From contig JAISFS010000089.1 of NCBI GenBank assembly GCA_031263485.1, positions 1-64,000 on the forward strand: 64,000 bases of DNA, in the 5' to 3' direction. The position numbers and the translations under genes are program-made. The stretch's first letter is position 1. Every line of letters starts with the position of its first letter. The stretch comes from Deltaproteobacteria bacterium. Lineage in GTDB: Bacteria; Desulfobacterota; Desulfarculia; Adiutricales; Adiutricaceae. The notes beneath the pieces were generated by a model. That model did not search any database, had not been told where the DNA came from, and worked only from the letters and a program-made list of their open reading frames with translations. This document shows, piece by piece, positions 1-64,000 of this stretch.

Positions 1-10
1 AACAAGGGTC

Positions 11-400
11 ATGGACAGGATATTCACAGCGTATCCAACCCTCGGATACAGGAGAATGACAACGATCTTCAACCGGCTGTGGGAATTTCCCGAGCATCTC
101 GCCCTCCTGTCCGAGCGTGACCGCGACGAATGGCCCTATTCGCCGTCAAACCCCATAAACCGCAAGAAGGTCAGTCGCCTCATGGTACTCATGGGACTGG
201 AGGCGGTATACCCCAAGCGCAACCTCAGCAGGCCCAGGGAAAATTTCGGCAAGAAATACCCTTACCTGCTGAAGGGATTGAATATCGACCACCCAAACCA
301 GGTATGGGAAGTGGCATAACCTATATAACCGTACAAAACGGCTTCATGTATCTATATGCAGCGCTGGACATCTACAGCAGGATGATCCTGCCCCATTCCC
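11..400 (+). pseudogene. IS3-family transposase (OrfB) remnant, frameshifted and truncated
   Basis: Frame 1 reads YPTLGYRRMT...VSRLMVLMGLEAVYPKRNLSRP...YPYLLKGLNIDHPNQVW; after a frameshift another frame reads ITYITVQNGFMYLYAALDIYSRMIL, typical of IS3 OrfB, then homology stops. Confidence 0.8.
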
Positions 401-478
401 CCATCATAAAGCTTCTGAGGCATCTCGGGGGGCTTGAGATTCTTGATTTCCAGGTCTTTCAGGGCCATTACGGTACCA
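397..478 (-). pseudogene. N-terminal fragment of a P4-type tyrosine integrase (DUF4102-like), truncated against the IS3 remnant
   Basis: Minus strand reads MALKDLEIKNLKPPEMPQKLYDGG, matching the start of P4-type integrases, preceded by an AGGAGGTGG Shine-Dalgarno-like stretch. Confidence 0.6.
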
Positions 479-599
479 CCTCCTGCTTGGCAGTTGATAC
501 CGTAAAACCTTCTGGTTGTCAACGGTACCAGGCGGACTTCCGTGGACTTGGGCTCTCCAATGTAAATGCCAAAAAGCCTTATAAACAAAGGACTTCCGG

Positions 600-923
600 A
601 CTTTTGCAGACTTTATCGGACTTTGAAATGGTAGTCCAGGAGCCCCTCGACCCCTTGCTCGATGAATCGTTTCCTCCACTTCCCGACCGTGTCCGGGTCC
701 ATCCGGAGAGCCTGCCGATATCGGCATCGCTCATGCCCTCTCGGCTCAGGAGCACCGTCTTGGCGCGTTCGACAAGGTAGACCGGCAATTTCCTGCTGTT
801 GACCCAGCCAATCAAGAATACCATCACAAAGGAGTTGATGTAGGGACGTTCGGCCGTGCGTGACATCTTGCGTCTCCTTTCAGCCCGAACCATAGCATCT
901 TTTCCCTTAGCTGGCTGCCCCAA
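600..923 (-). pseudogene. IS630-family-like transposase N-terminal remnant
   Basis: LVERAKTVLLSREGMSDADIGRLSG, continued after a frameshift by MDPDTVGKWRKRFIEQGVEGLLDYHFK: helix-turn-helix pattern of IS630 N-termini. Confidence 0.55.
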
Positions 924-1387
924 AACTGCTTATATTCTGCACCAAAACTGCCTATATTTAAATATAGTTATAGTTACTTATTTCCCGATGTTCTAATGCC
1001 TCTGCACACCAGGAATCGACAGCCGTAGACAGCCATGGTCACGTTGGAATAGCCGAGGCGGAACCAACGGAACCCAGACCGACAGGCATCGAAGTCGGCC
1101 CCTGGTCTTCATGCCCATCGGTCGAGGCCTGCCGCGCCCGTGAGCTCATGGGAAGCTCACAGGGGCGGCCAGGCGCTCGAAACGGTCGACTTCAGCATTT
1201 CGCAAGCTCGCATCCGGACTCTCTCCGCGATGATTTCCGCTCCTCACCGGTCGCCCGTGACCAGGCGCATCCGGAGATGCCTCCAGGCAGGAAGAATCGT
1301 CCCCGCCACACGGACATCCAACAGCGCGGACATCCAGCAGCGTTGGCGTCACCGCTGGGTGGCGCGCGCCCGTACCGGTACAGGCTA

Positions 1388-2683
1388 TCAAATCGCCTCG
1401 GGAAACCTGCCCGCGCTTGCCGAAGGCCGCATGGCGTTCCGCTCGATTTCTTCCGGGAATGCCTTCCAGGCGCTCTTGAGCGCCGCCGTGGCGGCGCGCC
1501 CCAGTCCGCAGAACGATGCCTGGGTCATGACCTCGCAGAGCGACCTCAGCATGTCCAGGGTCCCGCGATCCGCGTGGCCGGGTTCGGCCAGATCCAGGAG
1601 ACATTTCAGTACCGCCGGGTTCCCGTTGCGGCAGGGCGAGCACTTGCCGCAGGACTCCCGGACGAAAAAGCGGGAGACCGCCGCGAGGTAGTCCAGGAGC
1701 GGCACCTCATCGCCCACGGCGACCACCGCCCCGGACCCCACGGCCAGCCCGGCCTTCCTCAGATCGGAGTAGGAGTAGACGGTATCCAGGAGAGCCGGCT
1801 GGACCACCGGGCCGCTCTGCCCGCCCAGATGCAGGAACCCCAGTCGCGATCCCGGCCTCATGCCTCCCCCGTACTCCTGGGAGAAGACGAGTTCGCGGAG
1901 GGTCACGGCGCCCAAAGGAATCTCGTAGACTCCAGGACGCGCCGCGTGGCCGGAAAGGCAGACGAGCTTGGTGCCGCCGCTCTCGGGATGGCCCAGATCC
2001 AGGAAAGCCTTCCCGCCCATGTTCACGATCGCGGGCACGTTCGCGAAGGACTCGACGTTGTTCACCAGGGTCGGCGCCCCGAAGAGCCCCACCTCGGCCA
2101 GATGCGGGGGCTTGATCCTCGGCTTGCCCGCGAGCCCCTGGGTGGAGTTCAGGAGCGCCGAGTTCTCCCCGCAGACGTAGGCGCCTGCCCCCGAGACGAT
2201 CTCGACGTCGAAGTCCAGTCCGCTCCCCAGGATGTCCCTGCCCAGGAGGTTCGCGGCCCTCGCGCTGTCCATGGCGCCCGCGAGCCCCCTCTGGACGGAA
2301 CGGTACTCGCCGCGCACGTAGATGTAACCGGTGGACGACCCGAAGACCCGGCCCGCTATCGCCATGCCCTCGATGAGGAGGAAGGGGGCCCTCTCCATTA
2401 TGAAGCGGTCCTTGAAGGTCCCGGGCTCCCCCTCGTCCGCGTTGCAGACTATATGCTTGGGGAAGCCCTCTATCGCCAGGAGCTGTTCCCACTTGTTCCC
2501 CGCCGGGTAGGCGGCACCCCCGCGGCCCAGGAGCCTGGCCGCCTTCACCTCGGAAATGATCGCCTCCGGGCTCATGCCCAGCGCCTTCCTCAGGCCGGCG
2601 CCGCCGCCCCTGGCCACGTACCGTTCAGCGGACAGCGGATCGGGCTCGTCCGCGCCCTCCATGAGAATCTTCACAGTTCGCAT
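1388..2683 (-). CDS. nuoF: NuoF/HydB-like NADH-binding FMN/FeS subunit
   Basis: GRGGAAYPAGNKW, NADEGEPGTFKDR, GAGAYVCGENSALLNS, SCGKCSPCRNG motifs; start reassigned to MRTVKIL (ATG at 2683), overlapping the nuoE stop. Confidence 0.9.
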   Translation of the reverse strand: MRTVKILMEGADEPDPLSAERYVARGGGAGLRKALGMSPEAIISEVKAARLLGRGGAAYPAGNKWEQLLAIEGFPKHIVCNADEGEPGTFKDRFIMERAPFLLIEGMAIAGRVFGSSTGYIYVRGEYRSVQRGLAGAMDSARAANLLGRDILGSGLDFDVEIVSGAGAYVCGENSALLNSTQGLAGKPRIKPPHLAEVGLFGAPTLVNNVESFANVPAIVNMGGKAFLDLGHPESGGTKLVCLSGHAARPGVYEIPLGAVTLRELVFSQEYGGGMRPGSRLGFLHLGGQSGPVVQPALLDTVYSYSDLRKAGLAVGSGAVVAVGDEVPLLDYLAAVSRFFVRESCGKCSPCRNGNPAVLKCLLDLAEPGHADRGTLDMLRSLCEVMTQASFCGLGRAATAALKSAWKAFPEEIERNAMRPSASAGRFPEAI

Positions 2684-3180
2684 CTCAAGGCCTCCCTCGC
2701 GCCCGGCACGCCGTCCCGGAAGCTCCGGACGAGCGTCTCCGCGTCTTCGGCGGACTTCACCGTGTACGCCTCGTCCCCCACCTTCACCACCGGCGCCCCG
2801 GCGCACCTGCCGCAGCAGCCCGACACCTCCAACGTAAGGGACCCGTCCTCGGAGGTCTCCCCCTCCTCCGCCCCCATGGCCGCGGAGAGCCACTCAAGGA
2901 GCTCGCCCCCGCCGTTTATGAGGCACGGGGGGCTCAGGCAGACCTCCGCCACACAGCGGCCGCGCGGGGTCAGGGAGAACATGCTGTAGAAGGTGAGGAT
3001 CTCGTAGACCCTGGCCAGCGGCACGCCCATGGCCCGCGAGGCCGCGAGCGCCCAGCGAGGCGCCACGTGGCTACTCCCGGACGCCTCCTGGACGTCCAGG
3101 AGGGCGGCGATTATCTGTTGCGGGTCGTTGCGGTAACTCGCGAAGATCGCGAGGACCTCCTTTTCGTCCAGCTCGATCAT
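2671..3180 (-). CDS. nuoE: NuoE-like [2Fe-2S] thioredoxin-fold subunit
   Basis: EVLAIFASYRNDPQQIIAALLDVQEASG...VYEILTFYSMF...VSGCCGRCAGAPVVKV; Cys pattern of NuoE. Confidence 0.88.
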   Translation of the reverse strand: MIELDEKEVLAIFASYRNDPQQIIAALLDVQEASGSSHVAPRWALAASRAMGVPLARVYEILTFYSMFSLTPRGRCVAEVCLSPPCLINGGGELLEWLSAAMGAEEGETSEDGSLTLEVSGCCGRCAGAPVVKVGDEAYTVKSAEDAETLVRSFRDGVPGAREALRCEL

Positions 3181-3249
3181 GAATGGTCCCTCCTAAGGGC
3201 AGCCGCCCCGTCGGGCGGCATAATGCCGCGCCCACCGGGGGGGGGCGCG

Positions 3250-3375
3250 GGGCTTCTCGCGGCGACCGGCCGGAGGCTTCGCCAGGCGACCAGTGTGAGG
3301 CTTCTTCCGGCGACCGGCCTGAGACTTCTCCCTGCGACCGATAAGAGGCTTCTCCTGGCGGTCGGCATGTGGCTT
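3250..3375. repeat. Degenerate 24-bp tandem repeat (~5-6 copies)
   Basis: gcttctcgcggcgaccggccggag / gcttcgccaggcgaccagtgtgag / gcttcttccggcgaccggcctgag / acttctccctgcgaccgataagag / gcttctcctggcggtcggcatgtg. Confidence 0.8.
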
Positions 3376-3590
3376 CGCCCCCGGACGCGGGAGCAAGATT
3401 GCCTGTTCAATGACGATACCTATGGCGACAGGCACCTCGGCATGGACTGCAAACCCTGACGGTTTTCGGCGTCTCGGCGCAGGGGAGTGCGCCGCCGCCC
3501 GGCATACCGCCCATCCTCACACCGCCTTCCGGCAGGCCGCCCCTCGGCGCACCGCCGCCCGGCAAGCCGCCCCCTCTCGGGAAGCGGTCT

Positions 3591-4466
3591 TCAGGCCACG
3601 GCGGCGCCCGTGCGCCTCTCGCTCAGGCGCACGGCCTTCATGAGGTTCCTGAAAATGAGCGCCGAGGTGAGCGAACCCACCCCTCCTGGCACCGGCGAAA
3701 GCCTGGCCACGACCTCGGCGGCCATTGGATCGACGTCGCCCGCGATCTTCCCGTTCGGCAGGACGGATATGCCCGCGTCCACCACCGTCTGGCCGGGGCG
3801 GAGCATGGAGGGGACTATGAGACCGGCCCTGCCTGCGGCGGTAAAGACTATCTCCGCCCCGGACACTACCCCGGCCAGATCCGCCGTCCGGGAATGGCAG
3901 ACCGTCACCGTGGCGCTCATCTTCACGAGCATCACCGCGAGAGGCAGGCCCACTGTCTCCCCGCGTCCGACCACCGCCACGCTCCTGCCCTCCGGGCTCA
4001 CGCCGGCCTCTTCAAGGAGCGCGAGGCACGCCAGCGGCGTGACGGGGAACAGGGCGTCCTCGTCGTCTCCCCGCAAGAGCTTGCCTCGGTTCACGAGATG
4101 CGTGCCGTCCACGTCCTTGGCGGGGTCCAGCTCCGCGAGGACCCGGGCGAGGCTCACCTGCGGCGGCAGGGGGAGTTCCACCATGACGCCGTGTGTGCCT
4201 GGGTCCGCCGAAAGCCTCCCGACCTCCGCAACGACCGCGGCCTCGGAGACGTCCGCGGGTAGCGAGCTCAACTCCACTTCCACTCCCAACTCCGAACCCA
4301 TACGGATTTTCGAGCGGGAGTAGGCGCCGGACGCCCCGTGCTCGCCCACCAGAACCACGCCTAGCCTGGGCCGGATCCCCCTCGCCCGGGCCTCCCCGAC
4401 CTCGGCCGCGATGCCCGCCTTGATGCGGGCCGCCGCATCGGCCGCCTTCAATATGATGGCTGTCAT
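3591..4466 (-). CDS. folD: Methylene-THF dehydrogenase / methenyl-THF cyclohydrolase FolD
   Basis: RPRLGVVLVGEHGAS, DGVMVELPLPPQV-like region (HGVMVELPLPPQVS), SVAVVGRGETVGLPLAVML, PVPGGVGSLTSALI. Confidence 0.92.
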   Translation of the reverse strand: MTAIILKAADAAARIKAGIAAEVGEARARGIRPRLGVVLVGEHGASGAYSRSKIRMGSELGVEVELSSLPADVSEAAVVAEVGRLSADPGTHGVMVELPLPPQVSLARVLAELDPAKDVDGTHLVNRGKLLRGDDEDALFPVTPLACLALLEEAGVSPEGRSVAVVGRGETVGLPLAVMLVKMSATVTVCHSRTADLAGVVSGAEIVFTAAGRAGLIVPSMLRPGQTVVDAGISVLPNGKIAGDVDPMAAEVVARLSPVPGGVGSLTSALIFRNLMKAVRLSERRTGAAVA

Positions 4467-4647
4467 CTGGTTGCCTCCTGAACCCGCCGCGCGGGCTCGC
4501 TCCCGCTTGCTGAATCGGCCGCGGGAAAGTCTGATCCTTAGAAAGTCTGATCCTTGACTTCCGGACCCGTTGCCCGGCAGGGGCCCTCGGGACCGGAACG
4601 ACGCTGGCCCGGCAGCGGGCCCCCGGCTGAACCCGTGAACGGTCCCT

Positions 4648-5298
4648 TCAGCGCCTCCTGGTCTCCACCAGGCTCATGGTCTCTTCCATGACGCCGCCCG
4701 TGCGGGCGAGAATCTCCGCTTTCCGGGCCTTGACCTCCGCCAGAAGCTCCCCATCGTCCAGCGAGGGCAGGTTCACGTCCACCGAGAGCATGGCGGCGCG
4801 GACCACGGCCTCCAGAAGAACTGCCCCCACACCGCAGTCGTTCACGGCACCAGCGTTTCCGAAGGCTGCGAGCCTGCGGTTCAGATCCAGGAGATCGGCC
4901 GCCTTGCGGGCTATCTCCAGCGGTGCCGTGACCGCCTGCCGCATGGCCGACCTGACCGCGAGGCTTCTCGCCTCCGTTTCGGACGGGCCGGTCCCGCGGA
5001 TGCGGCGGGCCCGCATCACCGCGTCGAAGGCCTCCATATCGGCCGCCGCCAGGCGCCTGAAGTCCTCCATGCCCTCCCGGAACGCCCCGGCCATGGCTTC
5101 CGCCTCGGGCCGACGTTCCTCGTAGCCCTTCTTGCCGAGGGTGAGGTTGGCCACCATGGATCCCATCGCGGCGCCCAGCGCCCCTGCGGCGGCGGCGATG
5201 CTCCCGCCCCCGGGCACATGGCTCCCGGAAGCGGCGGCGGCCAGGAAATCCTCGAACGGCGCATTGAAGTCATGGCTGCAGGCTTGTACAGAGGTCAT
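4648..5298 (-). CDS. fchA: Methenyl-THF cyclohydrolase / formiminotransferase-cyclodeaminase-like FchA
   Basis: FLAAAASGSHVPGGGSIAAAAGALGAAMGSMVANLTLGKKGYEE, typical of the cyclodeaminase fold. Confidence 0.88.
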   Translation of the reverse strand: MTSVQACSHDFNAPFEDFLAAAASGSHVPGGGSIAAAAGALGAAMGSMVANLTLGKKGYEERRPEAEAMAGAFREGMEDFRRLAAADMEAFDAVMRARRIRGTGPSETEARSLAVRSAMRQAVTAPLEIARKAADLLDLNRRLAAFGNAGAVNDCGVGAVLLEAVVRAAMLSVDVNLPSLDDGELLAEVKARKAEILARTGGVMEETMSLVETRRR

Positions 5299-5734
5299 TG
5301 CAAGTGCCTTTCCCGGGCATCGTGCCCGGAGCAGTTCACGGCCGGTCTCCGCGGCCGGTCGAAGGCGGGTTCCTATCCGCGAGCCCGGAGGCCCGGAGGC
5401 GGCAGGCTATGCGGGCTTAGCAGGCTATACAGGCGAGCGGGCGGGGCGACCGGAACGAACGTCTTGAGCCGGCACGGAATGCGTGCATACCCGGATACGC
5501 GCTTCCGAACGCGATAGCCGGGACCGCCTGCAAGGAGACGGGCAGGGCCCGCCGCCCTCCCTCTCCCGGGGAGGCGGGGAAAACCGGAAGAGGGAGCGTC
5601 GGCCAGGGGCTCCCCAGCCTGGACATTGACCGTTCATGGCCGACGCGTGGCGGGCTTCCCGCCCATGGGCCGGACCCCCGGGCGGGAAGGCCGTACCGGC
5701 CCGGACGGAGTCCCCCGTCGATGGGCCTGCGGAA

Positions 5735-5870
5735 ATGCGGCCGACGGAAAGCCGCCGACGGTAAACGGGCTTGAGGAATTAAGGCCGACGCAAAACGGGC
5801 TGGCGGACAGCCGCCAGAGGTAAACGGGATTGCGGAATCAAGGCCGCCGAAAAACGGACCTGCTGACTGC
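5735..5870. repeat. Degenerate ~60-bp direct repeat, ~2 copies
   Basis: aagccgccgacggtaaacgggcttgaggaattaaggccgacgcaaaacggg... repeated as cagccgccagaggtaaacgggattgcggaatcaaggccgccgaaaaacgg... Confidence 0.65.
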
Positions 5871-6065
5871 CGACTTCTGGCAAATTGATTTGCGGAAAGC
5901 GCGTTTGCGGAGCGCACGTTTTTGGAATGCGGACACGCCGAAACCGATTCGCAAGATGCGGACCGGCGCGTCCCCAACCGGGACGGAGACCGCCGCCCCG
6001 CCGGAAATCAGCTTCGGCAGGCATTCCGGTACCGGCGCCGCCCACGGATTCACGGGGGCGCGTCC

Positions 6066-7844
6066 CTAGAACAGCCCCCTCACCTTCCCGGTGTCGGTGT
6101 CCACGTCGATCTTGCGGTAGGCCGGATCCGAGCTCATGCCCGGCATGAGCGAGATGCCGCCGACCACCGGGACCACGAAGCCGGCTCCTCCGTACAGGAG
6201 CACGTCCCTGACGAAGAGTCGGAAACCCTTGGGCACGCCCTTGAGCATCGGGTCGCCGGAAAGCGACAGGTGGGTCTTCACCATGCACAGCCCGTACCTG
6301 GAGACGACCGGGTCGGCCTGGTGCCGCGCGAGCTTCGACTCGGCCTCGCGGGCCCAGTCCACGCCGTCGGCCCCGTAGACCTCCCTGGCGATGAGTTCCA
6401 CCCGTTCCTTGAGGGGCATCGACAGCTCGTAGAGGAAGCGGAACTCGCTCGGCTCGTCGCAGGCCTCCTTCACGGCGTCAGCGAGCTCGAGTGCCCCCTC
6501 GCCGCCCTTGAGCCAGTGCTCGGACACGGCCACCCTGGCGCCCTCCGCCTCGCAGGCGCGGCGGACAATCTCTATCTCCTCCCGGGTGTCCGTGACGAAC
6601 CCGTTGATGCAGACTACCGGGCTTATCCCGCTCTTCCTCACCGTGCGCACGTGGTGGAGGAGGTTGGGCAACCCTTTTTCGACCAGCTCCGGATTCGGCA
6701 TCCCGTACTCTGGGGGGAGCGGGTTTCCCGGCTTCGGGACCGGGGCGCCCCCGTGGCACTTGAGCGCGCGCACCGTCGCCACGATTACCGCGGCGTCGGG
6801 CCTCAATCCCGAATAGCGGCACTTGAGGTTCCAGAACTTCTCGAACCCTATGTCCGCCGCGAACCCGGACTCGGTCACGTGGTAGTCGGAGAGCTTCAGG
6901 GCCAGGCGATCGGCGACAATCGAGCTCTGGCCGATCGCTATGTTCGCGAAGGGGCCCGCATGCACGAAGCACGGCTGACCCTCCAGGGTCTGCATCAGGT
7001 TCGGATTCATAGCCTCGACCATCCAGGCGCACATGGCGCCGGCGACCTCCAGGTCCTCCGCTGTCACGGCTTTCCCGGTCCAGTCGTAGCCGACGATGAT
7101 CCTGCCCAACCGTTCCCTCAGATCCTTAAGGTCGCTCGCGACCGCCAGGACCGCCATCACCTCGGAACTGACCGCGATGTCGAAGCGCGACTCCATCAGG
7201 TACCCGTCGGACTTGCCGCCCAGCCCGACCATGACGCGCCGGAGGCACTGGCAGGTGAAGTCCATGACGAAGCCGATATTCACGCGGGACGGGTCGATGT
7301 CCAGGCGTCTCAGGCTCCGTTTGGCCAGGAACCTGTCGTCGTGGTTGAACTCGTGCTGCATCCTCGCGTTCAGGGCGGTCATGCAGAGGTTGTGGGCGTT
7401 CATGACGGAGTTGATGTCCCCCGTGAGGCCCAGCGAGAACGGGGCGAGCGGCGCGCACTGGCTCATGCCGCCCCCCGCGGCGGAGCCCTTGATGTTCATG
7501 GTTGGCCCGCCCGAGGGCTGGCGGATGGCGGCGGAGACCTTCAGCCCCCTCAGGCCCATGCCCTGCACGAGCCCCATGGTCGTGGTGCTCTTGCCCTCCC
7601 CCAGCGGGGTCGGGGTGATGGCCGTGACGTCGATGTACTTGCCGTCCGGCCTGTCCTTGAGCCTCCCGAAGGCGCTCATGTAGTCGATCTTGGCCACGTA
7701 GTGCCCGTGGGGGAGGATCTCGTCGTCCAGAAGCCCTATGCTCGCGCCGAGATCGCGGACCTTCGTCAGACCCGGCTCGGCCGCCTCGGCTATCTGATAG
7801 TCCTTCGCGCCCTTAAGCGTGTAATCCTGCCATCTCAAAGCCAT
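6066..7844 (-). CDS. fhs: Formate-tetrahydrofolate ligase
   Basis: [71 protein letters not shown]; start set at MALRWQDY. Confidence 0.94.
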
Positions 7845-8068
7845 TGTGCCCTCCCTCGGGAGAACCGCCGCCGACCCGGCCGCGGTAAGATAGATTGAAT
7901 TCGCGTCGCGCGCGGCGGGATCCGTCCCTCGCTTGCGGCCCGCATAAGGCCGAAAACGTCCGGGTTCCGCCCTCATCGTCTCATCGAAAAGTCACATGAA
8001 GCTTCGCGCCGCGGTCCTCAGACCAGCTCCGTAGGCCTCAACGTCCACAGGTCTGGCCCGATCCGACC

Positions 8069-8240
8069 GTCCGGCAAGGCCATCCGTTCCTGCCGTAAGA
8101 TTCCGGCAGTCCGGCAAGGCTATCCGTTCCTGCCGTAAGATTCCCTCAGTCCGGCAAGGCTATCCGTTCCTGCCGTAAGATACCCGCAGTCCGGCAAGGC
8201 TATCCGTTCCTGCCGTAAGATTCCCGCAGTCCGGCAAGTG
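8069..8240. repeat. 40-bp tandem repeat, about 4.3 copies (a degenerate further copy near 8309)
   Basis: gtccggcaaggctatccgttcctgccgtaagattcccgca unit starts at 8069, 8109, 8149, 8189, 8229. Confidence 0.95.
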
Positions 8241-8358
8241 CATCCTGTACAGAAGTCGGCTACGGAAGTCGGCTACGGAAGTCAGGCAAGGACATCGTTC
8301 CTGCCTCGGCACCGACCGTCCGGCAAGGCCAACCGTTCCAACCGCAAGCTCCGGCCGA

Positions 8359-9237
8359 TCAGCCCTTCACCGCCGTCCCGGTAGTTCCGCCTCCCAACGG
8401 CTTCGCTCCCAGGCCCAGGCAGTAAGGGGCGGCAACGAACAGCGCCCCGCCTACCACGTTCCCCAAGGTCACCGGCAAAAGATTGCCGATGAGGAAGTCG
8501 CCCCAGCCGAACGCTGCGGCGAGGGCTCCCGGGGCAGCGAGGTAGCCCGGGTCTGAGGCCGCGAGCATGCCTGCGGGGATGAAGAACATGTTGGCCACGC
8601 TGTGCTCCATGCCGAGCGCCACGAACCCGAATATCGGCGGCCAGATGAGAATGGCTTTCGCCGCGCCGCTCGCGGTGGACAGGCTCATGAACACCGCAAG
8701 GCACACCAGCTGGTTGCAGAGTATGCCTTTGGCGAACAGCGTCCAGAATCCCTGCGAGCATTTGGCGGCTGCGAGCTTGACCACGTACAGCGCAAGGGGC
8801 GGCGGGCCACCGTCCCCGCTTTCCAGGTAGATTCCGGTCCAATGGATCATGTACGCCAAAAGGAGCGAACCCGCGAGGTTACCCGTCCAGGAAAGGGCCA
8901 GCGCCCTCGTGCCCGCATGGATCCCGGCCCTGCCCCTCATCATCGCCCCGAACACGTACATGACGTCCCCGGTGAAAAGCGCCGCGCCGCCGAAGACGAC
9001 CAGCAGGAGCCCCAGCGGGAAGGTTCCCGCGAAAAGGAGCTTGCCGATTGAGCCCCACTCCGCTGGCACGCCGCAACCGGCACGTATGGCGAGTGCCCCG
9101 CCGAAGGCAATGTAGATTCCGGCCAGCATGGAGGCTAACAGAAGCCTCCCCGCAGGGGCGCTGGCCCTCGCCGCCCCCAGGGCGCAGACGGCCTCAGCCG
9201 TCTCGGGCACCGTCTTCAGGCTGCTCACGTCGTTCAT
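8359..9237 (-). CDS. Formate/nitrite transporter family protein (FNT; probable formate channel)
   Basis: LLLASMLAGIYIAFGGALAI, GILCNQLVCLAVFMS, WPPIFGFVALGMEHSVANMFFIPAGM; start set at MNDVSSLK. Confidence 0.9.
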   Translation of the reverse strand: MNDVSSLKTVPETAEAVCALGAARASAPAGRLLLASMLAGIYIAFGGALAIRAGCGVPAEWGSIGKLLFAGTFPLGLLLVVFGGAALFTGDVMYVFGAMMRGRAGIHAGTRALALSWTGNLAGSLLLAYMIHWTGIYLESGDGGPPPLALYVVKLAAAKCSQGFWTLFAKGILCNQLVCLAVFMSLSTASGAAKAILIWPPIFGFVALGMEHSVANMFFIPAGMLAASDPGYLAAPGALAAAFGWGDFLIGNLLPVTLGNVVGGALFVAAPYCLGLGAKPLGGGTTGTAVKG

Positions 9238-10439
9238 GACCTCATGTTGGCCTTGCCGAAAGGCTGGGCGGTATACCCCCCAGGACCGGTGACGTCCCTT
9301 GCGGGCCGTCCGGGAGCGGGCGGGATCGTGACGGGCTGGATCGGGGCTTCCCGGATCGCGACGGGCTGGATCGGGGCTACCGGGAACGGTGAGCGGTCGC
9401 GCCCCTGACGGGATCACACGGTGGTCTTTGCGGTAAAGGGATAACGGGATGGTCGCGGCGCCCCCGGAGATCCAGGGATCTCGGCTCTGCGAACGAAAAC
9501 GGACGAAAGAACCTTTTCAGACGCGGGCATTAATCTTGGAGTCCGTAGCCCGCAATCATCTCGGGAATAGCGGGAAACCATTGCCTCGCTCACGGCGTTA
9601 TAGGACTTATGAAGACGCCGTTGGCTCCTGAAGTGGCGTTGACGAGGCTCGGAGACAGTCCAGAAAATCGATTGCATTAAGGAAGCTTACAAAATCGCCC
9701 GGTTCGTACGGACCGAACTTCAAGGCTTGATTCGAGACATGCCGGTAAGCTCCGGCGTAGGCCATGCCACCTGGCGCACCCGTCTCAATCAGACGGGACC
9801 GTCACCTCTTCAGATCCTGTAAAGGGCGAGTTAAAGACTTCAGAACATGATGCCCAACCGGAAATGTTGCCGGTTCCTTACGGCATACGTCGTGAGCCGC
9901 GGATGATCGCGGAGTGCCTTTACACGAAGACATGACAGGCACCGAAGACCCTCATAGAAACCGTTAGAATTTCAGAAATCCGTGAAACCCGTAGATGCTT
10001 GCCTCAGATGCCCCCGCCCATGCGCCCCGTCCCGTAAACATCGCCATGCATCAAAGCCATGCTGCCATATTTCCTGCAATCCTAGAGATGCATTGACCAA
10101 ATGTCGTACGGCACAACCATTCGGGAGGTCATAGACCATCGGACTCAGGACCGCATGGATGCCAGTGATAGCCTGGACACCGGAAGGCGCATAAGGCGCC
10201 GAAACTCGGCGACCCTGCGCCGACTGCCCAGGAGAAATGCGCCGCCGGAACGTCGCGATGCGGCACCGACTTCGCCAACGGCACCGGAAAGGCACGGCAA
10301 CGCGCCTCCCCGATCGCTCGTACGCCCGAGGCCGCGGCTGAGCTTGAGGCGAAGGCCGCCCCAAAGGCTCCCGGCAGCCCCGAAGACCGGCCTTTGGCCC
10401 CGGGTCCGGCAAACGGAACGGCCACTTGCCAAGGGTCCG

Positions 10440-10515
10440 GGAAAAGGACCCGCCTCAGGCCCACTGGTCTGGGCAAAAGGACCTGCCTCAGGCCCCGGGT
10501 CTGGGCAAAAGGCCG
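10440..10515. repeat. 32-bp tandem repeat, ~2.5 copies
   Basis: gggaaaaggacccgcctcaggcccactggtct / gggcaaaaggacctgcctcaggccccgggtct / gggcaaaaggcc. Confidence 0.75.
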
Positions 10516-11429
10516 GCCTTTTCGGCCACTACGGGGATCATGTGCTCCCACTCGACGAACATGAGATGCACCCCGGCCACGCCGGGCATGGACTTCATCT
10601 CCTCTATCTGCTCGCAGGCCATGGTCACGCCCTCCTCGGCCTGCCTGTCCTTGGGGACGCCTTTGAGCCTCTCGATATACGAGTCCGGGACGGTTATGCC
10701 GGGGACGTTGTTCTTCATGTATTTGGCCATGCCCAGGGACTTCAGGGGGGTGATGCCCGCCATGAAGTAGGCCCTCTCCGCGAGCCCCATGTCTACGGCC
10801 CTCTCCATGAAACGCCGGAAGCGGGGCATGTCGTAGACGCACTGGCTCTGGAGGAAGTCCGCCCCGGCCTCCACCTTCTTCGCGGCCCTGAGCACTCGGA
10901 ATCCCTCGGGGTCGGCGAAGGGGTTGAAGGCCGCACCGATGAAAAGCCTGGGCCTGCCGTCCTCGGGGAGCTCCTGGCCGGAGAGGAGCCTCCCCTCGTC
11001 CCGCATGCCCCTTATGGCGCCGATGAGCGAGACCGAATCGAGGTCGTAGACGTTCTTGGACTGGGGATGATCGCCGAACTTCTGGTGATCGCCCGACAGG
11101 GCGATTATGTTGTTCACCCCCAGCGCGGCGGCGCCCAGGAGATCCGACTGGGCGGCGATGCGGTTGCGGTCCCGGCAGACCATCTGCATCACCGGATCGA
11201 GGCCCTCCCTCAAGGCTATGACCGCGGCCGCCAGAGACGACATCCTGACCACCGCCGTCTGGTTGTCGGTAATGTTCACGGCGTCCGCGGCGCCCTTGAG
11301 GGCGCGGCACTTCGCCTCGACGTCGGCTGCCCTGGCGTTGCGGGGCGGCCCCAGCTCGCCGGTCACCGCGAACTTGCCCGCCGCGAGGGCCTTCTCCAGC
11401 CGGCTCGCGGTCTTGAGCTGCCCCGTCAT
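10488..11429 (-). CDS. metF: 5,10-methylenetetrahydrofolate reductase
   Basis: FAVTGELGPPRN, DAVNITDNQTAVVRMSSLAAA, MQMVCRDRNRIAAQSDLLGAAALGVNNIIALSGDHQ; start set at MTGQLK (11429). Confidence 0.92.
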   Translation of the reverse strand: MTGQLKTASRLEKALAAGKFAVTGELGPPRNARAADVEAKCRALKGAADAVNITDNQTAVVRMSSLAAAVIALREGLDPVMQMVCRDRNRIAAQSDLLGAAALGVNNIIALSGDHQKFGDHPQSKNVYDLDSVSLIGAIRGMRDEGRLLSGQELPEDGRPRLFIGAAFNPFADPEGFRVLRAAKKVEAGADFLQSQCVYDMPRFRRFMERAVDMGLAERAYFMAGITPLKSLGMAKYMKNNVPGITVPDSYIERLKGVPKDRQAEEGVTMACEQIEEMKSMPGVAGVHLMFVEWEHMIPVVAEKAGLLPRPGA

Positions 11430-12097
11430 CGTAGGAGCTCCTCGCGGACTACACTCCGCGGGCCTCCATCGCGGCTGGAGCTCCAGTCCTTGAGCGGCCG
11501 GGGGCTCGCAAGCTCGTCCATCCTCCCCGCGGCCTCCATGCGCTCCACTATCAGATGCCAGGCGCAGTCCGTCTCCCTCGAGACCTCGCACTTGCCCCCG
11601 GCGGAACCGCCGCAGGGGCCGTTCATGAGGCTCTTGGCGCAACGCGAGATCGGGCAGACGCCGCCGTAGAGGTGCATGACGCAGTCCCCGCAGGCCTGAC
11701 AACGCTCCGCCCACACGCCGTGCGCCAGCGCCCCCCCCATGAACAGACAGTTGAGCGCCGGGTAGATCGTCTCGGAAGGGTAGCGCTCCGCCAGGAACTG
11801 CGGGCCTATGGGGCAGGCCATGGACAGCACCGCGCCGTAGCCGCCGTCGAGCTTGGCGGCGAGCTCGTCCACGTACTCTGGGTCGCACTGACGCTCCAGG
11901 GTGAACTCGTCCGCCGTAAGCCCGCGGCCCTCGCCCATGGCGTCCAGGCGCAGAAGGGAAGCCAGGATCCCGACCTCCTTCGCGCCTCCCGCGTTGCAGA
12001 CGGTCACGCAACCGCGGCAGCCGACGACCAGGATCCTGTCCCGTCCGGCGATGAAGGACCTTATCTCTTCCAACGGTTTTCTGGATGCGATTATCAT
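11426..12097 (-). CDS. metV: MetV-like zinc/FeS partner of MetF (methylene-THF reductase C-terminal domain protein)
   Basis: VGCRGCVTVCNAGGAKEVG, CQACGDCVMHLYGGVCPISRCAKSLMNGPCGG; overlaps metF by a few nt. Confidence 0.88.
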   Translation of the reverse strand: MIIASRKPLEEIRSFIAGRDRILVVGCRGCVTVCNAGGAKEVGILASLLRLDAMGEGRGLTADEFTLERQCDPEYVDELAAKLDGGYGAVLSMACPIGPQFLAERYPSETIYPALNCLFMGGALAHGVWAERCQACGDCVMHLYGGVCPISRCAKSLMNGPCGGSAGGKCEVSRETDCAWHLIVERMEAAGRMDELASPRPLKDWSSSRDGGPRSVVREELLR

Positions 12098-12639
12098 GAT
12101 GACTCCTGACTGCTCCGGGGGGAACCGGCGGCCGGGACCGCCGCCGGCGGGACGGGCCGGACGGTTTCGGCCTTCGATGCCATGGCGGCCGCGGGGCCCG
12201 GCCCGAGCTCTGATATCCTGCGGGAGAACTCCCTCGCGATCTCCGCGAAGCGCGGACCCTGGGACGCCGAGAGGTTGTACATCTCGACGCGCATCCCGTC
12301 GATGCCCGCCGCCTCCAGCTCCTGCCTGAGGCGCAGGACCCTCCTGCGGGCCCGGAGGTTCCCGTCCAGGAAATGGCAGCTTCCCTCGAGGCACCCTGCG
12401 GCGTAGACCCCGTCCGCCCCGCCCTCGAGCGCCTTCAGGGCCAGGATGACGTCGAAGCGGCCGGTGCAGGGCACGAGCACTATCTCGATGTTGGGCGGGT
12501 ACTGCAGACGCATCGAGCCGGCCATGTCGGCCGCGCTGTAGGCGCAGTACTGGCAGCAGAATGCGATGATCCGCGGCTCGAAGGCGCCCGGCGGGGCTTG
12601 TTCCGGCAGGGCGCCGGAGGCTTGGGGAAGGTCGGTCAT
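12094..12639 (-). CDS. mvhD: MvhD-like hydrogenase/heterodisulfide reductase-associated FeS protein
   Basis: IIAFCCQYCAYSAADMAGSMRLQYPPNIEIVLVPCTGRFD..ALKALEGGADGVYAAGCLEGSCHFLDGN; start set at MTDLPQ. Confidence 0.88.
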   Translation of the reverse strand: MTDLPQASGALPEQAPPGAFEPRIIAFCCQYCAYSAADMAGSMRLQYPPNIEIVLVPCTGRFDVILALKALEGGADGVYAAGCLEGSCHFLDGNLRARRRVLRLRQELEAAGIDGMRVEMYNLSASQGPRFAEIAREFSRRISELGPGPAAAMASKAETVRPVPPAAVPAAGSPRSSQESS

Positions 12640-12667
12640 GGCAAAGTCTCCCTCATAGGTTCGCTGC

Positions 12668-12825
12668 CTGAGGCCGCATCCGAGGCCGGCGTCAGCGGAG
12701 GCCGTGTCCGAGGCCAACGTCCGTTGACGAGGCCGACGTCCGCTGAGGCCGTGTCCGAGGCCTACGTCCGCTGAGGCCGTGTCCGAGGCCTACGTCCGTC
12801 AAGGCCGCTTCCGAGGTCGGCATCC
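12668..12825. repeat. 28-bp tandem repeat between mvhD and hdrA (~4-5 copies)
   Basis: gaggccgacgtccgctgaggccgtgtcc / gaggcctacgtccgctgaggccgtgtcc / gaggcctacgtccgtcaaggccgcttcc. Confidence 0.85.
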
Positions 12826-12873
12826 GGGGTGGCCGCGGCCTGCGGGAAGTCCCCCGGCCGGGCCAGGCCGGCA

Positions 12874-15800
12874 TCAGGCGCCGGAGGCCAAAGCAGCCAC
12901 CTTGGCCAGGAGCTGCTCGTCCGTGAAGAGCCTGAGCCTTATCGCCTTGCCCGGGCATTCGGAGACGCAGACCCCGCACCCCTGGCAGATCGCAGGCTCC
13001 ATATGGGCGTGTCCGGGCTGGGACGGGTCATCCTCGTTGGGCACGATCCGGGGAACCTTGAACGGGCAGGAGCGCACGCAGGTGAGACAGGCGGCGCATT
13101 TGGCGGGATCGCATTCGGCCACCGCCCCTCCGGTCAGGATGAATGGCTTGGCGAGCAGGGCGCAGGCCCGGGCCGCCGCCGCCTTGGCCTGGGAGACGGA
13201 CTCCTCCACGGGTTTGGGGTAGTGGGCGAGCCCGGCCAGAAACTGCCCGTCCGTGGCCAGATCTACCGGCCTCAGCTTCATGTGGGCCTCGAGGAGGAAG
13301 CCTTCGGCGTTCAGCTGGGCCTTGAAGACCTCGGCTATCCCCTCCTTCATGGGCACGGGGTCGATGCCGGAGGCGAGGACGAGCCAGTCCGCCGTGAAGG
13401 CGAGCGGCCTCATGAGCACGGGGTCGTAGAGGGAGAGGGCGAGCCGCCCGTCCTCCAGCTCCGCGACCGCGGGCGGGCCGTCCTCGTCGTAGCGCACGAA
13501 GCGCACGCCCCGGCCCCTGGCCTCCCGGTAAAGCCTCTCCCGGAAGCCGTAGGTGCGGACGTCGCGGTAGAGGACGTAGACCGCGGCGGACGGGTCGCGA
13601 TCGAGTATGGCCAGGGCGGACTCCATGGAATGCGAGCAGCAGGTGCGGGAGCAGTAGGGCCGACGGTCGTCGCGGGACTCCACGCACTGGATGAAGCAGT
13701 ACGTCGCCCCGGGGGCAAGGGTTTCCGGGCCGCCGCCCCTGAGCATCCGGTCCACGTCGAGCGAGAGCACGACCCGGGGATGGCTCCCGTAAAGGTAGCT
13801 TTCGGGCGCGTGGGGCTGGCCGCCGCAGGCGAGCACGGTCGCGCCGTGCCTGATCACGGAGGTCCCGCCGGGACCCTGGATCACGGTCTCGAAATTACCC
13901 AGGAACCCTTCCGAGGAGACGGGGCAGGACTCCAGACGGATCTCCACCAGGGGATGGCTCTCCGCCCGCCTGATCAGGTCCCCGGCAAAGGCCGCCGGGT
14001 CCCGGTCCCTCAGGAAAAGCTCCCTTGCCCTGCCGCCAAGTTCCGCAGACCTCTCTACCAGGTGCGCCTTGAAGCCCTGCGCGGCTATGGAGAGCGCGGC
14101 GGTGAGCCCGGCCACCCCGCCCCCCACCACCAGCGCCTCGCGGGTCACTTCCGTGCGGGTGAGGCGCATGGGCTCGAGCAGCGCCGCCTTGGCGACCGCC
14201 GCGCGGACCAGATCCTTCGCCTTGAGGGTGGCCCTTCCGGGGGAGTCGCGATGCACCCAGGAGTCCTGGTCGCGGATGTTGGCCATCTCGAAGAGGTAGC
14301 GGTTGATCCCGGCCTGGGCCAGGGTCTCCCTGAACATGGCCTCGTGGGTCCTGGGGGAGCAGGAGGCCACGACCACGCGGTTCAGGCCGTGCTCCGCGAT
14401 GGCGTCCCGGATCCTGGCCTGTGAGTCGGCGGAGCAGGTGAAGAGCGAGTCGCTGGCAAGAGCCACGAATGGCAGGCCCTTCGCGTACTCCTTCACGGCG
14501 TCCACGTCCACGACGGAGGCGATGTTGATCCCGCAGCGGCAGACGAACACGCCTATGCGCGGGACGTCCGCGGCCGTGTCCCTCTCGTCGGGATACTCGC
14601 GCTCGCGCGTGCGGGTCCCCCTGGCGGCCGCCAGGGACTCCGCGGCGAGCCCGGCCGCGGCGGAGCCGTCGCAGACGGACTGGGGGATGTCCTTCGGCTC
14701 CGTCGCCGCCCCACAGGCGAAGACGCCGGATCTGGAGGTGTTGGCCGGCGCGAACGGGAGGGTCTCCAGGAATCCGTCCCGGTTCAGGCGGACGCCAGCC
14801 GCGGAGGCGAGCCCGGGGAGGCCGGCGGGCGGCTTTACGCCGACGGAGAGGACCGCCATGTCGAAGGTCTCGCTCACGGACGCCCCCGAAGGGTCTATGT
14901 AGGCGAGCGAGACGTCACCGGAGGGGAGCGGCGTGAGCGTGTGAATCCTGGATCTCACGAACCTCACGCCCGCGTCCCGGGCGCGGTTGTAGTATTTCTC
15001 GAAATCCTTGCCGTGGCTCCGCACGTCCATGAAGAAGATCGCGGCCGCGAGCCTGTCCGGCCCGCCGGCGTGCTCCATGGCCACCCGGGCCTCCTTCATG
15101 GCGTACATGCAGCACACGGACGAGCACCAGACGTGCCCGCACAGGTTCTCGTCCCGGGAGCCCACGCACTGGATCCAGGCGATCCTTTGCGGCTCCTTCC
15201 CGTCTCCGGGCCTGCGCATCTCCCCCTTGAAGGGTCCCGAGGCGGACAGGATCCTCTCGAACTCCAGGGACGTCACGACGTTGGGGCAGTCGCGGTACCT
15301 GAGCGTGATCGCGTCTGACGGGTCGAAGGGGTCGAAGCCGGGCGCGAGGACCACGGCGCCCACCTCGATCTCCCGGATGACGTCCCGCTGGGCGTGGGTC
15401 TCCTCCGAGAGCGCCTTGGGAAGGCAGGCCTTTACGCAGCGCATGCAGCGCGAGCACAGCCCGCAGGAGAGGCAGCGCGAGGCCTCCAGGAGCGCCTCCT
15501 CGTCGGAAAGGCCCGGACCGAGCTCGCCGAAGTCCAGGATCCTTTCCTCCGGGCTTCTCAGCTCCTGGCGGACGCGGTAAACGCGCCGGGTATCGTCCGG
15601 GATCTCCCGGTAATCCGAGTCGGCCGCCGCAGCGAGCGGCGCCCTCCCCTCGCGGAGGTCGCGTCCGGCCACCAGCCGGGCGATGGAGGCCGCCGCCTCC
15701 TTGCCCGCCGCCACGGCATCGATGGCCTGGGCGGGCCCCAGCTGCAGGTCGCCGCCAGCGAACACCCCGGGCCTCCCGGTCTCCATGGTCACCGGATCGG

Positions 15801-17352
15801 CCTCCACTCGGCCGCCCCTCGCGAACCTGATGAGCGGCTCGCCGCGCAACGCCTCGCTGGACGGGGCCTGGCCCGCGGCGGAAACGACGAGATCGCAGCG
15901 GAACCTTATCGCGCCGCGGGCCTCTATCCTGAGCTCGGCCCGGCGGTCGCGCGGATCGCCTACGGGAACGGCCCTGGCGAGCCTGGCGACCAGACCCCCG
16001 CGCTTCCCCCTCTCGAAGCCCGTCGGGGCGCGGAACTCCAGGAGCCTCACGCCCTCCTCCAGGGCCTCGTCCACCTCCCAGCTCCAGGCCGGCATCGCGG
16101 CTCTCCCCCGGCGGTAGGCCAGGGTCACCTCCGCCCCGAGCCGCAACGCGGAACGGGCCGCGTCCAGCGCGGTGTTTCCGCCGCCGAGGACCAGTACGGC
16201 CTTGCCCTTCAGATCCGGGCGGCGCCCCTGGTTCACGCCCTTGAGGAACCCGATGCCCGAAACCACTTCCGGGAGTTCCTCGCCCGGCACGCCCAGCGGC
16301 ACGGGGTTCCAGGCGCCCGTCGCCAGGAAGACGGCCCTGAAACCCTCCGCGAACAGCGTGTCCAGGGTGAAGTCCCTGCCCAGCGCCGTCCCGGTGCGGA
16401 TCTCGCATCCGGAGAAGGACCGGATGAACCCTATCTCCCCGTCGAGCACCTCGGGGGGCAGCCGGTAGTCGGGGATGCCCAAGCGCAGGGCGCCTCCCAG
16501 GACCTCGCCTGCCTCCAGGACGGTCGAGGCTATCCCAGCCCGGGCCAGGTGGTAGGCGCAGGAGAGCCCGGCGGGGCCGCCGCCCACGATGGCAACGCGG
16601 GCGTCCTTAGCCGGCTCCCGCGGTATGGCCAGGGCCGCCTCGTTGATATCCGCCCGGTCGGCGACGTGCCGCTTGATGTCCCGGATGGCGAGAGGCCCTT
16701 CCAACCGGGCGCGCCTGCAGGCCCCCTCGCAGGGATGGGCGCAGATCCTCCCCAGGGTCCCGGGCAGCGGAAGTGAGTCTAGTATGACCTCCAGCGCCTC
16801 CCGGTGCCTCCCCTCGGCCGCGAGGGAGACGTAGGCGTGGGCGTTCACGTTGGCGGGACAGTTCACCACGCAGGGGCTCGTAGGGCCCTGGGTCAGAGAG
16901 AAGGAGTTCGGCACGGCCTGGGGGTAGGACTTGAAGACGGCCTTCCGGGTCCCCAGTCCCTGGTTGAACTCGGAAGGGAGCGAGACCGGGCAGGCCGCCG
17001 CGCAGTCCCCGCAGGCGGTGCATTTGTCCGCGTCCAGCCGCCGCGGGCCGATCCTGAGCCTGGCCCTGAATCTCCCCGGCTCGCCGGAAAGCTCCACTAG
17101 CTCGGCCAGGTTCAGCGCCTCCACGTTCACGTGGCTCCCGGAATCGTTGAGCTTCGGGGAGACGATGCACATGGCGCAGTCATCGGTGGGAAAGACCTTG
17201 TCCAGCTGGGCCATCCTCCCGCCCACGGCGGGATTCCGATCGGCCAGATAGACGTAGAAGCCCGACTCGGCCAGATCGAGGGAGGCCTGGACCCCCGCGA
17301 TGCCGCCGCCCACCACCAGGACGGCCCCTGTCTTCTCTTTATGATTGTCCAT
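12874..17352 (-). CDS. hdrA: HdrL-like large HdrA: FAD/FeS subunit with inserted GltD/NfnB-type NAD(P)-binding flavoprotein module, plus a second HdrA module and C-terminal ferredoxin domain (1492 aa)
   Basis: VLVVGGGIAGVQASLDLAESGFYVYLADRNPAVGGRMAQLDKVFPTDDCAMCIVSPK; insertion CEGACRR...VAIVGGGPAGLSCAYHLARAG...VLVLGGGNTALDAAR; IGVFVCRCGINIASVVDVDAVKEYA; CxxC clusters near the C-terminus. Confidence 0.92.
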   Translation of the reverse strand: MDNHKEKTGAVLVVGGGIAGVQASLDLAESGFYVYLADRNPAVGGRMAQLDKVFPTDDCAMCIVSPKLNDSGSHVNVEALNLAELVELSGEPGRFRARLRIGPRRLDADKCTACGDCAAACPVSLPSEFNQGLGTRKAVFKSYPQAVPNSFSLTQGPTSPCVVNCPANVNAHAYVSLAAEGRHREALEVILDSLPLPGTLGRICAHPCEGACRRARLEGPLAIRDIKRHVADRADINEAALAIPREPAKDARVAIVGGGPAGLSCAYHLARAGIASTVLEAGEVLGGALRLGIPDYRLPPEVLDGEIGFIRSFSGCEIRTGTALGRDFTLDTLFAEGFRAVFLATGAWNPVPLGVPGEELPEVVSGIGFLKGVNQGRRPDLKGKAVLVLGGGNTALDAARSALRLGAEVTLAYRRGRAAMPAWSWEVDEALEEGVRLLEFRAPTGFERGKRGGLVARLARAVPVGDPRDRRAELRIEARGAIRFRCDLVVSAAGQAPSSEALRGEPLIRFARGGRVEADPVTMETGRPGVFAGGDLQLGPAQAIDAVAAGKEAAASIARLVAGRDLREGRAPLAAAADSDYREIPDDTRRVYRVRQELRSPEERILDFGELGPGLSDEEALLEASRCLSCGLCSRCMRCVKACLPKALSEETHAQRDVIREIEVGAVVLAPGFDPFDPSDAITLRYRDCPNVVTSLEFERILSASGPFKGEMRRPGDGKEPQRIAWIQCVGSRDENLCGHVWCSSVCCMYAMKEARVAMEHAGGPDRLAAAIFFMDVRSHGKDFEKYYNRARDAGVRFVRSRIHTLTPLPSGDVSLAYIDPSGASVSETFDMAVLSVGVKPPAGLPGLASAAGVRLNRDGFLETLPFAPANTSRSGVFACGAATEPKDIPQSVCDGSAAAGLAAESLAAARGTRTREREYPDERDTAADVPRIGVFVCRCGINIASVVDVDAVKEYAKGLPFVALASDSLFTCSADSQARIRDAIAEHGLNRVVVASCSPRTHEAMFRETLAQAGINRYLFEMANIRDQDSWVHRDSPGRATLKAKDLVRAAVAKAALLEPMRLTRTEVTREALVVGGGVAGLTAALSIAAQGFKAHLVERSAELGGRARELFLRDRDPAAFAGDLIRRAESHPLVEIRLESCPVSSEGFLGNFETVIQGPGGTSVIRHGATVLACGGQPHAPESYLYGSHPRVVLSLDVDRMLRGGGPETLAPGATYCFIQCVESRDDRRPYCSRTCCSHSMESALAILDRDPSAAVYVLYRDVRTYGFRERLYREARGRGVRFVRYDEDGPPAVAELEDGRLALSLYDPVLMRPLAFTADWLVLASGIDPVPMKEGIAEVFKAQLNAEGFLLEAHMKLRPVDLATDGQFLAGLAHYPKPVEESVSQAKAAAARACALLAKPFILTGGAVAECDPAKCAACLTCVRSCPFKVPRIVPNEDDPSQPGHAHMEPAICQGCGVCVSECPGKAIRLRLFTDEQLLAKVAALASGA

Positions 17353-17446
17353 AGCGTCGCGCCGATGTCCCGCGGGCGGGGGGTCCCCCGTCCGGGACGG
17401 TTATGATGTCAGGGAGCCTCGTGGCGCCCGCCGAGGGGCCAAGCCG

Positions 17447-17495
17447 TCCGGCAGGTCCGGCAGGTCCGGCAGGTCCGGAAGGTCCGGAAGGGACG
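17447..17495. repeat. 9-bp tandem repeat (gtccggcag/gtccggaag)
   Basis: ccgtccggcaggtccggcaggtccggcaggtccggaaggtccggaagg. Confidence 0.85.
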
Positions 17496-17819
17496 GCGCC
17501 ACGGGAAAGGTGAAGGGGCCGGCGGGAAGCCCGGAACGGCTTCCGGGCAGGCGATATCGGAATAGGTCAGGAGAAAGATACTATGACTGGAAAGGGACTG
17601 TAAAGAGGCGGCAAAGTTTATGAAAGTGACCGGAAGACACTGGAAGGACGCGGCCCGGATCCAGGAGTACGGCAACCCCGACGCCATGCCAGGGCCGATG
17701 GCGGGGCCCGCGACGCGCCGAATCGCCGCTGGGACCGGCACGATACCCGGCACATTATGCGCGATGCGCGCATATGACGATCCGGGTCGACGTGTGTTGG
17801 ACGGTGTGTCCTGGGCACA

Positions 17820-17960
17820 AGGAGCTGAGTTCTGGGTGTTGGTTCTGGGCTCTGGATGCTGGGTTCTCGGTTCTGGGTTCTGGGTTCTGGGTGCCGGGTG
17901 CCGGGTGCCGGGTGCCGGGTGCTGGGCGCCGGGTGCCGGGTGCTGGGCGCCGGGCGTCCA
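17820..17960. repeat. Low-complexity GT-rich minisatellite (ctgggttctgggtt... / gggtgccgggtgcc...)
   Basis: Directly visible runs of (T/C)TGGGTT and GGGTGCC units. Confidence 0.9.
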
Positions 17961-18699
17961 GGGCGAGTCGTCCCGTTATGCCGACTATGCCGATTCCCTC
18001 ACTCATAAACGGTCGGATGCCCTATCCGAGCCCTGCATGTCAAGCCCTGGATGATCCCTCGGGGATCTTCCGGGCAGGAAAGAATGGTAGCGTCAGATCC
18101 GCCGGAAGTCTCAAACCGATAGACGTATGCCACAGGCCGTCGGAGTGGGGCGTGGGCGGTGTTGAGTGGCCGTGGGTCGCTGGTAGGGTTACCGGACAGC
18201 TGGAAAGAGAGAGACATGCGCAGAAAACCATCAGCCCAGTCCGCTGGTCATCAGGTTCCGAGCTCGTCACTGTAGCCGTTTCCTCGCTGTGCATATCGAA
18301 TGTCCTGAAGGCGGCGCAGTTGAGCGGTCAGGGACAGAATCGGCTTCATCAAGGTTATCGATGGCAGCTGATGCGCAAGCCTCATCTAAACCCGATCTTA
18401 CTCATCAAAAGTATCGAAAGCGGACTTGCCGCCTGTGAGGGGGTTTCGCCACCACCGCTTCATCACGGACATCATGGATGTCAAGGGAAGAGCCGACAGA
18501 GTAAACAATGCCGCATCCACCTATCCGAGACATGGCAAATCGTGACAGATCCTGCCGACGTTGTTGTTCGGCACGAGCATCGTGGACAATCTTGCCGTTA
18601 ACCCATCCTGCCTCCTGCGGGCGACTCATCCGGCCACTGTCAGGAGAATGATCCGGTCGCCATCGGGTGCCGCATCCGTCCCCTGTCGGGCGAATCATC

Positions 18700-18805
18700 C
18701 GGTCGTCATCTGTCGTCTGCCATCGGCTATCGGCCATCGGCCATCGGCCATCTGTCATCGGCCATCTGTCATCGGCCTTTTGCCATCGGCCGTCGGCCGT
18801 CGACC
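18700..18805. repeat. 7-8-bp CATCGGC/CATCTGT repeat tract
   Basis: gccatcggctatcggccatcggccatcggccatctgtcatcggccatctgtcatcggcc. Confidence 0.85.
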
Positions 18806-19052
18806 GGCATTGACAGTCACAAAATAACATAGACACCGGCAACAGTCTAACGTGATTGTCGATTTCAGGCGTCTTGAGGCGATGAGCCAGGGTTAGCGCA
18901 TGGTTGTTGGCAAGACGGAAGCAGCCTCCTGTTTAACCAATATTATCAGGGATTTGGCCTTAAGGCGGAGCATCAGTGGTATTCCGTGAAATGGCGGGTG
19001 ACGAAGATAAAAAAATATTTTATGCGTGTATGGGAATTGTTCGAAAAAAATT

Positions 19053-20975
19053 ATTGTAACATTACGTTACGGAATGATGGCCGGTACAATCTTGATTCAA
19101 CGGAAACGGCGGGAAACGTCCGGGAGTCTGTGGGGTAATCCAGCATTATCAAGGGGTTGTTACAGCAACAATACTTATGCGAACTTACTGCGACCTCGCC
19201 GAAATACAGTTATTTTGGCGATGACATCTAGACGATTCGGGGGGAATACTTTTCGGTCTGACATCATAAAATCTATTGTAACATTCAGTTGCGGAATGAC
19301 GGACCGCTTGTGAGGAAAATGATCGTACGGCTGGCGGCATCCAGGATCCTGGAGGAGCTTGCTGGAGCTTATTCGACATCCGCTGGAAAATACCTATATA
19401 AACGCCATTGTTGGTCAAACATCCAGTAGGACCCGATGATTGTCAGGTCGGTCATTTTGACGGATAGCTGGAAATTTCATCATTATCAGTCATTTCGAGG
19501 AATCAATTGTACCTTGATGTTGCGGATGAACAATCCTGAACCAACATCCCGAACCGTCACCCGCAAAGTATCTGCGGATGCTTACGCGACCTTCAAAGGA
19601 CCGGTCCCTTGCAGGAACGTCCGTGAAGTTCCCCAAACGAACCGTGACTGTCTCCAGAACCGCAAATCGCAGTTGCGATATGCGGATACTGTCTCCGCAT
19701 CAAGACTTAAAGGCAAACATATCGTTCCGCAAATCGCAGTAGCGATATGCTGATACTGCATCCGCATCAGGATTCTAAGGTAATCATATTGTGCCGTAAA
19801 ATTTCGGAGGTCTACGGCATCCGAATGTGAAACCGTGCCGGGAGATCACACAGGCTGGACGGAGACAGCTACCGCTACAATAATGAAACCGGCCTAATGC
19901 AGGAAGCCATGTGACTCACCCTGGGCATGACGTGACTTCCATCGGATCCGGAGGTCGCCTTCTTGGGTGTGGTCGTTTGCACCAGTGTAAAGGTTACGAA
20001 CAAATCTATTGTACCGGGAAGTTGCGAATGGGAGACGGAATCCAAGGTCCATTCACTACGCAACCATTTTGGGCTATTCGGAGCGCATGAACCGGATTCC
20101 GGGACTTCCACGGGATCGTCTTCATGAGGGAAGTCAATCTTTGCTCTTATGCGGTCAACGGCCTTCATCTGTTTCTGATGTCGTCCTCATGATCAGCTAT
20201 GGCGGAATCTGTAGCAAGGCTAAAAACCAGAAAAATTGTCCCGCGATGTATCGAATTGATGACGGCATCCGAACGCGCATCCCTCGTCGACAGGAAACCC
20301 CATCGAGTCGGCCATCGTTCCCGCGACCGCCGCCGTTGATGCCTCATGCGCGAATGAGCGTGACGCGCCAAAAAACTGACATGGCTTTCGCCGACTCCGG
20401 ATGTCCACCACGACGGGATTCACATCGACTGTTTCCAGAGCAAGCCTTTGAGAAAACGAATCGTACCGCGAAGTCACGAAAGGTTGACGGCATCAGAGCG
20501 ACCTTCACCGACCTGCCGGTAACCTATAAGAACCTGAGTATGAGCCTGAAACCGGAGCCAGATTCAAGCACAGGGACCGTCACGGAAGCAGCAACACGCG
20601 GAAACACCGATGAAACGCCTCATGCGGTCCATGACCTTCGTCCATTACCTGACGTCGTCCATACTGTTGTGCGATGATTCTGTTTACATACAAGGCTTTA
20701 AAAAATCAAGGCTTTGAAAAATCAAGGCTTTGAAAAACGTATCGTGCCGCCGAGTCGCGATAGGATACCCGAAAGAATTGGTTCCGCCGTACGTTTCGAG
20801 GTGTCACAGCGAGTGAAGGGAAACACGCGGGTTGAAAGGGATTGCCGTTGGATTGCCCTGAGGTCAACGCGTCCATGAGGGACTTGCTACCAGGCTAAAC
20901 GTTCGGCTGTATTGAAAGCGACATGGCGATCCCCGCCGATTACATCGTTAGCTCGGATTCTGGGCAAGGTATTGC
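19053..20975. repeat. Diverged long-period (~220-230 bp) tandem array, ~8-9 units, each beginning with an AT[TC]GTNCCGNNAAGTTGCGGAATGACGGC-like motif
   Basis: Motif starts at 19053, 19275, 19506, 19721 and 19788, 20008, 20235, 20460, 20741 and possibly 20971; spacing mostly 215-231 bp. Confidence 0.6.
19660..19793. repeat. 67-bp tandem repeat, 2 copies, containing short inverted repeats
   Basis: ccgcaaatcgcagttgcgatatgcggatactgtctccgcatcaagacttaaaggcaaacatatcgtt repeated from 19727; ATCGCA-GT-TGCGAT and GCGGA..TCCGC stems. Confidence 0.85.
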
Positions 20976-21465
20976 ATTGTTTCATTACGATTTGCCGAAA
21001 TGGGCCAACCGCGCTATCGCCAGACGTTCATGCCATTGCGGGCTCCAGAAAAACCCATGCCGGTCGAGGATTGGCCTCAGGTCAGCCCGTTCGCAGGATT
21101 TCATCGTCATTCGGGTCAGTCGGTACCCTTCACCTGCCTTCCATTTCATTCCGGACCGCAGGCCAATGCACTTCCAGGAATAGGAGTCCGCGGCCCATCG
21201 CAAGGCGGTCTTATGGAGAGGGCAGGGGAACCGCGGCAAGGTCAAGCTCAACGGCGGATCCGCCTCGGCCTTTCCGTGACATATTCCGCCCGGTATCAGA
21301 GCTGAGACGTCCCGGAATACGTGGGACGGGGTACCGACCATGAGACGCTCTGGACCCGGCGTGGGATCCCCGAAGGCAAGTCGGCCAGACGGCTCAAGGA
21401 CGGGATGGACCGATCTGGCCAGCCTTCGGCTTGTTTTTGCTTCCCTTGGGGCGTCCTCTTCCTCG

Positions 21466-22882
21466 TCACCCGTAACTTGAGTTGGCAGGAACCTGATATT
21501 TTGCCGACCTGTTTCCTGATTCAAGGACGAAAGGCCGCTCCAGATGAAGATGTTTGAAAATTTTCTTTTGATCCTCGGTGAGGTTTTCCAAAACGCTTTC
21601 ATGTCCATACGATTTCATGTGAAGATAGCCCATTTTGACGATCGCAGCCCTGGCGGAAAACCGCGTGCCGGATAGCCTGTGGCTGATGGTGGAATACACG
21701 ACATCTGCTATGAACGATACCAGCATGATCCCTCGAATCGTATCATCATTGAAGTCACGAAACGGTAACCCTTCGGCAAAATTATCTATCAGTCCAAAAA
21801 CCCGTTCGGCAATTTCAGTTGAGGAATACAACTTTACTGCCTCTTTGACGGAATACTCACCGGAAGAAATCATAACGAATTTTCCCGCATTGGCAACCGC
21901 TTTGTCGCGTTCATCCCTTCCAATCTCTTTGTTAAATAAATTCCTTTCCGCACTAACCACCTCTTTGCCACCCTGAATTATGTCATGCATCACGTAAGCG
22001 TATAGCTCTATGCTATCAACAATGCCGACATACGTTTCCCGTAGTACACATTGTCACCGGACACTGCCATATGAACACCGTCTTTCCCGAGTGTCAGATC
22101 GTCGCCATGATCCTTGATGATCCGTTAGGACTCGATCATGTCACGATCCATTCTCGCCAGGAATTGGACTTTCGCCGCAGACAATTCTGAAATATTTCGT
22201 AGCGAGCCGTAAGAGGAGGAATTGACCGCCAATCCCACATCGATACCGAAATAAGCCGACGTTCCAATGGCATTGATCGTCAGGTAGTTGTCAATGATAT
22301 CGCCGCCGATGACCCTGAAAAATATCGACAATCCGGAGTTGGCGTCGACTACGTAAGTCAGTCGGATTTCATTAAATAGCCAGTCTCCATCAGCATTATA
22401 ATTTAACAGCAATTTCTTGATATTATAAGGCAATTATACGTATTCTATATGTATAGGAAATGAAATTTGATCGTTTAATAAATTGTTATTGACAATGGCA
22501 TCAAAATACAATTCAAAAATCTCTTGTAATTCTACTGTATCCCCAATTTTCCGTGAAACTCGCTTATCAGCTGAGGCTCCATGCCTGCATCCGGGTACAT
22601 GACGCTGGCAAACGATTTAGGATACCAATCCGCCGCATAACCGACTGAATCTGACTCAAGTAGCCTGTAGCCTACAAGAGCCTTGAGAGTGTCGCTCGAT
22701 TCCGGAATCAGTTCTTCCATGCTCCTATCGAGGCCAGTCTGCTTCAATAGCTGATCAGCCATCGAGATCCCGCCGAAATCGTATGTTCGGACGCTTGCCA
22801 GGTCGATAGCCGGAAGTTCGCCTGAACCAGCGACATTCCCATTCCCATACCCATATCCTGAGCTGTCTGTTGAATTCGCCAT
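21466..22882 (-). pseudogene. DDE transposase of the IS1634/IS4 superfamily, broken into at least three frames
   Basis: Minus pieces: DWLFNEIRLTYVVDANSGLSIFFRVIGGDIIDNYLT..GLAVNSSSYGSLRNISEL and KFVMISSGEYSVKEAVKLYSSTEIAERVFGLIDNFAEGLPFRDFNDDTIRGIMLVSFIADVVY, typical of this family. Confidence 0.75.
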
Positions 22883-23319
22883 TTCATTTCCTCATGTCGC
22901 TGAAGATCAAATTTGTACAGGCTAACGCGATATTTTCTGAATGCCGATGCAATATAGAACAAATGACAGGACGAATCAAGACATTTTGCAGACTGGTACC
23001 CGACAGACAATCTGAATACCCGGGCTGAGTTCACGTCCTATGCCCGCCCCCCCCGTGTGCCTGAGCCTGATAAGCCAACGGTCCATGAAAACACGGGGCG
23101 CATTGACCTCGAAGGGTTGAACCGGGGCATCTCGGCACCCTATCGCCGGACGGGGATGCATACGACCGGAAGGGGAACCGGCTGGCACGCTACCAAAGGG
23201 AGCCTTTCCCGACCTCGGGCGGCACCTGAGGCAAACTGGCCGGCTGGCCGTATCCTCCTTGACATACACTCGACGGGCCCCTATCATTCGCGAGGGGCAA
23301 CCCCTTTGAAGAGGAAAAC

Positions 23320-24282
23320 ATGAAGCAAGCAGATCATGCCCGGGGCGGCGCGTCCGTGATTCGGGCCGAAGCCGGGGCCCTGGTGCTCCTGGCCGCCTCC
23401 CTGGACGCCTCGTTCGACAAGGCGGTGGAGTTGGTCCTGGGCGCTCCGGGCCGCGCTGCAGTGACCGGTATGGGCAAGAGCGGGCACGTGGCCCGAAAGA
23501 CCGCCGCCACGCTGGCCTCCACAGGAACCCCTGCTTTTTTTATCCACCCCTCCGAGGCGGGTCACGGGGATCTGGGGATGCTCACCCCCGGCAAGGACGT
23601 GCTCGTAGCCTACTCCAACTCCGGGGAGACACAGGAGCTCGTTGCCATACTCGGCTTCTGCGTCCGCTTCAGCATCCCGGTTGTGGGGGTCACCGCACGC
23701 CGAGACAGCATGTTGGGCCGTCATTCCGAGGTGGTGGCTGAACTTCCCGCAGTCCCGGAGGCGTGCCCCCTAGGCTGCGCCCCCACCACCTCCACCGCAA
23801 TGATGCTCGCCTGGGGAGACGCGCTGGCACTGGCGCTCCTTGCCGCCCGAGGCTTCACGGTCGAGGACTTCCGCCAATACCATCCCGGCGGCAAGCTGGG
23901 CACCAGGCTCCTTGCCGTCTCCGATCTCATGCACGTCGGGGAGGAGATGCCGCTCGCCGCCCCCGGAGACCCGATGAGCCAGGCGGTGGTGACGATGACC
24001 GCCAAGCGCCTGGGATGCCTCGGCATCGTCGAGGGCGGCAGGCTCGCGGGCATCATCACAGACGGCGACCTCCGGCGCCACATGGGCCCGGGGCTCCTGG
24101 AGACCCCCGCCCGGGACGTGATGACCCGGAACCCCGTGACCTTCACGCCTGAGACGCTGGCGGCCAAGGCATTGGCGCTCATGGAGGAGAGGAGCATCAC
24201 AAACGCCTTCGTGGTCTCCCCTGACGGCGCCCCCGTGGGGGTAATCCACATCCACGACTGCCTGGGAGCCGGGGTGGTATGA
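23320..24282 (+). CDS. kdsD: Arabinose-5-phosphate isomerase KdsD/KpsF (SIS domain plus two CBS domains)
   Basis: VTGMGKSGHVARKTAATLASTGTPAFFIHPSEAGHGDLGM, VLVAYSNSGETQEL, CAPTTSTAMMLAWGDALA, YHPGGKLG, CBS repeats at the C-terminus. Confidence 0.94.
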   Translation: MKQADHARGGASVIRAEAGALVLLAASLDASFDKAVELVLGAPGRAAVTGMGKSGHVARKTAATLASTGTPAFFIHPSEAGHGDLGMLTPGKDVLVAYSNSGETQELVAILGFCVRFSIPVVGVTARRDSMLGRHSEVVAELPAVPEACPLGCAPTTSTAMMLAWGDALALALLAARGFTVEDFRQYHPGGKLGTRLLAVSDLMHVGEEMPLAAPGDPMSQAVVTMTAKRLGCLGIVEGGRLAGIITDGDLRRHMGPGLLETPARDVMTRNPVTFTPETLAAKALALMEERSITNAFVVSPDGAPVGVIHIHDCLGAGVV

Positions 24283-24860
24283 AGAGGTTCCAGATGGCTC
24301 AAGAAGTTGCCATCCGCATTAGGTGACAGGAAGGCCTCATCCGCGCACGAAGTGCCTATAGGGGCCTATAGGGGCAAAATGCCCTCCCCAGGGCCACCTC
24401 CCGCCCGGGGAGGAAGCCATCCCAAGGGCGAAATAACCCTCCCAAAGGCGGCGAAACCCTCCCAGGCCAGTACGTAAACTTAATATATGGCAGGACAACA
24501 CCCTTAAAAAAAGGATTGAGAGGATCCTCAGGCGGCATAAAGTCTCAACAGGTTGGCATAGGATAGCGCGAAAATGGAAAAACTGCCCATGGCTCAGGTC
24601 GTTTTAGGCTACAATGACCGTTGATAGTCCACGCAGAGAGCACCGGTATCCTCTTCCCATCGGGATACCAGTACCAGCGGCCTCTAAAGACTTAGGGAAA
24701 CCAGGCATATTGGCGGCAGGACCCCTTGATCCGGGGCAATCGCAGGACTCCAGGGCGGAGCGGTAGGATGCGGGATGCGGCACGGGTACCAATGCCGCAA
24801 GACGCGGAGGGGCAGTCCCTCCGGAGGACAACAGCGCGACGGGGAGTCGCGGAGGCGGAA

Positions 24861-25472
24861 ATGATCAAGACATTGGGACACATACTGTACCTGCTTATCA
24901 CGATCTACGGGTGGGTCGTGCTCCTGCGCATACTCATCAGCTGGTTCGCGCCCAACCCCCACTCGCCCTTCATGCGCCGACTGCGCCAGGCGACGGACCC
25001 CGCCCTGAACTTAACTAGGCGGCTCTGCCCCCTATCCTTGGGAGGGCTGGACTTCTCCCCGGTCCTGCTAATTGTGTTTCTTTACTTCATCGGGAACTTC
25101 ATCTTCATGGGCTCCCAGGCTCTGGGCGCGGGGGCCTCGCCCGCGGTCCTCCTGCCGGTTCTCGTCTGTTGCCTGGTGCAGCTAGTGATGAGCCTCACCA
25201 TGTTCCTCATGATCATCATGATCGCAAGGGCGGTGCTCTCGCTCGTGAAGCCGGACCCCTACAACACCCTTGTGCTCATGGTCTACGGCGCGACGGAGCC
25301 GCTCCTGGCCCCCCTCCGCGCCTTCATCCCCATGAGGGGGCCCTGGGGGCTGGACCTGAGGGCCGTCCTGTTCGTGGCGTTCCTGCTCCTGTTCTACGCT
25401 TTCCTGCTCCAGAACCTCCAACTCATGGCGCTCGGCTGGGCCCGGAAATATGGCTTCGGCGCCGCCTTCTGA
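24861..25472 (+). CDS. YggT family membrane protein
   Basis: ILISWFAPNPHSPFMRRLRQATDPALNLTRRLCPLSLGGLDFSPVLLIVFLYFI; two YGGT-like repeats; start set at MIKTLGH. Confidence 0.85.
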   Translation: MIKTLGHILYLLITIYGWVVLLRILISWFAPNPHSPFMRRLRQATDPALNLTRRLCPLSLGGLDFSPVLLIVFLYFIGNFIFMGSQALGAGASPAVLLPVLVCCLVQLVMSLTMFLMIIMIARAVLSLVKPDPYNTLVLMVYGATEPLLAPLRAFIPMRGPWGLDLRAVLFVAFLLLFYAFLLQNLQLMALGWARKYGFGAAF

Positions 25473-25911
25473 ATCCTGCCGCCTCCGGGTGCGGGTCTCG
25501 CCGGGTGCCTCCGGGGACCGCGTGACCGGCATGAAGGGGGACGAGATCGCAGTGAGCGTCACGGCCCCTCCGGTGGACGGGCGCGCCAACGCATCGCTCG
25601 TGAAATTCCTCGCTGCCTCCCTGGGCCTGAAGTCCCGTGACGTGACGGTGACGGCGGGGCTTTCCTCACGCTCCAAGACAGTACGCGTGGAGGGCATCTG
25701 CGAGGCGGAGGCTAGAGCCAAGCTCCTGGGGACTCAGGCTAACGAGATCGGTTGCGCGTCCTCCAGCACTAGCGCACTCGGCGGAAAGGACACAGGAAAG
25801 ATCTGCGGGCCAGGACAGCCGTTTTTACACGGAAGTAATGGAACTTGCGGAAAGGGAGATAAAGGGCAGGGGAACAAAGGCAGGAGGAAAGGCGGGGGAC
25901 GTAAGCGCTGA
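25450..25911 (+). CDS. DUF167 (YggU) family protein
   Basis: CRLRVRVSPGASGDRVTGMKGDEIAVSVTAPPVDGRANASLVKFLAASLGL; overlaps the yggT end. Confidence 0.85.
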   Translation: MASAPPSESCRLRVRVSPGASGDRVTGMKGDEIAVSVTAPPVDGRANASLVKFLAASLGLKSRDVTVTAGLSSRSKTVRVEGICEAEARAKLLGTQANEIGCASSSTSALGGKDTGKICGPGQPFLHGSNGTCGKGDKGQGNKGRRKGGGRKR

Positions 25912-26712
25912 TATTCTAGCCTCTAGTGCGCGTGAGAGGGAGTAACCAATTCTCCATGACGGTGCTGTCAATCCTTACCTAACCAAAGTCAACGACTTGA
26001 AAGGAAGGGCGTTAATTTGCTGATATTTGGGGCGCTAAGTTACTGATATCATGGACTTTAAGTTCGAAAGAGTTTGATTCTGAGGTGAGTCATTGACATT
26101 GCTTTCCCGATGGAAGACGTCAAGCTTACCTTCGGTACTTCAGTATTGATGGGGATGACTGTCTTAGGAATAATACCGGGGCAATACTCTACACCTCAGG
26201 AAACCATATTAAATAGCGGTTTTCACTAACTGCGCAGGCGAGTCCGGCTTGTACGTTGCTGACCGACTCGGTTCCGTTTATCAAGGCTACAGTCGTTCAA
26301 GAACCACACCGGAGGCTAACCAAATTAAAATGTCAAGCGGTGCCCATTAGCTGGCAGGAAACTGAACGCTCGTTTGTTGACGCAGTGATTGACCCTGGTC
26401 AATAGAGGCGGACGTGAAACCCTTCAAATAATCTGTATGCACTGTAGCCACGGCACGCTCACGGTAACAAATATGTCAGAGACATCTGGGATAAGGAACA
26501 CCCTTGCGATGATGGCAATCGCTGTCAGCATGATATCGGTATCGACTACGCCGACTCGGTAAAAGTATTGATTTTGCTCCTGTTTGATACCAGAGCGCGA
26601 TGTTGCACTCAGCTATTGGAAGTATTCATGTCCTGATTAGAGGCAAAGAGTCTGATTCATAATGAAAAAATTTAATAACCTCGATACATCTACAAAAGCG
26701 CAAGCATTAATA

Positions 26713-26891
26713 TTGATTCCACTGCAAAAACCCCCTCCCTCACCTCCTGGCAGTCATTTGAGGGCAGAGTGTCCGGGTAAAGGGTGCGTAGATTAGCGGT
26801 GGTTTAAGGCTTAAGCGCAAGGGTGCCAATGCGATGGCCACATAGCGTTCCGCGTCCCTGTCGAGGGGGAGGGTTTTTGCAGTGGAATCAA
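26713..26891 (+). mobile_element. MITE-like element, copy 1 (~179 bp), terminal inverted repeats TTGATTCCACTGCAAAAACC...GGTTTTTGCAGTGGAATCAA
   Basis: Near-perfect TIRs; interior highly similar to the inverted copy at 28487-28667. Confidence 0.9.
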
Positions 26892-27689
26892 TATTCAAAG
26901 GTGAACAACGTATAGGGCAAAGACCAAACTAGACCAGAAATAAGTCGTTGAGTGACCAGGACCGAAGCATTCGGTTTCATGGTTCCTAAACGCTTATGGC
27001 ATCAATCGCATGGAGAGGGGGAAGCCTGAAAAGGCATTGTTTCTGAGGATTGAGCTTAACGGTTTTGTCGGCAACTTCCTGGAACAGGAATGAGATGGCG
27101 TGTCATTGCAGAAATCTGCACATGATGGATCCTGGCTCAAATGGGCACGTGCCGAAGATGGTTCAGGCCAGGCGTCAGAACTGCGTGACAAAGCGTACGA
27201 TCATTGCATTCCGGTTCACGATATGATGTTATGGGCACTCATGCAGGTCGTGAGTCATCAGACTGCGAGATGGAGCGGATATCGAGATCCATCGGATCCT
27301 CGATAGCAAAAAAAGTTTTATTAAAGCCCAACATCACATCGCTTTCAATGTCGGAACGATAATGTTCATCCTGATAGTGGCATCAACAACGGCGTAACCT
27401 TGTCCCGGACGCAGATGAAGCCATCCTCATCATAGGGTCTGCCTAACAACTGTAAATTATTTGCATCGAAGGTATCCGGTGTGGAGCCGAATATGATCTC
27501 CCCGAAGCCAAAAATGTAGATCGAATTGGGATCGTTTTCATCCTCGACGTGCATCTCAACTGTATGACCGATCTAACTGATCATCAAAAACAACCCGTAA
27601 CGTCGGCAAGATCCGACAGGATTCATGATACCAGAGAACGCAAAGACAGCTACAGAGGCTATCGCCGGATGCCAAGACTGGGAAAGGCT

Positions 27690-27915
27690 TTCTCAAATTC
27701 CCGGAAAGGGGTCCTTGCCCGTATGTCTGACAGCACCTTCCTCGGTCGCCAAATTGTCCTCGTCACGGGGCCATATGTTGTGCCAAAAACCGTCCGATAG
27801 CGGACCAATGCCCTCAGTTGGCCCATCTTGCCATAGCTCCAACCGTACTCGATCTTGATCGGCGTATTTCCGGACTTGGTGATACGGACCGTCTCGCTTT
27901 TTACTATGATTATCC
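27690..27915 (-). pseudogene. Degenerate TerD-family remnant
   Basis: Minus frames read IIIVKSETVRITKSGNTPIKIEYGWS then, after a frameshift, FWHNIWPRDEDNLATEEGAVRHTGKDPFPG, resembling TerD N-terminal region and FYN..SPDGAVVHTGD. Confidence 0.45.
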
Positions 27916-28404
27916 TGCCCAATCTGGCCTGTGGCCCAAAGGGCGGTGGCCCGCATTGACTTGCTCGGATGCCATTTCCTCTCCGCCGAAGTGTCTCAGG
28001 AGGGCCGGAAGTCCCCCGTTGAAACCTGCGGCAGGGAATGCCGCCCGCCATCCGTCCTTGCGATAGACCTCGAGCACCATAAACGCTTTCTCCATGGCGA
28101 AATCAACACCGTATAGGGGCAGTCGCAATTCCCCCGAACACTGCCTCAAGCGAATGGATCCCGACATCACCCCCTGTCCGTCAACGTTGGCGGTGAAAAC
28201 CAGCTTGTCAATGATTGGCGGGAGTCTTTCCAGATCCACTGTAAATTCGCCATTTCCATCGGACAGGGAGAGGTTGACCTCGCCCTGAAGACTTTTGAGG
28301 CAGTTGTAGAAGATCATATAGCGATCATCATACAGTTTGTTTAACGCATCGATCCCGAAGCAACAGAAGTCGCAGACGGAAGGCCTCTTAACCGATAAAG
28401 CCAC
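27910..28404 (-). CDS. TerD-family (tellurium resistance/stress) domain protein, possibly N-terminally disrupted
   Basis: DDRYMIFYNCLKSLQGEVNLSLSDGNGEFTVDLERLPPIIDKLVFTANVDGQG...AFMVLEVYRKDGWRAAFPAAGFNGGLPALLRHFG. Confidence 0.6.
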   Translation of the reverse strand: MALSVKRPSVCDFCCFGIDALNKLYDDRYMIFYNCLKSLQGEVNLSLSDGNGEFTVDLERLPPIIDKLVFTANVDGQGVMSGSIRLRQCSGELRLPLYGVDFAMEKAFMVLEVYRKDGWRAAFPAAGFNGGLPALLRHFGGEEMASEQVNAGHRPLGHRPDWAG

Positions 28405-28486
28405 CTTGATCTTCCCTTGGGGGGCGCCTCATAACGATGTCAACCAGAATCTCAACTCGTTCAGGGACAACACTAATACCAACAAG

Positions 28487-28667
28487 TTGATTCCAATGCA
28501 AAAAACCCTCCACCTCGACAGGGAAGCGGAACTTCATGGGGCCATCGCATTGGCATCCTGGCGCTAAAGCCTTAAACCACCGCACATCTGCGTACCCTTT
28601 ACCCAGATACTCGGCCCTCAAATGACTGCCAGGAGGTGAGGGAGGAGGTTTTTGCAGTGGAATCAAC
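28487..28667 (-). mobile_element. MITE-like element, copy 2 (~181 bp), inverted relative to copy 1, possible 4-bp target duplication CAAG
   Basis: aacaagTTGATTCCAATGCAAAAAACC...GGTTTTTGCAGTGGAATCAAcaagttg. Confidence 0.9.
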
Positions 28668-28669
28668 AA

Positions 28670-29500
28670 GTTGCCGTTCAACTTGCAGAACCTCTCTCCG
28701 AGCATTTCACCGGGTACTCCACGAGAATGCTCGGCAATGGCAAGTTCGGGCTGAACATCGAGTCGTGGAACGTCCTGCGCCGCACCCGTGGCCCAGCAAC
28801 GTCCCGGAGCTCCGGGACTCCGTGAGGCTGGCGGCGTGGAAGTAACAACGAGGTCGAACACCTCGATGTCCGCTACATCATGGGGACCATCACAAACGTC
28901 TGGAAGCTCGTAGAGTTCGGGGCCTTCCGCCACGACATCTACTGCCGCACATAGTCCTGGCCATGCACGCGCCACACCTCCGTGAACGCGAGGGGCACCT
29001 CAGGAGCTCGCTGGCATTTTCTCGGGAAACGCGTAGAAGGGCTCTGGAGCCTCGCCATAGACAAGGGCACCATGACGATGGCGCCCTAGCGCTCTGTGGC
29101 AAACACTCCTGGCCATGCAACGTCCATACGCTCGAGAACGTCATAGGCGGGGAGGCTGTCAACGCCAAGGTTTCCCCGAGGGTTTTCGCGGAGCACCTGA
29201 TGAAGACCGTCCTGAAGGGCACCCTCGAGCGAAGGAGCGCCGCAGGCACCGTAACGGCCGACTTCCCGGTTCGGACGAAAGGCATGGCGGACGCCTTCGC
29301 CGCCAAGGAAGCCCGGGGGCACGATTCCGAGGGACAGGGCAGGCTACAGGACATCTTGAGGCGGAATGTGGTCGCCTATGCGCTGGATATCAACGGGGGG
29401 CTGACAGGACGATGCCGCCCTGGCCCTGAAGTTCGACCTGCAGACCGTATCGAAATATGTCCGCGACTACAACCTGCACGACCACTGCCGGAGGAAACCC
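28670..29500 (+). pseudogene. Frameshifted remnants of one or two sigma-54-dependent (NtrC-type) activators
   Basis: LSEHFTGYSTRMLGNGKFGLN..., HPWPSNVPELRDSVRLAA, DVRYIMGTITNVWKLVEFGAFRHDIYCR, HSWPCNVHTLENVIGG, then GRLQDILRRNVVAYALDINGGLT / DDAALALKFDLQTVSKYVRDYNLHD. Confidence 0.6.
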
Positions 29501-29945
29501 AAGCTACCCCGCCTCGGAAAGCGGAAGCCATCGTCCTGACTGCGGAGAGCACTGACGGAGCAAGGCGATCGCGGGCGACACCCCCGCGCGGGACAGGTAG
29601 GGGAGCGGGTCCTTCCGGCTGTCGAACGCCGTTGCCGACCGACCATGCACCAGGGAATTCGATTTGCCTCGTTTTCGACTCGGATGCCCCGCGTACAAGG
29701 GCACGGGAGCATCTCCGGGACCCAGATAGGACCTCCGTCCAACGGGCGGCCTCATCGCCATCGTCACGCTGGGCCTGTTCCACGTTCCGGATGGCCACGA
29801 TCTGGAAAGCCTTACAGCCAGCGTTACGCGGACAAGTCAGTATGCCACGCTGGGCCCTGTATACTACACATACCCAGTGTGCCATGTATGCAACACAGAC
29901 CCAGTGTGCCCCGTAGGCCACGCAGGGCATAGTTTGACGCGCAGG

Positions 29946-30305
29946 CCCAGTGTGCCCCGCAGGACACGAAGGTCATGCAGAGCACAGTTTGACGCCCAGG
30001 CCCAGTGTGCCCCGCAGGACGCGAAGGCCGCGCAGAGCACGGTTTGACGCCCAGGCCCAGTGTGCCCCGCAGGACGCGAAGGCCGCGCAGGGCACGGTTT
30101 GACGCCCAGGCCCAGTGTGCCCCGCAGGACGCGAAGGCCGCGCAGGACACGGTTTGACGCGCAGGCCCAGTATGCCCCGCAGGACGCGAAGGCCGCGCAG
30201 GGCACGGTTTGACGCGCAGGCCCAGTATGCCCCGCAGGACGCGAAGGCCGTGCAGGACACGGTTTGACGCGCAGGCCCAGTATGCCCCGCAGGACACGAA
30301 GGCCT
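29946..30305. repeat. 55-bp tandem repeat, ~6.5-7 copies, with shorter degenerate units upstream (29865-29945)
   Basis: cccagtgtgccccgcaggacgcgaaggccgcgcagggcacggtttgacgcgcagg; unit starts 29946, 30001, 30056, 30111, 30166, 30221, 30276. Confidence 0.96.
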
Positions 30306-30503
30306 TCCGCACCAACGGAACCGTGAAACGAACCCTCTAAGACCCCTCCGTAGTCTTTTCCATCGTCCGCTACGCCGTTGATCACGGCATCGGCGACCCG
30401 GCAGGCATCGGTCGGCTTCAGACGATCCTGAAGCCCTGTCCTGGTTCAGCCGATCCGGAAGCCCGGTCCGGGTTCCCGATCGGGCTTCCCGCAACCGCGC
30501 CGG

Positions 30504-33500
30504 CTACCGTTTAGAGAGCCCCACCGTCATCGCCTCCCGCGTGAGCCTGAACCCCACGTTCGACACCTCCCTCCATGCCGTAACGGAGTTGGAGTTGCCG
30601 GGCGTGTTTATGTACTCCAGATCCACCACCCCGCCGTCGGAGGATGCCGCGCGGAATACGGTCCTGCCGCGGCCCACCACTATGGTCGCCTCAGTGGGGT
30701 TGCCGATGCCCATGGGAACGACCCCCGGCACGAGCCCCTCGGGGATCGTGTTGGTTCGGGGCACGGGCTTGAACATTTGGGCGGTGTCGGGCCGCGGCAG
30801 CCCCGTGAAGGTGTCCAGCACGTAGAAGAAGCCGTCGCCGTAACCGAAGCATGAATCCCTTCCCGGCATGAAGCTCGTGACGGCCATGAGCGAATTCCCG
30901 CCGCCCATGGTCATGAACTTTGGCTGGGTCGTCACCATCTCGAAGGCCCGCATCGGGACCCCACTCATCGAGCCGAGGGCGTCCAGCCTCCTCTTCCAGC
31001 CAGCGACCCCGGGACTTCTCGTAGCCCGCTCCACTTCCTGGTAGCTGGCGCCGCCGGCGACGGTCGTAAGCCCCTCCGTCGGCTTCAGCTTCACGACGTC
31101 CCCGGACGCCACGACCATGGCCCCGCTCACGTCCAGTATCCTGTGAGCCGAAGGGGTCACGTCCTCGAAGGTCAGGAACCCCAGATCGTTCAACGGCTCC
31201 TTTATCCCGTAGAGGTACTGGTCGTGGTTCTCATTGCAGTGGTCGGGGGAGTACTCGTCGCAGGGGAACACGTCGTCCTGGCCGAAGAGCCTTCCCGTGC
31301 CGAACACCACCCAGAGGTTGTCGGCATCGTCGTACGTGGAGTTCACCGCGCCCGTGACCGGGCGTCCGGTGTCGAGGAGACGCTTGAGCTTCCAGGCGGC
31401 GGGCGGGAGCGGGTTGCCGTACGGGTCCGCCATCTCGACCCGCCAGAGGCTTCCTCCGTCGTAGCCGTTGCCGTGCTGCGAGGTCTCCGTCAGCCCGAAG
31501 TAGGCCGCGTGGTCGGACCAGCCGCCGTCCCTGAAGTGCATGGCCCTTGGAAGGAAGGCGTTGTTGAAGAAGCTCGAGTCCACGGGGGCCGTGAGGTAGG
31601 AGGGATTGTTGTCCGTGTTCACGGCGGGCGCCCCGGTCTCGGCGTCCAGGACGATGATCCGCCCGGGCTGGCGGCTCACCCCCGAGTAGGGCGAGCGCCC
31701 CCCGTAGGAAACCTGCACGGTCGTCTTGGTGGGGTTGGTCACCGTGTCGGTGACCGGGCCCGAGGGAAGCATCACGTAGAACTTGTCCCTGCTCCTCACC
31801 AGGACCGGCATGCCCACCATGAGCCCGAGTTCGTAGGCTGTGTAGTTCCACAGGAGCTTGGGCTCCACCTCGGGATCGGTTATGTCCAGGCAGAAAACCT
31901 CGCCGTAGTAGGCGTTGGCCTGCCGGTAATCCTCCGAGGTCGGCTCGATGGGCCTGCCGCCGAGCCTCAGCCCCCCTATGAGCACCGTTCTCCATACCCC
32001 CCTGATCTTCACGTCCACCACGAGCGGCTTCATGTCCACGTAGAAGTTGTGGATGTAGTTGATGTCCGCCAGGAACGGGAGCGTGGGCATGACCGACATG
32101 GGTATGTAGGCCCAGAGCTCCGCCCCGATGTCGTGGGCCAGGGCCTTGGGAAACTTCCGGCTGGTCTTAGAGTAGCTCACTGCCGAGGTGAACCCGGTCG
32201 AGCCGAAGCCCATGTTGACCGCGTGAAGCATGCCGTCGTTGGCCCCGAAATAGACCATCTGGCGGCGTCCCCGCATCTTACTCTTGAAGTCGGCGTAGCT
32301 CTTGTCCGCATAAAGGAGATCGAAGTTGGATGCGGGATTGGCCACCACTATCGGCTTGGAGTTGATGACGTCCCCCAGCCGCCAGATGCCTTTTCGGTTG
32401 TTTCTCCACGGGTTCGGCACTTCCCGTTTCCTTGTGGATGGTCTGTCGCCACCCGTCACGAACGTTATCACGTCCTCGATCGCAAATGACCTTTCGCTCC
32501 ATCTCGGAGAATATTCCATGTAGTTGTCGTGGAGCATCATGATACCGACTTGATCCCGCATGGCGTAAGAGTTGAAGAGTTCCATTTTCGCCTTGAGGTT
32601 CTGGTCGCGGTAAGCGAAGTAGATCCTTCTCCTGCCCAGCGTCTGGGTCGCGGCATCGGTCCAGGCGCGCGGCCCCTTGAGAAGTTTCGCGCTATAGGTG
32701 TCGTCCAGATCCATGAGCCACTGCCCCGCGTCCCAGACAGCGTGCAGCTGGTGCGGGGTCTCTGGCTGGATGCTGGAGCCTTTGGCGGGAGTCGGATTGT
32801 TGTTGCCCTGCGGGTCGTTGCATATCGTGATGTAGCGTTCCTTGATCCAGCAGCGCGGCGGGTCGTCCGGCTTGCGCGTGATCGTGGTGAAGGTGACTAT
32901 CTTGTCGCCTTTGCCTCCGGCGGTGGCCTTGAGCGTGAGCTTCTTGTCAAAGTCGGTGTCCTCGCGCAGGTTGCCGTACGGATCGAGGAAAAGCGCGAAC
33001 ACGCTCCCCACGAAGGGCAGGGAGATGGTGAGGTCGCTGGGCGGAGAGTAGCGCGGGTAGAAGATGGTCTGGACCGAGATCCCGCCGGAAATGTCCGAGA
33101 CGAGGGAGCTCGCGGTGCCGCTTCCGAAGGTCTGGCCCCGGCTGATGCTCTTGAAGACGGAGTTCAGCTTCTCGAAGAGCTCGCCCGCGTTCCTGACCTC
33201 GAAGTAGTTGATTGGCTCCGGTTTTTTCGCTTCGGGATCCCTCTCCCACTCGCCGGGATCGGGGTAACCGTTCCTGTTAAGGTCCTTGAAACCTCCGTAT
33301 TTGGCCATGAGCCACAACGGATTGGGCAGGAACTCGTTAAGGTCGCCCCTTTCCGAAAGGAGGAATCCCCGCGTCATGAAGTAGTAGAAGCTCCCTCCCG
33401 TCGCTTTGCCGCACCCGGACGCGCCGGGGTACAGGCAGGTCCACGGAGTGTTCCTGTCCTTCGACTGGGTGTCCGGCCTCACGAAGTTGCTCGGCACCCC

Positions 33501-35999
33501 CGCCAGGTTGGGCCAGGGGTGGGTCGCGTCCAGCTGCGCTTTCTTGTTGAAATTCTTCTGGGTGTGGGCGGTGTCCATGTAGATCCCGTCGCGGGTCGTG
33601 CCGCTCACCGTGTAGCCGATGGACACGCTCTTGTTGGCGCCGCTCCCGAAGGCGTCGGAACTCACCGCGAACCCGATGACCTTGGAACGGTCTATGGTGA
33701 TCTTGGGGAGGGTGTAGTCCCTGCCCCCGCCCGGGGACCTGTAGTTCTGAAAACGGTAATACTTGACAGGTTTGGCCGACTGGCCGTAGGGGTTCTGTTT
33801 CGGATTCGGCCAGGGGTCCTTCAGATCGCCTGCGTGGATCCGCAGGCCCTGGGGTTCCAGCTGGATCTCCGGCACCCCGTCCGGGTAGTCCGGGCCCTGC
33901 CGGTTGGCCAGGAGGGCGAACTCGTAAGTGCCCATCCCGTCCCTGTCGTAGTCGGATCCCTGCAATCTGTCGTCGAAGCTCGCAACGATCTTGACGAAGA
34001 ATGGAAGCCCCGTCGAGTCTGTCTGCCAGTCCACAACGAAGTAGCTTATGTACGGGAGGACGTTCAGCTGGTCCGCCTCCGCGGACGGGATTGCCTTGAC
34101 CGCCCTGCCGTCCTCCAGATCGAAGACTATCTCGGGGTAGGCGTCGGCGAGCCCCACGGCGTAGATCTCCATGGGCGTGTCCTCCTCGGCCTTGGAGGAA
34201 AAGCTGTGGGTGCGCGCGTACCAGGCTACCGCGGCCGAGACGTAGCCCCCTTCCTTTCCTGGTTCGGACGGGCACAGCCCCTGGACCTGCCCCAGGTCGA
34301 CAAGGTACTTGGGTTTGCAGTCCTCCGCCCAGTGCCTTGCGTAGAAATACTTCTTCCCATCCTTTCCGATCCTCTCGAACACGGACATGGCCTTGAGGAG
34401 CGCGCCCTTATTGAACGGCTTCTTCAGCAGTTCCGGCGGATTCCTCATCGAGCTCAACGGACGCATGGCGTTCATCGCGGGATCGTTGGTGGCCGGATAG
34501 CTGTCCGTGTCGTAATCCGGATATACGGGGCTTATCATCACTACGATGGGCCGTGAACAGTCGACGCTCATGATGCCTCTGGGCTTGTCCGACGCCCAGT
34601 TGTTGGAGAAGTGCGAAAAGGGGTCCCCCCCATACATATTTCGGGTGTAGTAGGCGGATTTCGCCCCCGCGAAGTACCTCACGGCCTCGTAGAGCATCTC
34701 CCCCATGGGCGACCCCCACGCGGTGTTGTCCTTGTACCTGGTCCCGTCCCAGCCCGTGATGCGGAGCTGATCCATGATACGCAACATGCCGTCTCTGCGA
34801 ATCAGTCCCGTCGTGAAGTCGTAATGCCTGCCCATTGAGTCTATGTGAGCCCGGATCCCGCCCCCGGTCTTCCTTTCGGTTTCCTGGGCGATGCCCGTCA
34901 TGAGTCCGAAGAACATCCTGTTGTCGGCCCCGAACTCCTGGAGCAGGCCCACGGGCTTCCAGACGCCTTTCTCATACTCCTCGCACATCTCGTTCGGCCC
35001 GATGCCGCCGGGCAATCTGGGGTTGCAGACCCTTACGAGGCCGGCGAAGTCGAAGCGGCGGTACCCGGACGCAAGCGAGTCCGTGTCGGGCATGTTCCCC
35101 TTGCCGGCGATGAAATCCCAGATGGCTATCTCCGTCTGGAAGTTCTTCACCTTTTGCCTGGCGTTCACCCCCGTGACCGCCATGATGAGGGGTCGGCTAT
35201 CGATTTCTCCCTTCCCCGCCTGGTAGCGGGCGAAGAAGGTGTAGGTGCCCCTGGCAGGCTTCGGGAAGCCCGTGTACATGGATAGGTCGTAATAGGGCAT
35301 GTTGCGCATCTTCTCGGCCCACAGATCGTCGGAGACGGCCTCGATGCCCCAGACGTGGCCGTCTCGGGGCACGAAGCCGATCGCGAGGATCGTCTCTTGG
35401 GCGGTGTCGGTCCACCGCCTGCCGCCGTAGAGCACCCGCCTCATCGCGTCCATCCGACTGGTAGCGAACCAGTTGAGCCAGTTGCCGTGCCAGGGGCCGG
35501 TGCCCGACCCGTTGTTGCCGGGACACACGCCGTGGGCCGACTTCGGCACGGCGATGTCGAGCCTCTTCTGGAGCTCGGGCGGGCGCCGCGGGTTCCTCGC
35601 CTCGGCGTGCCTGGTGTCCGCGAACGACGACCGCGAGAAGGCCATGTTGTACGTGTAGCAGGCAGTGTGGTCGAAGATCCCGTAATACGTGAGGGAAGGG
35701 TTGAAGCCGGAGTCGACCAGGCCGTCCCCGTCCAGATCGATCAGGTTGTTGTAGGCCTGCATGTACATCCTGTGGTCCTTCGCCATGATGATGAGGACCT
35801 GCGGCTGGGACCGCCCGAGCGACAGGAAAGGCATGGTGGAGTACTTGGACTTCTGCGGCTTGTATCCACCAATGGCGGGCGCGGCGGCGAGAAGGACCGC
35901 CGCCAGCGTCAGGATTGCAGCCGCGAGCGCGGACGCGGCCGGGCGCGTCGCCCCGGGGGCCTCCGGACCGGCTTTCCTTGAAAGCTGTGACATCTTCAT
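30504..35999 (-). CDS. pilY1: PilY1/PilC-type large surface protein with C-terminal beta-propeller domain (1831 aa)
   Basis: Signal-like N-terminus; YKPQKSKYSTMPFLSLGRSQPQVLIIMAKDHRMYMQAYNNLIDLDGDG; later YFGANDGMLHAVNMGF, VDMKPLVVDVKIRGVWRTVLIGGLRLGGR, characteristic of PilC/PilY1. Confidence 0.85.
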   Translation of the reverse strand: MKMSQLSRKAGPEAPGATRPAASALAAAILTLAAVLLAAAPAIGGYKPQKSKYSTMPFLSLGRSQPQVLIIMAKDHRMYMQAYNNLIDLDGDGLVDSGFNPSLTYYGIFDHTACYTYNMAFSRSSFADTRHAEARNPRRPPELQKRLDIAVPKSAHGVCPGNNGSGTGPWHGNWLNWFATSRMDAMRRVLYGGRRWTDTAQETILAIGFVPRDGHVWGIEAVSDDLWAEKMRNMPYYDLSMYTGFPKPARGTYTFFARYQAGKGEIDSRPLIMAVTGVNARQKVKNFQTEIAIWDFIAGKGNMPDTDSLASGYRRFDFAGLVRVCNPRLPGGIGPNEMCEEYEKGVWKPVGLLQEFGADNRMFFGLMTGIAQETERKTGGGIRAHIDSMGRHYDFTTGLIRRDGMLRIMDQLRITGWDGTRYKDNTAWGSPMGEMLYEAVRYFAGAKSAYYTRNMYGGDPFSHFSNNWASDKPRGIMSVDCSRPIVVMISPVYPDYDTDSYPATNDPAMNAMRPLSSMRNPPELLKKPFNKGALLKAMSVFERIGKDGKKYFYARHWAEDCKPKYLVDLGQVQGLCPSEPGKEGGYVSAAVAWYARTHSFSSKAEEDTPMEIYAVGLADAYPEIVFDLEDGRAVKAIPSAEADQLNVLPYISYFVVDWQTDSTGLPFFVKIVASFDDRLQGSDYDRDGMGTYEFALLANRQGPDYPDGVPEIQLEPQGLRIHAGDLKDPWPNPKQNPYGQSAKPVKYYRFQNYRSPGGGRDYTLPKITIDRSKVIGFAVSSDAFGSGANKSVSIGYTVSGTTRDGIYMDTAHTQKNFNKKAQLDATHPWPNLAGVPSNFVRPDTQSKDRNTPWTCLYPGASGCGKATGGSFYYFMTRGFLLSERGDLNEFLPNPLWLMAKYGGFKDLNRNGYPDPGEWERDPEAKKPEPINYFEVRNAGELFEKLNSVFKSISRGQTFGSGTASSLVSDISGGISVQTIFYPRYSPPSDLTISLPFVGSVFALFLDPYGNLREDTDFDKKLTLKATAGGKGDKIVTFTTITRKPDDPPRCWIKERYITICNDPQGNNNPTPAKGSSIQPETPHQLHAVWDAGQWLMDLDDTYSAKLLKGPRAWTDAATQTLGRRRIYFAYRDQNLKAKMELFNSYAMRDQVGIMMLHDNYMEYSPRWSERSFAIEDVITFVTGGDRPSTRKREVPNPWRNNRKGIWRLGDVINSKPIVVANPASNFDLLYADKSYADFKSKMRGRRQMVYFGANDGMLHAVNMGFGSTGFTSAVSYSKTSRKFPKALAHDIGAELWAYIPMSVMPTLPFLADINYIHNFYVDMKPLVVDVKIRGVWRTVLIGGLRLGGRPIEPTSEDYRQANAYYGEVFCLDITDPEVEPKLLWNYTAYELGLMVGMPVLVRSRDKFYVMLPSGPVTDTVTNPTKTTVQVSYGGRSPYSGVSRQPGRIIVLDAETGAPAVNTDNNPSYLTAPVDSSFFNNAFLPRAMHFRDGGWSDHAAYFGLTETSQHGNGYDGGSLWRVEMADPYGNPLPPAAWKLKRLLDTGRPVTGAVNSTYDDADNLWVVFGTGRLFGQDDVFPCDEYSPDHCNENHDQYLYGIKEPLNDLGFLTFEDVTPSAHRILDVSGAMVVASGDVVKLKPTEGLTTVAGGASYQEVERATRSPGVAGWKRRLDALGSMSGVPMRAFEMVTTQPKFMTMGGGNSLMAVTSFMPGRDSCFGYGDGFFYVLDTFTGLPRPDTAQMFKPVPRTNTIPEGLVPGVVPMGIGNPTEATIVVGRGRTVFRAASSDGGVVDLEYINTPGNSNSVTAWREVSNVGFRLTREAMTVGLSKR

Positions 36000-36477
36000 C
36001 TCGAACCTCCTTGACGCGCGCCGCGCTCTGCCCCGCCGTCACGGGTAGCTCCGTGAAGTCGACGGGGGGCCTTGGCTTCAGCCAGGCCGTTGCCGGACGT
36101 CCCCTGCGGCGGCCGGAGCAGCATTTCCGGAGGACGCTTCACCCCGATTAAGCCCTCGAATCAGGCGCCGGATCCATGATCCGCCCGGGCGACCAAAGCC
36201 CGTACCCGCCGAAACGGCCGTGCGGACGGGGGCGGGGGGCCGCGAATCTGGCGGAAAACTGGGACCGGAGCGCGGCTTTTTATGAGGCAAAAAATCATTC
36301 CGTTTATCGCGGGAAAGCCCTTCCGGACGTCCGGGCACGAAGAACGCGTCAGGACGGGGGAGGGCCGGTCCGGGCGGCACGAACGGTTAGGCGGGGCATG
36401 AGCTTCGCCGCTCAAGAGCGGACAGGCGAACGGGATAGTCTCCTCCCGGCGGTCGCCCGCCACCGGATCCCCTGCGC

Positions 36478-36532
36478 AGGAGTTCGAGTCTCCTCTTCGG
36501 CACCATTGCGCGTTTAACATGCTTTTCCAAAA
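36478..36532 (+). repeat. Partial tRNA-Leu 3' end plus downstream flank (att-like direct repeat, copy 1)
   Basis: aggagttcgagtctcctcttcggcaccattgcgcgtttaacatgcttttccaaaa; 54/55 identical to 44788-44842; no matching 5' acceptor GCCGAAG upstream. Confidence 0.9.
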
Positions 36533-37734
36533 CAATTAATGGAATGCCACCCTGTCCGAGACCCTTAAGACGATGTCAAGGGTCACGGGGACCGGGAAGT
36601 CCGTAGCGAAAGCCGGCCTATGCCCATTCGTTCCGACCCTCCGTCGGAAGCGGAACTTCGACGGCCTGATGCGATCGGGGCCGCCTGGACAGGCGCGTCG
36701 GGAACCGCATGGACTCTTGAACGGTAAACATGACCGCCGCCAGGAAAAGACCCCCTCACGAACGTCCGGTTTGTCGCGCAGGATGCACAGGACGGCCAGG
36801 GGGTCACCTGGACGGACAGGCCGCAGGGAGGGCCAGGGCCGCAGGACGGCCAAGCGGTCGCCTGTACTGCCAGAGCTGCGGTGAGGGCCAGAGCCGCGGG
36901 GAGGGCCAGTGCCGCAGGACGACCAGCGGTCGCCTGTATGGCCAAGGCCACAGGGCCGCAGTGACGTTGCCGCCACGACGCACGGGATCGACCGCATGTC
37001 CTAACGAAAAGTTTCAACGGCCCAAGTCTTCTGGGCGCGAACGCCGTCGGTGCGAGTAGCGGCTCCCCGGAAAGAGCGGGCCTTTCCGCTGCCTGCCGAC
37101 GGGCACGGCAGTCGCTCTGCGTTCAGGGTTTCCGGCACATGCCGCCCGTCCGCTTCGCCACGCCTCAGAGACCGGAGAGATCCGTACGAAAATCAAACAG
37201 CACGATACGCGTTTATTATGACTACGCCTTCCACGATCCGTCTGCAACGCATGGACCGATTCGCGAGCGACAAGGTCTCCGCCGCAGGCCGCCAAGGCGC
37301 CGTCGGAGGCGGCGGCCAAGATCCCCTGGCGGCGACCCGGCCCGCGAGGACGGCATCCTCGGAGCCGGAAAAGCCCGTAAGGGATCCGGGCCCGGTCGGG
37401 AGGCGGTCGGCGGCATGGCGACTGGTGTCAAGGCGGGTCAGTTCATTTGCGCGGATCCGATTCCTGTGCGCCGCTATGCCCGAATTCCGCCGACCTGTCA
37501 AACGGCGCCTCGAAAAGGCGCGCGTTCACGGCACTGTAGCGGCAGGTGGCGGCAACTCGCGGATCGAGGCTATCCCCATCGGCGTATAGAACATGGATCG
37601 ATAGCCTATGCCATGAATTCATCCGTGACCTTGGGCTATGTCCACATGCCGCGACCGGCACCGTTAACGGGACAGGATCCGCCAGGCAGAGGCGGCGGAT
37701 GGCTCGGGTTCGGAGGCATGCCTGCGACCGGCAG

Positions 37735-37850
37735 AGCGATGCTGGACAGGGCAACCTGCGGCCTGCAGGGCGATGCTGGACAGGCCGACCTGCGCCTGCG
37801 GAGCGATGTTGGACAAGGCCGGGCCTGCGCCTGCGGAGCGACGCGGGAAA
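37735..37850. repeat. Degenerate ~36-bp tandem repeat, ~3 copies
   Basis: gcgatgctggacagggcaacctgcggcctgcag / ggcgatgctggacaggccgacctgcgcctgcgg / agcgatgttggacaaggccgggcctgcgcctgcgg. Confidence 0.75.
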
Positions 37851-38140
37851 GGCGCTGTTTCAGGTTCGTCATGCACGGCATTCGGCATTCCAGCGAAAGC
37901 TCGACAAAATCAGATGCCGGTCGCCTCTAAGCGGCCGCCCCGGGACGAGCTTCCTCCGGCGCCCCCCCCTACACATTCATGTTGATTTTCAACACCCCGG
38001 CGCATGAAACCCTTGAAGCCGTCACGATTTGATGGGTGTCCAAGGCCGTGACGCCCAAGAACACGTCTCATGATAAATGACGAGGGACGCCGCGTCCCGC
38101 CTTCAGGCGCCCGACCCCCTTAAAGCGGCTTCCGCGACCA

Positions 38141-39085
38141 TCACCCTTTTCGCGGCGGGGCTCCAAGAAAACCCCTCGCCAGTCCCTCGTCGCGGGCGAG
38201 CTGGTCCGCGAGGGCCTGGGGGGACTCGAACCTGATCATGTTCCTGATGCGGCGGACGAACTCCAGCCCCAGCCTCTCGCCGTATAACTCCTCGCTGAAG
38301 TCGAAGACGAAGGTCTCCACCGTGAGGCTCCCCCCCTTGAAGGTGGGGTTGTGGCCGATGCTGGTCATGGCTGGGAGCCTTCGGCCCCTGAGCACCGCGT
38401 TCACCGCGTAGACGCCGGGTCCGGGAACGAGCTGGGCCATGCCGCCCAGGTTGGCGGTGGGGAAGCCCAGGGTGCGCCCCCGCCGCTGGCCAGCCACCAC
38501 CTCGCCGTCCAGGCGGTAGGGCCTCCCCAGGATCTTCGCCGCTGACTCCACGTGCCCGACCTTCAGGAGCCCCCGCAATCGGGAGCTGGACAGGCTCTCC
38601 CCGCCCGGCGCTATCTGGGCCCGGCAGGCTTCCACCGCGATCCCCCGGGCCTTGGCCCAGGCTGACAGGAGCCCGAAGTGCCCTTCGGCGCCGCGGCCGA
38701 AGCGGAAGTCCGGCCCGGTCACTATCTCCAGGGCCTCAGTGCGTTCCTGGATCGCCTGCTCCAGGAACTCCGCCGGCCCTATGTCGCTCAAGGCGTCGTC
38801 GAAGACGAGCCGCCCCAGGACGTCAACGTCCAGGGACTCCAGGATCTCCGCCTTCTGCGCGAAGGTGGTGAGGACCTCCGGCGCGGCCGAGGGGGAGAGG
38901 ATCGAGAGAGGGTGAGGCTCGAAAGTCAGGACCAGCGAGGCGGCCCCCTTCTCCCGCGCCCCCCGGACAACCCGATCCACCAGGAACTGATGGCCGAGGT
39001 GGAGGCCGTCGAAGGACCCGACGGTCAGGACGGTCCGGAGGCGGGGACCGGCGGGGCCCGCCAGCCAGTCAGGGACGGTGAGCAT
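38141..39085 (-). CDS. ribF: Bifunctional riboflavin kinase / FAD synthetase RibF
   Basis: VLTVGSFDGLHLGHQFLVDRVV, LSSSRLRGLLKVGHVESAAKILGRPY, GRTLGFPTANLGG, ETFVFDFSEELYGERLGLEFVRRIR. Confidence 0.94.
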   Translation of the reverse strand: MLTVPDWLAGPAGPRLRTVLTVGSFDGLHLGHQFLVDRVVRGAREKGAASLVLTFEPHPLSILSPSAAPEVLTTFAQKAEILESLDVDVLGRLVFDDALSDIGPAEFLEQAIQERTEALEIVTGPDFRFGRGAEGHFGLLSAWAKARGIAVEACRAQIAPGGESLSSSRLRGLLKVGHVESAAKILGRPYRLDGEVVAGQRRGRTLGFPTANLGGMAQLVPGPGVYAVNAVLRGRRLPAMTSIGHNPTFKGGSLTVETFVFDFSEELYGERLGLEFVRRIRNMIRFESPQALADQLARDEGLARGFLGAPPRKG

Positions 39086-39807
39086 TGCGTATTGTTTTCC
39101 TGCCCGGGCGTCCCGGACGGGGGGCGCGGCTCCAGGACTGTTTCAAGGCGGAAGGGCCCGGAGCCCCGCCGCGCCCCGCAAATTGCGGGGGACCGGGGCG
39201 CCGGACCCTTCAGGGAGTTTCTGGCGGACTGAATTTTAAATTAAACCCCGCCATTTTTCAACGGCGACCGCCAGCGCACCAGTGCGCCAGCGGCGGCGAC
39301 TGCAGGCCGCGGCGACCTAGACCAGCGAGGGCAGGGCCGACCGACAGGAGCAGGGCCGACGGGGCCGGGCTCTTGGAAGCGCCCTCCCGTACCGCCCTCC
39401 CTCAGGTAACGTTACGCCTCGGAGCGCCCTGGGCCCCGCGAGGGAAGTCCGGCAGCCCCTCCCGCAAGATCTTCGGCTCGCCCAAGATCCCGGCGGCGGC
39501 CATGGAACGCCTCGGCCAGACTGGCGGGCGCCAGGCCCGGCGGAGTCTTGACCCGCAGACGTCGGCGACCGGGACGGGATTGGGTAGCGCAGACCTGGTC
39601 GCCTTGATCCCGAACGATGCCCCGCCGGCCCATCGACTCAGCCTCCGTTCTTGCGCGACACGGCATCGGAGGGCGCACACCGAGGCGGGGCCGGGTTTCC
39701 GGAAGATCCGCAAACCACGACGGCTTGACGCCGACATCGGCTTTGACATGATCTAGCTCATCGGGCCATTCGCCTTTCCATCGTCTCGGTCCCCGACCGT
39801 TCCCCGC

Positions 39808-39950
39808 GCGTGAAACGAACGTTGATCCTGAGACGAAGGCCGCGCGTGAAACGAACGTCGAACTTGAGACGAAGGCCGAGCGTGAAACGAAAGCCGAGCT
39901 TGAAACGAAAGCCGAGCGTGAAACGAAAGCCGAGCGTGAAACGATCATCA
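39808..39950. repeat. 18-bp (and 36-bp higher-order) tandem repeat, GCCGAGCGTGAAACGAAA-type
   Basis: cgtgaaacgaaagccgagcttgaaacgaaagccgagcgtgaaacgaaagccgagcgtgaaacg. Confidence 0.9.
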
Positions 39951-40439
39951 TGCGGATACTTCCCCTTTCAGGTTTCTCGGAACGTGGGCTATCTCGGCGG
40001 CGCCACACGGTACGGCAACCTCCGCAAGGCATGTCTCAACATGCCTTCCTGGGCGGGTCGGGTCGGGAAGCCGTTCCCCAAGCCTCCCTATCGGGGGGGA
40101 CGCAGGCTTTTCCCGGCGAAGATCCATCGGCCAGTTTAATCCTTGGCGAAAACCGGAAGGAGCGTCCGCTTCCCGACTTCCGCCGCGATGCCGTCCGCAA
40201 TGCCGGGAAAACGTTCAGCCCCGACCGCTCAGGCGCATGCGGTCACGCGACACGCTAAAGCCGGCCCGCTTCGCAACGCAAGGCCGCGTTCGGGAAAACG
40301 CCTCCTCGCCACATCACTTCGCTCGGTTCCGGCGTCCCATCGCAGCATCGGGACGGTCGCCCGTGCGCGTCCGGCGGTACCGGCATCGCGTCGGGGCACA
40401 GCCCGCCAGTGGCCCTTGGGCTGAAGCCGGGCCGTGTCA

Positions 40440-41897
40440 CTAGGGCCGATGTGAACTGATGATCACGATCCAGCCGTCACTGTCGGTACGTCCCGCCAAT
40501 TCCCCGCGCACCTCGACGAGGTCCCCGTCGGTCGATGCGGATAAGCCAGCCACGGCGAGCCTCCCGCCAGGGAAAGCCGCGGCGGCGACCGCCCGGTCCT
40601 CGCCCGACCCGCCCAAGCAGAGCGTCCAGAGAAGTCTACCGGCCGGATCCGCGGCCATCGCGAGGAAATCGATTTCCGCTCCGGAGAAGACGGGGTTCTC
40701 TACGTAGCCCGCTCCGAAGAAGACCCCCTCCGACTCCGCGGCCCCCGCCAGCGCACCCTTGAAGCCGGCCGCGATGTGGAGCTGCCACTCCAGGTTCCCC
40801 CGGGGCCCGAGCCTGAACAGCCAGGGCCGCGGGATGCCCGGGTCGCCTCCGGGCATGTGGCGCCTGGCGTCCCCCGCTCCCATGAAGCCCCCGCCCGTGC
40901 CCGGGGCCGGTGCGAGCGCCATGGCCACCGGCCCGATGGCCGAGGTCCTGGTCCACAGGTGCATGCCGTCCTGCGTCACGCCAGTCACCTTGGACTCCGC
41001 GCCGCCGTCACCGGTCAGCGTCGCATAGGCCACTACCGCCCCGCCCTGCGGTCCGGGAGCGGCGGCCATCCCCGGAAGCGCCGGGCCCGCGACCGGGCCC
41101 CTCTCCCAAAGCGTGCCGCCCCCATCGTCCAGCCTGATGACGGCAAGCTCCCGGCACTTCGATCGCCCGCCGCAGGCGTGATCCGCCTCTTGGGTCGCGG
41201 CAGACGGCACCCCCTCGACCAGGAGCGCGTAGCCGCCGTCGGGATGGGCGTAGACGGCCCTCGAATCGCGAGGGCCGCCGCCGGGGAACGACCTGAGCCA
41301 GACCGTCGCGCCCGACGCGTCCAGCTTGGCCGCCCAGGGGATGGCACCCCCCGGCCAGGGGACGCCAGGGAAGTCCCCGTCCGCGGAAAAGGTCGTCCCC
41401 GCCACGACGAAACCTCCGTCCGGGCTCGCGGCCACGGCGGTCGCGGAATCGGGACCCGAGCCCCCGATGGACCGCTTCCAGACGATCGAGCCGGACCCGT
41501 CCAGCCTCAGGATCCATGCGTCCGCGGCCCCGGCGTTGGACTCGACGTCCCCGTCGGCCGAGGCGCTCTGCCCTGCGGCCAGAAGCCCCCCATCCGCGAG
41601 GGCCGCCACCGCGAGGAAGCGGTCGTCCCCCGGCCCGCCGTAAGCCCTGGACCACTCCACTGCGGGAGGGTCCAGGAGGGGCGCGGCGGCGGTCCCGTCG
41701 GCGGCGGTCAGCGCGTCGGCCCGGAACGCGAGCGTCGCCGCCGCAGCGGCAAGGGGGACCAGAATGGCCGTCAGGCGGGCACGCGCGTCCGTGCGCCGTG
41801 AGACGGAGCGTGACGAGGACCTGCGAGGGAGACGGCAGACGGCTCGGAAGGACGACGGGGAAACCGCCGGGTCGCGGTATTCTGAAGCCGCTCCCAT
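40440..41897 (-). CDS. Secreted beta-propeller-like protein with GGPGDD / ADGG..AAGQSASADGD repeats
   Basis: VEWSRAYGGPGDDRFLAVAALADGGLLAAGQSASADGDVESNAGAADAWILRLDGSGSIVWKRSIGGSGPD; hydrophobic N-terminal segment; start set at MGAASEY. Confidence 0.7.
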   Translation of the reverse strand: MGAASEYRDPAVSPSSFRAVCRLPRRSSSRSVSRRTDARARLTAILVPLAAAAATLAFRADALTAADGTAAAPLLDPPAVEWSRAYGGPGDDRFLAVAALADGGLLAAGQSASADGDVESNAGAADAWILRLDGSGSIVWKRSIGGSGPDSATAVAASPDGGFVVAGTTFSADGDFPGVPWPGGAIPWAAKLDASGATVWLRSFPGGGPRDSRAVYAHPDGGYALLVEGVPSAATQEADHACGGRSKCRELAVIRLDDGGGTLWERGPVAGPALPGMAAAPGPQGGAVVAYATLTGDGGAESKVTGVTQDGMHLWTRTSAIGPVAMALAPAPGTGGGFMGAGDARRHMPGGDPGIPRPWLFRLGPRGNLEWQLHIAAGFKGALAGAAESEGVFFGAGYVENPVFSGAEIDFLAMAADPAGRLLWTLCLGGSGEDRAVAAAAFPGGRLAVAGLSASTDGDLVEVRGELAGRTDSDGWIVIISSHRP

Positions 41898-41901
41898 GAC
41901 T

Positions 41902-43818
41902 TCACCTTGCGCCGTCCGCAGCCGACGTGCCGGAGACCGACCGGGCGACGGCACCGGGGACGGAGGCGGCGGGATCGCCTACGTCCGACGCGTCCGAAGC
42001 GCCGGAAGCCGAGGGGGACGGGGTGCCGGGATTTGACGCCGGCGCGGCGCCGTAAGCCGACGGGGACGGGCGGGAGGAATCGACCGACCCACGCGAGCCC
42101 GGGGCCGTTGACACCGGAGTCGGGGCGAGCGTCACGATCCAGCCGTCCGAATCGCCGCGCGCGGCCGTGTCCCCGCCTCCCCGCCAGCCGAGATCCCCGT
42201 CCGCCGAAGAGGTGGTGCCGCCTATGGCGATCCTCCCTCCTGGGAACGCCGCCACGGACTCGCCCCAGTCCACGCCGCTGCCGCCCAACGTGAGGGTCCA
42301 CAGCACCCGCCCGCGGACGTCGGTAGCCGCGGCTATCAGATCGTAGACGCCCACGCCGCCGCGTCCGGGGCTCTCTACCGCCCCGGCGGCGAAGAAGAGG
42401 CCCGGCACCTCGGCCACCCCGTGGAACTCTCCGTTCAAGCCGTGGTCAAGGAAGGCCTCCCACCTGACCCGGCCCTCCGGGCTCAGGGAGAAGATCCAGG
42501 GGCGCCTTACGGCCCCGCCGGAGGAGCCCCGCGCGGCCTGCCCGGCCCCCACGAAGCCCCCCCGGTCCCCGCCTGCGGGCGACACCGCGTATGCCGCGGC
42601 GTCCGCGGACAGCGTCCGGGTCCAGAGATGCCTCCCCTCGGGCCCGGCGCGGGTCACCCTCGCCTCAGGGGCGCCGTCCCCGGCGTAGACCTCGTAGACG
42701 ACCACCGCGCCGCCGCCGGGGACGCCGGCCGCGGCGTTGCCGGGCAATATCGCGTGAGCCCGGGGCCTGCGCACCCTCAGGGTGTTCCCTTCCCCGTCGA
42801 GCCTCACCACCACAAGGTTGCCGCAGGGGGGGCCCGCCGAGCATCCGTCCTCGGGGGAATCCACCTCCCCCATCACGGCGAAGCCGCCGTCGGGAGCCTC
42901 AAGGACGGCCTTCGCCGCCCAGCCCACCCCCCTGAAGGTCTTGATCCATTTGACGGAACCGTCCGGGCCTAGCCTGGCCGCCCAAGCCGCAAGATCCCCG
43001 GGCTCAAACCCATCCGCCGCTCCGGGCGCCATGCCGAAGTCTCCGTCCCCAGAGCGCGTGCCCCCCGCCGCCAGGAAGCCGCCGCCCGAAAGCTCCGCTA
43101 TCGAGGAGGCCCAGTCGTCGTCGCCGCCGCCCAGGGAAAGTTTCCAGGTCACGTTCCCCGTTCCGTCCAGCTTTAGGATCCAGGCGTCGAAGCCCCCGCG
43201 GTTCCCCGCCACGTCGCCTTCGGCGGAGGCGCTGCGGCCGGCCGCGACCAGGCCCCCGTCAGAGGTCGCGCATACCTGCGCGAAGCCCTCGTCCCCCGGC
43301 CCCCCGTAGACCCTCATCCACTCCACTGCGGGCGGATCTCCCGGCGGGATCGAGAGGGCACTCCCGGGCGCCTCAACGCCGACGGTCGCGGAGCGCCCGG
43401 CAGCATCCGGGGCTCCGGACGGAGCCGAAGCCTCGGGCGGGGAAGCCGATGTCTCGGGCGGGGAAGCCGACGTCTCGGGCGTGTTAGTCGGCAGGACGAG
43501 CGGAGCAAGCCCGGGCGGCAACACGGCGACGGGCGGCGCCTCGGATGGGGCGGCCGCGATCGGCGGCGGGAGCGGCGCGGCAGACGGCGGTAGCGATACC
43601 GGAGGCGCGGCAGGGGGCGGGAACGAAACAGGAGGCGTTGCGGGGGGCGGGAGCGAAACGGGAGGCGTTGCAGGAGGCGGGAGCTGTACGGGAATCCCGT
43701 CCGAAGGGGGAATGCCCCGGGTACTGTCCGCAGGATCCGCGGCCAGGGACAGCGATGGCGCGTACGTCTCGACCGCGACCAGAAGGGCCGCGAGGAGTAG
43801 TGCCGAGGAAAATCTCAT
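41902..43818 (-). CDS. Paralogous secreted beta-propeller-like protein with N-terminal Pro-rich linker (638 aa)
   Basis: MRFSSALLLAALLVAVETYAPSLSLAA signal-like; PPATPPVSLPPPATPPVSFPPP linker; VEWMRVYGGPGDEGFAQVCATSDGGLVAAGRSASAEGDV. Confidence 0.75.
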   Translation of the reverse strand: MRFSSALLLAALLVAVETYAPSLSLAADPADSTRGIPPSDGIPVQLPPPATPPVSLPPPATPPVSFPPPAAPPVSLPPSAAPLPPPIAAAPSEAPPVAVLPPGLAPLVLPTNTPETSASPPETSASPPEASAPSGAPDAAGRSATVGVEAPGSALSIPPGDPPAVEWMRVYGGPGDEGFAQVCATSDGGLVAAGRSASAEGDVAGNRGGFDAWILKLDGTGNVTWKLSLGGGDDDWASSIAELSGGGFLAAGGTRSGDGDFGMAPGAADGFEPGDLAAWAARLGPDGSVKWIKTFRGVGWAAKAVLEAPDGGFAVMGEVDSPEDGCSAGPPCGNLVVVRLDGEGNTLRVRRPRAHAILPGNAAAGVPGGGAVVVYEVYAGDGAPEARVTRAGPEGRHLWTRTLSADAAAYAVSPAGGDRGGFVGAGQAARGSSGGAVRRPWIFSLSPEGRVRWEAFLDHGLNGEFHGVAEVPGLFFAAGAVESPGRGGVGVYDLIAAATDVRGRVLWTLTLGGSGVDWGESVAAFPGGRIAIGGTTSSADGDLGWRGGGDTAARGDSDGWIVTLAPTPVSTAPGSRGSVDSSRPSPSAYGAAPASNPGTPSPSASGASDASDVGDPAASVPGAVARSVSGTSAADGAR

Positions 43819-44728
43819 TGCTCGCGCTCCTTTACAACTACAACCTCATGAAAACACCGGGCGCAAAGCGCCCGATGGAGTATGGCCGCCGACGACTGGC
43901 GCGGGGCGGAACACGCGCCGGTTCCGACCGAAGACGGGCTGGAAAGGCATCGGGCGCAAAGGGGCGGCTGTCGGGCAATCCGCAGGCCAGTCGGGCGCGA
44001 CGGGGCCGTATCATCGGCACGGAGTGTCAGGCGATGCGCCGAGGGGTTATCGAGACGCGGAGAGGCTCGCCCGCCGCTCTCGGACGGGACCGAAGTGACG
44101 GGAACCGTCAAGGCGGTTAGGACTGGAGCCTAAGGGACGCGCGACCGACGCGGCAGACGCCCGGAAGGGGACGGGACAGGCCGGATATGCCGATTTGGCT
44201 AAGAATAGTATGGAATGTACCACAGATTGTGAGGCCGATCAAGCTCGTGACCGAAAACGGGCACTGTCAGGGCGTGAAGGAACCGATTGCAAGCCCCCCG
44301 ACTTCCCGGCGACCGAAGGCCAGCAACGGCAAGCGCCATGCCTGGACCCGATCGGCTTCCGTGACTTCCCTATATGTCTTTCGAGAAGCGCCACACGGCG
44401 GCGGCGCACCGGGCCGCGAGCGCTTCTAAATCAGCGGCACAGGGCCGGACTCTGACCATGAGGGCCAGATGGGCCGTCTCAAGCCTCGGGCTACCAGACG
44501 ACCGGCGCAACCGGGGACGACGGGCAGTTCTGCTTCCTGACACGCCGAAAGGAGCCCAGAAGGCCAGCCAGGGAAGAAGGGCTCACAGGAAATCAAGCCA
44601 GCGATCGCCGGCTGCCGCCCGGGCGGCCACTGTAACCCCGGTACGGTCCGGAAAGGCGCAACCGGGCAAAAATGCTTGACAAGAGGGGAGCATGGAAGTA
44701 AACTGTCCTTCACTTTCGCGCCTTTCAT

Positions 44729-44815
44729 GCCGAAGTGGTGGAAGTGGTAGACACGCTAGGTTCAGGGTCTAGTGGGGGTTCCCCCGTAGGAGTTCGAGTC
44801 TCCTCTTCGGCACCA
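44729..44815 (+). tRNA. tRNA-Leu (anticodon CAG), CCA encoded
   Basis: GCCGAAG...TAGGTTCAGGGTCTAG...long variable arm gggggttccccc...GGAGTTCGAGTCTCC-TCTTCGGCACCA; acceptor GCCGAAG/CTTCGGC pairs. Confidence 0.95.
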
Positions 44816-44842
44816 TCGCGCGTTTAACATGCTTTTCCAAAA
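44788..44842 (+). repeat. att-like direct repeat copy 2 (3' tRNA-Leu plus flank)
   Basis: aggagttcgagtctcctcttcggcaccatcgcgcgtttaacatgcttttccaaaa; one mismatch to 36478-36532. Confidence 0.9.
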
Positions 44843-44846
44843 AAAT

Positions 44847-44939
44847 GTCAACAACTTAAGGCAGAATGGTTGAGATTTGCCTACGGAAAAGTAAATGTTG
44901 TCAAGGGGTTTCAATCGTCAAGTTCCCTAAGTTGTTGAC
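44847..44939. repeat. 93-bp segment bounded by 15-bp inverted repeats (GTCAACAACTTAAGG / CCCTAAGTTGTTGAC) immediately after the att-like repeat
   Basis: 14/15 inverted match read directly. Confidence 0.85.
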
Positions 44940-44959
44940 TTTGGGTTACATAATACTCC

Positions 44960-45011
44960 AAAAAGGGGAATTCGGCTGGAACTTCAATGGTTTGGGCGAA
45001 TTCCCCTTTTT
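44960..45011. terminator. Perfect 15-bp stem hairpin AAAAAGGGGAATTCG...CGAATTCCCCTTTTT, 22-nt loop (bidirectional terminator-like)
   Basis: Inverted repeat with flanking A/T runs read directly. Confidence 0.6.
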
Positions 45012-45700
45012 CATGTCTTACGTGGGCATCACGCCGCTTTGCTTGTCCCTGAAAGGCCTCCCGCACCATTCTGAAGGCCGCGCTCGCGCTCCTTGTCCTA
45101 GCCCTACCGTCTCCGCCATCTCCCAGGCGACCGAGTCCGCCTTCACAGCCCCCGTTTCTGCCCAATATTCCCTTTCCACCCCCGTGAAGGAGATACTCCA
45201 GGCTTTCGCCGAAAACGTTCTGGCGGACACATCGCGATTCTAAGACAAGAATGTCAGTTACGTCATCTCGGACGCCACCGTCAAAAGTGTACAGGGCGGG
45301 ACCGACGCCACCGTCAAAAGTGTACAGGGCAGGACCAACAACATCTACATAGTGCTCCTGGACGTCCCTGCAATCGGGAAGGACGAAGCCCCGGCTACGG
45401 AATTGCAAGTTCGCTGTCTCATGTCCGGAGATATGGAGAACTCCAACGAGCGGGATATCTTGACGAACTATAGGACCGAGGACATGCGCACATTACATGT
45501 CGTTTTCCTGGATTCAGACCCGACCTTCGTCCCTTACGGCTGTTCCGATCAGGAACTCTTAGACAGGAAGGAGGAAAGGGCCGAAACCCTCCGGCTACAG
45601 TAGGCCGTTTCCGAAACGATCCGGCACAACACTGCATTTCAAGAAATCGCCTTCGTAACATACATGCTTTTCCTTTATCCCTCCCCCTGTCAGGACCCGC

Positions 45701-47386
45701 ATGTCCGACTTCAAGCGCCTCCTCTGTTACGGCGACAACCTCCAGGTGCTCCGCGACCACGTAAGGGACGAGTCCGTGGACCTCATCTACCTCGACCCCC
45801 CGTTCAACTCGAAGCGGCTATTCAACGTCTTCCTCGACGCCGAGGCCCAGGCGACCGCGTTCGACGACACCTGGACGTGGAACGACGAGACCGAAAGGGA
45901 CCTGGCGCTGATCGTCGGCAAGGGCCAGACGGCGCTTTACGAGCTCCTGGCGGCCTTCAAGTCCGTAGAGGGGGAAAGGGGCATGGCTCCGTACTGCGTC
46001 ATGATGGCGGCCCGTATTCTGGAGCTCAGACGCGTCCTCAAGCCGACGGGCTCCGTCTACCTCCACTGCGACCCCACCGCGTCCCATTACCTCAAGACCG
46101 TCATGGACGTCGTCTTCAGGCGGGATAACTTCCGCAACGAGGTCATTTGGAAGAGGACCTTCGCGCACGGCAGGGCGAAAAGATGGGGCCCCGTCCACGA
46201 CTGCATCCTGTATTACTCGAAATCGGTCGACTGCGTCTGGAACAGGACGGTGGAAGCATACGGCAAATCATATCTCGACCGCTTCTACAACAAGCACGAC
46301 GACAAGGGCACGTATCGGGTCGTCACCCTAGACGGCCCCGGCAGGAGGGGCGGGTCCTCCGGAGCGTTATGGCGCGGCGTGGACCCTTCCGTCAGCGGCA
46401 GGCATTGGGAGGTTCCGCCGGACAGGTCCCTGCCGCCCTGGTTCGAACATCCGCCGGGATATTCCCTGATGAACGTCCAGGACCGCCTTGACGTTTTGGA
46501 CGAGGCAGGGCTGATTTACTGGCCGCCGAAAGGGACCAAGCCCCATTACAAGAAGTATCTCCTCGATGGCGCGGGAAACCCGCTCCAGGACATAATCTCC
46601 GACATACCCCCGCTTTCGAAAAAGGACAAGGAAAGGCTCGAATACCCCACGCAGAAGCCGTCAAGGCTTCTGGAAAGGATCATCTCGGCGTCGTCCAACC
46701 CTGGCGACCTCGTCCTGGACCCCTTCTGCGGGTGCGGCACGGCCATCGAGGCCGCGGAGAATCTTGGCCGCCGGTGGATAGGCATCGACATTACCCACAT
46801 CGCCGTCGGCCTGGTCGAGAAGCGGCTTGAGGACGGCTTCCCGGGCCTGAAGTGGGAAACCCTGGGCATCCCGAAGGATCTTGCCGTCGCCCGCGACCTG
46901 GCCGAACGCGACAAGTACCAGTTCCAGTACTGGGCCTGCTCGCTCGTCCGCGCCCACCCCGTCGACGCGGAACACACGAAAGGTGCCGACAGGGGGATAG
47001 ACGGGGTGAGACTCTTCAACGACGAGAACCCGAAGGCGAAGCTCAAGAAGATAATCGTCGCCGTCAAGGGAGGAGCCAACGTCAACCCTTCGATGGTCCG
47101 TGACCTTCGGGGCACGGTCGAGCGCGACAAGGCTGCCATGGGCCTGTTCGTAACCCTGACGCCCCCCACGAAGGCGATGGCCGCCGAGGCCGCCGGCGCG
47201 GGACACTACGTGCCGCCCGAAGCGTCCCGCTCCACAGACCCGATCCCCAGGATACAGATCCTCACCGTCGAGGACCTCCTGAAGGGCATCCGGCCCAACC
47301 TGCCCCCGGACTTTACCCAAGGCGGGGGCACGTTCAAGAAGAACCGCACGGTGACCGAGTCCCCGAAGCCGACCGGCCTGCTGTGA
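45701..47386 (+). CDS. Site-specific DNA methyltransferase (amino-MTase, motif IV before motif I) with C-terminal Mrr/REase-like region
   Basis: VDLIYLDPPFNSKRLFNVF; EYPTQKPSRLLERIISASSNPGDLVLDPFCGCGTAIEAAENLGRRWIGIDI; C-terminal GADRGIDG...KKIIVAVKGGANVNPSMVRDLRGTVERDKAAMGLFVTL. Confidence 0.9.
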   Translation: MSDFKRLLCYGDNLQVLRDHVRDESVDLIYLDPPFNSKRLFNVFLDAEAQATAFDDTWTWNDETERDLALIVGKGQTALYELLAAFKSVEGERGMAPYCVMMAARILELRRVLKPTGSVYLHCDPTASHYLKTVMDVVFRRDNFRNEVIWKRTFAHGRAKRWGPVHDCILYYSKSVDCVWNRTVEAYGKSYLDRFYNKHDDKGTYRVVTLDGPGRRGGSSGALWRGVDPSVSGRHWEVPPDRSLPPWFEHPPGYSLMNVQDRLDVLDEAGLIYWPPKGTKPHYKKYLLDGAGNPLQDIISDIPPLSKKDKERLEYPTQKPSRLLERIISASSNPGDLVLDPFCGCGTAIEAAENLGRRWIGIDITHIAVGLVEKRLEDGFPGLKWETLGIPKDLAVARDLAERDKYQFQYWACSLVRAHPVDAEHTKGADRGIDGVRLFNDENPKAKLKKIIVAVKGGANVNPSMVRDLRGTVERDKAAMGLFVTLTPPTKAMAAEAAGAGHYVPPEASRSTDPIPRIQILTVEDLLKGIRPNLPPDFTQGGGTFKKNRTVTESPKPTGLL

Positions 47387-47829
47387 CGCGGGACGGAAGG
47401 GGCCCGACATATGACGCGTCCCCGAAGGGAAACCCTCTGGACGGACAAGACGCACCCGGAGACCGTAAGCCCGACGCGTCCCCCCGAGCTGGCGAAGAGG
47501 CAGGACGCCAACGTGTCCCGGTCGGGAAACGTGGCATGCCCGAACGGCACCCCGGAATGAGCCGGGACATGGGACGGCAACCGGCTCGTCTGGTTCACCG
47601 CGATCCGCCTGGATTTATCGGTTGACATGCGGATCAGCGCGCGGTAACCTTCGCGATATCCGGCTGACACGTCCATGTCGGTAATCGGCTCCAGCCCCAT
47701 GAAACCATTTTCCGGACATCTTCAAAGTCATTTCAGCATGGCGGCGTGTCCCGACCAGCGGCGCAATAGCCCCCGACACCCTTAAGGCGTCCCGCGACGG
47801 CCCGCCCGGGACGGCCCAAGGTACCAGAC

Positions 47830-49020
47830 ATGTTGACTCCGAAGCAGATCGAGAACGCCCGGCCCGCTCAACGCCCTTACAGGCTCTACGACGGGGACCG
47901 CTCGTGCGTTTTCCTGAAGGTGACCCCCAAAGGGGGCAAGCTCTGGAAATTCGAATACACTCTCCGTGACAGGAGGCGCGTAAAATCCCTGGGGACCTTC
48001 CCGGAGATAAGTCTCGCCGACGCCCGCGCGGCGGCGGCGGAGTTCATGCGATCCCTGGCCGAAAAGGCCGGACCGGCCAAGACGCCGGAATACCCGAAGG
48101 ATACTCTCGGGGAGGCGGCCCGCGAATGGGCGGCCGGTTTCTTCCCCGGCCTGCCGACCGAGACCAGGAAAAGATACGCCGACATCCTGGAAGAGAACAT
48201 CCTGCCGGTCTTTGGAGAATTACCGATTTTATTTTTCAGGTGTGCCAGAATCCCCAGCGTGGCGTCGACGCACCTCGATCCTGGCATGCTCGAAGCTTTA
48301 GGGGGCGCCGATATCCTTCGCGACAAAACGTGGCTTATGGAGCAGATCCTCACTTTCGCCATCGCCGAAGGGAAACTCACGTTATTTGGACCCGGGTCGG
48401 AGCAGGATTGGTATTCTTGCCGCCATGAACGCATACCAGGCTGGTCGGCAGTGACCGATCCGGCCAAGCTGGGCGAGCTGTTGCGGGCCATCTGGTCTCA
48501 CCGGGGCTCCCCTGCGGTCTGTTTTGCCCTGAAGGTCCTGCCCTACGTATTCGTCCGCTCCGGCGAGCTCCAGAACGCCGTCTGGGAAGAGGTCAGCCTG
48601 GAAGGGTCCTACTGGCTCATGCCGGCCGCCAGGAGGATGAAGTCGGGTACCGGACACGCGGTCCCCCTGGCCAGGCAGGTGAACGCCATGCTGAACGAGC
48701 TCAAGAAGCTGACCGGAGACGGCCCGTACCTGTTTCCCAACAAGCATTCCAAGAATCGGCCTATAGGAAGCGGGGCACTTGGCCACGCCCTGAAACGGGA
48801 AGGTTTCGGTCCGGGCACGGCCTCTTGCCACGGGTTCCGGACCACGGCCTCGACCCTCCTGCGTGAACTGGGCTATCCCGAGGACCTGATTGATCTCCAG
48901 CTCGCCCATCGGCCCCTCAACGCCGCCCGAAGGGGATTCGACCCGTTCGATCGCTTCGAGGAACGGTCCAGGATGATGCAGGGGTGGGCCGACTATCTCG
49001 ATTCCCTCCGGACATGGTGA
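47830..49020 (+). CDS. P4-type tyrosine recombinase/integrase (DUF4102 N-domain); predicted nucleophile-dead (Y to F)
   Basis: LTPKQIENARPAQRPYRLYDGDRSCVFLKVTPKGGKLWKFEY; RSGEL, RMKSGTGHAVPL, HGFRTTASTLLRELG, LAHRPLNAARRGFDPFDRFEERSRMMQGWADYL. Confidence 0.9.
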   Translation: MLTPKQIENARPAQRPYRLYDGDRSCVFLKVTPKGGKLWKFEYTLRDRRRVKSLGTFPEISLADARAAAAEFMRSLAEKAGPAKTPEYPKDTLGEAAREWAAGFFPGLPTETRKRYADILEENILPVFGELPILFFRCARIPSVASTHLDPGMLEALGGADILRDKTWLMEQILTFAIAEGKLTLFGPGSEQDWYSCRHERIPGWSAVTDPAKLGELLRAIWSHRGSPAVCFALKVLPYVFVRSGELQNAVWEEVSLEGSYWLMPAARRMKSGTGHAVPLARQVNAMLNELKKLTGDGPYLFPNKHSKNRPIGSGALGHALKREGFGPGTASCHGFRTTASTLLRELGYPEDLIDLQLAHRPLNAARRGFDPFDRFEERSRMMQGWADYLDSLRTW

Positions 49021-49368
49021 CCGCATCCCGGAACCCTCCGGCCATGGCAATGGACGTCCGTATTCCGCACCGGACAATCGCCGGGAATAATTTCCCGAAA
49101 GCCGGGAATCGGGGGATCCGCGAGGGCAAGGTGAAGCCGGACGGCCCGGAACGCCCCGAAGACGTCAAGGCAGCCGCCGAACGGGACTTCCTCGGCCGGG
49201 ACTGGCAAAAGGAGGCGAGTCCGAAGTTCCGGCCTCTTCACGGGCCGACCAGTCCCGAGACATGCCCCAAATGACCCTGCGGAAGTGGCCGGGCCGATCT
49301 GCGGATCAGCGACAACGCTAGCCGTGAGCCCTGATTGAGCGGGGCCTGTCCGCGGGGGGAGGGAACGA

Positions 49369-49690
49369 ATGCTTGGCGCAATCGTGGGAGACGTAATAGG
49401 ATCGCAAGTTCGCGTCCGCCAACCCCAAGAAAAATGATTTCGCGCAACGCGTCAAGAAAGGTCGCCTCCCGGACTCCAAGGACAATCGCCTCACGGACGC
49501 CAGCGTCATGACCATTGCCGTGGCCAAGGCGATAATGGAAGCGTCCGAAGCCGAAGGCCATGGAAAAGGCGGCCGCGTATATCTCGACGCGCTGTCGGGG
49601 CTTGCCGCCAGGAACATGCAGGAAATGGGCCGCATGTACCAGGACCACCAATACGGCGCCATGTTCAGACGGCGTGTAACGAAATTAACG
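49369..49690 (+). pseudogene. ADP-ribosylglycohydrolase N-terminal remnant
   Basis: MLGAIVGDVIGSQ..., then after a frameshift LTDASVMTIAVAKAIMEA...YQDHQYGAMF: matches MLGAIIGDIIGS...FTDDTVMTIAVAEAL pattern. Confidence 0.65.
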
Positions 49691-49994
49691 ATATCGCATA
49701 TCCCATAAGGCCTATCAACCGATTTCCAAAACCGCCTTGCCCCACTTCTTGCCCCACTTCCGTTCGGGGGCAGCGTTGGCGCTAATCTTGCGCTCTCTCT
49801 TTCGCCCCGTGAGGCTCAATGGCCGGAACGCGGCCCGGAAGCTTGCACGGAAAAGGAGCCCTGCGGGCCGCACGGGAACCCCGATTTCGGGCTCCGGGGC
49901 GCCGGACAGTGGGGAAGGAGGCCGCCGACCGGACAGCCATGATTCCGGATTATGGAACCTCAGATTCTAATTTGATGCGACACGTCCGATTGAT

Positions 49995-50004
49995 GTCAAT
50001 TGAC
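49995..50004. promoter_or_regulatory. 10-bp perfect palindrome GTCAATTGAC upstream of the Panacea-domain gene (possible operator)
   Basis: Direct reading; lies in AT-richer leader ~140 bp before the start codon. Confidence 0.3.
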
Positions 50005-50140
50005 TTGATTTTCGGGATAATGAATGCTATGCATATGTCAGCCGGACTGATCCGGTCAAGAGAGTGACCGCTATCGCCTTGCCAATTGACCGGAGGGCCG
50101 TTTCAAGGCGGCTCGCACACGAAAGCAACGGAGGCCAATC

Positions 50141-50668
50141 ATGCCGGAACTAAAGATATCCTCCGCAGTCGCCGTGGCGAACTGGATGATCAAGAAGAAC
50201 CTAGAAGATCCCAGCGGCCTTACTCATCTGAAAATACAGAAACTGCTTTATTTCGCCCAAGGCTGGCATCTCGCCTATTTCTCGGAACCCCTGTTCAGCG
50301 ACTCCATAGAGGCATGGAAACACGGGCCGGTTGTGAAGTCCGTCTATCTTAAGCTGTCTCGCTTCAAGGACAACGTCATAACCGCTCTCATCACGGAGCC
50401 CGTCGCAACGGACGGGGGCTGGAAAAACGGAACGCCCGAAATACGTTTTCACAGCGAAGACACCAAATGGCTGTTAGAATCGGTTTGGGACAACGACTCC
50501 AAAACGGACGCGTGGAAACTTGTCGCCGCAAGCCACGCGAAGGGCGGGCCTTGGGAGCAGACGAAGGCTTTGGCCGGGGACGATGCCTGGGGGTACCCGA
50601 TAATATCGCTTGAGATGATGAAGGAATATTTTGAATCACAACTGAAATTGGCGAATATCGATGGCTAG
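50141..50668 (+). CDS. Panacea (DUF4065/SocA-like) domain protein, candidate antitoxin
   Basis: AVAVANWMIKKNLEDPSGLTHLKIQKLLYFAQGWHLAYFSEPLFSDSIEAWKHGPVVKSVYLKL, hallmark of Panacea/SocA proteins. Confidence 0.9.
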   Translation: MPELKISSAVAVANWMIKKNLEDPSGLTHLKIQKLLYFAQGWHLAYFSEPLFSDSIEAWKHGPVVKSVYLKLSRFKDNVITALITEPVATDGGWKNGTPEIRFHSEDTKWLLESVWDNDSKTDAWKLVAASHAKGGPWEQTKALAGDDAWGYPIISLEMMKEYFESQLKLANIDG

Positions 50669-51140
50669 CAAAAAAAAGAGGCATGGCCCGCCTCAGTCAG
50701 AAAATCTGGGCGGCAACGCGTCTGAGGGCGGTACCGGGCCGGAAACGTCCGAATTCGCGCTGGAATTGTCGTTGCCGATGGATCAATTTGCCAGGCAGTT
50801 TTTTCTCCAAAGAATCAAAGATCTGCAGAACGAAAAAAATGAGTTCAAGAAAGAGTTTCGAGAGGAAAGAGACGAGAACAAAAAGCTGATGATCAAAATG
50901 CAGGATTATGTGGCGATAAAAAGGCTTTATAAAAATCTGAAGTCCGAAAAATTCTGGAGCATCGGATTGATTGCCGCAGGAACTTTTCTTGCTTCAAGCG
51001 AAGGCATGTTCGGGGTTTTTCCTGTTCTTCCCGTGAAGTTTTTAGGGATTGGAATTGTCATAACGACAATAATAATAGGCATCAGATGGAAATTCAAATC
51101 TGACGAAAAATCAAAAGACAATGACAACCCCGAAAACTAA
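50661..51140 (+). CDS. Small coiled-coil protein with two C-terminal TM segments; candidate partner/toxin of the Panacea gene
   Basis: Start ATG overlaps the upstream stop by 8 nt; LQNEKNEFKKEFREERDENKKLMIKMQDY coiled coil; WSIGLIAAGTFLASSEGMFGVFPVLP and FLGIGIVITTIIIGIRW TM-like. Confidence 0.7.
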   Translation: MASKKKRHGPPQSENLGGNASEGGTGPETSEFALELSLPMDQFARQFFLQRIKDLQNEKNEFKKEFREERDENKKLMIKMQDYVAIKRLYKNLKSEKFWSIGLIAAGTFLASSEGMFGVFPVLPVKFLGIGIVITTIIIGIRWKFKSDEKSKDNDNPEN

Positions 51141-51334
51141 ACGAAGGCACTTTGCCTCCATATCCACATGATCCCGCATGTGGCAGACACGTAAGCCTTT
51201 GTACGACGGGCAGAAACAGGGCAAAAAAATGCCCGGGCCGTTGCCGTGCCGCCAGGAGGCTGGGGCGGCAGGTTGACCCGGGTTGCCCCGTCGCGGGGCA
51301 AGGGGAGATTCGCGGTAAGTTTTAGGGCGGGAGG

Positions 51335-51661
51335 CTAGAGGGTTTTTCCATCGTTACGGGGCGGGCCGAGACAGTCCGAACTCCGCCGCCAGTCCCTCAA
51401 CGCCGCCTTGTCCGAATTCGCCAGAGCCAGCGCCTTGCGCAGCTCCAACCCGTGGTAAAGCAGGTCCCCGTTCGTCTTGTCCTTGAATTCGGGCGCCGGG
51501 ACCGACTGCATGTAGACCACGGGCGGATAGCAGGGCACCGTTTCAGTCCTTGCCGCGCAGGACGTCGCCGACAGCCACAGGCAGCAGAGAATCGCCCCAT
51601 TCAGAAGAGTCCTGCAAGGCCCCGGCGGCCCTGGAAAGCCTTTGCGCGTGGGCGATGTCAA
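51335..51661 (-). CDS. Rz1-like o-spanin lipoprotein
   Basis: Lipobox-like LSATSC; YPPVVYMQSVPAPEFKDKTNGDLLYHGLELRKALALANSDKAALRDWR, typical of Rz1-like proteins; starts inside the Rz gene in another frame. Confidence 0.75.
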   Translation of the reverse strand: MTSPTRKGFPGPPGPCRTLLNGAILCCLWLSATSCAARTETVPCYPPVVYMQSVPAPEFKDKTNGDLLYHGLELRKALALANSDKAALRDWRRSSDCLGPPRNDGKTL

Positions 51662-51935
51662 TCGACTTCACCGATATTTCCCTGTCCGCCAGGGCGGTCG
51701 CCTGTAACGTGAGGGATGCGGTCAGCGTCGTGACCATGACCTGATAGGAGGCGACTTCCGTCTGGAGCTTCCGGTTCTCCGCCCTGAGCCTCCGCACGTA
51801 CACAGTCCCGATGAAGATGAACAGGGCGACCGCCAGCGCGAGTTCGAGCTTCCAACGGGTTATGAGCCATGTCAGGACTGCGGCGGGCAAGGCCTGTCCC
51901 CCCGGAACGACTTCACCTCCTTCAGCGCGTTCCAT
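51543..51935 (-). CDS. Rz-like i-spanin
   Basis: WLITRWKLELALAVALFIFIGTVYVRRLRAENRKLQTEVASYQ...SSEWGDSLLPVAVGDVLRG: N-terminal TM, coiled coil, Rz-type C-terminus; overlaps Rz1. Confidence 0.7.
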   Translation of the reverse strand: MERAEGGEVVPGGQALPAAVLTWLITRWKLELALAVALFIFIGTVYVRRLRAENRKLQTEVASYQVMVTTLTASLTLQATALADREISVKSIDIAHAQRLSRAAGALQDSSEWGDSLLPVAVGDVLRGKD

Positions 51936-52013
51936 CCCTTGGAACCGAAACAGTATCCGGCTATGATGAGAAGGAAAGTGAAAAGCCTTTCGAAGTGGTC
52001 GCCGCCGAGTATC
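51872..52013 (-). pseudogene. Truncated holin-like C-terminal fragment
   Basis: ILGGDHFERLFTFLLIIAGYCFGSKGWNALKEVKSFRGD overlapping the start of Rz; N-terminus replaced by the IS4-like remnant. Confidence 0.4.
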
Positions 52014-52015
52014 TA

Positions 52016-52607
52016 GCTTTTGAGGGATATGAGGTACAGGGGCCAGAAAGCGACGCGTCCTATGCTCAACGTGGCGATCGACACCTTGATGGCTCCCCCT
52101 TGGTGCCCGTGTACCTGGCGAAGTCGAATACCGAGAGCGAGAGCGACACGATGACTGCATCGAAAGCATAGACCCTGTTGAGTTCCATGAACCTCTCGAG
52201 TGCGCTCCGGGCTTCGCACGAGTCTCTGGCCCTGTCCATCTGACCTTTGACGAATTCGAAAATCCTTTAGAAGAGCTTTTCGAACATCTCGGGAGACCGT
52301 GTCTTGTTGGCATAGGCGATGGTGGACCTCGCCGGGGCCTTCGCGATCTCAAGGTGCTGGAGCGCACCCAAGAAAGACCTCATGCCGTGCTCGATCTCGC
52401 GCAGGGAAAGGCTCCGGAAATCATGCCGTAAACCATGGCGACCAGGTGATCCCATGACGAGAAGCCCTTGAGGTGCCTGTCGGCCCCGCACTCCCTAACA
52501 ATGCCGACGAAGTCGACCATCTTGATAAACTTAAGTATCTGGGCGAAGCAGGAAGTCGGCGATCTGAAGTCGGCCGCTTTCGACCGGTAGGAATTGGATA
52601 CTGCCAT
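52016..52607 (-). pseudogene. IS4-family (DUF4372-type) transposase remnant, multiple frameshifts
   Basis: FAQILKFIKMVDFVGIVRECGADRHLKGFSSWDHLVAMVYGMISG; LREIEHGMRSFLGALQHLEIAKAPARSTIAYANKTRSPEMFEKLF; RVYAFDAVIVSLSLSVFDFARY. Confidence 0.8.
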
Positions 52608-53639
52608 TTTGCCTCCTTTTACGCAGTGAGGTGTCCCGTGAGAGGGAACGGTCGTTTAAAGGCATGCCGTTCACGGGAGGGCAGGCCAAGCGGCTTCGGC
52701 GACTGCCATGTTTCTGGGGTGACCGGGTCGCCGTACCGACTGATTCAGTCATAGGTTAGGCGCCAACGTCAAGCCAGAGCTGCCCGTTCCGTAAACGAAC
52801 ACTGGAGAATATCGACGTCTACTTTTCTAAATGCATATAACATTATGAACATGATACCAATATTTTCAAGTCATAAAAGCTGTCCGGAGATTTTTGCCTT
52901 GATGTCTTGTGCAGGACGACAAACGATAATATCCACACTTTGAAATTAAATTTCAGGATAGTCTTATATTATATGGCAAAGCAAGATCATAATATTTTTG
53001 TAAGACAAGACAATGCTTCAACTTTTAATTGGTCAGCATACTCTACTAATCCGAATTATGAGGATAATGAGGATGATTAGGTCTTAAAGAGACTAACTGT
53101 CATGGAAAGATCTCATATTTTACTTATTGTATACATATTGCCGACGCATTGAATCATTTGCCTTCCGGAAAGGCATGCGAATAGTGGATTTTATCTTGGA
53201 CAGCTGTGGAGCCGACTCGAAAATTTCCGTCCGGAGGTCAACGGTTCTTTATGGGCTGATTCGTGCTGACGCGGAAATCAAACGTCAACAACGTAAGTTT
53301 GAAGAGCATAGTTCTTTGGAATTAACGATATCAACGACTTACACATCACCTTCTCCATCTCCGCCTGCCTTAAGTTGCAGACATTACACGGAAATCCTAA
53401 AACCACTCCTTCTGGATTCCTCCCCATCAGGAAAGTTAGCCGTTCGGGCGCCGCCTATATGCGGCGTGTATATTCGGCGAATATATGCGGATAGTCGGTT
53501 CAACTATCGCCGATAGGTTAGCGAAAATTATGCCGTGTTCATTTCCCTTATTCCGCCATCGCCCCCCCGTCCTCTTTCAGGCGACTCGCGCCTTCTCCGA
53601 CGGCGCGAGCCCCCGGTTCCTATCCCGACAACATCCCCC

Positions 53640-53785
53640 CTGCCCGAGCTACCCGGTAACCATCCACCCGACATCCAGCCAGCCCGCGCCCACTGTGATC
53701 ATCCCCCCGACTTCCCTCCAGCCCGTTTCCCCTGTTACCATCCCCCCGACATCCCTCCAGCCCGAACCGCCGGTTACCCACCCGC
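53640..53785. repeat. 39-bp tandem repeat, ~3.5 copies, upstream of the SPFH gene
   Basis: atccccccgacttccctccagcccgtttcccctgttacc / atccccccgacatccctccagcccgaaccgccggttacc. Confidence 0.85.
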
Positions 53786-53974
53786 CCGGGCCGCCGTCCC
53801 CCTCCCGACCGCCCCCGTCGGGGCATCCGCAGACGCTCCGCGGACTCTAAGGCCGCTCTGGAAGCGGCGTTCCGCACCCCCGTTCCTTGACTTGCCCCAG
53901 GCGATCTGATAATGATCCTTTATCAAAAAGGCTCCCGCGACGGAGCACCCGAGCCCGCCCGGTGGAGGAGATCA

Positions 53975-55285
53975 ATGGCGTTAATAGATCTCGTAAAGTA
54001 CAACGGCCCCAACAGCGTCTTCGCGTGGAAGTTCCCCAGCGAGGAGCTGAGCACCTGGACCCAGCTTATCGTGAACGAGTCCCAGGAGGCCGTGTTCTTC
54101 AAGGGCGGCAGGGCCCTGGACGTCTTCGGTCCGGGCAGGCATACCCTTGACACCGACAACATCCCGCTCCTCACGGCCCTCGTGAAGATCCCCTTCGGCG
54201 GGCAGTCGCCCTTCTCTGCCGAAGTGTGGTTCGTGAACAAGGCCCACTCCCTGGACATCAAGTGGGGCACCCCCGCGCCCATCCAGGTCCAGGACCCCAA
54301 GTTCGGCATCATGGTGCCGGTCAGGTCCTTCGGGCAGTTCGGGATCCAGGTGGAGAACTCCGCGAAGTTCCTGGTGAAGCTGGTGGGCACCACCAAGCAG
54401 TTCGACCAGGAGACCCTCACCCGGGTCTTCCGCGGCCTCTTCCTCACCAAGACCAAGGACACCCTGGCCCAGTACCTCGTGAAGAAGGGCATAAGCGTGC
54501 TCGAGATGAGCGCGTACCTGGACGAGCTCTCCTCGCACATCCAGGAGAAGACGGCCCCCTTTCTGGCCGACTACGGCATCAAGCTCCTCAACTTCTTCGT
54601 GAACGACGTCTCGGTGCCCGAGGACGACCCCGCGGTTCAGCAGCTGAAGACCGCGCTGGCCAAGAAGGCCGAGATGAACATCATAGGCTACGACTACACC
54701 CAGCAGCGCTCCTTCGACGTCCTGGAAGGCGCCGCCCGCAACCCCGGCGGGGCCGGGGCGGCGGTGATGGGCGCGGGCATCGGGCTGGGCATGGGCGCTG
54801 GCATGGGCGCGGCCTTCGGGCAACAGGCGGCGGGCGTGGCCGCGGGGGTCTCGGTGGCCCCGCCGGGCCAGCGCATCCAGTGCCCCGCCTGCCGCGCCGA
54901 GGCCCCGGCGGGAACGCGCTTCTGCCCCAACTGCGGCAAGCCGATGGGGGCCCAGCCGGGGGCCGCCCAGCCAAAGGCGGACATCCGCTGCAGCAAGTGC
55001 GGCACGCCCATGAGCGCGGACGCGCGCTTCTGTCCCAACTGCGGGGATCCCTACAACCCATGCCCCAAGTGCGGCCAGGATCTGATGAAAGGCGCGGCCT
55101 CCTGCCCATCCTGCGGCTACGTGCTCCCGGCGCCCTGCCCCAAGTGCGGCCAGCCGCTGGATCGGCCAGGGCTCAAGTTCTGCCCCTCCTGCGGCCAGAG
55201 CCTCGCGCCGTTGCCCTGCCCCAAATGCGGCACCGCGAACCAGCCCGGCGCAAAGTTCTGCCTGAACTGCGGCCAGCAGCTCTAG
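53975..55285 (+). CDS. SPFH/Band-7 domain protein with multiple C-terminal zinc ribbons (YdjI-like)
   Basis: NSVFAWKFPSEELSTWTQLIVNESQEAVFFKGGRALDVFGPGRHTLDTDNIPLL; FGQFGIQVENSAKFLVKLVG; CPKCGQPL/CPSCGQS/CPKCGT..FCLNCGQQL; start set at MALIDLVKYNG after GGAGGAG. Confidence 0.92.
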   Translation: MALIDLVKYNGPNSVFAWKFPSEELSTWTQLIVNESQEAVFFKGGRALDVFGPGRHTLDTDNIPLLTALVKIPFGGQSPFSAEVWFVNKAHSLDIKWGTPAPIQVQDPKFGIMVPVRSFGQFGIQVENSAKFLVKLVGTTKQFDQETLTRVFRGLFLTKTKDTLAQYLVKKGISVLEMSAYLDELSSHIQEKTAPFLADYGIKLLNFFVNDVSVPEDDPAVQQLKTALAKKAEMNIIGYDYTQQRSFDVLEGAARNPGGAGAAVMGAGIGLGMGAGMGAAFGQQAAGVAAGVSVAPPGQRIQCPACRAEAPAGTRFCPNCGKPMGAQPGAAQPKADIRCSKCGTPMSADARFCPNCGDPYNPCPKCGQDLMKGAASCPSCGYVLPAPCPKCGQPLDRPGLKFCPSCGQSLAPLPCPKCGTANQPGAKFCLNCGQQL

Positions 55286-55705
55286 CAGGCGGCGCAAGGC
55301 TCCGGGCGTCCACTCAGGCTTAGGCCCTGGGCGCACGCCAATCCAACGGCCCCGCCGGATCCCTCGTCTGCGGCCTTTCGCCCAAGGCAGGCGTCGCCCT
55401 CGCTCCTGCCCGGACCTCGTTGCCGCCCGGGCCTCGCCGCCGCCCGGGCCTCGCCGCCCGAGCTTCCATCGGTCAAGGAAGCCTGCGGTTTACGGCCTCG
55501 GCATGACTTTCCGGCCCGGGCAGCCTCCCGGCTCCCCGGCCGTTCCCATCGGGCCCCGCAAGCCTTCCCGGTCGCCGGAACCTCGCCCGCGGCCGGCAAG
55601 CCTTCCGCCGACCGTTTACCGCCCGGCCCGGGAAGACTCAGCCCCCGGTCCGGGAGGCGTCCGCCCACCCCTTGACGCGCCCCTTCGCAGGGTGGAAAGA
55701 GTCCC

Positions 55706-56560
55706 ATGAACCCCGTCACGCGCTACAAGTCCGTCATAATCGCCTGGCTGGTCTTCAACGTCGCGGCCTTCATCCTGTTCGCCGTGATGATAGGCGAAAA
55801 TCTCACTTTCGTGAAGTTTGCCGCCTTCTTCGCGATGCTCGCCGCTGGCGCCGTGGCGGCCGCGTCCCTCATCCTCTCCGCCTCCCCGTTCCAGGGGAGC
55901 AGGCCCGCGCCGCTCCTGGCCGGCACCGCGGGGGTGGCGGCGATTGTCTACGTGCCGGTCGCGTCGGCGGTCTCGCTCGTCTTCATGACCGGCGCCGCCT
56001 CGGGCCTCCTGGCCCTGATCCTCCTTCACCTCTCGCTCGCGGCAGTCTTTATCGCCGCGTCGGCGGGCATCTACTTGGCCGCCAAGCGCAAGGCCGCTTC
56101 GGACGCGGCGGTTGAGCGCCGCGCGGCCGGCGCCTTCAGCCTCCTCTCCCGGGCCGAGTCGATCATGAGCCGCCTGCCTCAGGGCTCACCTGAAGCAAGG
56201 TCGCTGGAGAGATCCGTCGAGGAGATACGCTACTTCGACAAGAACTCCTCGGTGCCTGCCGACCGCGAGATCGCCGAAAGGCTCATGGACCTTGCCGAGA
56301 TAATCGATCCCCGACCGGCTGCCGCGCCTGCGCCCTCCTCCCCGCCCTCCCTCTCCCCCGAGGACTCGGCGCTCGCTTCCCTGGAGGCAGCGGTCTCCGG
56401 CGGCGCCCCGCCCCCCGCGGAGGCCCCCCGGGCCCCGGTCGCGTCGGCGGCCGACCCTGCGGCCCGGATGGCCAACACATCCGAGCTCCTGGAGGAGCTC
56501 TACCGCCTGACCCTCCGCAGGAAGGACGAGAGCCTGAACTCCAAGAGGGGATCGCTCTAG
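55706..56560 (+). CDS. Membrane protein of unknown function (TM N-terminus, cytosolic Ala/Pro-rich C-terminus)
   Basis: SVIIAWLVFNVAAFILFAVMIG...GLLALILLHLSLAAVFIAASAGIYLAAK; no recognised family. Confidence 0.6.
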   Translation: MNPVTRYKSVIIAWLVFNVAAFILFAVMIGENLTFVKFAAFFAMLAAGAVAAASLILSASPFQGSRPAPLLAGTAGVAAIVYVPVASAVSLVFMTGAASGLLALILLHLSLAAVFIAASAGIYLAAKRKAASDAAVERRAAGAFSLLSRAESIMSRLPQGSPEARSLERSVEEIRYFDKNSSVPADREIAERLMDLAEIIDPRPAAAPAPSSPPSLSPEDSALASLEAAVSGGAPPPAEAPRAPVASAADPAARMANTSELLEELYRLTLRRKDESLNSKRGSL

Positions 56561-56727
56561 CCCGTTTCCTTCAAGCCGCTCGCGGGGCCCTTGCCGGCGC
56601 GCCCTGGCGGAATCGCGTGCGGGAAACGGCGGACCGGTCGCCCCTTAAGGAAATCAAGGCCTCCACACGATTCTAATGGACCTCAAGCCGGCCGGGAGCC
56701 TCCCGCCGCCGCTCCCGAGGATGCCCA

Positions 56728-57201
56728 ATGCCTGATTCTGCCCCCCACGAAAGCCCTGACCGCGCCCGGGACGGCGAAGCCCTTTCCCTGGACGCTTGGC
56801 TCAAGGGCAACATCAGGAAGGGGGTCCTGCCATTCGCCATCTCCGCGGCCGCCCTCCTCTCGCTCGCCGCGGTGGTGATCCTGAAATCCCCCTCACACGT
56901 CCCCGCATCGGAGTCCGTCAAGGCGTTCGTGAAGTCCCTGGCGCACTACCCGGACATCTACTGCGTCGCGGCGGCGCTCCTTTACGGATTCCTGTTCAGG
57001 AGATCGCTTCTCAAGGCCGCGCGCGGCCCCCTCAAGCCCTCCCGGCTCCCGAACCATCATTCGGGCGCGTCCGGTGACCGGGACGCGCCCAGGTCGCGAC
57101 GCGTTTCCCGCACGGGCTTCGAAATGCAGCTCCTGACGATACTGACGCTCGTCACCTGCTGGTGGATTTACAGGCTCATCATTTATGCGATGCTCCGTTA
57201 G
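56728..57201 (+). CDS. Small membrane protein of unknown function
   Basis: VLPFAISAAALLSLAAVVIL, YPDIYCVAAALLYGFLF, MQLLTILTLVTCWWIYRLIIY; same strand and cluster. Confidence 0.55.
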   Translation: MPDSAPHESPDRARDGEALSLDAWLKGNIRKGVLPFAISAAALLSLAAVVILKSPSHVPASESVKAFVKSLAHYPDIYCVAAALLYGFLFRRSLLKAARGPLKPSRLPNHHSGASGDRDAPRSRRVSRTGFEMQLLTILTLVTCWWIYRLIIYAMLR

Positions 57202-58003
57202 CCCTCGCCGGAGGAGCCAACGGAGGGCCGGAGCGGCGCGGCGGACACGCAAGCCGTCGCGCTGGAATCCGATCGGTTTCTTGCTGTCCGTTAGCCCGCC
57301 CGACATCGCCGCTCATGCGGCCTGCCGGCGACGTTGGTCCCGTAGTCAACCGAACTCGCCGCAGCCGCGACCGGCCTATGAAACCGCCCCGCTCGCCTAA
57401 GCGCCCGATGCCCTGATCCTTCCCGCCCGAAAGCGGCCCCGAGCCTCCCGGCGACGGGCTTCGCCAGGGTCCCCCGGTCCCGCCGCTTCCGCTCCGCAAG
57501 CCGCGCTTGGCCTGCCTGCCGGTCGGACGGCCCTGGCCGTGACACTGGACTTGTCCCTGGTCACGGGACGGCACGCGCCTCGGGGCGCGGGGCCTGTCGC
57601 GGCTCCGGTCTGGTCCCGAAACGGGCATCGCGCCGAGTCTTACACTTCAGGAGGCAAGTTGACAAGCGGACGGGCGGGATCTACTATTATCTTGACCCTT
57701 GCCGCGCAAGGCACGGGACAAGACTGGCGTCCGCCGGCGACCCGCGCCCAGTTCGCCCAGTTCGCCCGGGCCGCTCGGACCTCGGGCCGCTCGGACCCCG
57801 GGCCGCTCATGCCGCACCCTCGGCGGCTCGGGCCTCGGGCTCCGTTGCGCCACATGGCCTGACGCGTCCTTCCGCCCGCAACGCTCCGGGGATCCACCCC
57901 CCTAACGCCCCGGCCCGTCCCCCGCCCTTTCCGTTCCCGATGCCCCGCCCGCCGCGTCCGTCCCTTCCGCGCCGCGCGCCGCGCCGGCAGCCAGGAAGGA
58001 CCC

Positions 58004-59275
58004 ATGGCCCAAGACTCCCAGATCAACTGCCCCTCCTGCGGCGGCTTCATCGACGTGATTCCGGGGCAGTCCAAGTACACATGCCCGTGGTGCGGGAACG
58101 AGGTGGACCTCTTCAAGCTGGCCCGCCCGACCGCGCCCGGCGCGGCTCCCGGGCCGGACGACTTCAAGCTCATCGTGCCCTTCAAGGCGGACGAGAACGC
58201 CCTGCACTCGTTCGTGCTGCACAAGGCAATCGAGAACGACTTCGCGCCGGACGACATCCTTTCCGCCGGCAACGTCGAGTCCAAGGAGCTCGTCTACCTG
58301 CCATTCTGGGAGGCCGACGGCAATTCCGAAATAGACTGGACGGCCTCCTTCGGCTACGACCGCCAGGAGGCCTACACCGCCTACGAGACGTACCAGCGCA
58401 ACGGCCGGAACTACACGCGGCCCGTCACCCGCTACCGCACGGTGACGGACTGGCGGCCCGCCTCCGGCAAGGCCAGGGCGTCCTTCACGGCCCGCGCCTA
58501 CGCTGGCGCGGACGGTGCGCCCCAGAACGTTGCCGAGATGCTGGAGACCGGGCTGACTGGGGTCAGGGCCGTGCCCTTCGCCGCGGCCTACGTGACAGGC
58601 TACTCGATGGAGCCGTTCTCGAAGGCCGCTGGGGACGTGCGGGGCCGGATGGACACCCAGGCCTACGCGGCCGAGGATGCCGAGGTGCGCCGCCACGCCC
58701 AGGGGGACCGCCAGCGCGACTGGCGTCACTCGGCGTCAAGGAGCTACGGGGAGGCCCGGCGCTGCGCGCTCCCGCTGGCCAAGGCGGTCTTCTCATACGG
58801 CGGCAACAACTACAAGATCTTCGCGGACGGGGCGACGATGAGTCTGGTCCAGACCGACCAGTTCCCCCGCGACACCAAGCGCAAGGGCAGGATCTCCCGG
58901 GGCTTCGTGCCCTTCTGGCTCTCCCTCGTCGCCGCGGTCGCCTGCGCGGCACTCCAGGGCATAGACTACGTCCAGCCCATACCTGTCGTCTGCGGCCTCG
59001 CGGCCCCGCTCCTGTATGGCTTCCTCCGCAAGAGCTCCATCCTTGGCTCCTCCAGGAAATTCCGGCAGGCCACGCTGGCCCAGAAGCGCCTGGACGAGTA
59101 CCAGCAGCTCGGGAACCTCTCCTACGAGGAGGTCGAGAAGCTCAGGGGCCAGGCCGTAATCCCACCCCAGGGGCTTTTGGCCCGCACCGGCGGGGACATA
59201 ATCCTCCTGCCGCTCCTTACCGTCATCTGTTCCGCGGCGGTCGCCTTCGGCTTCAACCTTTTCGTCCTGTCTTGA
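58004..59275 (+). CDS. TFIIB-type zinc-ribbon membrane protein (YdjG-like)
   Basis: INCPSCGGFIDVIPGQSKYTCPWCGNEVDLF; DDFKLIVPFKADENALHSFVLHKAIENDFAPDDI; ELVYLPFWEADGNSEIDWTASFGYDR; C-terminal TM segments. Confidence 0.85.
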   Translation: MAQDSQINCPSCGGFIDVIPGQSKYTCPWCGNEVDLFKLARPTAPGAAPGPDDFKLIVPFKADENALHSFVLHKAIENDFAPDDILSAGNVESKELVYLPFWEADGNSEIDWTASFGYDRQEAYTAYETYQRNGRNYTRPVTRYRTVTDWRPASGKARASFTARAYAGADGAPQNVAEMLETGLTGVRAVPFAAAYVTGYSMEPFSKAAGDVRGRMDTQAYAAEDAEVRRHAQGDRQRDWRHSASRSYGEARRCALPLAKAVFSYGGNNYKIFADGATMSLVQTDQFPRDTKRKGRISRGFVPFWLSLVAAVACAALQGIDYVQPIPVVCGLAAPLLYGFLRKSSILGSSRKFRQATLAQKRLDEYQQLGNLSYEEVEKLRGQAVIPPQGLLARTGGDIILLPLLTVICSAAVAFGFNLFVLS

Positions 59276-59477
59276 GGCAGGGACCGCAGGTCGCGAATCC
59301 TGAGCAACGAACGGCAAGGGGCGCACTTGGGCGATGCCCGACCGCGACCGGACAGGGACCGCCACGGAAGGCTGTCTGAAGGAACGGTCGCCGGACCGGA
59401 CGAGGTTCCGACAGGAGTCGGACTCGGTTGCCGGACCGAACAGTTGCCGGACCGGATAGCTTCCGGACTCGATCGCA

Positions 59478-59575
59478 GGGCAGGACCCGGTCGCAGGACA
59501 GGACAGCGACCGGACAGGGCAGGACCGGGTCGCAGGACAGGACGGCGACCGGACAGGGACAGGACCCGGTTGCCG
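59478..59575. repeat. 39-bp tandem repeat, ~2.5 copies, upstream of the ATPase-like gene
   Basis: gggcaggacccggtcgcaggacaggacagcgaccggaca / gggcaggaccgggtcgcaggacaggacggcgaccggaca / gggacaggacccgg. Confidence 0.9.
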
Positions 59576-59648
59576 AAGGACGATCGGCCGAGCCGGGGAA
59601 GTTCCGGAAGCGGCGGCCCGGACGCGGGCCTTTCGAGACGGAGGTTTC

Positions 59649-61247
59649 ATGGCTAACGACACTCAAGGCAACGCCCAGATAGCGGCAGGCGCCAAAGGCG
59701 GGCCCAGGAGCTTCGCCGCCTGCGGACCGGCCGACCCCTCGCTCCATTTCGTCGTCCCGGCGGACAGGCGCCTCCCCGACGTCCTTGCCGCCTTGGAGGA
59801 GGGCACGGTCTACGCCGTGGCCCCCAGGAGGATGTCCGGGAGGACCACGCATCTCATGTCGATGGCCTCGGCCCTGAACCGCAGGGGCAGGATTCTCGCG
59901 CTCCACGTGCCTTTGGAGGCGACCGCCGGCGCGGAGGACCACGAGGCCTTCCGGAAGCTATTCTGCGCGAGGCTCCGCGAGGCGCTCTCCGAGTCCCCCG
60001 AGGCGGCGTTGAGGTCTGCCTCCCTCGACAACGGCACCGCTGACCCCCGGCTGTTCCTGAAGCCCGCACTCTCCAGCCTCTGCGCATCCCTGGACAGGCC
60101 GCTCGCGCTCTTCCTGGACGACATGGAGACCCTCCCCAGCTACGTCCTCCTGTCCCTCCTTCACCAGTTCAGGGACGCGTGGTCGGTCAGGTCCTCCCTC
60201 CCCTTCCCGAAATCCTTCGTCCTGTGCGGCGCCCCCGCCGCCCGCGAGCTCGCGCCCTCGCCCGAGGCCGGGCTCTCCGGTCCCCGCCCCCCGGTGAGCC
60301 TGCCCGCCCTGCCCCTGGAGTTCCCCCCCTTCACCGCCGAGGAGACCAGGCTCCTTCTTGAAGAGCACACGCGGGAGGGCGGCAGGGCGTACTCGGCGGA
60401 AGCCCTCGCGGAGGCCATGTACTGGTCGGAGGGGGTCCCCGCCGCGGTCTCGCAACTCGCGTGGACCGTGGAGGAGGACGTTCTGCGCGGGGACCCTTCC
60501 CAGGAGGCGGACGGCGCGGACTTCGACCAGGCGGCGGCGCTCGTCATCGAAAGGCGCGAGGCCGGGCTGGACGTGGCGCTCCGCGCGCTCTCGGAGGCCG
60601 GGATAGCCTCGGCCTTCGAGGCGCTCGTCCTGGGCGACCCCGGCCTCCCGGCGGAGACGGGGGAGGAGCAGCTGAGGCTCGCGGCCGAGGCCGGGCTCAT
60701 CAAGATGAAGGACGGCGAATGCGCCCCCGCGAACCCCCTCGTGAGGGACGCGGCCGTAAACGAGATTTCCGGGCGGCTGGCCTTCGGCATGCCCCGCTCG
60801 GTGGAACGCAAGCTCGCTGAGGGCAGGGAGCTGGACATGTCCGCCGTATTGAAGGGTTTCCAGGCGTACTGGCAGGAGAAGGGCTCGCGCCTCGCGCCGC
60901 CATTCGGCATGAAAAGGGCGCTGGGCCACCTGGCCCTGATGGCCTTCCTCCAGAAGGTCTTGGGCGCCGAAGGGGGGCTCCTCCGCGAGTACGGGCTGGG
61001 CCGCGGCCGACTGGACATGCTCGCGCGTTTCAGGGGCACGGTCTATCCGGTCGGCGCGGTCGTGAAGGAGTCCGAGGCGCTCCTGCGCGAAAGCCTGATC
61101 CAGATGTCGCGTTACGTGGAGCGCTGCCGCGCCAAGACAGGCTGGCTCGTCGCCTTCGACCCGGACCCCATGGAGGGCTGGGAGAGGAAGCTTTACTGGC
61201 GCGCCGACAAGCAGGATAGCCGTACGGTGCATGTGATAGGCGCCTGA
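59649..61247 (+). CDS. AAA-like P-loop ATPase with C-terminal PD-(D/E)XK-like region
   Basis: YAVAPRRMSGRTTHLMSMASALNRRGRILALHVPLE; LALFLDDMETLP; FTAEETRLLLEEHTREGGRAYSAEALAEAMYWSEGVPAAVSQLAW; C-terminal GRLDMLARFRGTVYPVGAVVK..QMSRYVERCRAKTGWLVAFD. Confidence 0.7.
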   Translation: MANDTQGNAQIAAGAKGGPRSFAACGPADPSLHFVVPADRRLPDVLAALEEGTVYAVAPRRMSGRTTHLMSMASALNRRGRILALHVPLEATAGAEDHEAFRKLFCARLREALSESPEAALRSASLDNGTADPRLFLKPALSSLCASLDRPLALFLDDMETLPSYVLLSLLHQFRDAWSVRSSLPFPKSFVLCGAPAARELAPSPEAGLSGPRPPVSLPALPLEFPPFTAEETRLLLEEHTREGGRAYSAEALAEAMYWSEGVPAAVSQLAWTVEEDVLRGDPSQEADGADFDQAAALVIERREAGLDVALRALSEAGIASAFEALVLGDPGLPAETGEEQLRLAAEAGLIKMKDGECAPANPLVRDAAVNEISGRLAFGMPRSVERKLAEGRELDMSAVLKGFQAYWQEKGSRLAPPFGMKRALGHLALMAFLQKVLGAEGGLLREYGLGRGRLDMLARFRGTVYPVGAVVKESEALLRESLIQMSRYVERCRAKTGWLVAFDPDPMEGWERKLYWRADKQDSRTVHVIGA

Positions 61248-62089
61248 GGGGCAGGGGCTGGCGTGCCGCAGGACGCCCGGCCTGCGGAAGCATCGGTACG
61301 CAGGTGCGCCGATGGCGCCCTGAAGCGGAAAAGGACTTGAGGCGTCAGGTACCTCGGCCCCTTAAAAATCCTGTGAGGTGCGCTCCCTGACGCAGGTGCG
61401 CAAAAGGCCGCGGGGAGCAGGAACGTGCGGCGAAGAGACGCGGGCGCAGGCTCCCGAAGACCCGAAGGCTCGAAGAGTGTCGGGGAGACGATGTGGGCAT
61501 CCGATGCGGCCGACGGCTCTGCGAGCGGGCGGACGCCGGTGAGAACCGGACGGCGCGGCACAATGTTGCCCGAACGCCCGACAGATCCCGGGCCCGGCCT
61601 CGCCGAAAGCGATCACGTGCGCTCCCGGCCAGGAACAGAGCCGCCGTGCGCGAGCGCGGGAAAACGCAGGACTTGCCGCAGGCGCCAACTTCCAAACCCG
61701 CGACTCAACGGCCGGGCAAATCCCCCCGGCACCTGCGCCCGCTCCCGCCGACCGCCAGGCGTATGGCGGGCCTGTTGCCTTTCCCCAGGCCCTCGGCGTC
61801 CTCTCCGAATCCCGGTCGGATTCCCGCCGGAACCCCGGACGACCGTCGATTCCGGAAAACCGCCGCACTCAGCCCTCGCTCCCCTCGAACCATGACGACC
61901 TCTACCCCATCTTCCGTCCAGCGGTTCCCGCACTCCTGACCGAGCGGATACGGGCTCTCGAAGCTACAAAGGTCCTTCATGGCCTTGGCGCTTCATCATC
62001 AAAAATCATCCGTCCATGCGCTTTGCCCTGCGGAGGATTCCCGGAGGGGCGGGTGCCCGAAACCGGCGGCGAAGGCCAATCCTTCGCGA

Positions 62090-63545
62090 CCGCTGAGGCC
62101 AATTAAACCGGCCACCAACAGCACTCAGGCCATTTGGCCACTACCGGATGCGTTCAAGGATATCGTTGGATGCGACGGCAGACAGACAGCCCTGAAGGCC
62201 TTTCGCGTTTATTTATGCCGCTTTTGGTCGTTTTCCGAGCACGACATCCTACATCCGGATGCAGCATCCGTCTTTTCTTGTGCTGTTCCGGAAGTTTGAC
62301 ACTCTCCTCGAGCCAGCCCCTCGCCACCCGGAACCGAAATGTATTCGCGAAACTCCAAAACCGGCGTTTTTGCTGGATTCTGCCGTTTTACCCGAGTCGT
62401 CCGAGGAACGGGGGGGCCACGAGCTCCCCGGCAAGCACTTGTTTCAAAAAACTGCCGGTTTTCCTTATTTTTTTATCGTTTCGACTCCTATGATGAGTCC
62501 AAACTGAAAATAAAATTCTCCGCGAGTTGCTTTTGGAACAACCGCGCAGAAAACCGTATCGACTCCGAGTCGGGATGTCGCCGACCACCTGCGCTCCTGG
62601 CCGGCCGACATCCTGATACGGTCGTGCGCCGATCATAGCCCGACAATCCTGATTCGGGACCATCGTGCCTGTTCACTCCCGTCAGAGGCGCGTTCATCCC
62701 TGCGGATCCGCCACCGGGACGCTGACGATTTTTAAACTACCCACTGTCGAACAGGGGTCGAAAGACTTCGGGAAGCCCGTTTGACCATCGCCCTGAAGTT
62801 TTCCGTACCCCCCGCGACCGCTGAGGCACTTTAACCGGCCACCAACACCACCCAGGTCACTTGGCCACTACCGGATGCGTTCAAGGATATCGTTGGATGC
62901 GACGGCAGGCCGACAGCCCTGAAGGCCTTTCGCGTTTATTTATGCCGCTTTTGGTCGTTTTCCGAGCACGACATCCTACATCCGGATGCAGCATCCGTCT
63001 TTCTTGTGCTGTTCCGGAAGTCTGACACTCTCCTCGAGCCTGCCCCTCGCCACCCGGAACCGAAATGTATTCGCGAAATTCCAAAACCGGCGTTTTTGCT
63101 GGATTCTGCCGTTTTCCCCGAATCGTCCAAGGAACGGGGGGATCCACGATCTCCCCGGCAAGCTCCTGTTTTAAAAAAACTGCCGGTTTTCCTGATTTTT
63201 TTATCGTTTCGATTCCTATTCGACTCCTATAATGAGCCCAAACTGAAAAAAAGTCAGCCGCGAGTTGCTTTCGGAACAACCGCGCAGAAATCCGTATCGA
63301 CACCGAGTCGGGATGTCACCGACCACCTGCGTTCCTGGCCGTCCGACATCCTGCTACGGTCGTGCGCCGATCATAGCCCGACAATCCTGATTCGGGACCA
63401 TCGTGCCGGTTCATTCCGGTCAGAGGCGCGTTAGTCCCAGCGGATCCGCCACCGGGACGCTTACAATTTTTATACTGCCCACTGCCGAACAGGGGTCGAA
63501 AGACCACGGGAAGCCCGTTTGACCATCGCCCTGAAGTTTTCCATA
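62090..63545. repeat. Tandem direct duplication of a ~730-bp unit (two copies)
   Basis: cgttcaaggatatcgttggatgcgacggcag at 62151 and 62878; catcgccctgaagttttcc at 62785 and 63524; high similarity throughout. Confidence 0.95.
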
Positions 63546-63597
63546 CCTCCAAAGCCGAAAGCCATCCGACTGTATGCCGGAGGAAGAGGGAGGATGC

Positions 63598-63720
63598 CAG
63601 AGGATGCGGAGGGATCCGGGGAGGATGCGGAGGGATCCGGGGAGGATGCGGAGGGATCCGGGGAGGATGCGGAGGGATCCGGGGAGGATGCGGAGGGATC
63701 CAGGGAGATCCAGGGTGGAT
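63598..63720. repeat. 21-bp minisatellite (aggatgcggagggatccgggg, ~5 copies) grading into related repeats to ~63910
   Basis: Directly visible; followed by gagatccagggtggat and ggatgcacgaggctggaaaggagccgaa units. Confidence 0.95.
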
Positions 63721-64000
63721 TGGGGGAGATCCTGGGTGGATGAGGGGAGATCCAGGGTGGAAGCGGGGGACGCTGGAGGATGCGGGGGGATGCAGGAGGA
63801 TGCGGGGGGATGCAGGAGGATACACGAAGCTGGAAGGTGCCGAAGGATGCACGAGGCTGGAAAGGAGCCGAAGGATTCACGAGGCTGGAAAGGAGCCGAA
63901 GGATGCCGGAACTCCTTGATGCTTCAATGTCTACAGGAAGAGGTTTCCGAGGAAAAAAAAACCTTGCAACTCCATACGTTGGATTCGGGAGCTTCAGGAT

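Follow-up and report, generated by a model that had tools for sequence, protein, structure and literature searches.

A three-gene cassette encoding an SPFH/zinc-ribbon protein and two membrane proteins, resembling the Bacillus YdjG/YdjH/YdjI system, in genomes many of which lack detectable PspA

Introduction

In Bacillus subtilis, YdjI is a soluble protein whose recruitment to the membrane requires both YdjG and YdjH (PMC8581546), and YdjI in turn recruits PspA (PMC8581546). YdjG is described as having a pair of zinc ribbons together with a YpeB/NTF2-like domain and one transmembrane (TM) segment (PMC11237479), and studies of PSP partners report the association of Band-7/zinc-ribbon proteins with PspA (PMC11237479, PMC9239133). 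SPFH/zinc-ribbon proteins are common and have so far been explained mainly via PspA. The flotillin/NfeD (FloT-YuaF) and HflKC-FtsH operons are further examples in which an SPFH scaffold is encoded with an integral membrane partner.

Here we analyze a locus in a window of 64,000 nucleotides (the whole stretch of DNA studied, positions 1 to 64,000 of contig JAISFS010000089.1, assembly GCA_031263485.1), for which a sequence-only reading had proposed a five-gene cluster as a candidate system of membrane integrity or defence. The five ORFs turned out to be unequal partners, and the conserved unit is three genes, which we call A, B, and D; C had no clear counterpart in relatives, and E accompanies the cassette in one genus and one other genome, being absent from most cassettes.

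Locus and source genome

All five ORFs (A to E) were found consecutively on the plus strand with coding-type GC periodicity, as had been claimed, and span 7.3 kb of a 6.5-Mb genome assembled in 337 contigs. Its nearest genomes are 'Deltaproteobacteria' MAGs, which we take from their isolate codes to originate from termite guts. The intergenic gaps A-B, B-C, C-D, and D-E are 420, 167, 802, and 373 bp, respectively, and a scan for the consensus only gave sigma-70-like promoter candidates upstream of A (53887..53916, plus strand) and between C and D (57659..57687, plus strand). Because of the wide gaps and the promoter-like site 5' of D, two transcripts are possible in the source species, and D-E may form the second transcription unit. 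In relatives the gaps can be as short as 6-60 bp, and in many of them they are short throughout (e.g., 37 and 6 bp in G006, and 17, 55, and 81 bp along A-B-D-E in G009); this tight spacing points to A-B-D being an operon.

The three core proteins

Gene A (53975..55285, plus strand) encodes a soluble SPFH protein of 436 aa with a Gly/Ala-rich linker and five zinc ribbons. Its reading frame is open from 53912, but the alignment of orthologues begins at the ATG at 53975. The SPFH domain claimed for A was confirmed by Pfam Band_7_1 (E 3e-51, 174.5 bits against a cut-off of 24), which places the protein in the SPFH superfamily. The "about six" zinc ribbons of the sequence-only reading had to be corrected to five, since ten CxxC knuckles were counted; all 20 cysteines of A are invariant among 16 orthologues. 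No TM segment was predicted in A.

Gene B (55706..56560, plus strand) encodes a four-TM protein of 284 aa with a cytosolic helical domain. An 18-member alignment showed an EEIRYFDKNS motif and a basic C-terminus. No family in Pfam or NCBIfam scored above cut-off, and the predicted model (pLDDT 90.6) had no significant fold match among solved structures. A profile search across the phylum, whose initial pass scored few candidates per genome, found B only in the bacterial family of the source genome, apart from two marginal matches. B is nevertheless homologous to the protein that occupies the same slot in distant cassettes (hhalign probability 96%, P 3e-9, over 211 columns).

Gene D (58004..59275, plus strand) encodes a protein of 423 aa with an N-terminal zinc ribbon, an alpha/beta domain containing a beta-hairpin of ~75 residues (strands 90-132 and 135-166), and C-terminal TM helices, so that the zinc-ribbon membrane protein claimed for D was borne out. 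The zinc-binding cysteines and the WTASFG, TDWRP, and GDxQ motifs are invariant or nearly so across 32 homologues. D likewise had no family above cut-off in Pfam or NCBIfam, and its model (pLDDT 90.3) had no significant fold match in the PDB; the weak fold matches listed for the B and D models were rejected as long-hairpin or helical-bundle noise. C-terminal extensions are present on D in many species, and the two tested, from Paraburkholderia and Pseudogulbenkiania, contain TPR repeats, which suggests further docking.

ORF C and gene E

ORF C (56728..57201, plus strand) encodes 157 aa and keeps a coding-type base composition. It aligns to residues 275-408 of D, i.e., the membrane domain of D (26% identity, pairwise BLASTP E 3e-5), and the D profile scored it at 7.4 bits versus 6.0 bits for the best shuffled control; homology of C to D is probable rather than certain. 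Among 39 relatives there was no clear counterpart, the single weak match containing stops. In the slot of C, between B and D, the genome G003 carries a second, decaying D that has lost zinc-ligand cysteines; no significant direct match was found between C and this second D, and the shared slot is the sole link between them. With moderate confidence we consider C a truncated, D-like membrane domain left from a duplicated D. An independent conserved membrane protein was rejected for C in view of its resemblance to D and of the weak, stop-containing match found elsewhere. Two membrane proteins of no recognizable family had been proposed for B and C; neither has a family in the databases, but the description does not suit C, which resembles the membrane domain of D.

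Gene E (59649..61247, plus strand; 532 aa) encodes a degenerate AAA-type ATPase with a degenerate PD-(D/E)XK-like tail, which we regard as a lineage-specific accessory. Its family is large, with 56 matches in the source genome and many more in relatives, and E shares its full-length architecture with dozens of paralogues of the same genomes at about 30% identity. The paralogues are mostly intact (SGKTT, FDEAD, and YPVELKIK among 22 sampled), whereas E and its four complete orthologues in the genus have SGRTT at Walker A, LDD(M/L)E at Walker B, and PVGAV or GAVVK where E-x-K is expected. The Walker-A lysine, the Walker-B glutamate, and the E-x-K motif are thus lost in 5/5 complete genus copies, and E lacks the motif set of an active ATPase-nuclease (Walker A GK[S/T], Walker B hhhhDE, and D...E-x-K). 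Accordingly, an active effector was rejected for E, and of the P-loop ATPase with a PD-(D/E)XK-like tail that had been proposed, the family assignment holds but the P-loop is degenerate and the E-x-K motif is missing. A copy of E adjoining D in G009 keeps the Walker lysine and has no E-x-K; in the tree it falls among the genus copies (support 99/96), but its branch is long and the grouping calls for caution. The dN/dS of E (0.26-0.39) is similar to that of D (0.30-0.43), both being rough values from the Nei-Gojobori method in a high-GC genome. Because the catalytic motifs are lost while purifying selection persists, E is probably a selected pseudoenzyme, and it is outside the conserved core.

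Conservation of the A-B-D cassette

Among 40 relatives, D was found in 20 genomes and B in 19, and these family genomes also gave the strong matches to A. Nineteen genomes of the family contain all three genes, five (G007, G010, G017, G018, and G022) contain none of them, and the order A-B-D is kept in the family. The one reservation concerns G017, which has a marginal match to A covering the zinc ribbons only; in G008, A lies by itself at the edge of a contig. Pairwise distances are correlated among A, B, and D (r of 0.85-0.94), values that include the shared species phylogeny.

When 84,980 species genomes were searched with the D profile, 44 loci were found, among them those of Pseudogulbenkiania, Oxalobacter, Paraburkholderia, Gallionella, Massilia, Sulfurospirillum, and a Chlorobi bin. 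Sixteen loci outside the family extend far enough upstream of D to be judged; by manual count, 12 of them have A, then a slot protein of ~230-290 aa, and then D. This order is seen in all the taxa just named, and the 12 loci include Betaproteobacteria. Of the other four, one is A-D without B (L102) and three have a D homologue without an upstream A (L094, L095, and L108). A further, weak D homologue (L109) shows no A-B-D arrangement. Plasmids of Bacteroides and Butyrivibrio carry an SPFH gene followed by a B-like protein and then by a different zinc-ribbon protein; a plasmid search with a Paraburkholderia D returned few matches. Joint conservation of the neighbors had been named in advance as the point on which the cluster could fail, and A, B, and D are clearly conserved together, both in the family and at distant loci.

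Absence of PspA and TPM

No PspA/IM30 (PF04012) was detected in the six genomes of the genus (G000-G005), and no TPM protein (PF04536, as in YdjH) was detected in these six genomes or in Sulfurospirillum diekertiae; B. subtilis and E. coli controls were positive for PspA, and the TPM controls were also positive. PspA was likewise undetected in six of the seven genomes sampled via distant loci, including the complete chromosome of S. diekertiae. Given that the six genus genomes are 74-86% complete, it is unlikely that PspA was missed by chance in all of them. The PspA and TPM partners that the sequence-only reading noted as missing went undetected in the genome as a whole, and the possibility that pspA had been lost from the locus but kept elsewhere in the genome was rejected, none being found in the genus. 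The locus is thus not a ydjFGHI operon from which pspA has merely been lost locally. The idea that PspA and TPM are replaced here by an ATPase and two orphan membrane proteins proved mostly wrong, B being the only conserved new membrane partner.

Proposed function and alternative explanations

We infer from analogy a physical A-B-D complex, its recruitment to the membrane, and a role in envelope stress. Probably, A-B-D is a membrane-anchored SPFH complex for envelope integrity that works without PspA, with E as a pseudoenzyme subunit and C as a remnant. A, B, and D would form a three-part membrane complex in which A oligomerizes as a scaffold under the inner membrane, B and D, as dedicated integral membrane proteins, hold A at the membrane, and the zinc ribbons of A and D serve as docking surfaces. 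By anatomy, A would correspond to YdjI and D to a YdjG-like zinc-ribbon membrane protein, while B would replace YdjH. The complex might organize or protect the membrane under envelope stress, as YdjG/YdjH/YdjI does, with neither a PspA effector nor TPM; where PspA is missing, the SPFH scaffold with B and D would be the likely working unit in such membrane organization. E may have been recruited into the operon as a lineage-specific binding or regulatory subunit, and C would be a non-essential remnant of the duplicated D. In favor of this reading are the joint presence and absence of A, B, and D, their kept order, the short gaps in relatives, and the correlated distances; the wide gaps and the promoter-like site 5' of D in the source genome, and the distant loci without A or without B, count against it. 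The envelope-stress role is an analogy, since SPFH proteins have other roles, such as the regulation of proteases. A bolder version, which we find possible but doubtful, is that A-B-D is a self-contained, widespread, and undescribed membrane-protection machine that fills the role of the PspA/ESCRT-III-linked SPFH complex without any ESCRT-III, the dead E being a regulatory subunit in the termite-gut lineage.

The cassette might instead recruit a PspA/IM30 encoded elsewhere in the genome, as a split ydjFGHI operon. Indeed, pspA lies on another contig in seven family genomes, six of which have the full or partial cassette (G009, G013, G014, G015, G020, and G024) and one no more than A (G008), and PspA is present in Paraburkholderia (L091). 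The absence of PspA from the six genus genomes and from most of the distantly sampled ones argues against this explanation, as does the fact that PspA does not track the cassette within the family, G010 and G017 having PspA but no cassette. We consider recruitment in trans quite unlikely, and as a general rule it is largely refuted.

We regard it as very unlikely that the cassette is an anti-phage or conflict system, in which phage damage to the membrane would be sensed by the SPFH complex, with E as a present or former effector nuclease. The ATPase/PD-(D/E)XK-like architecture of the E family does occur in conflict systems, and the distribution of the cassette is patchy across phyla, but most cassettes have no E, the catalytic motifs of E are lost, and none of A to E had a PADLOC match at E 0.01. 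No defence genes were noticed among the neighbors of the cassette, whose place in the family is syntenically stable and frequently next to a TetR-HlyD-MFS efflux block, not in a defence island; the defence role suggested for the locus is thus unsupported. The same efflux block, located downstream of the cassette in several family genomes, could be taken to mean that A-B-D serves as a scaffold in the assembly or quality control of some other membrane machine (e.g., an efflux pump or a respiratory complex), acting in a chaperone-like manner as HflKC does for FtsH, and the TPR repeats in the extensions of D, typical of protein docking, would fit such a role. However, neither genera g10/g11 nor genomes outside the family keep this block next to the cassette, and no protease or client shows a consistent link, so we judge this explanation unlikely. 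The PspA-independent envelope complex is the reading that we prefer.

Comparison with described systems

Like the FloT-YuaF and HflKC-FtsH operons, A-B-D would combine a scaffold with integral partners, but the partner families are others, flotillins bind the membrane themselves, and the locus has no NfeD or FtsH gene. E has the full-length architecture of AAA plus PD-(D/E)XK-like proteins (Pfam AAA_35/AAA_22/PDDEXK_9-like), from which it differs in having lost the Walker-A Lys, the Walker-B Glu, and E-x-K, and in its position in a conserved operon. Another similar arrangement is a gene pair of Alphaproteobacteria (Paracoccus and Pseudorhodobacter), in which the gene immediately after an SPFH gene encodes a zinc-ribbon membrane protein of the D family (D profile E 6e-40). 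This pair differs in having no B, two zinc ribbons in the D homologue, and an SPFH protein without zinc ribbons. In Paracoccus, for example, the pair lies 3' of a TelA toxic-anion-resistance gene.

The described system most similar to the cassette is ydjFGHI of Bacillus. There, as here, the genes for an SPFH/zinc-ribbon protein, a zinc-ribbon membrane protein, and another membrane protein lie together (PMC8581546; PMC11237479). A is a YdjI-type SPFH/Band_7_1 protein with C-terminal zinc ribbons, and it has no TM segment while B and D do, which matches the need of YdjI for YdjG and YdjH. D, a candidate counterpart of YdjG, has a YdjG-like layout (zinc ribbon, domain, TM) and is linked to the double-zinc-ribbon D homologues in Alphaproteobacteria; compared with the published description of YdjG, it differs in its single zinc ribbon, its long beta-hairpin domain, and its larger number of TM segments. 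The cassette further differs in that B belongs to a different four-TM family, the SPFH gene comes first, no PspA is encoded in or near A-B-D or detected in many hosts, and there is no TPM. The comparison with YdjI/YdjG, and the reading of membrane integrity attached to it, therefore stands as an analogy, in that an SPFH/zinc-ribbon gene is tied to two membrane-protein genes. We found no report of an A-B-D cassette without PspA in the open-licence literature searched, nor in the passages on PSP partners in PMC11237479 and PMC9239133, and an earlier description may exist elsewhere. Within that literature, A-B-D is an undescribed cassette that resembles the Bacillus membrane-stress complex in genomes without PspA, the central protein of that complex. 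It occurs in at least four phyla and is kept where PspA is undetected, which offers a clean test of the SPFH scaffold's own role in cultivable hosts such as Sulfurospirillum and Paraburkholderia.

The conserved cassette, comprising genes A (SPFH with zinc ribbons), B (four-TM) and D (zinc ribbon with TM), is adjoined in several Adiutricaceae genomes by genes for a TetR regulator, an HlyD-type adaptor and an MFS pump. These efflux genes lie 3' of the cassette at five loci in other genomes (L052, L053, L054, L056, and L057), while in the source genome they occupy about 69119-73287 of contig C226, about 8 kb from the cassette. The family of AAA ATPases with a PD-(D/E)XK-like region, which includes gene E (window 59649-61247) and a member at C226:73996-75225, has 56 matches in the source genome alone and dozens in relatives.

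The wide spacing between genes of the cassette region is partly due to short G+C-rich tandem repeats (periods of 16-39 bp and 20-63 bp), which occupy intergenic stretches at window 53606-53778, 59429-59570, and 63589-63906. A SocA/Panacea antitoxin-like gene and an overlapping small coiled-coil/TM ORF (window 50141-51140), with GC contents of 0.53 and 0.43 in a neighbourhood of much higher GC, are a candidate toxin-antitoxin pair, which may have been acquired recently.

In Burkholderia arboris pla_1 (locus L141), the gene after a related SPFH gene encodes a zinc-ribbon DUF4178 protein, another partner set for an A-type SPFH protein.
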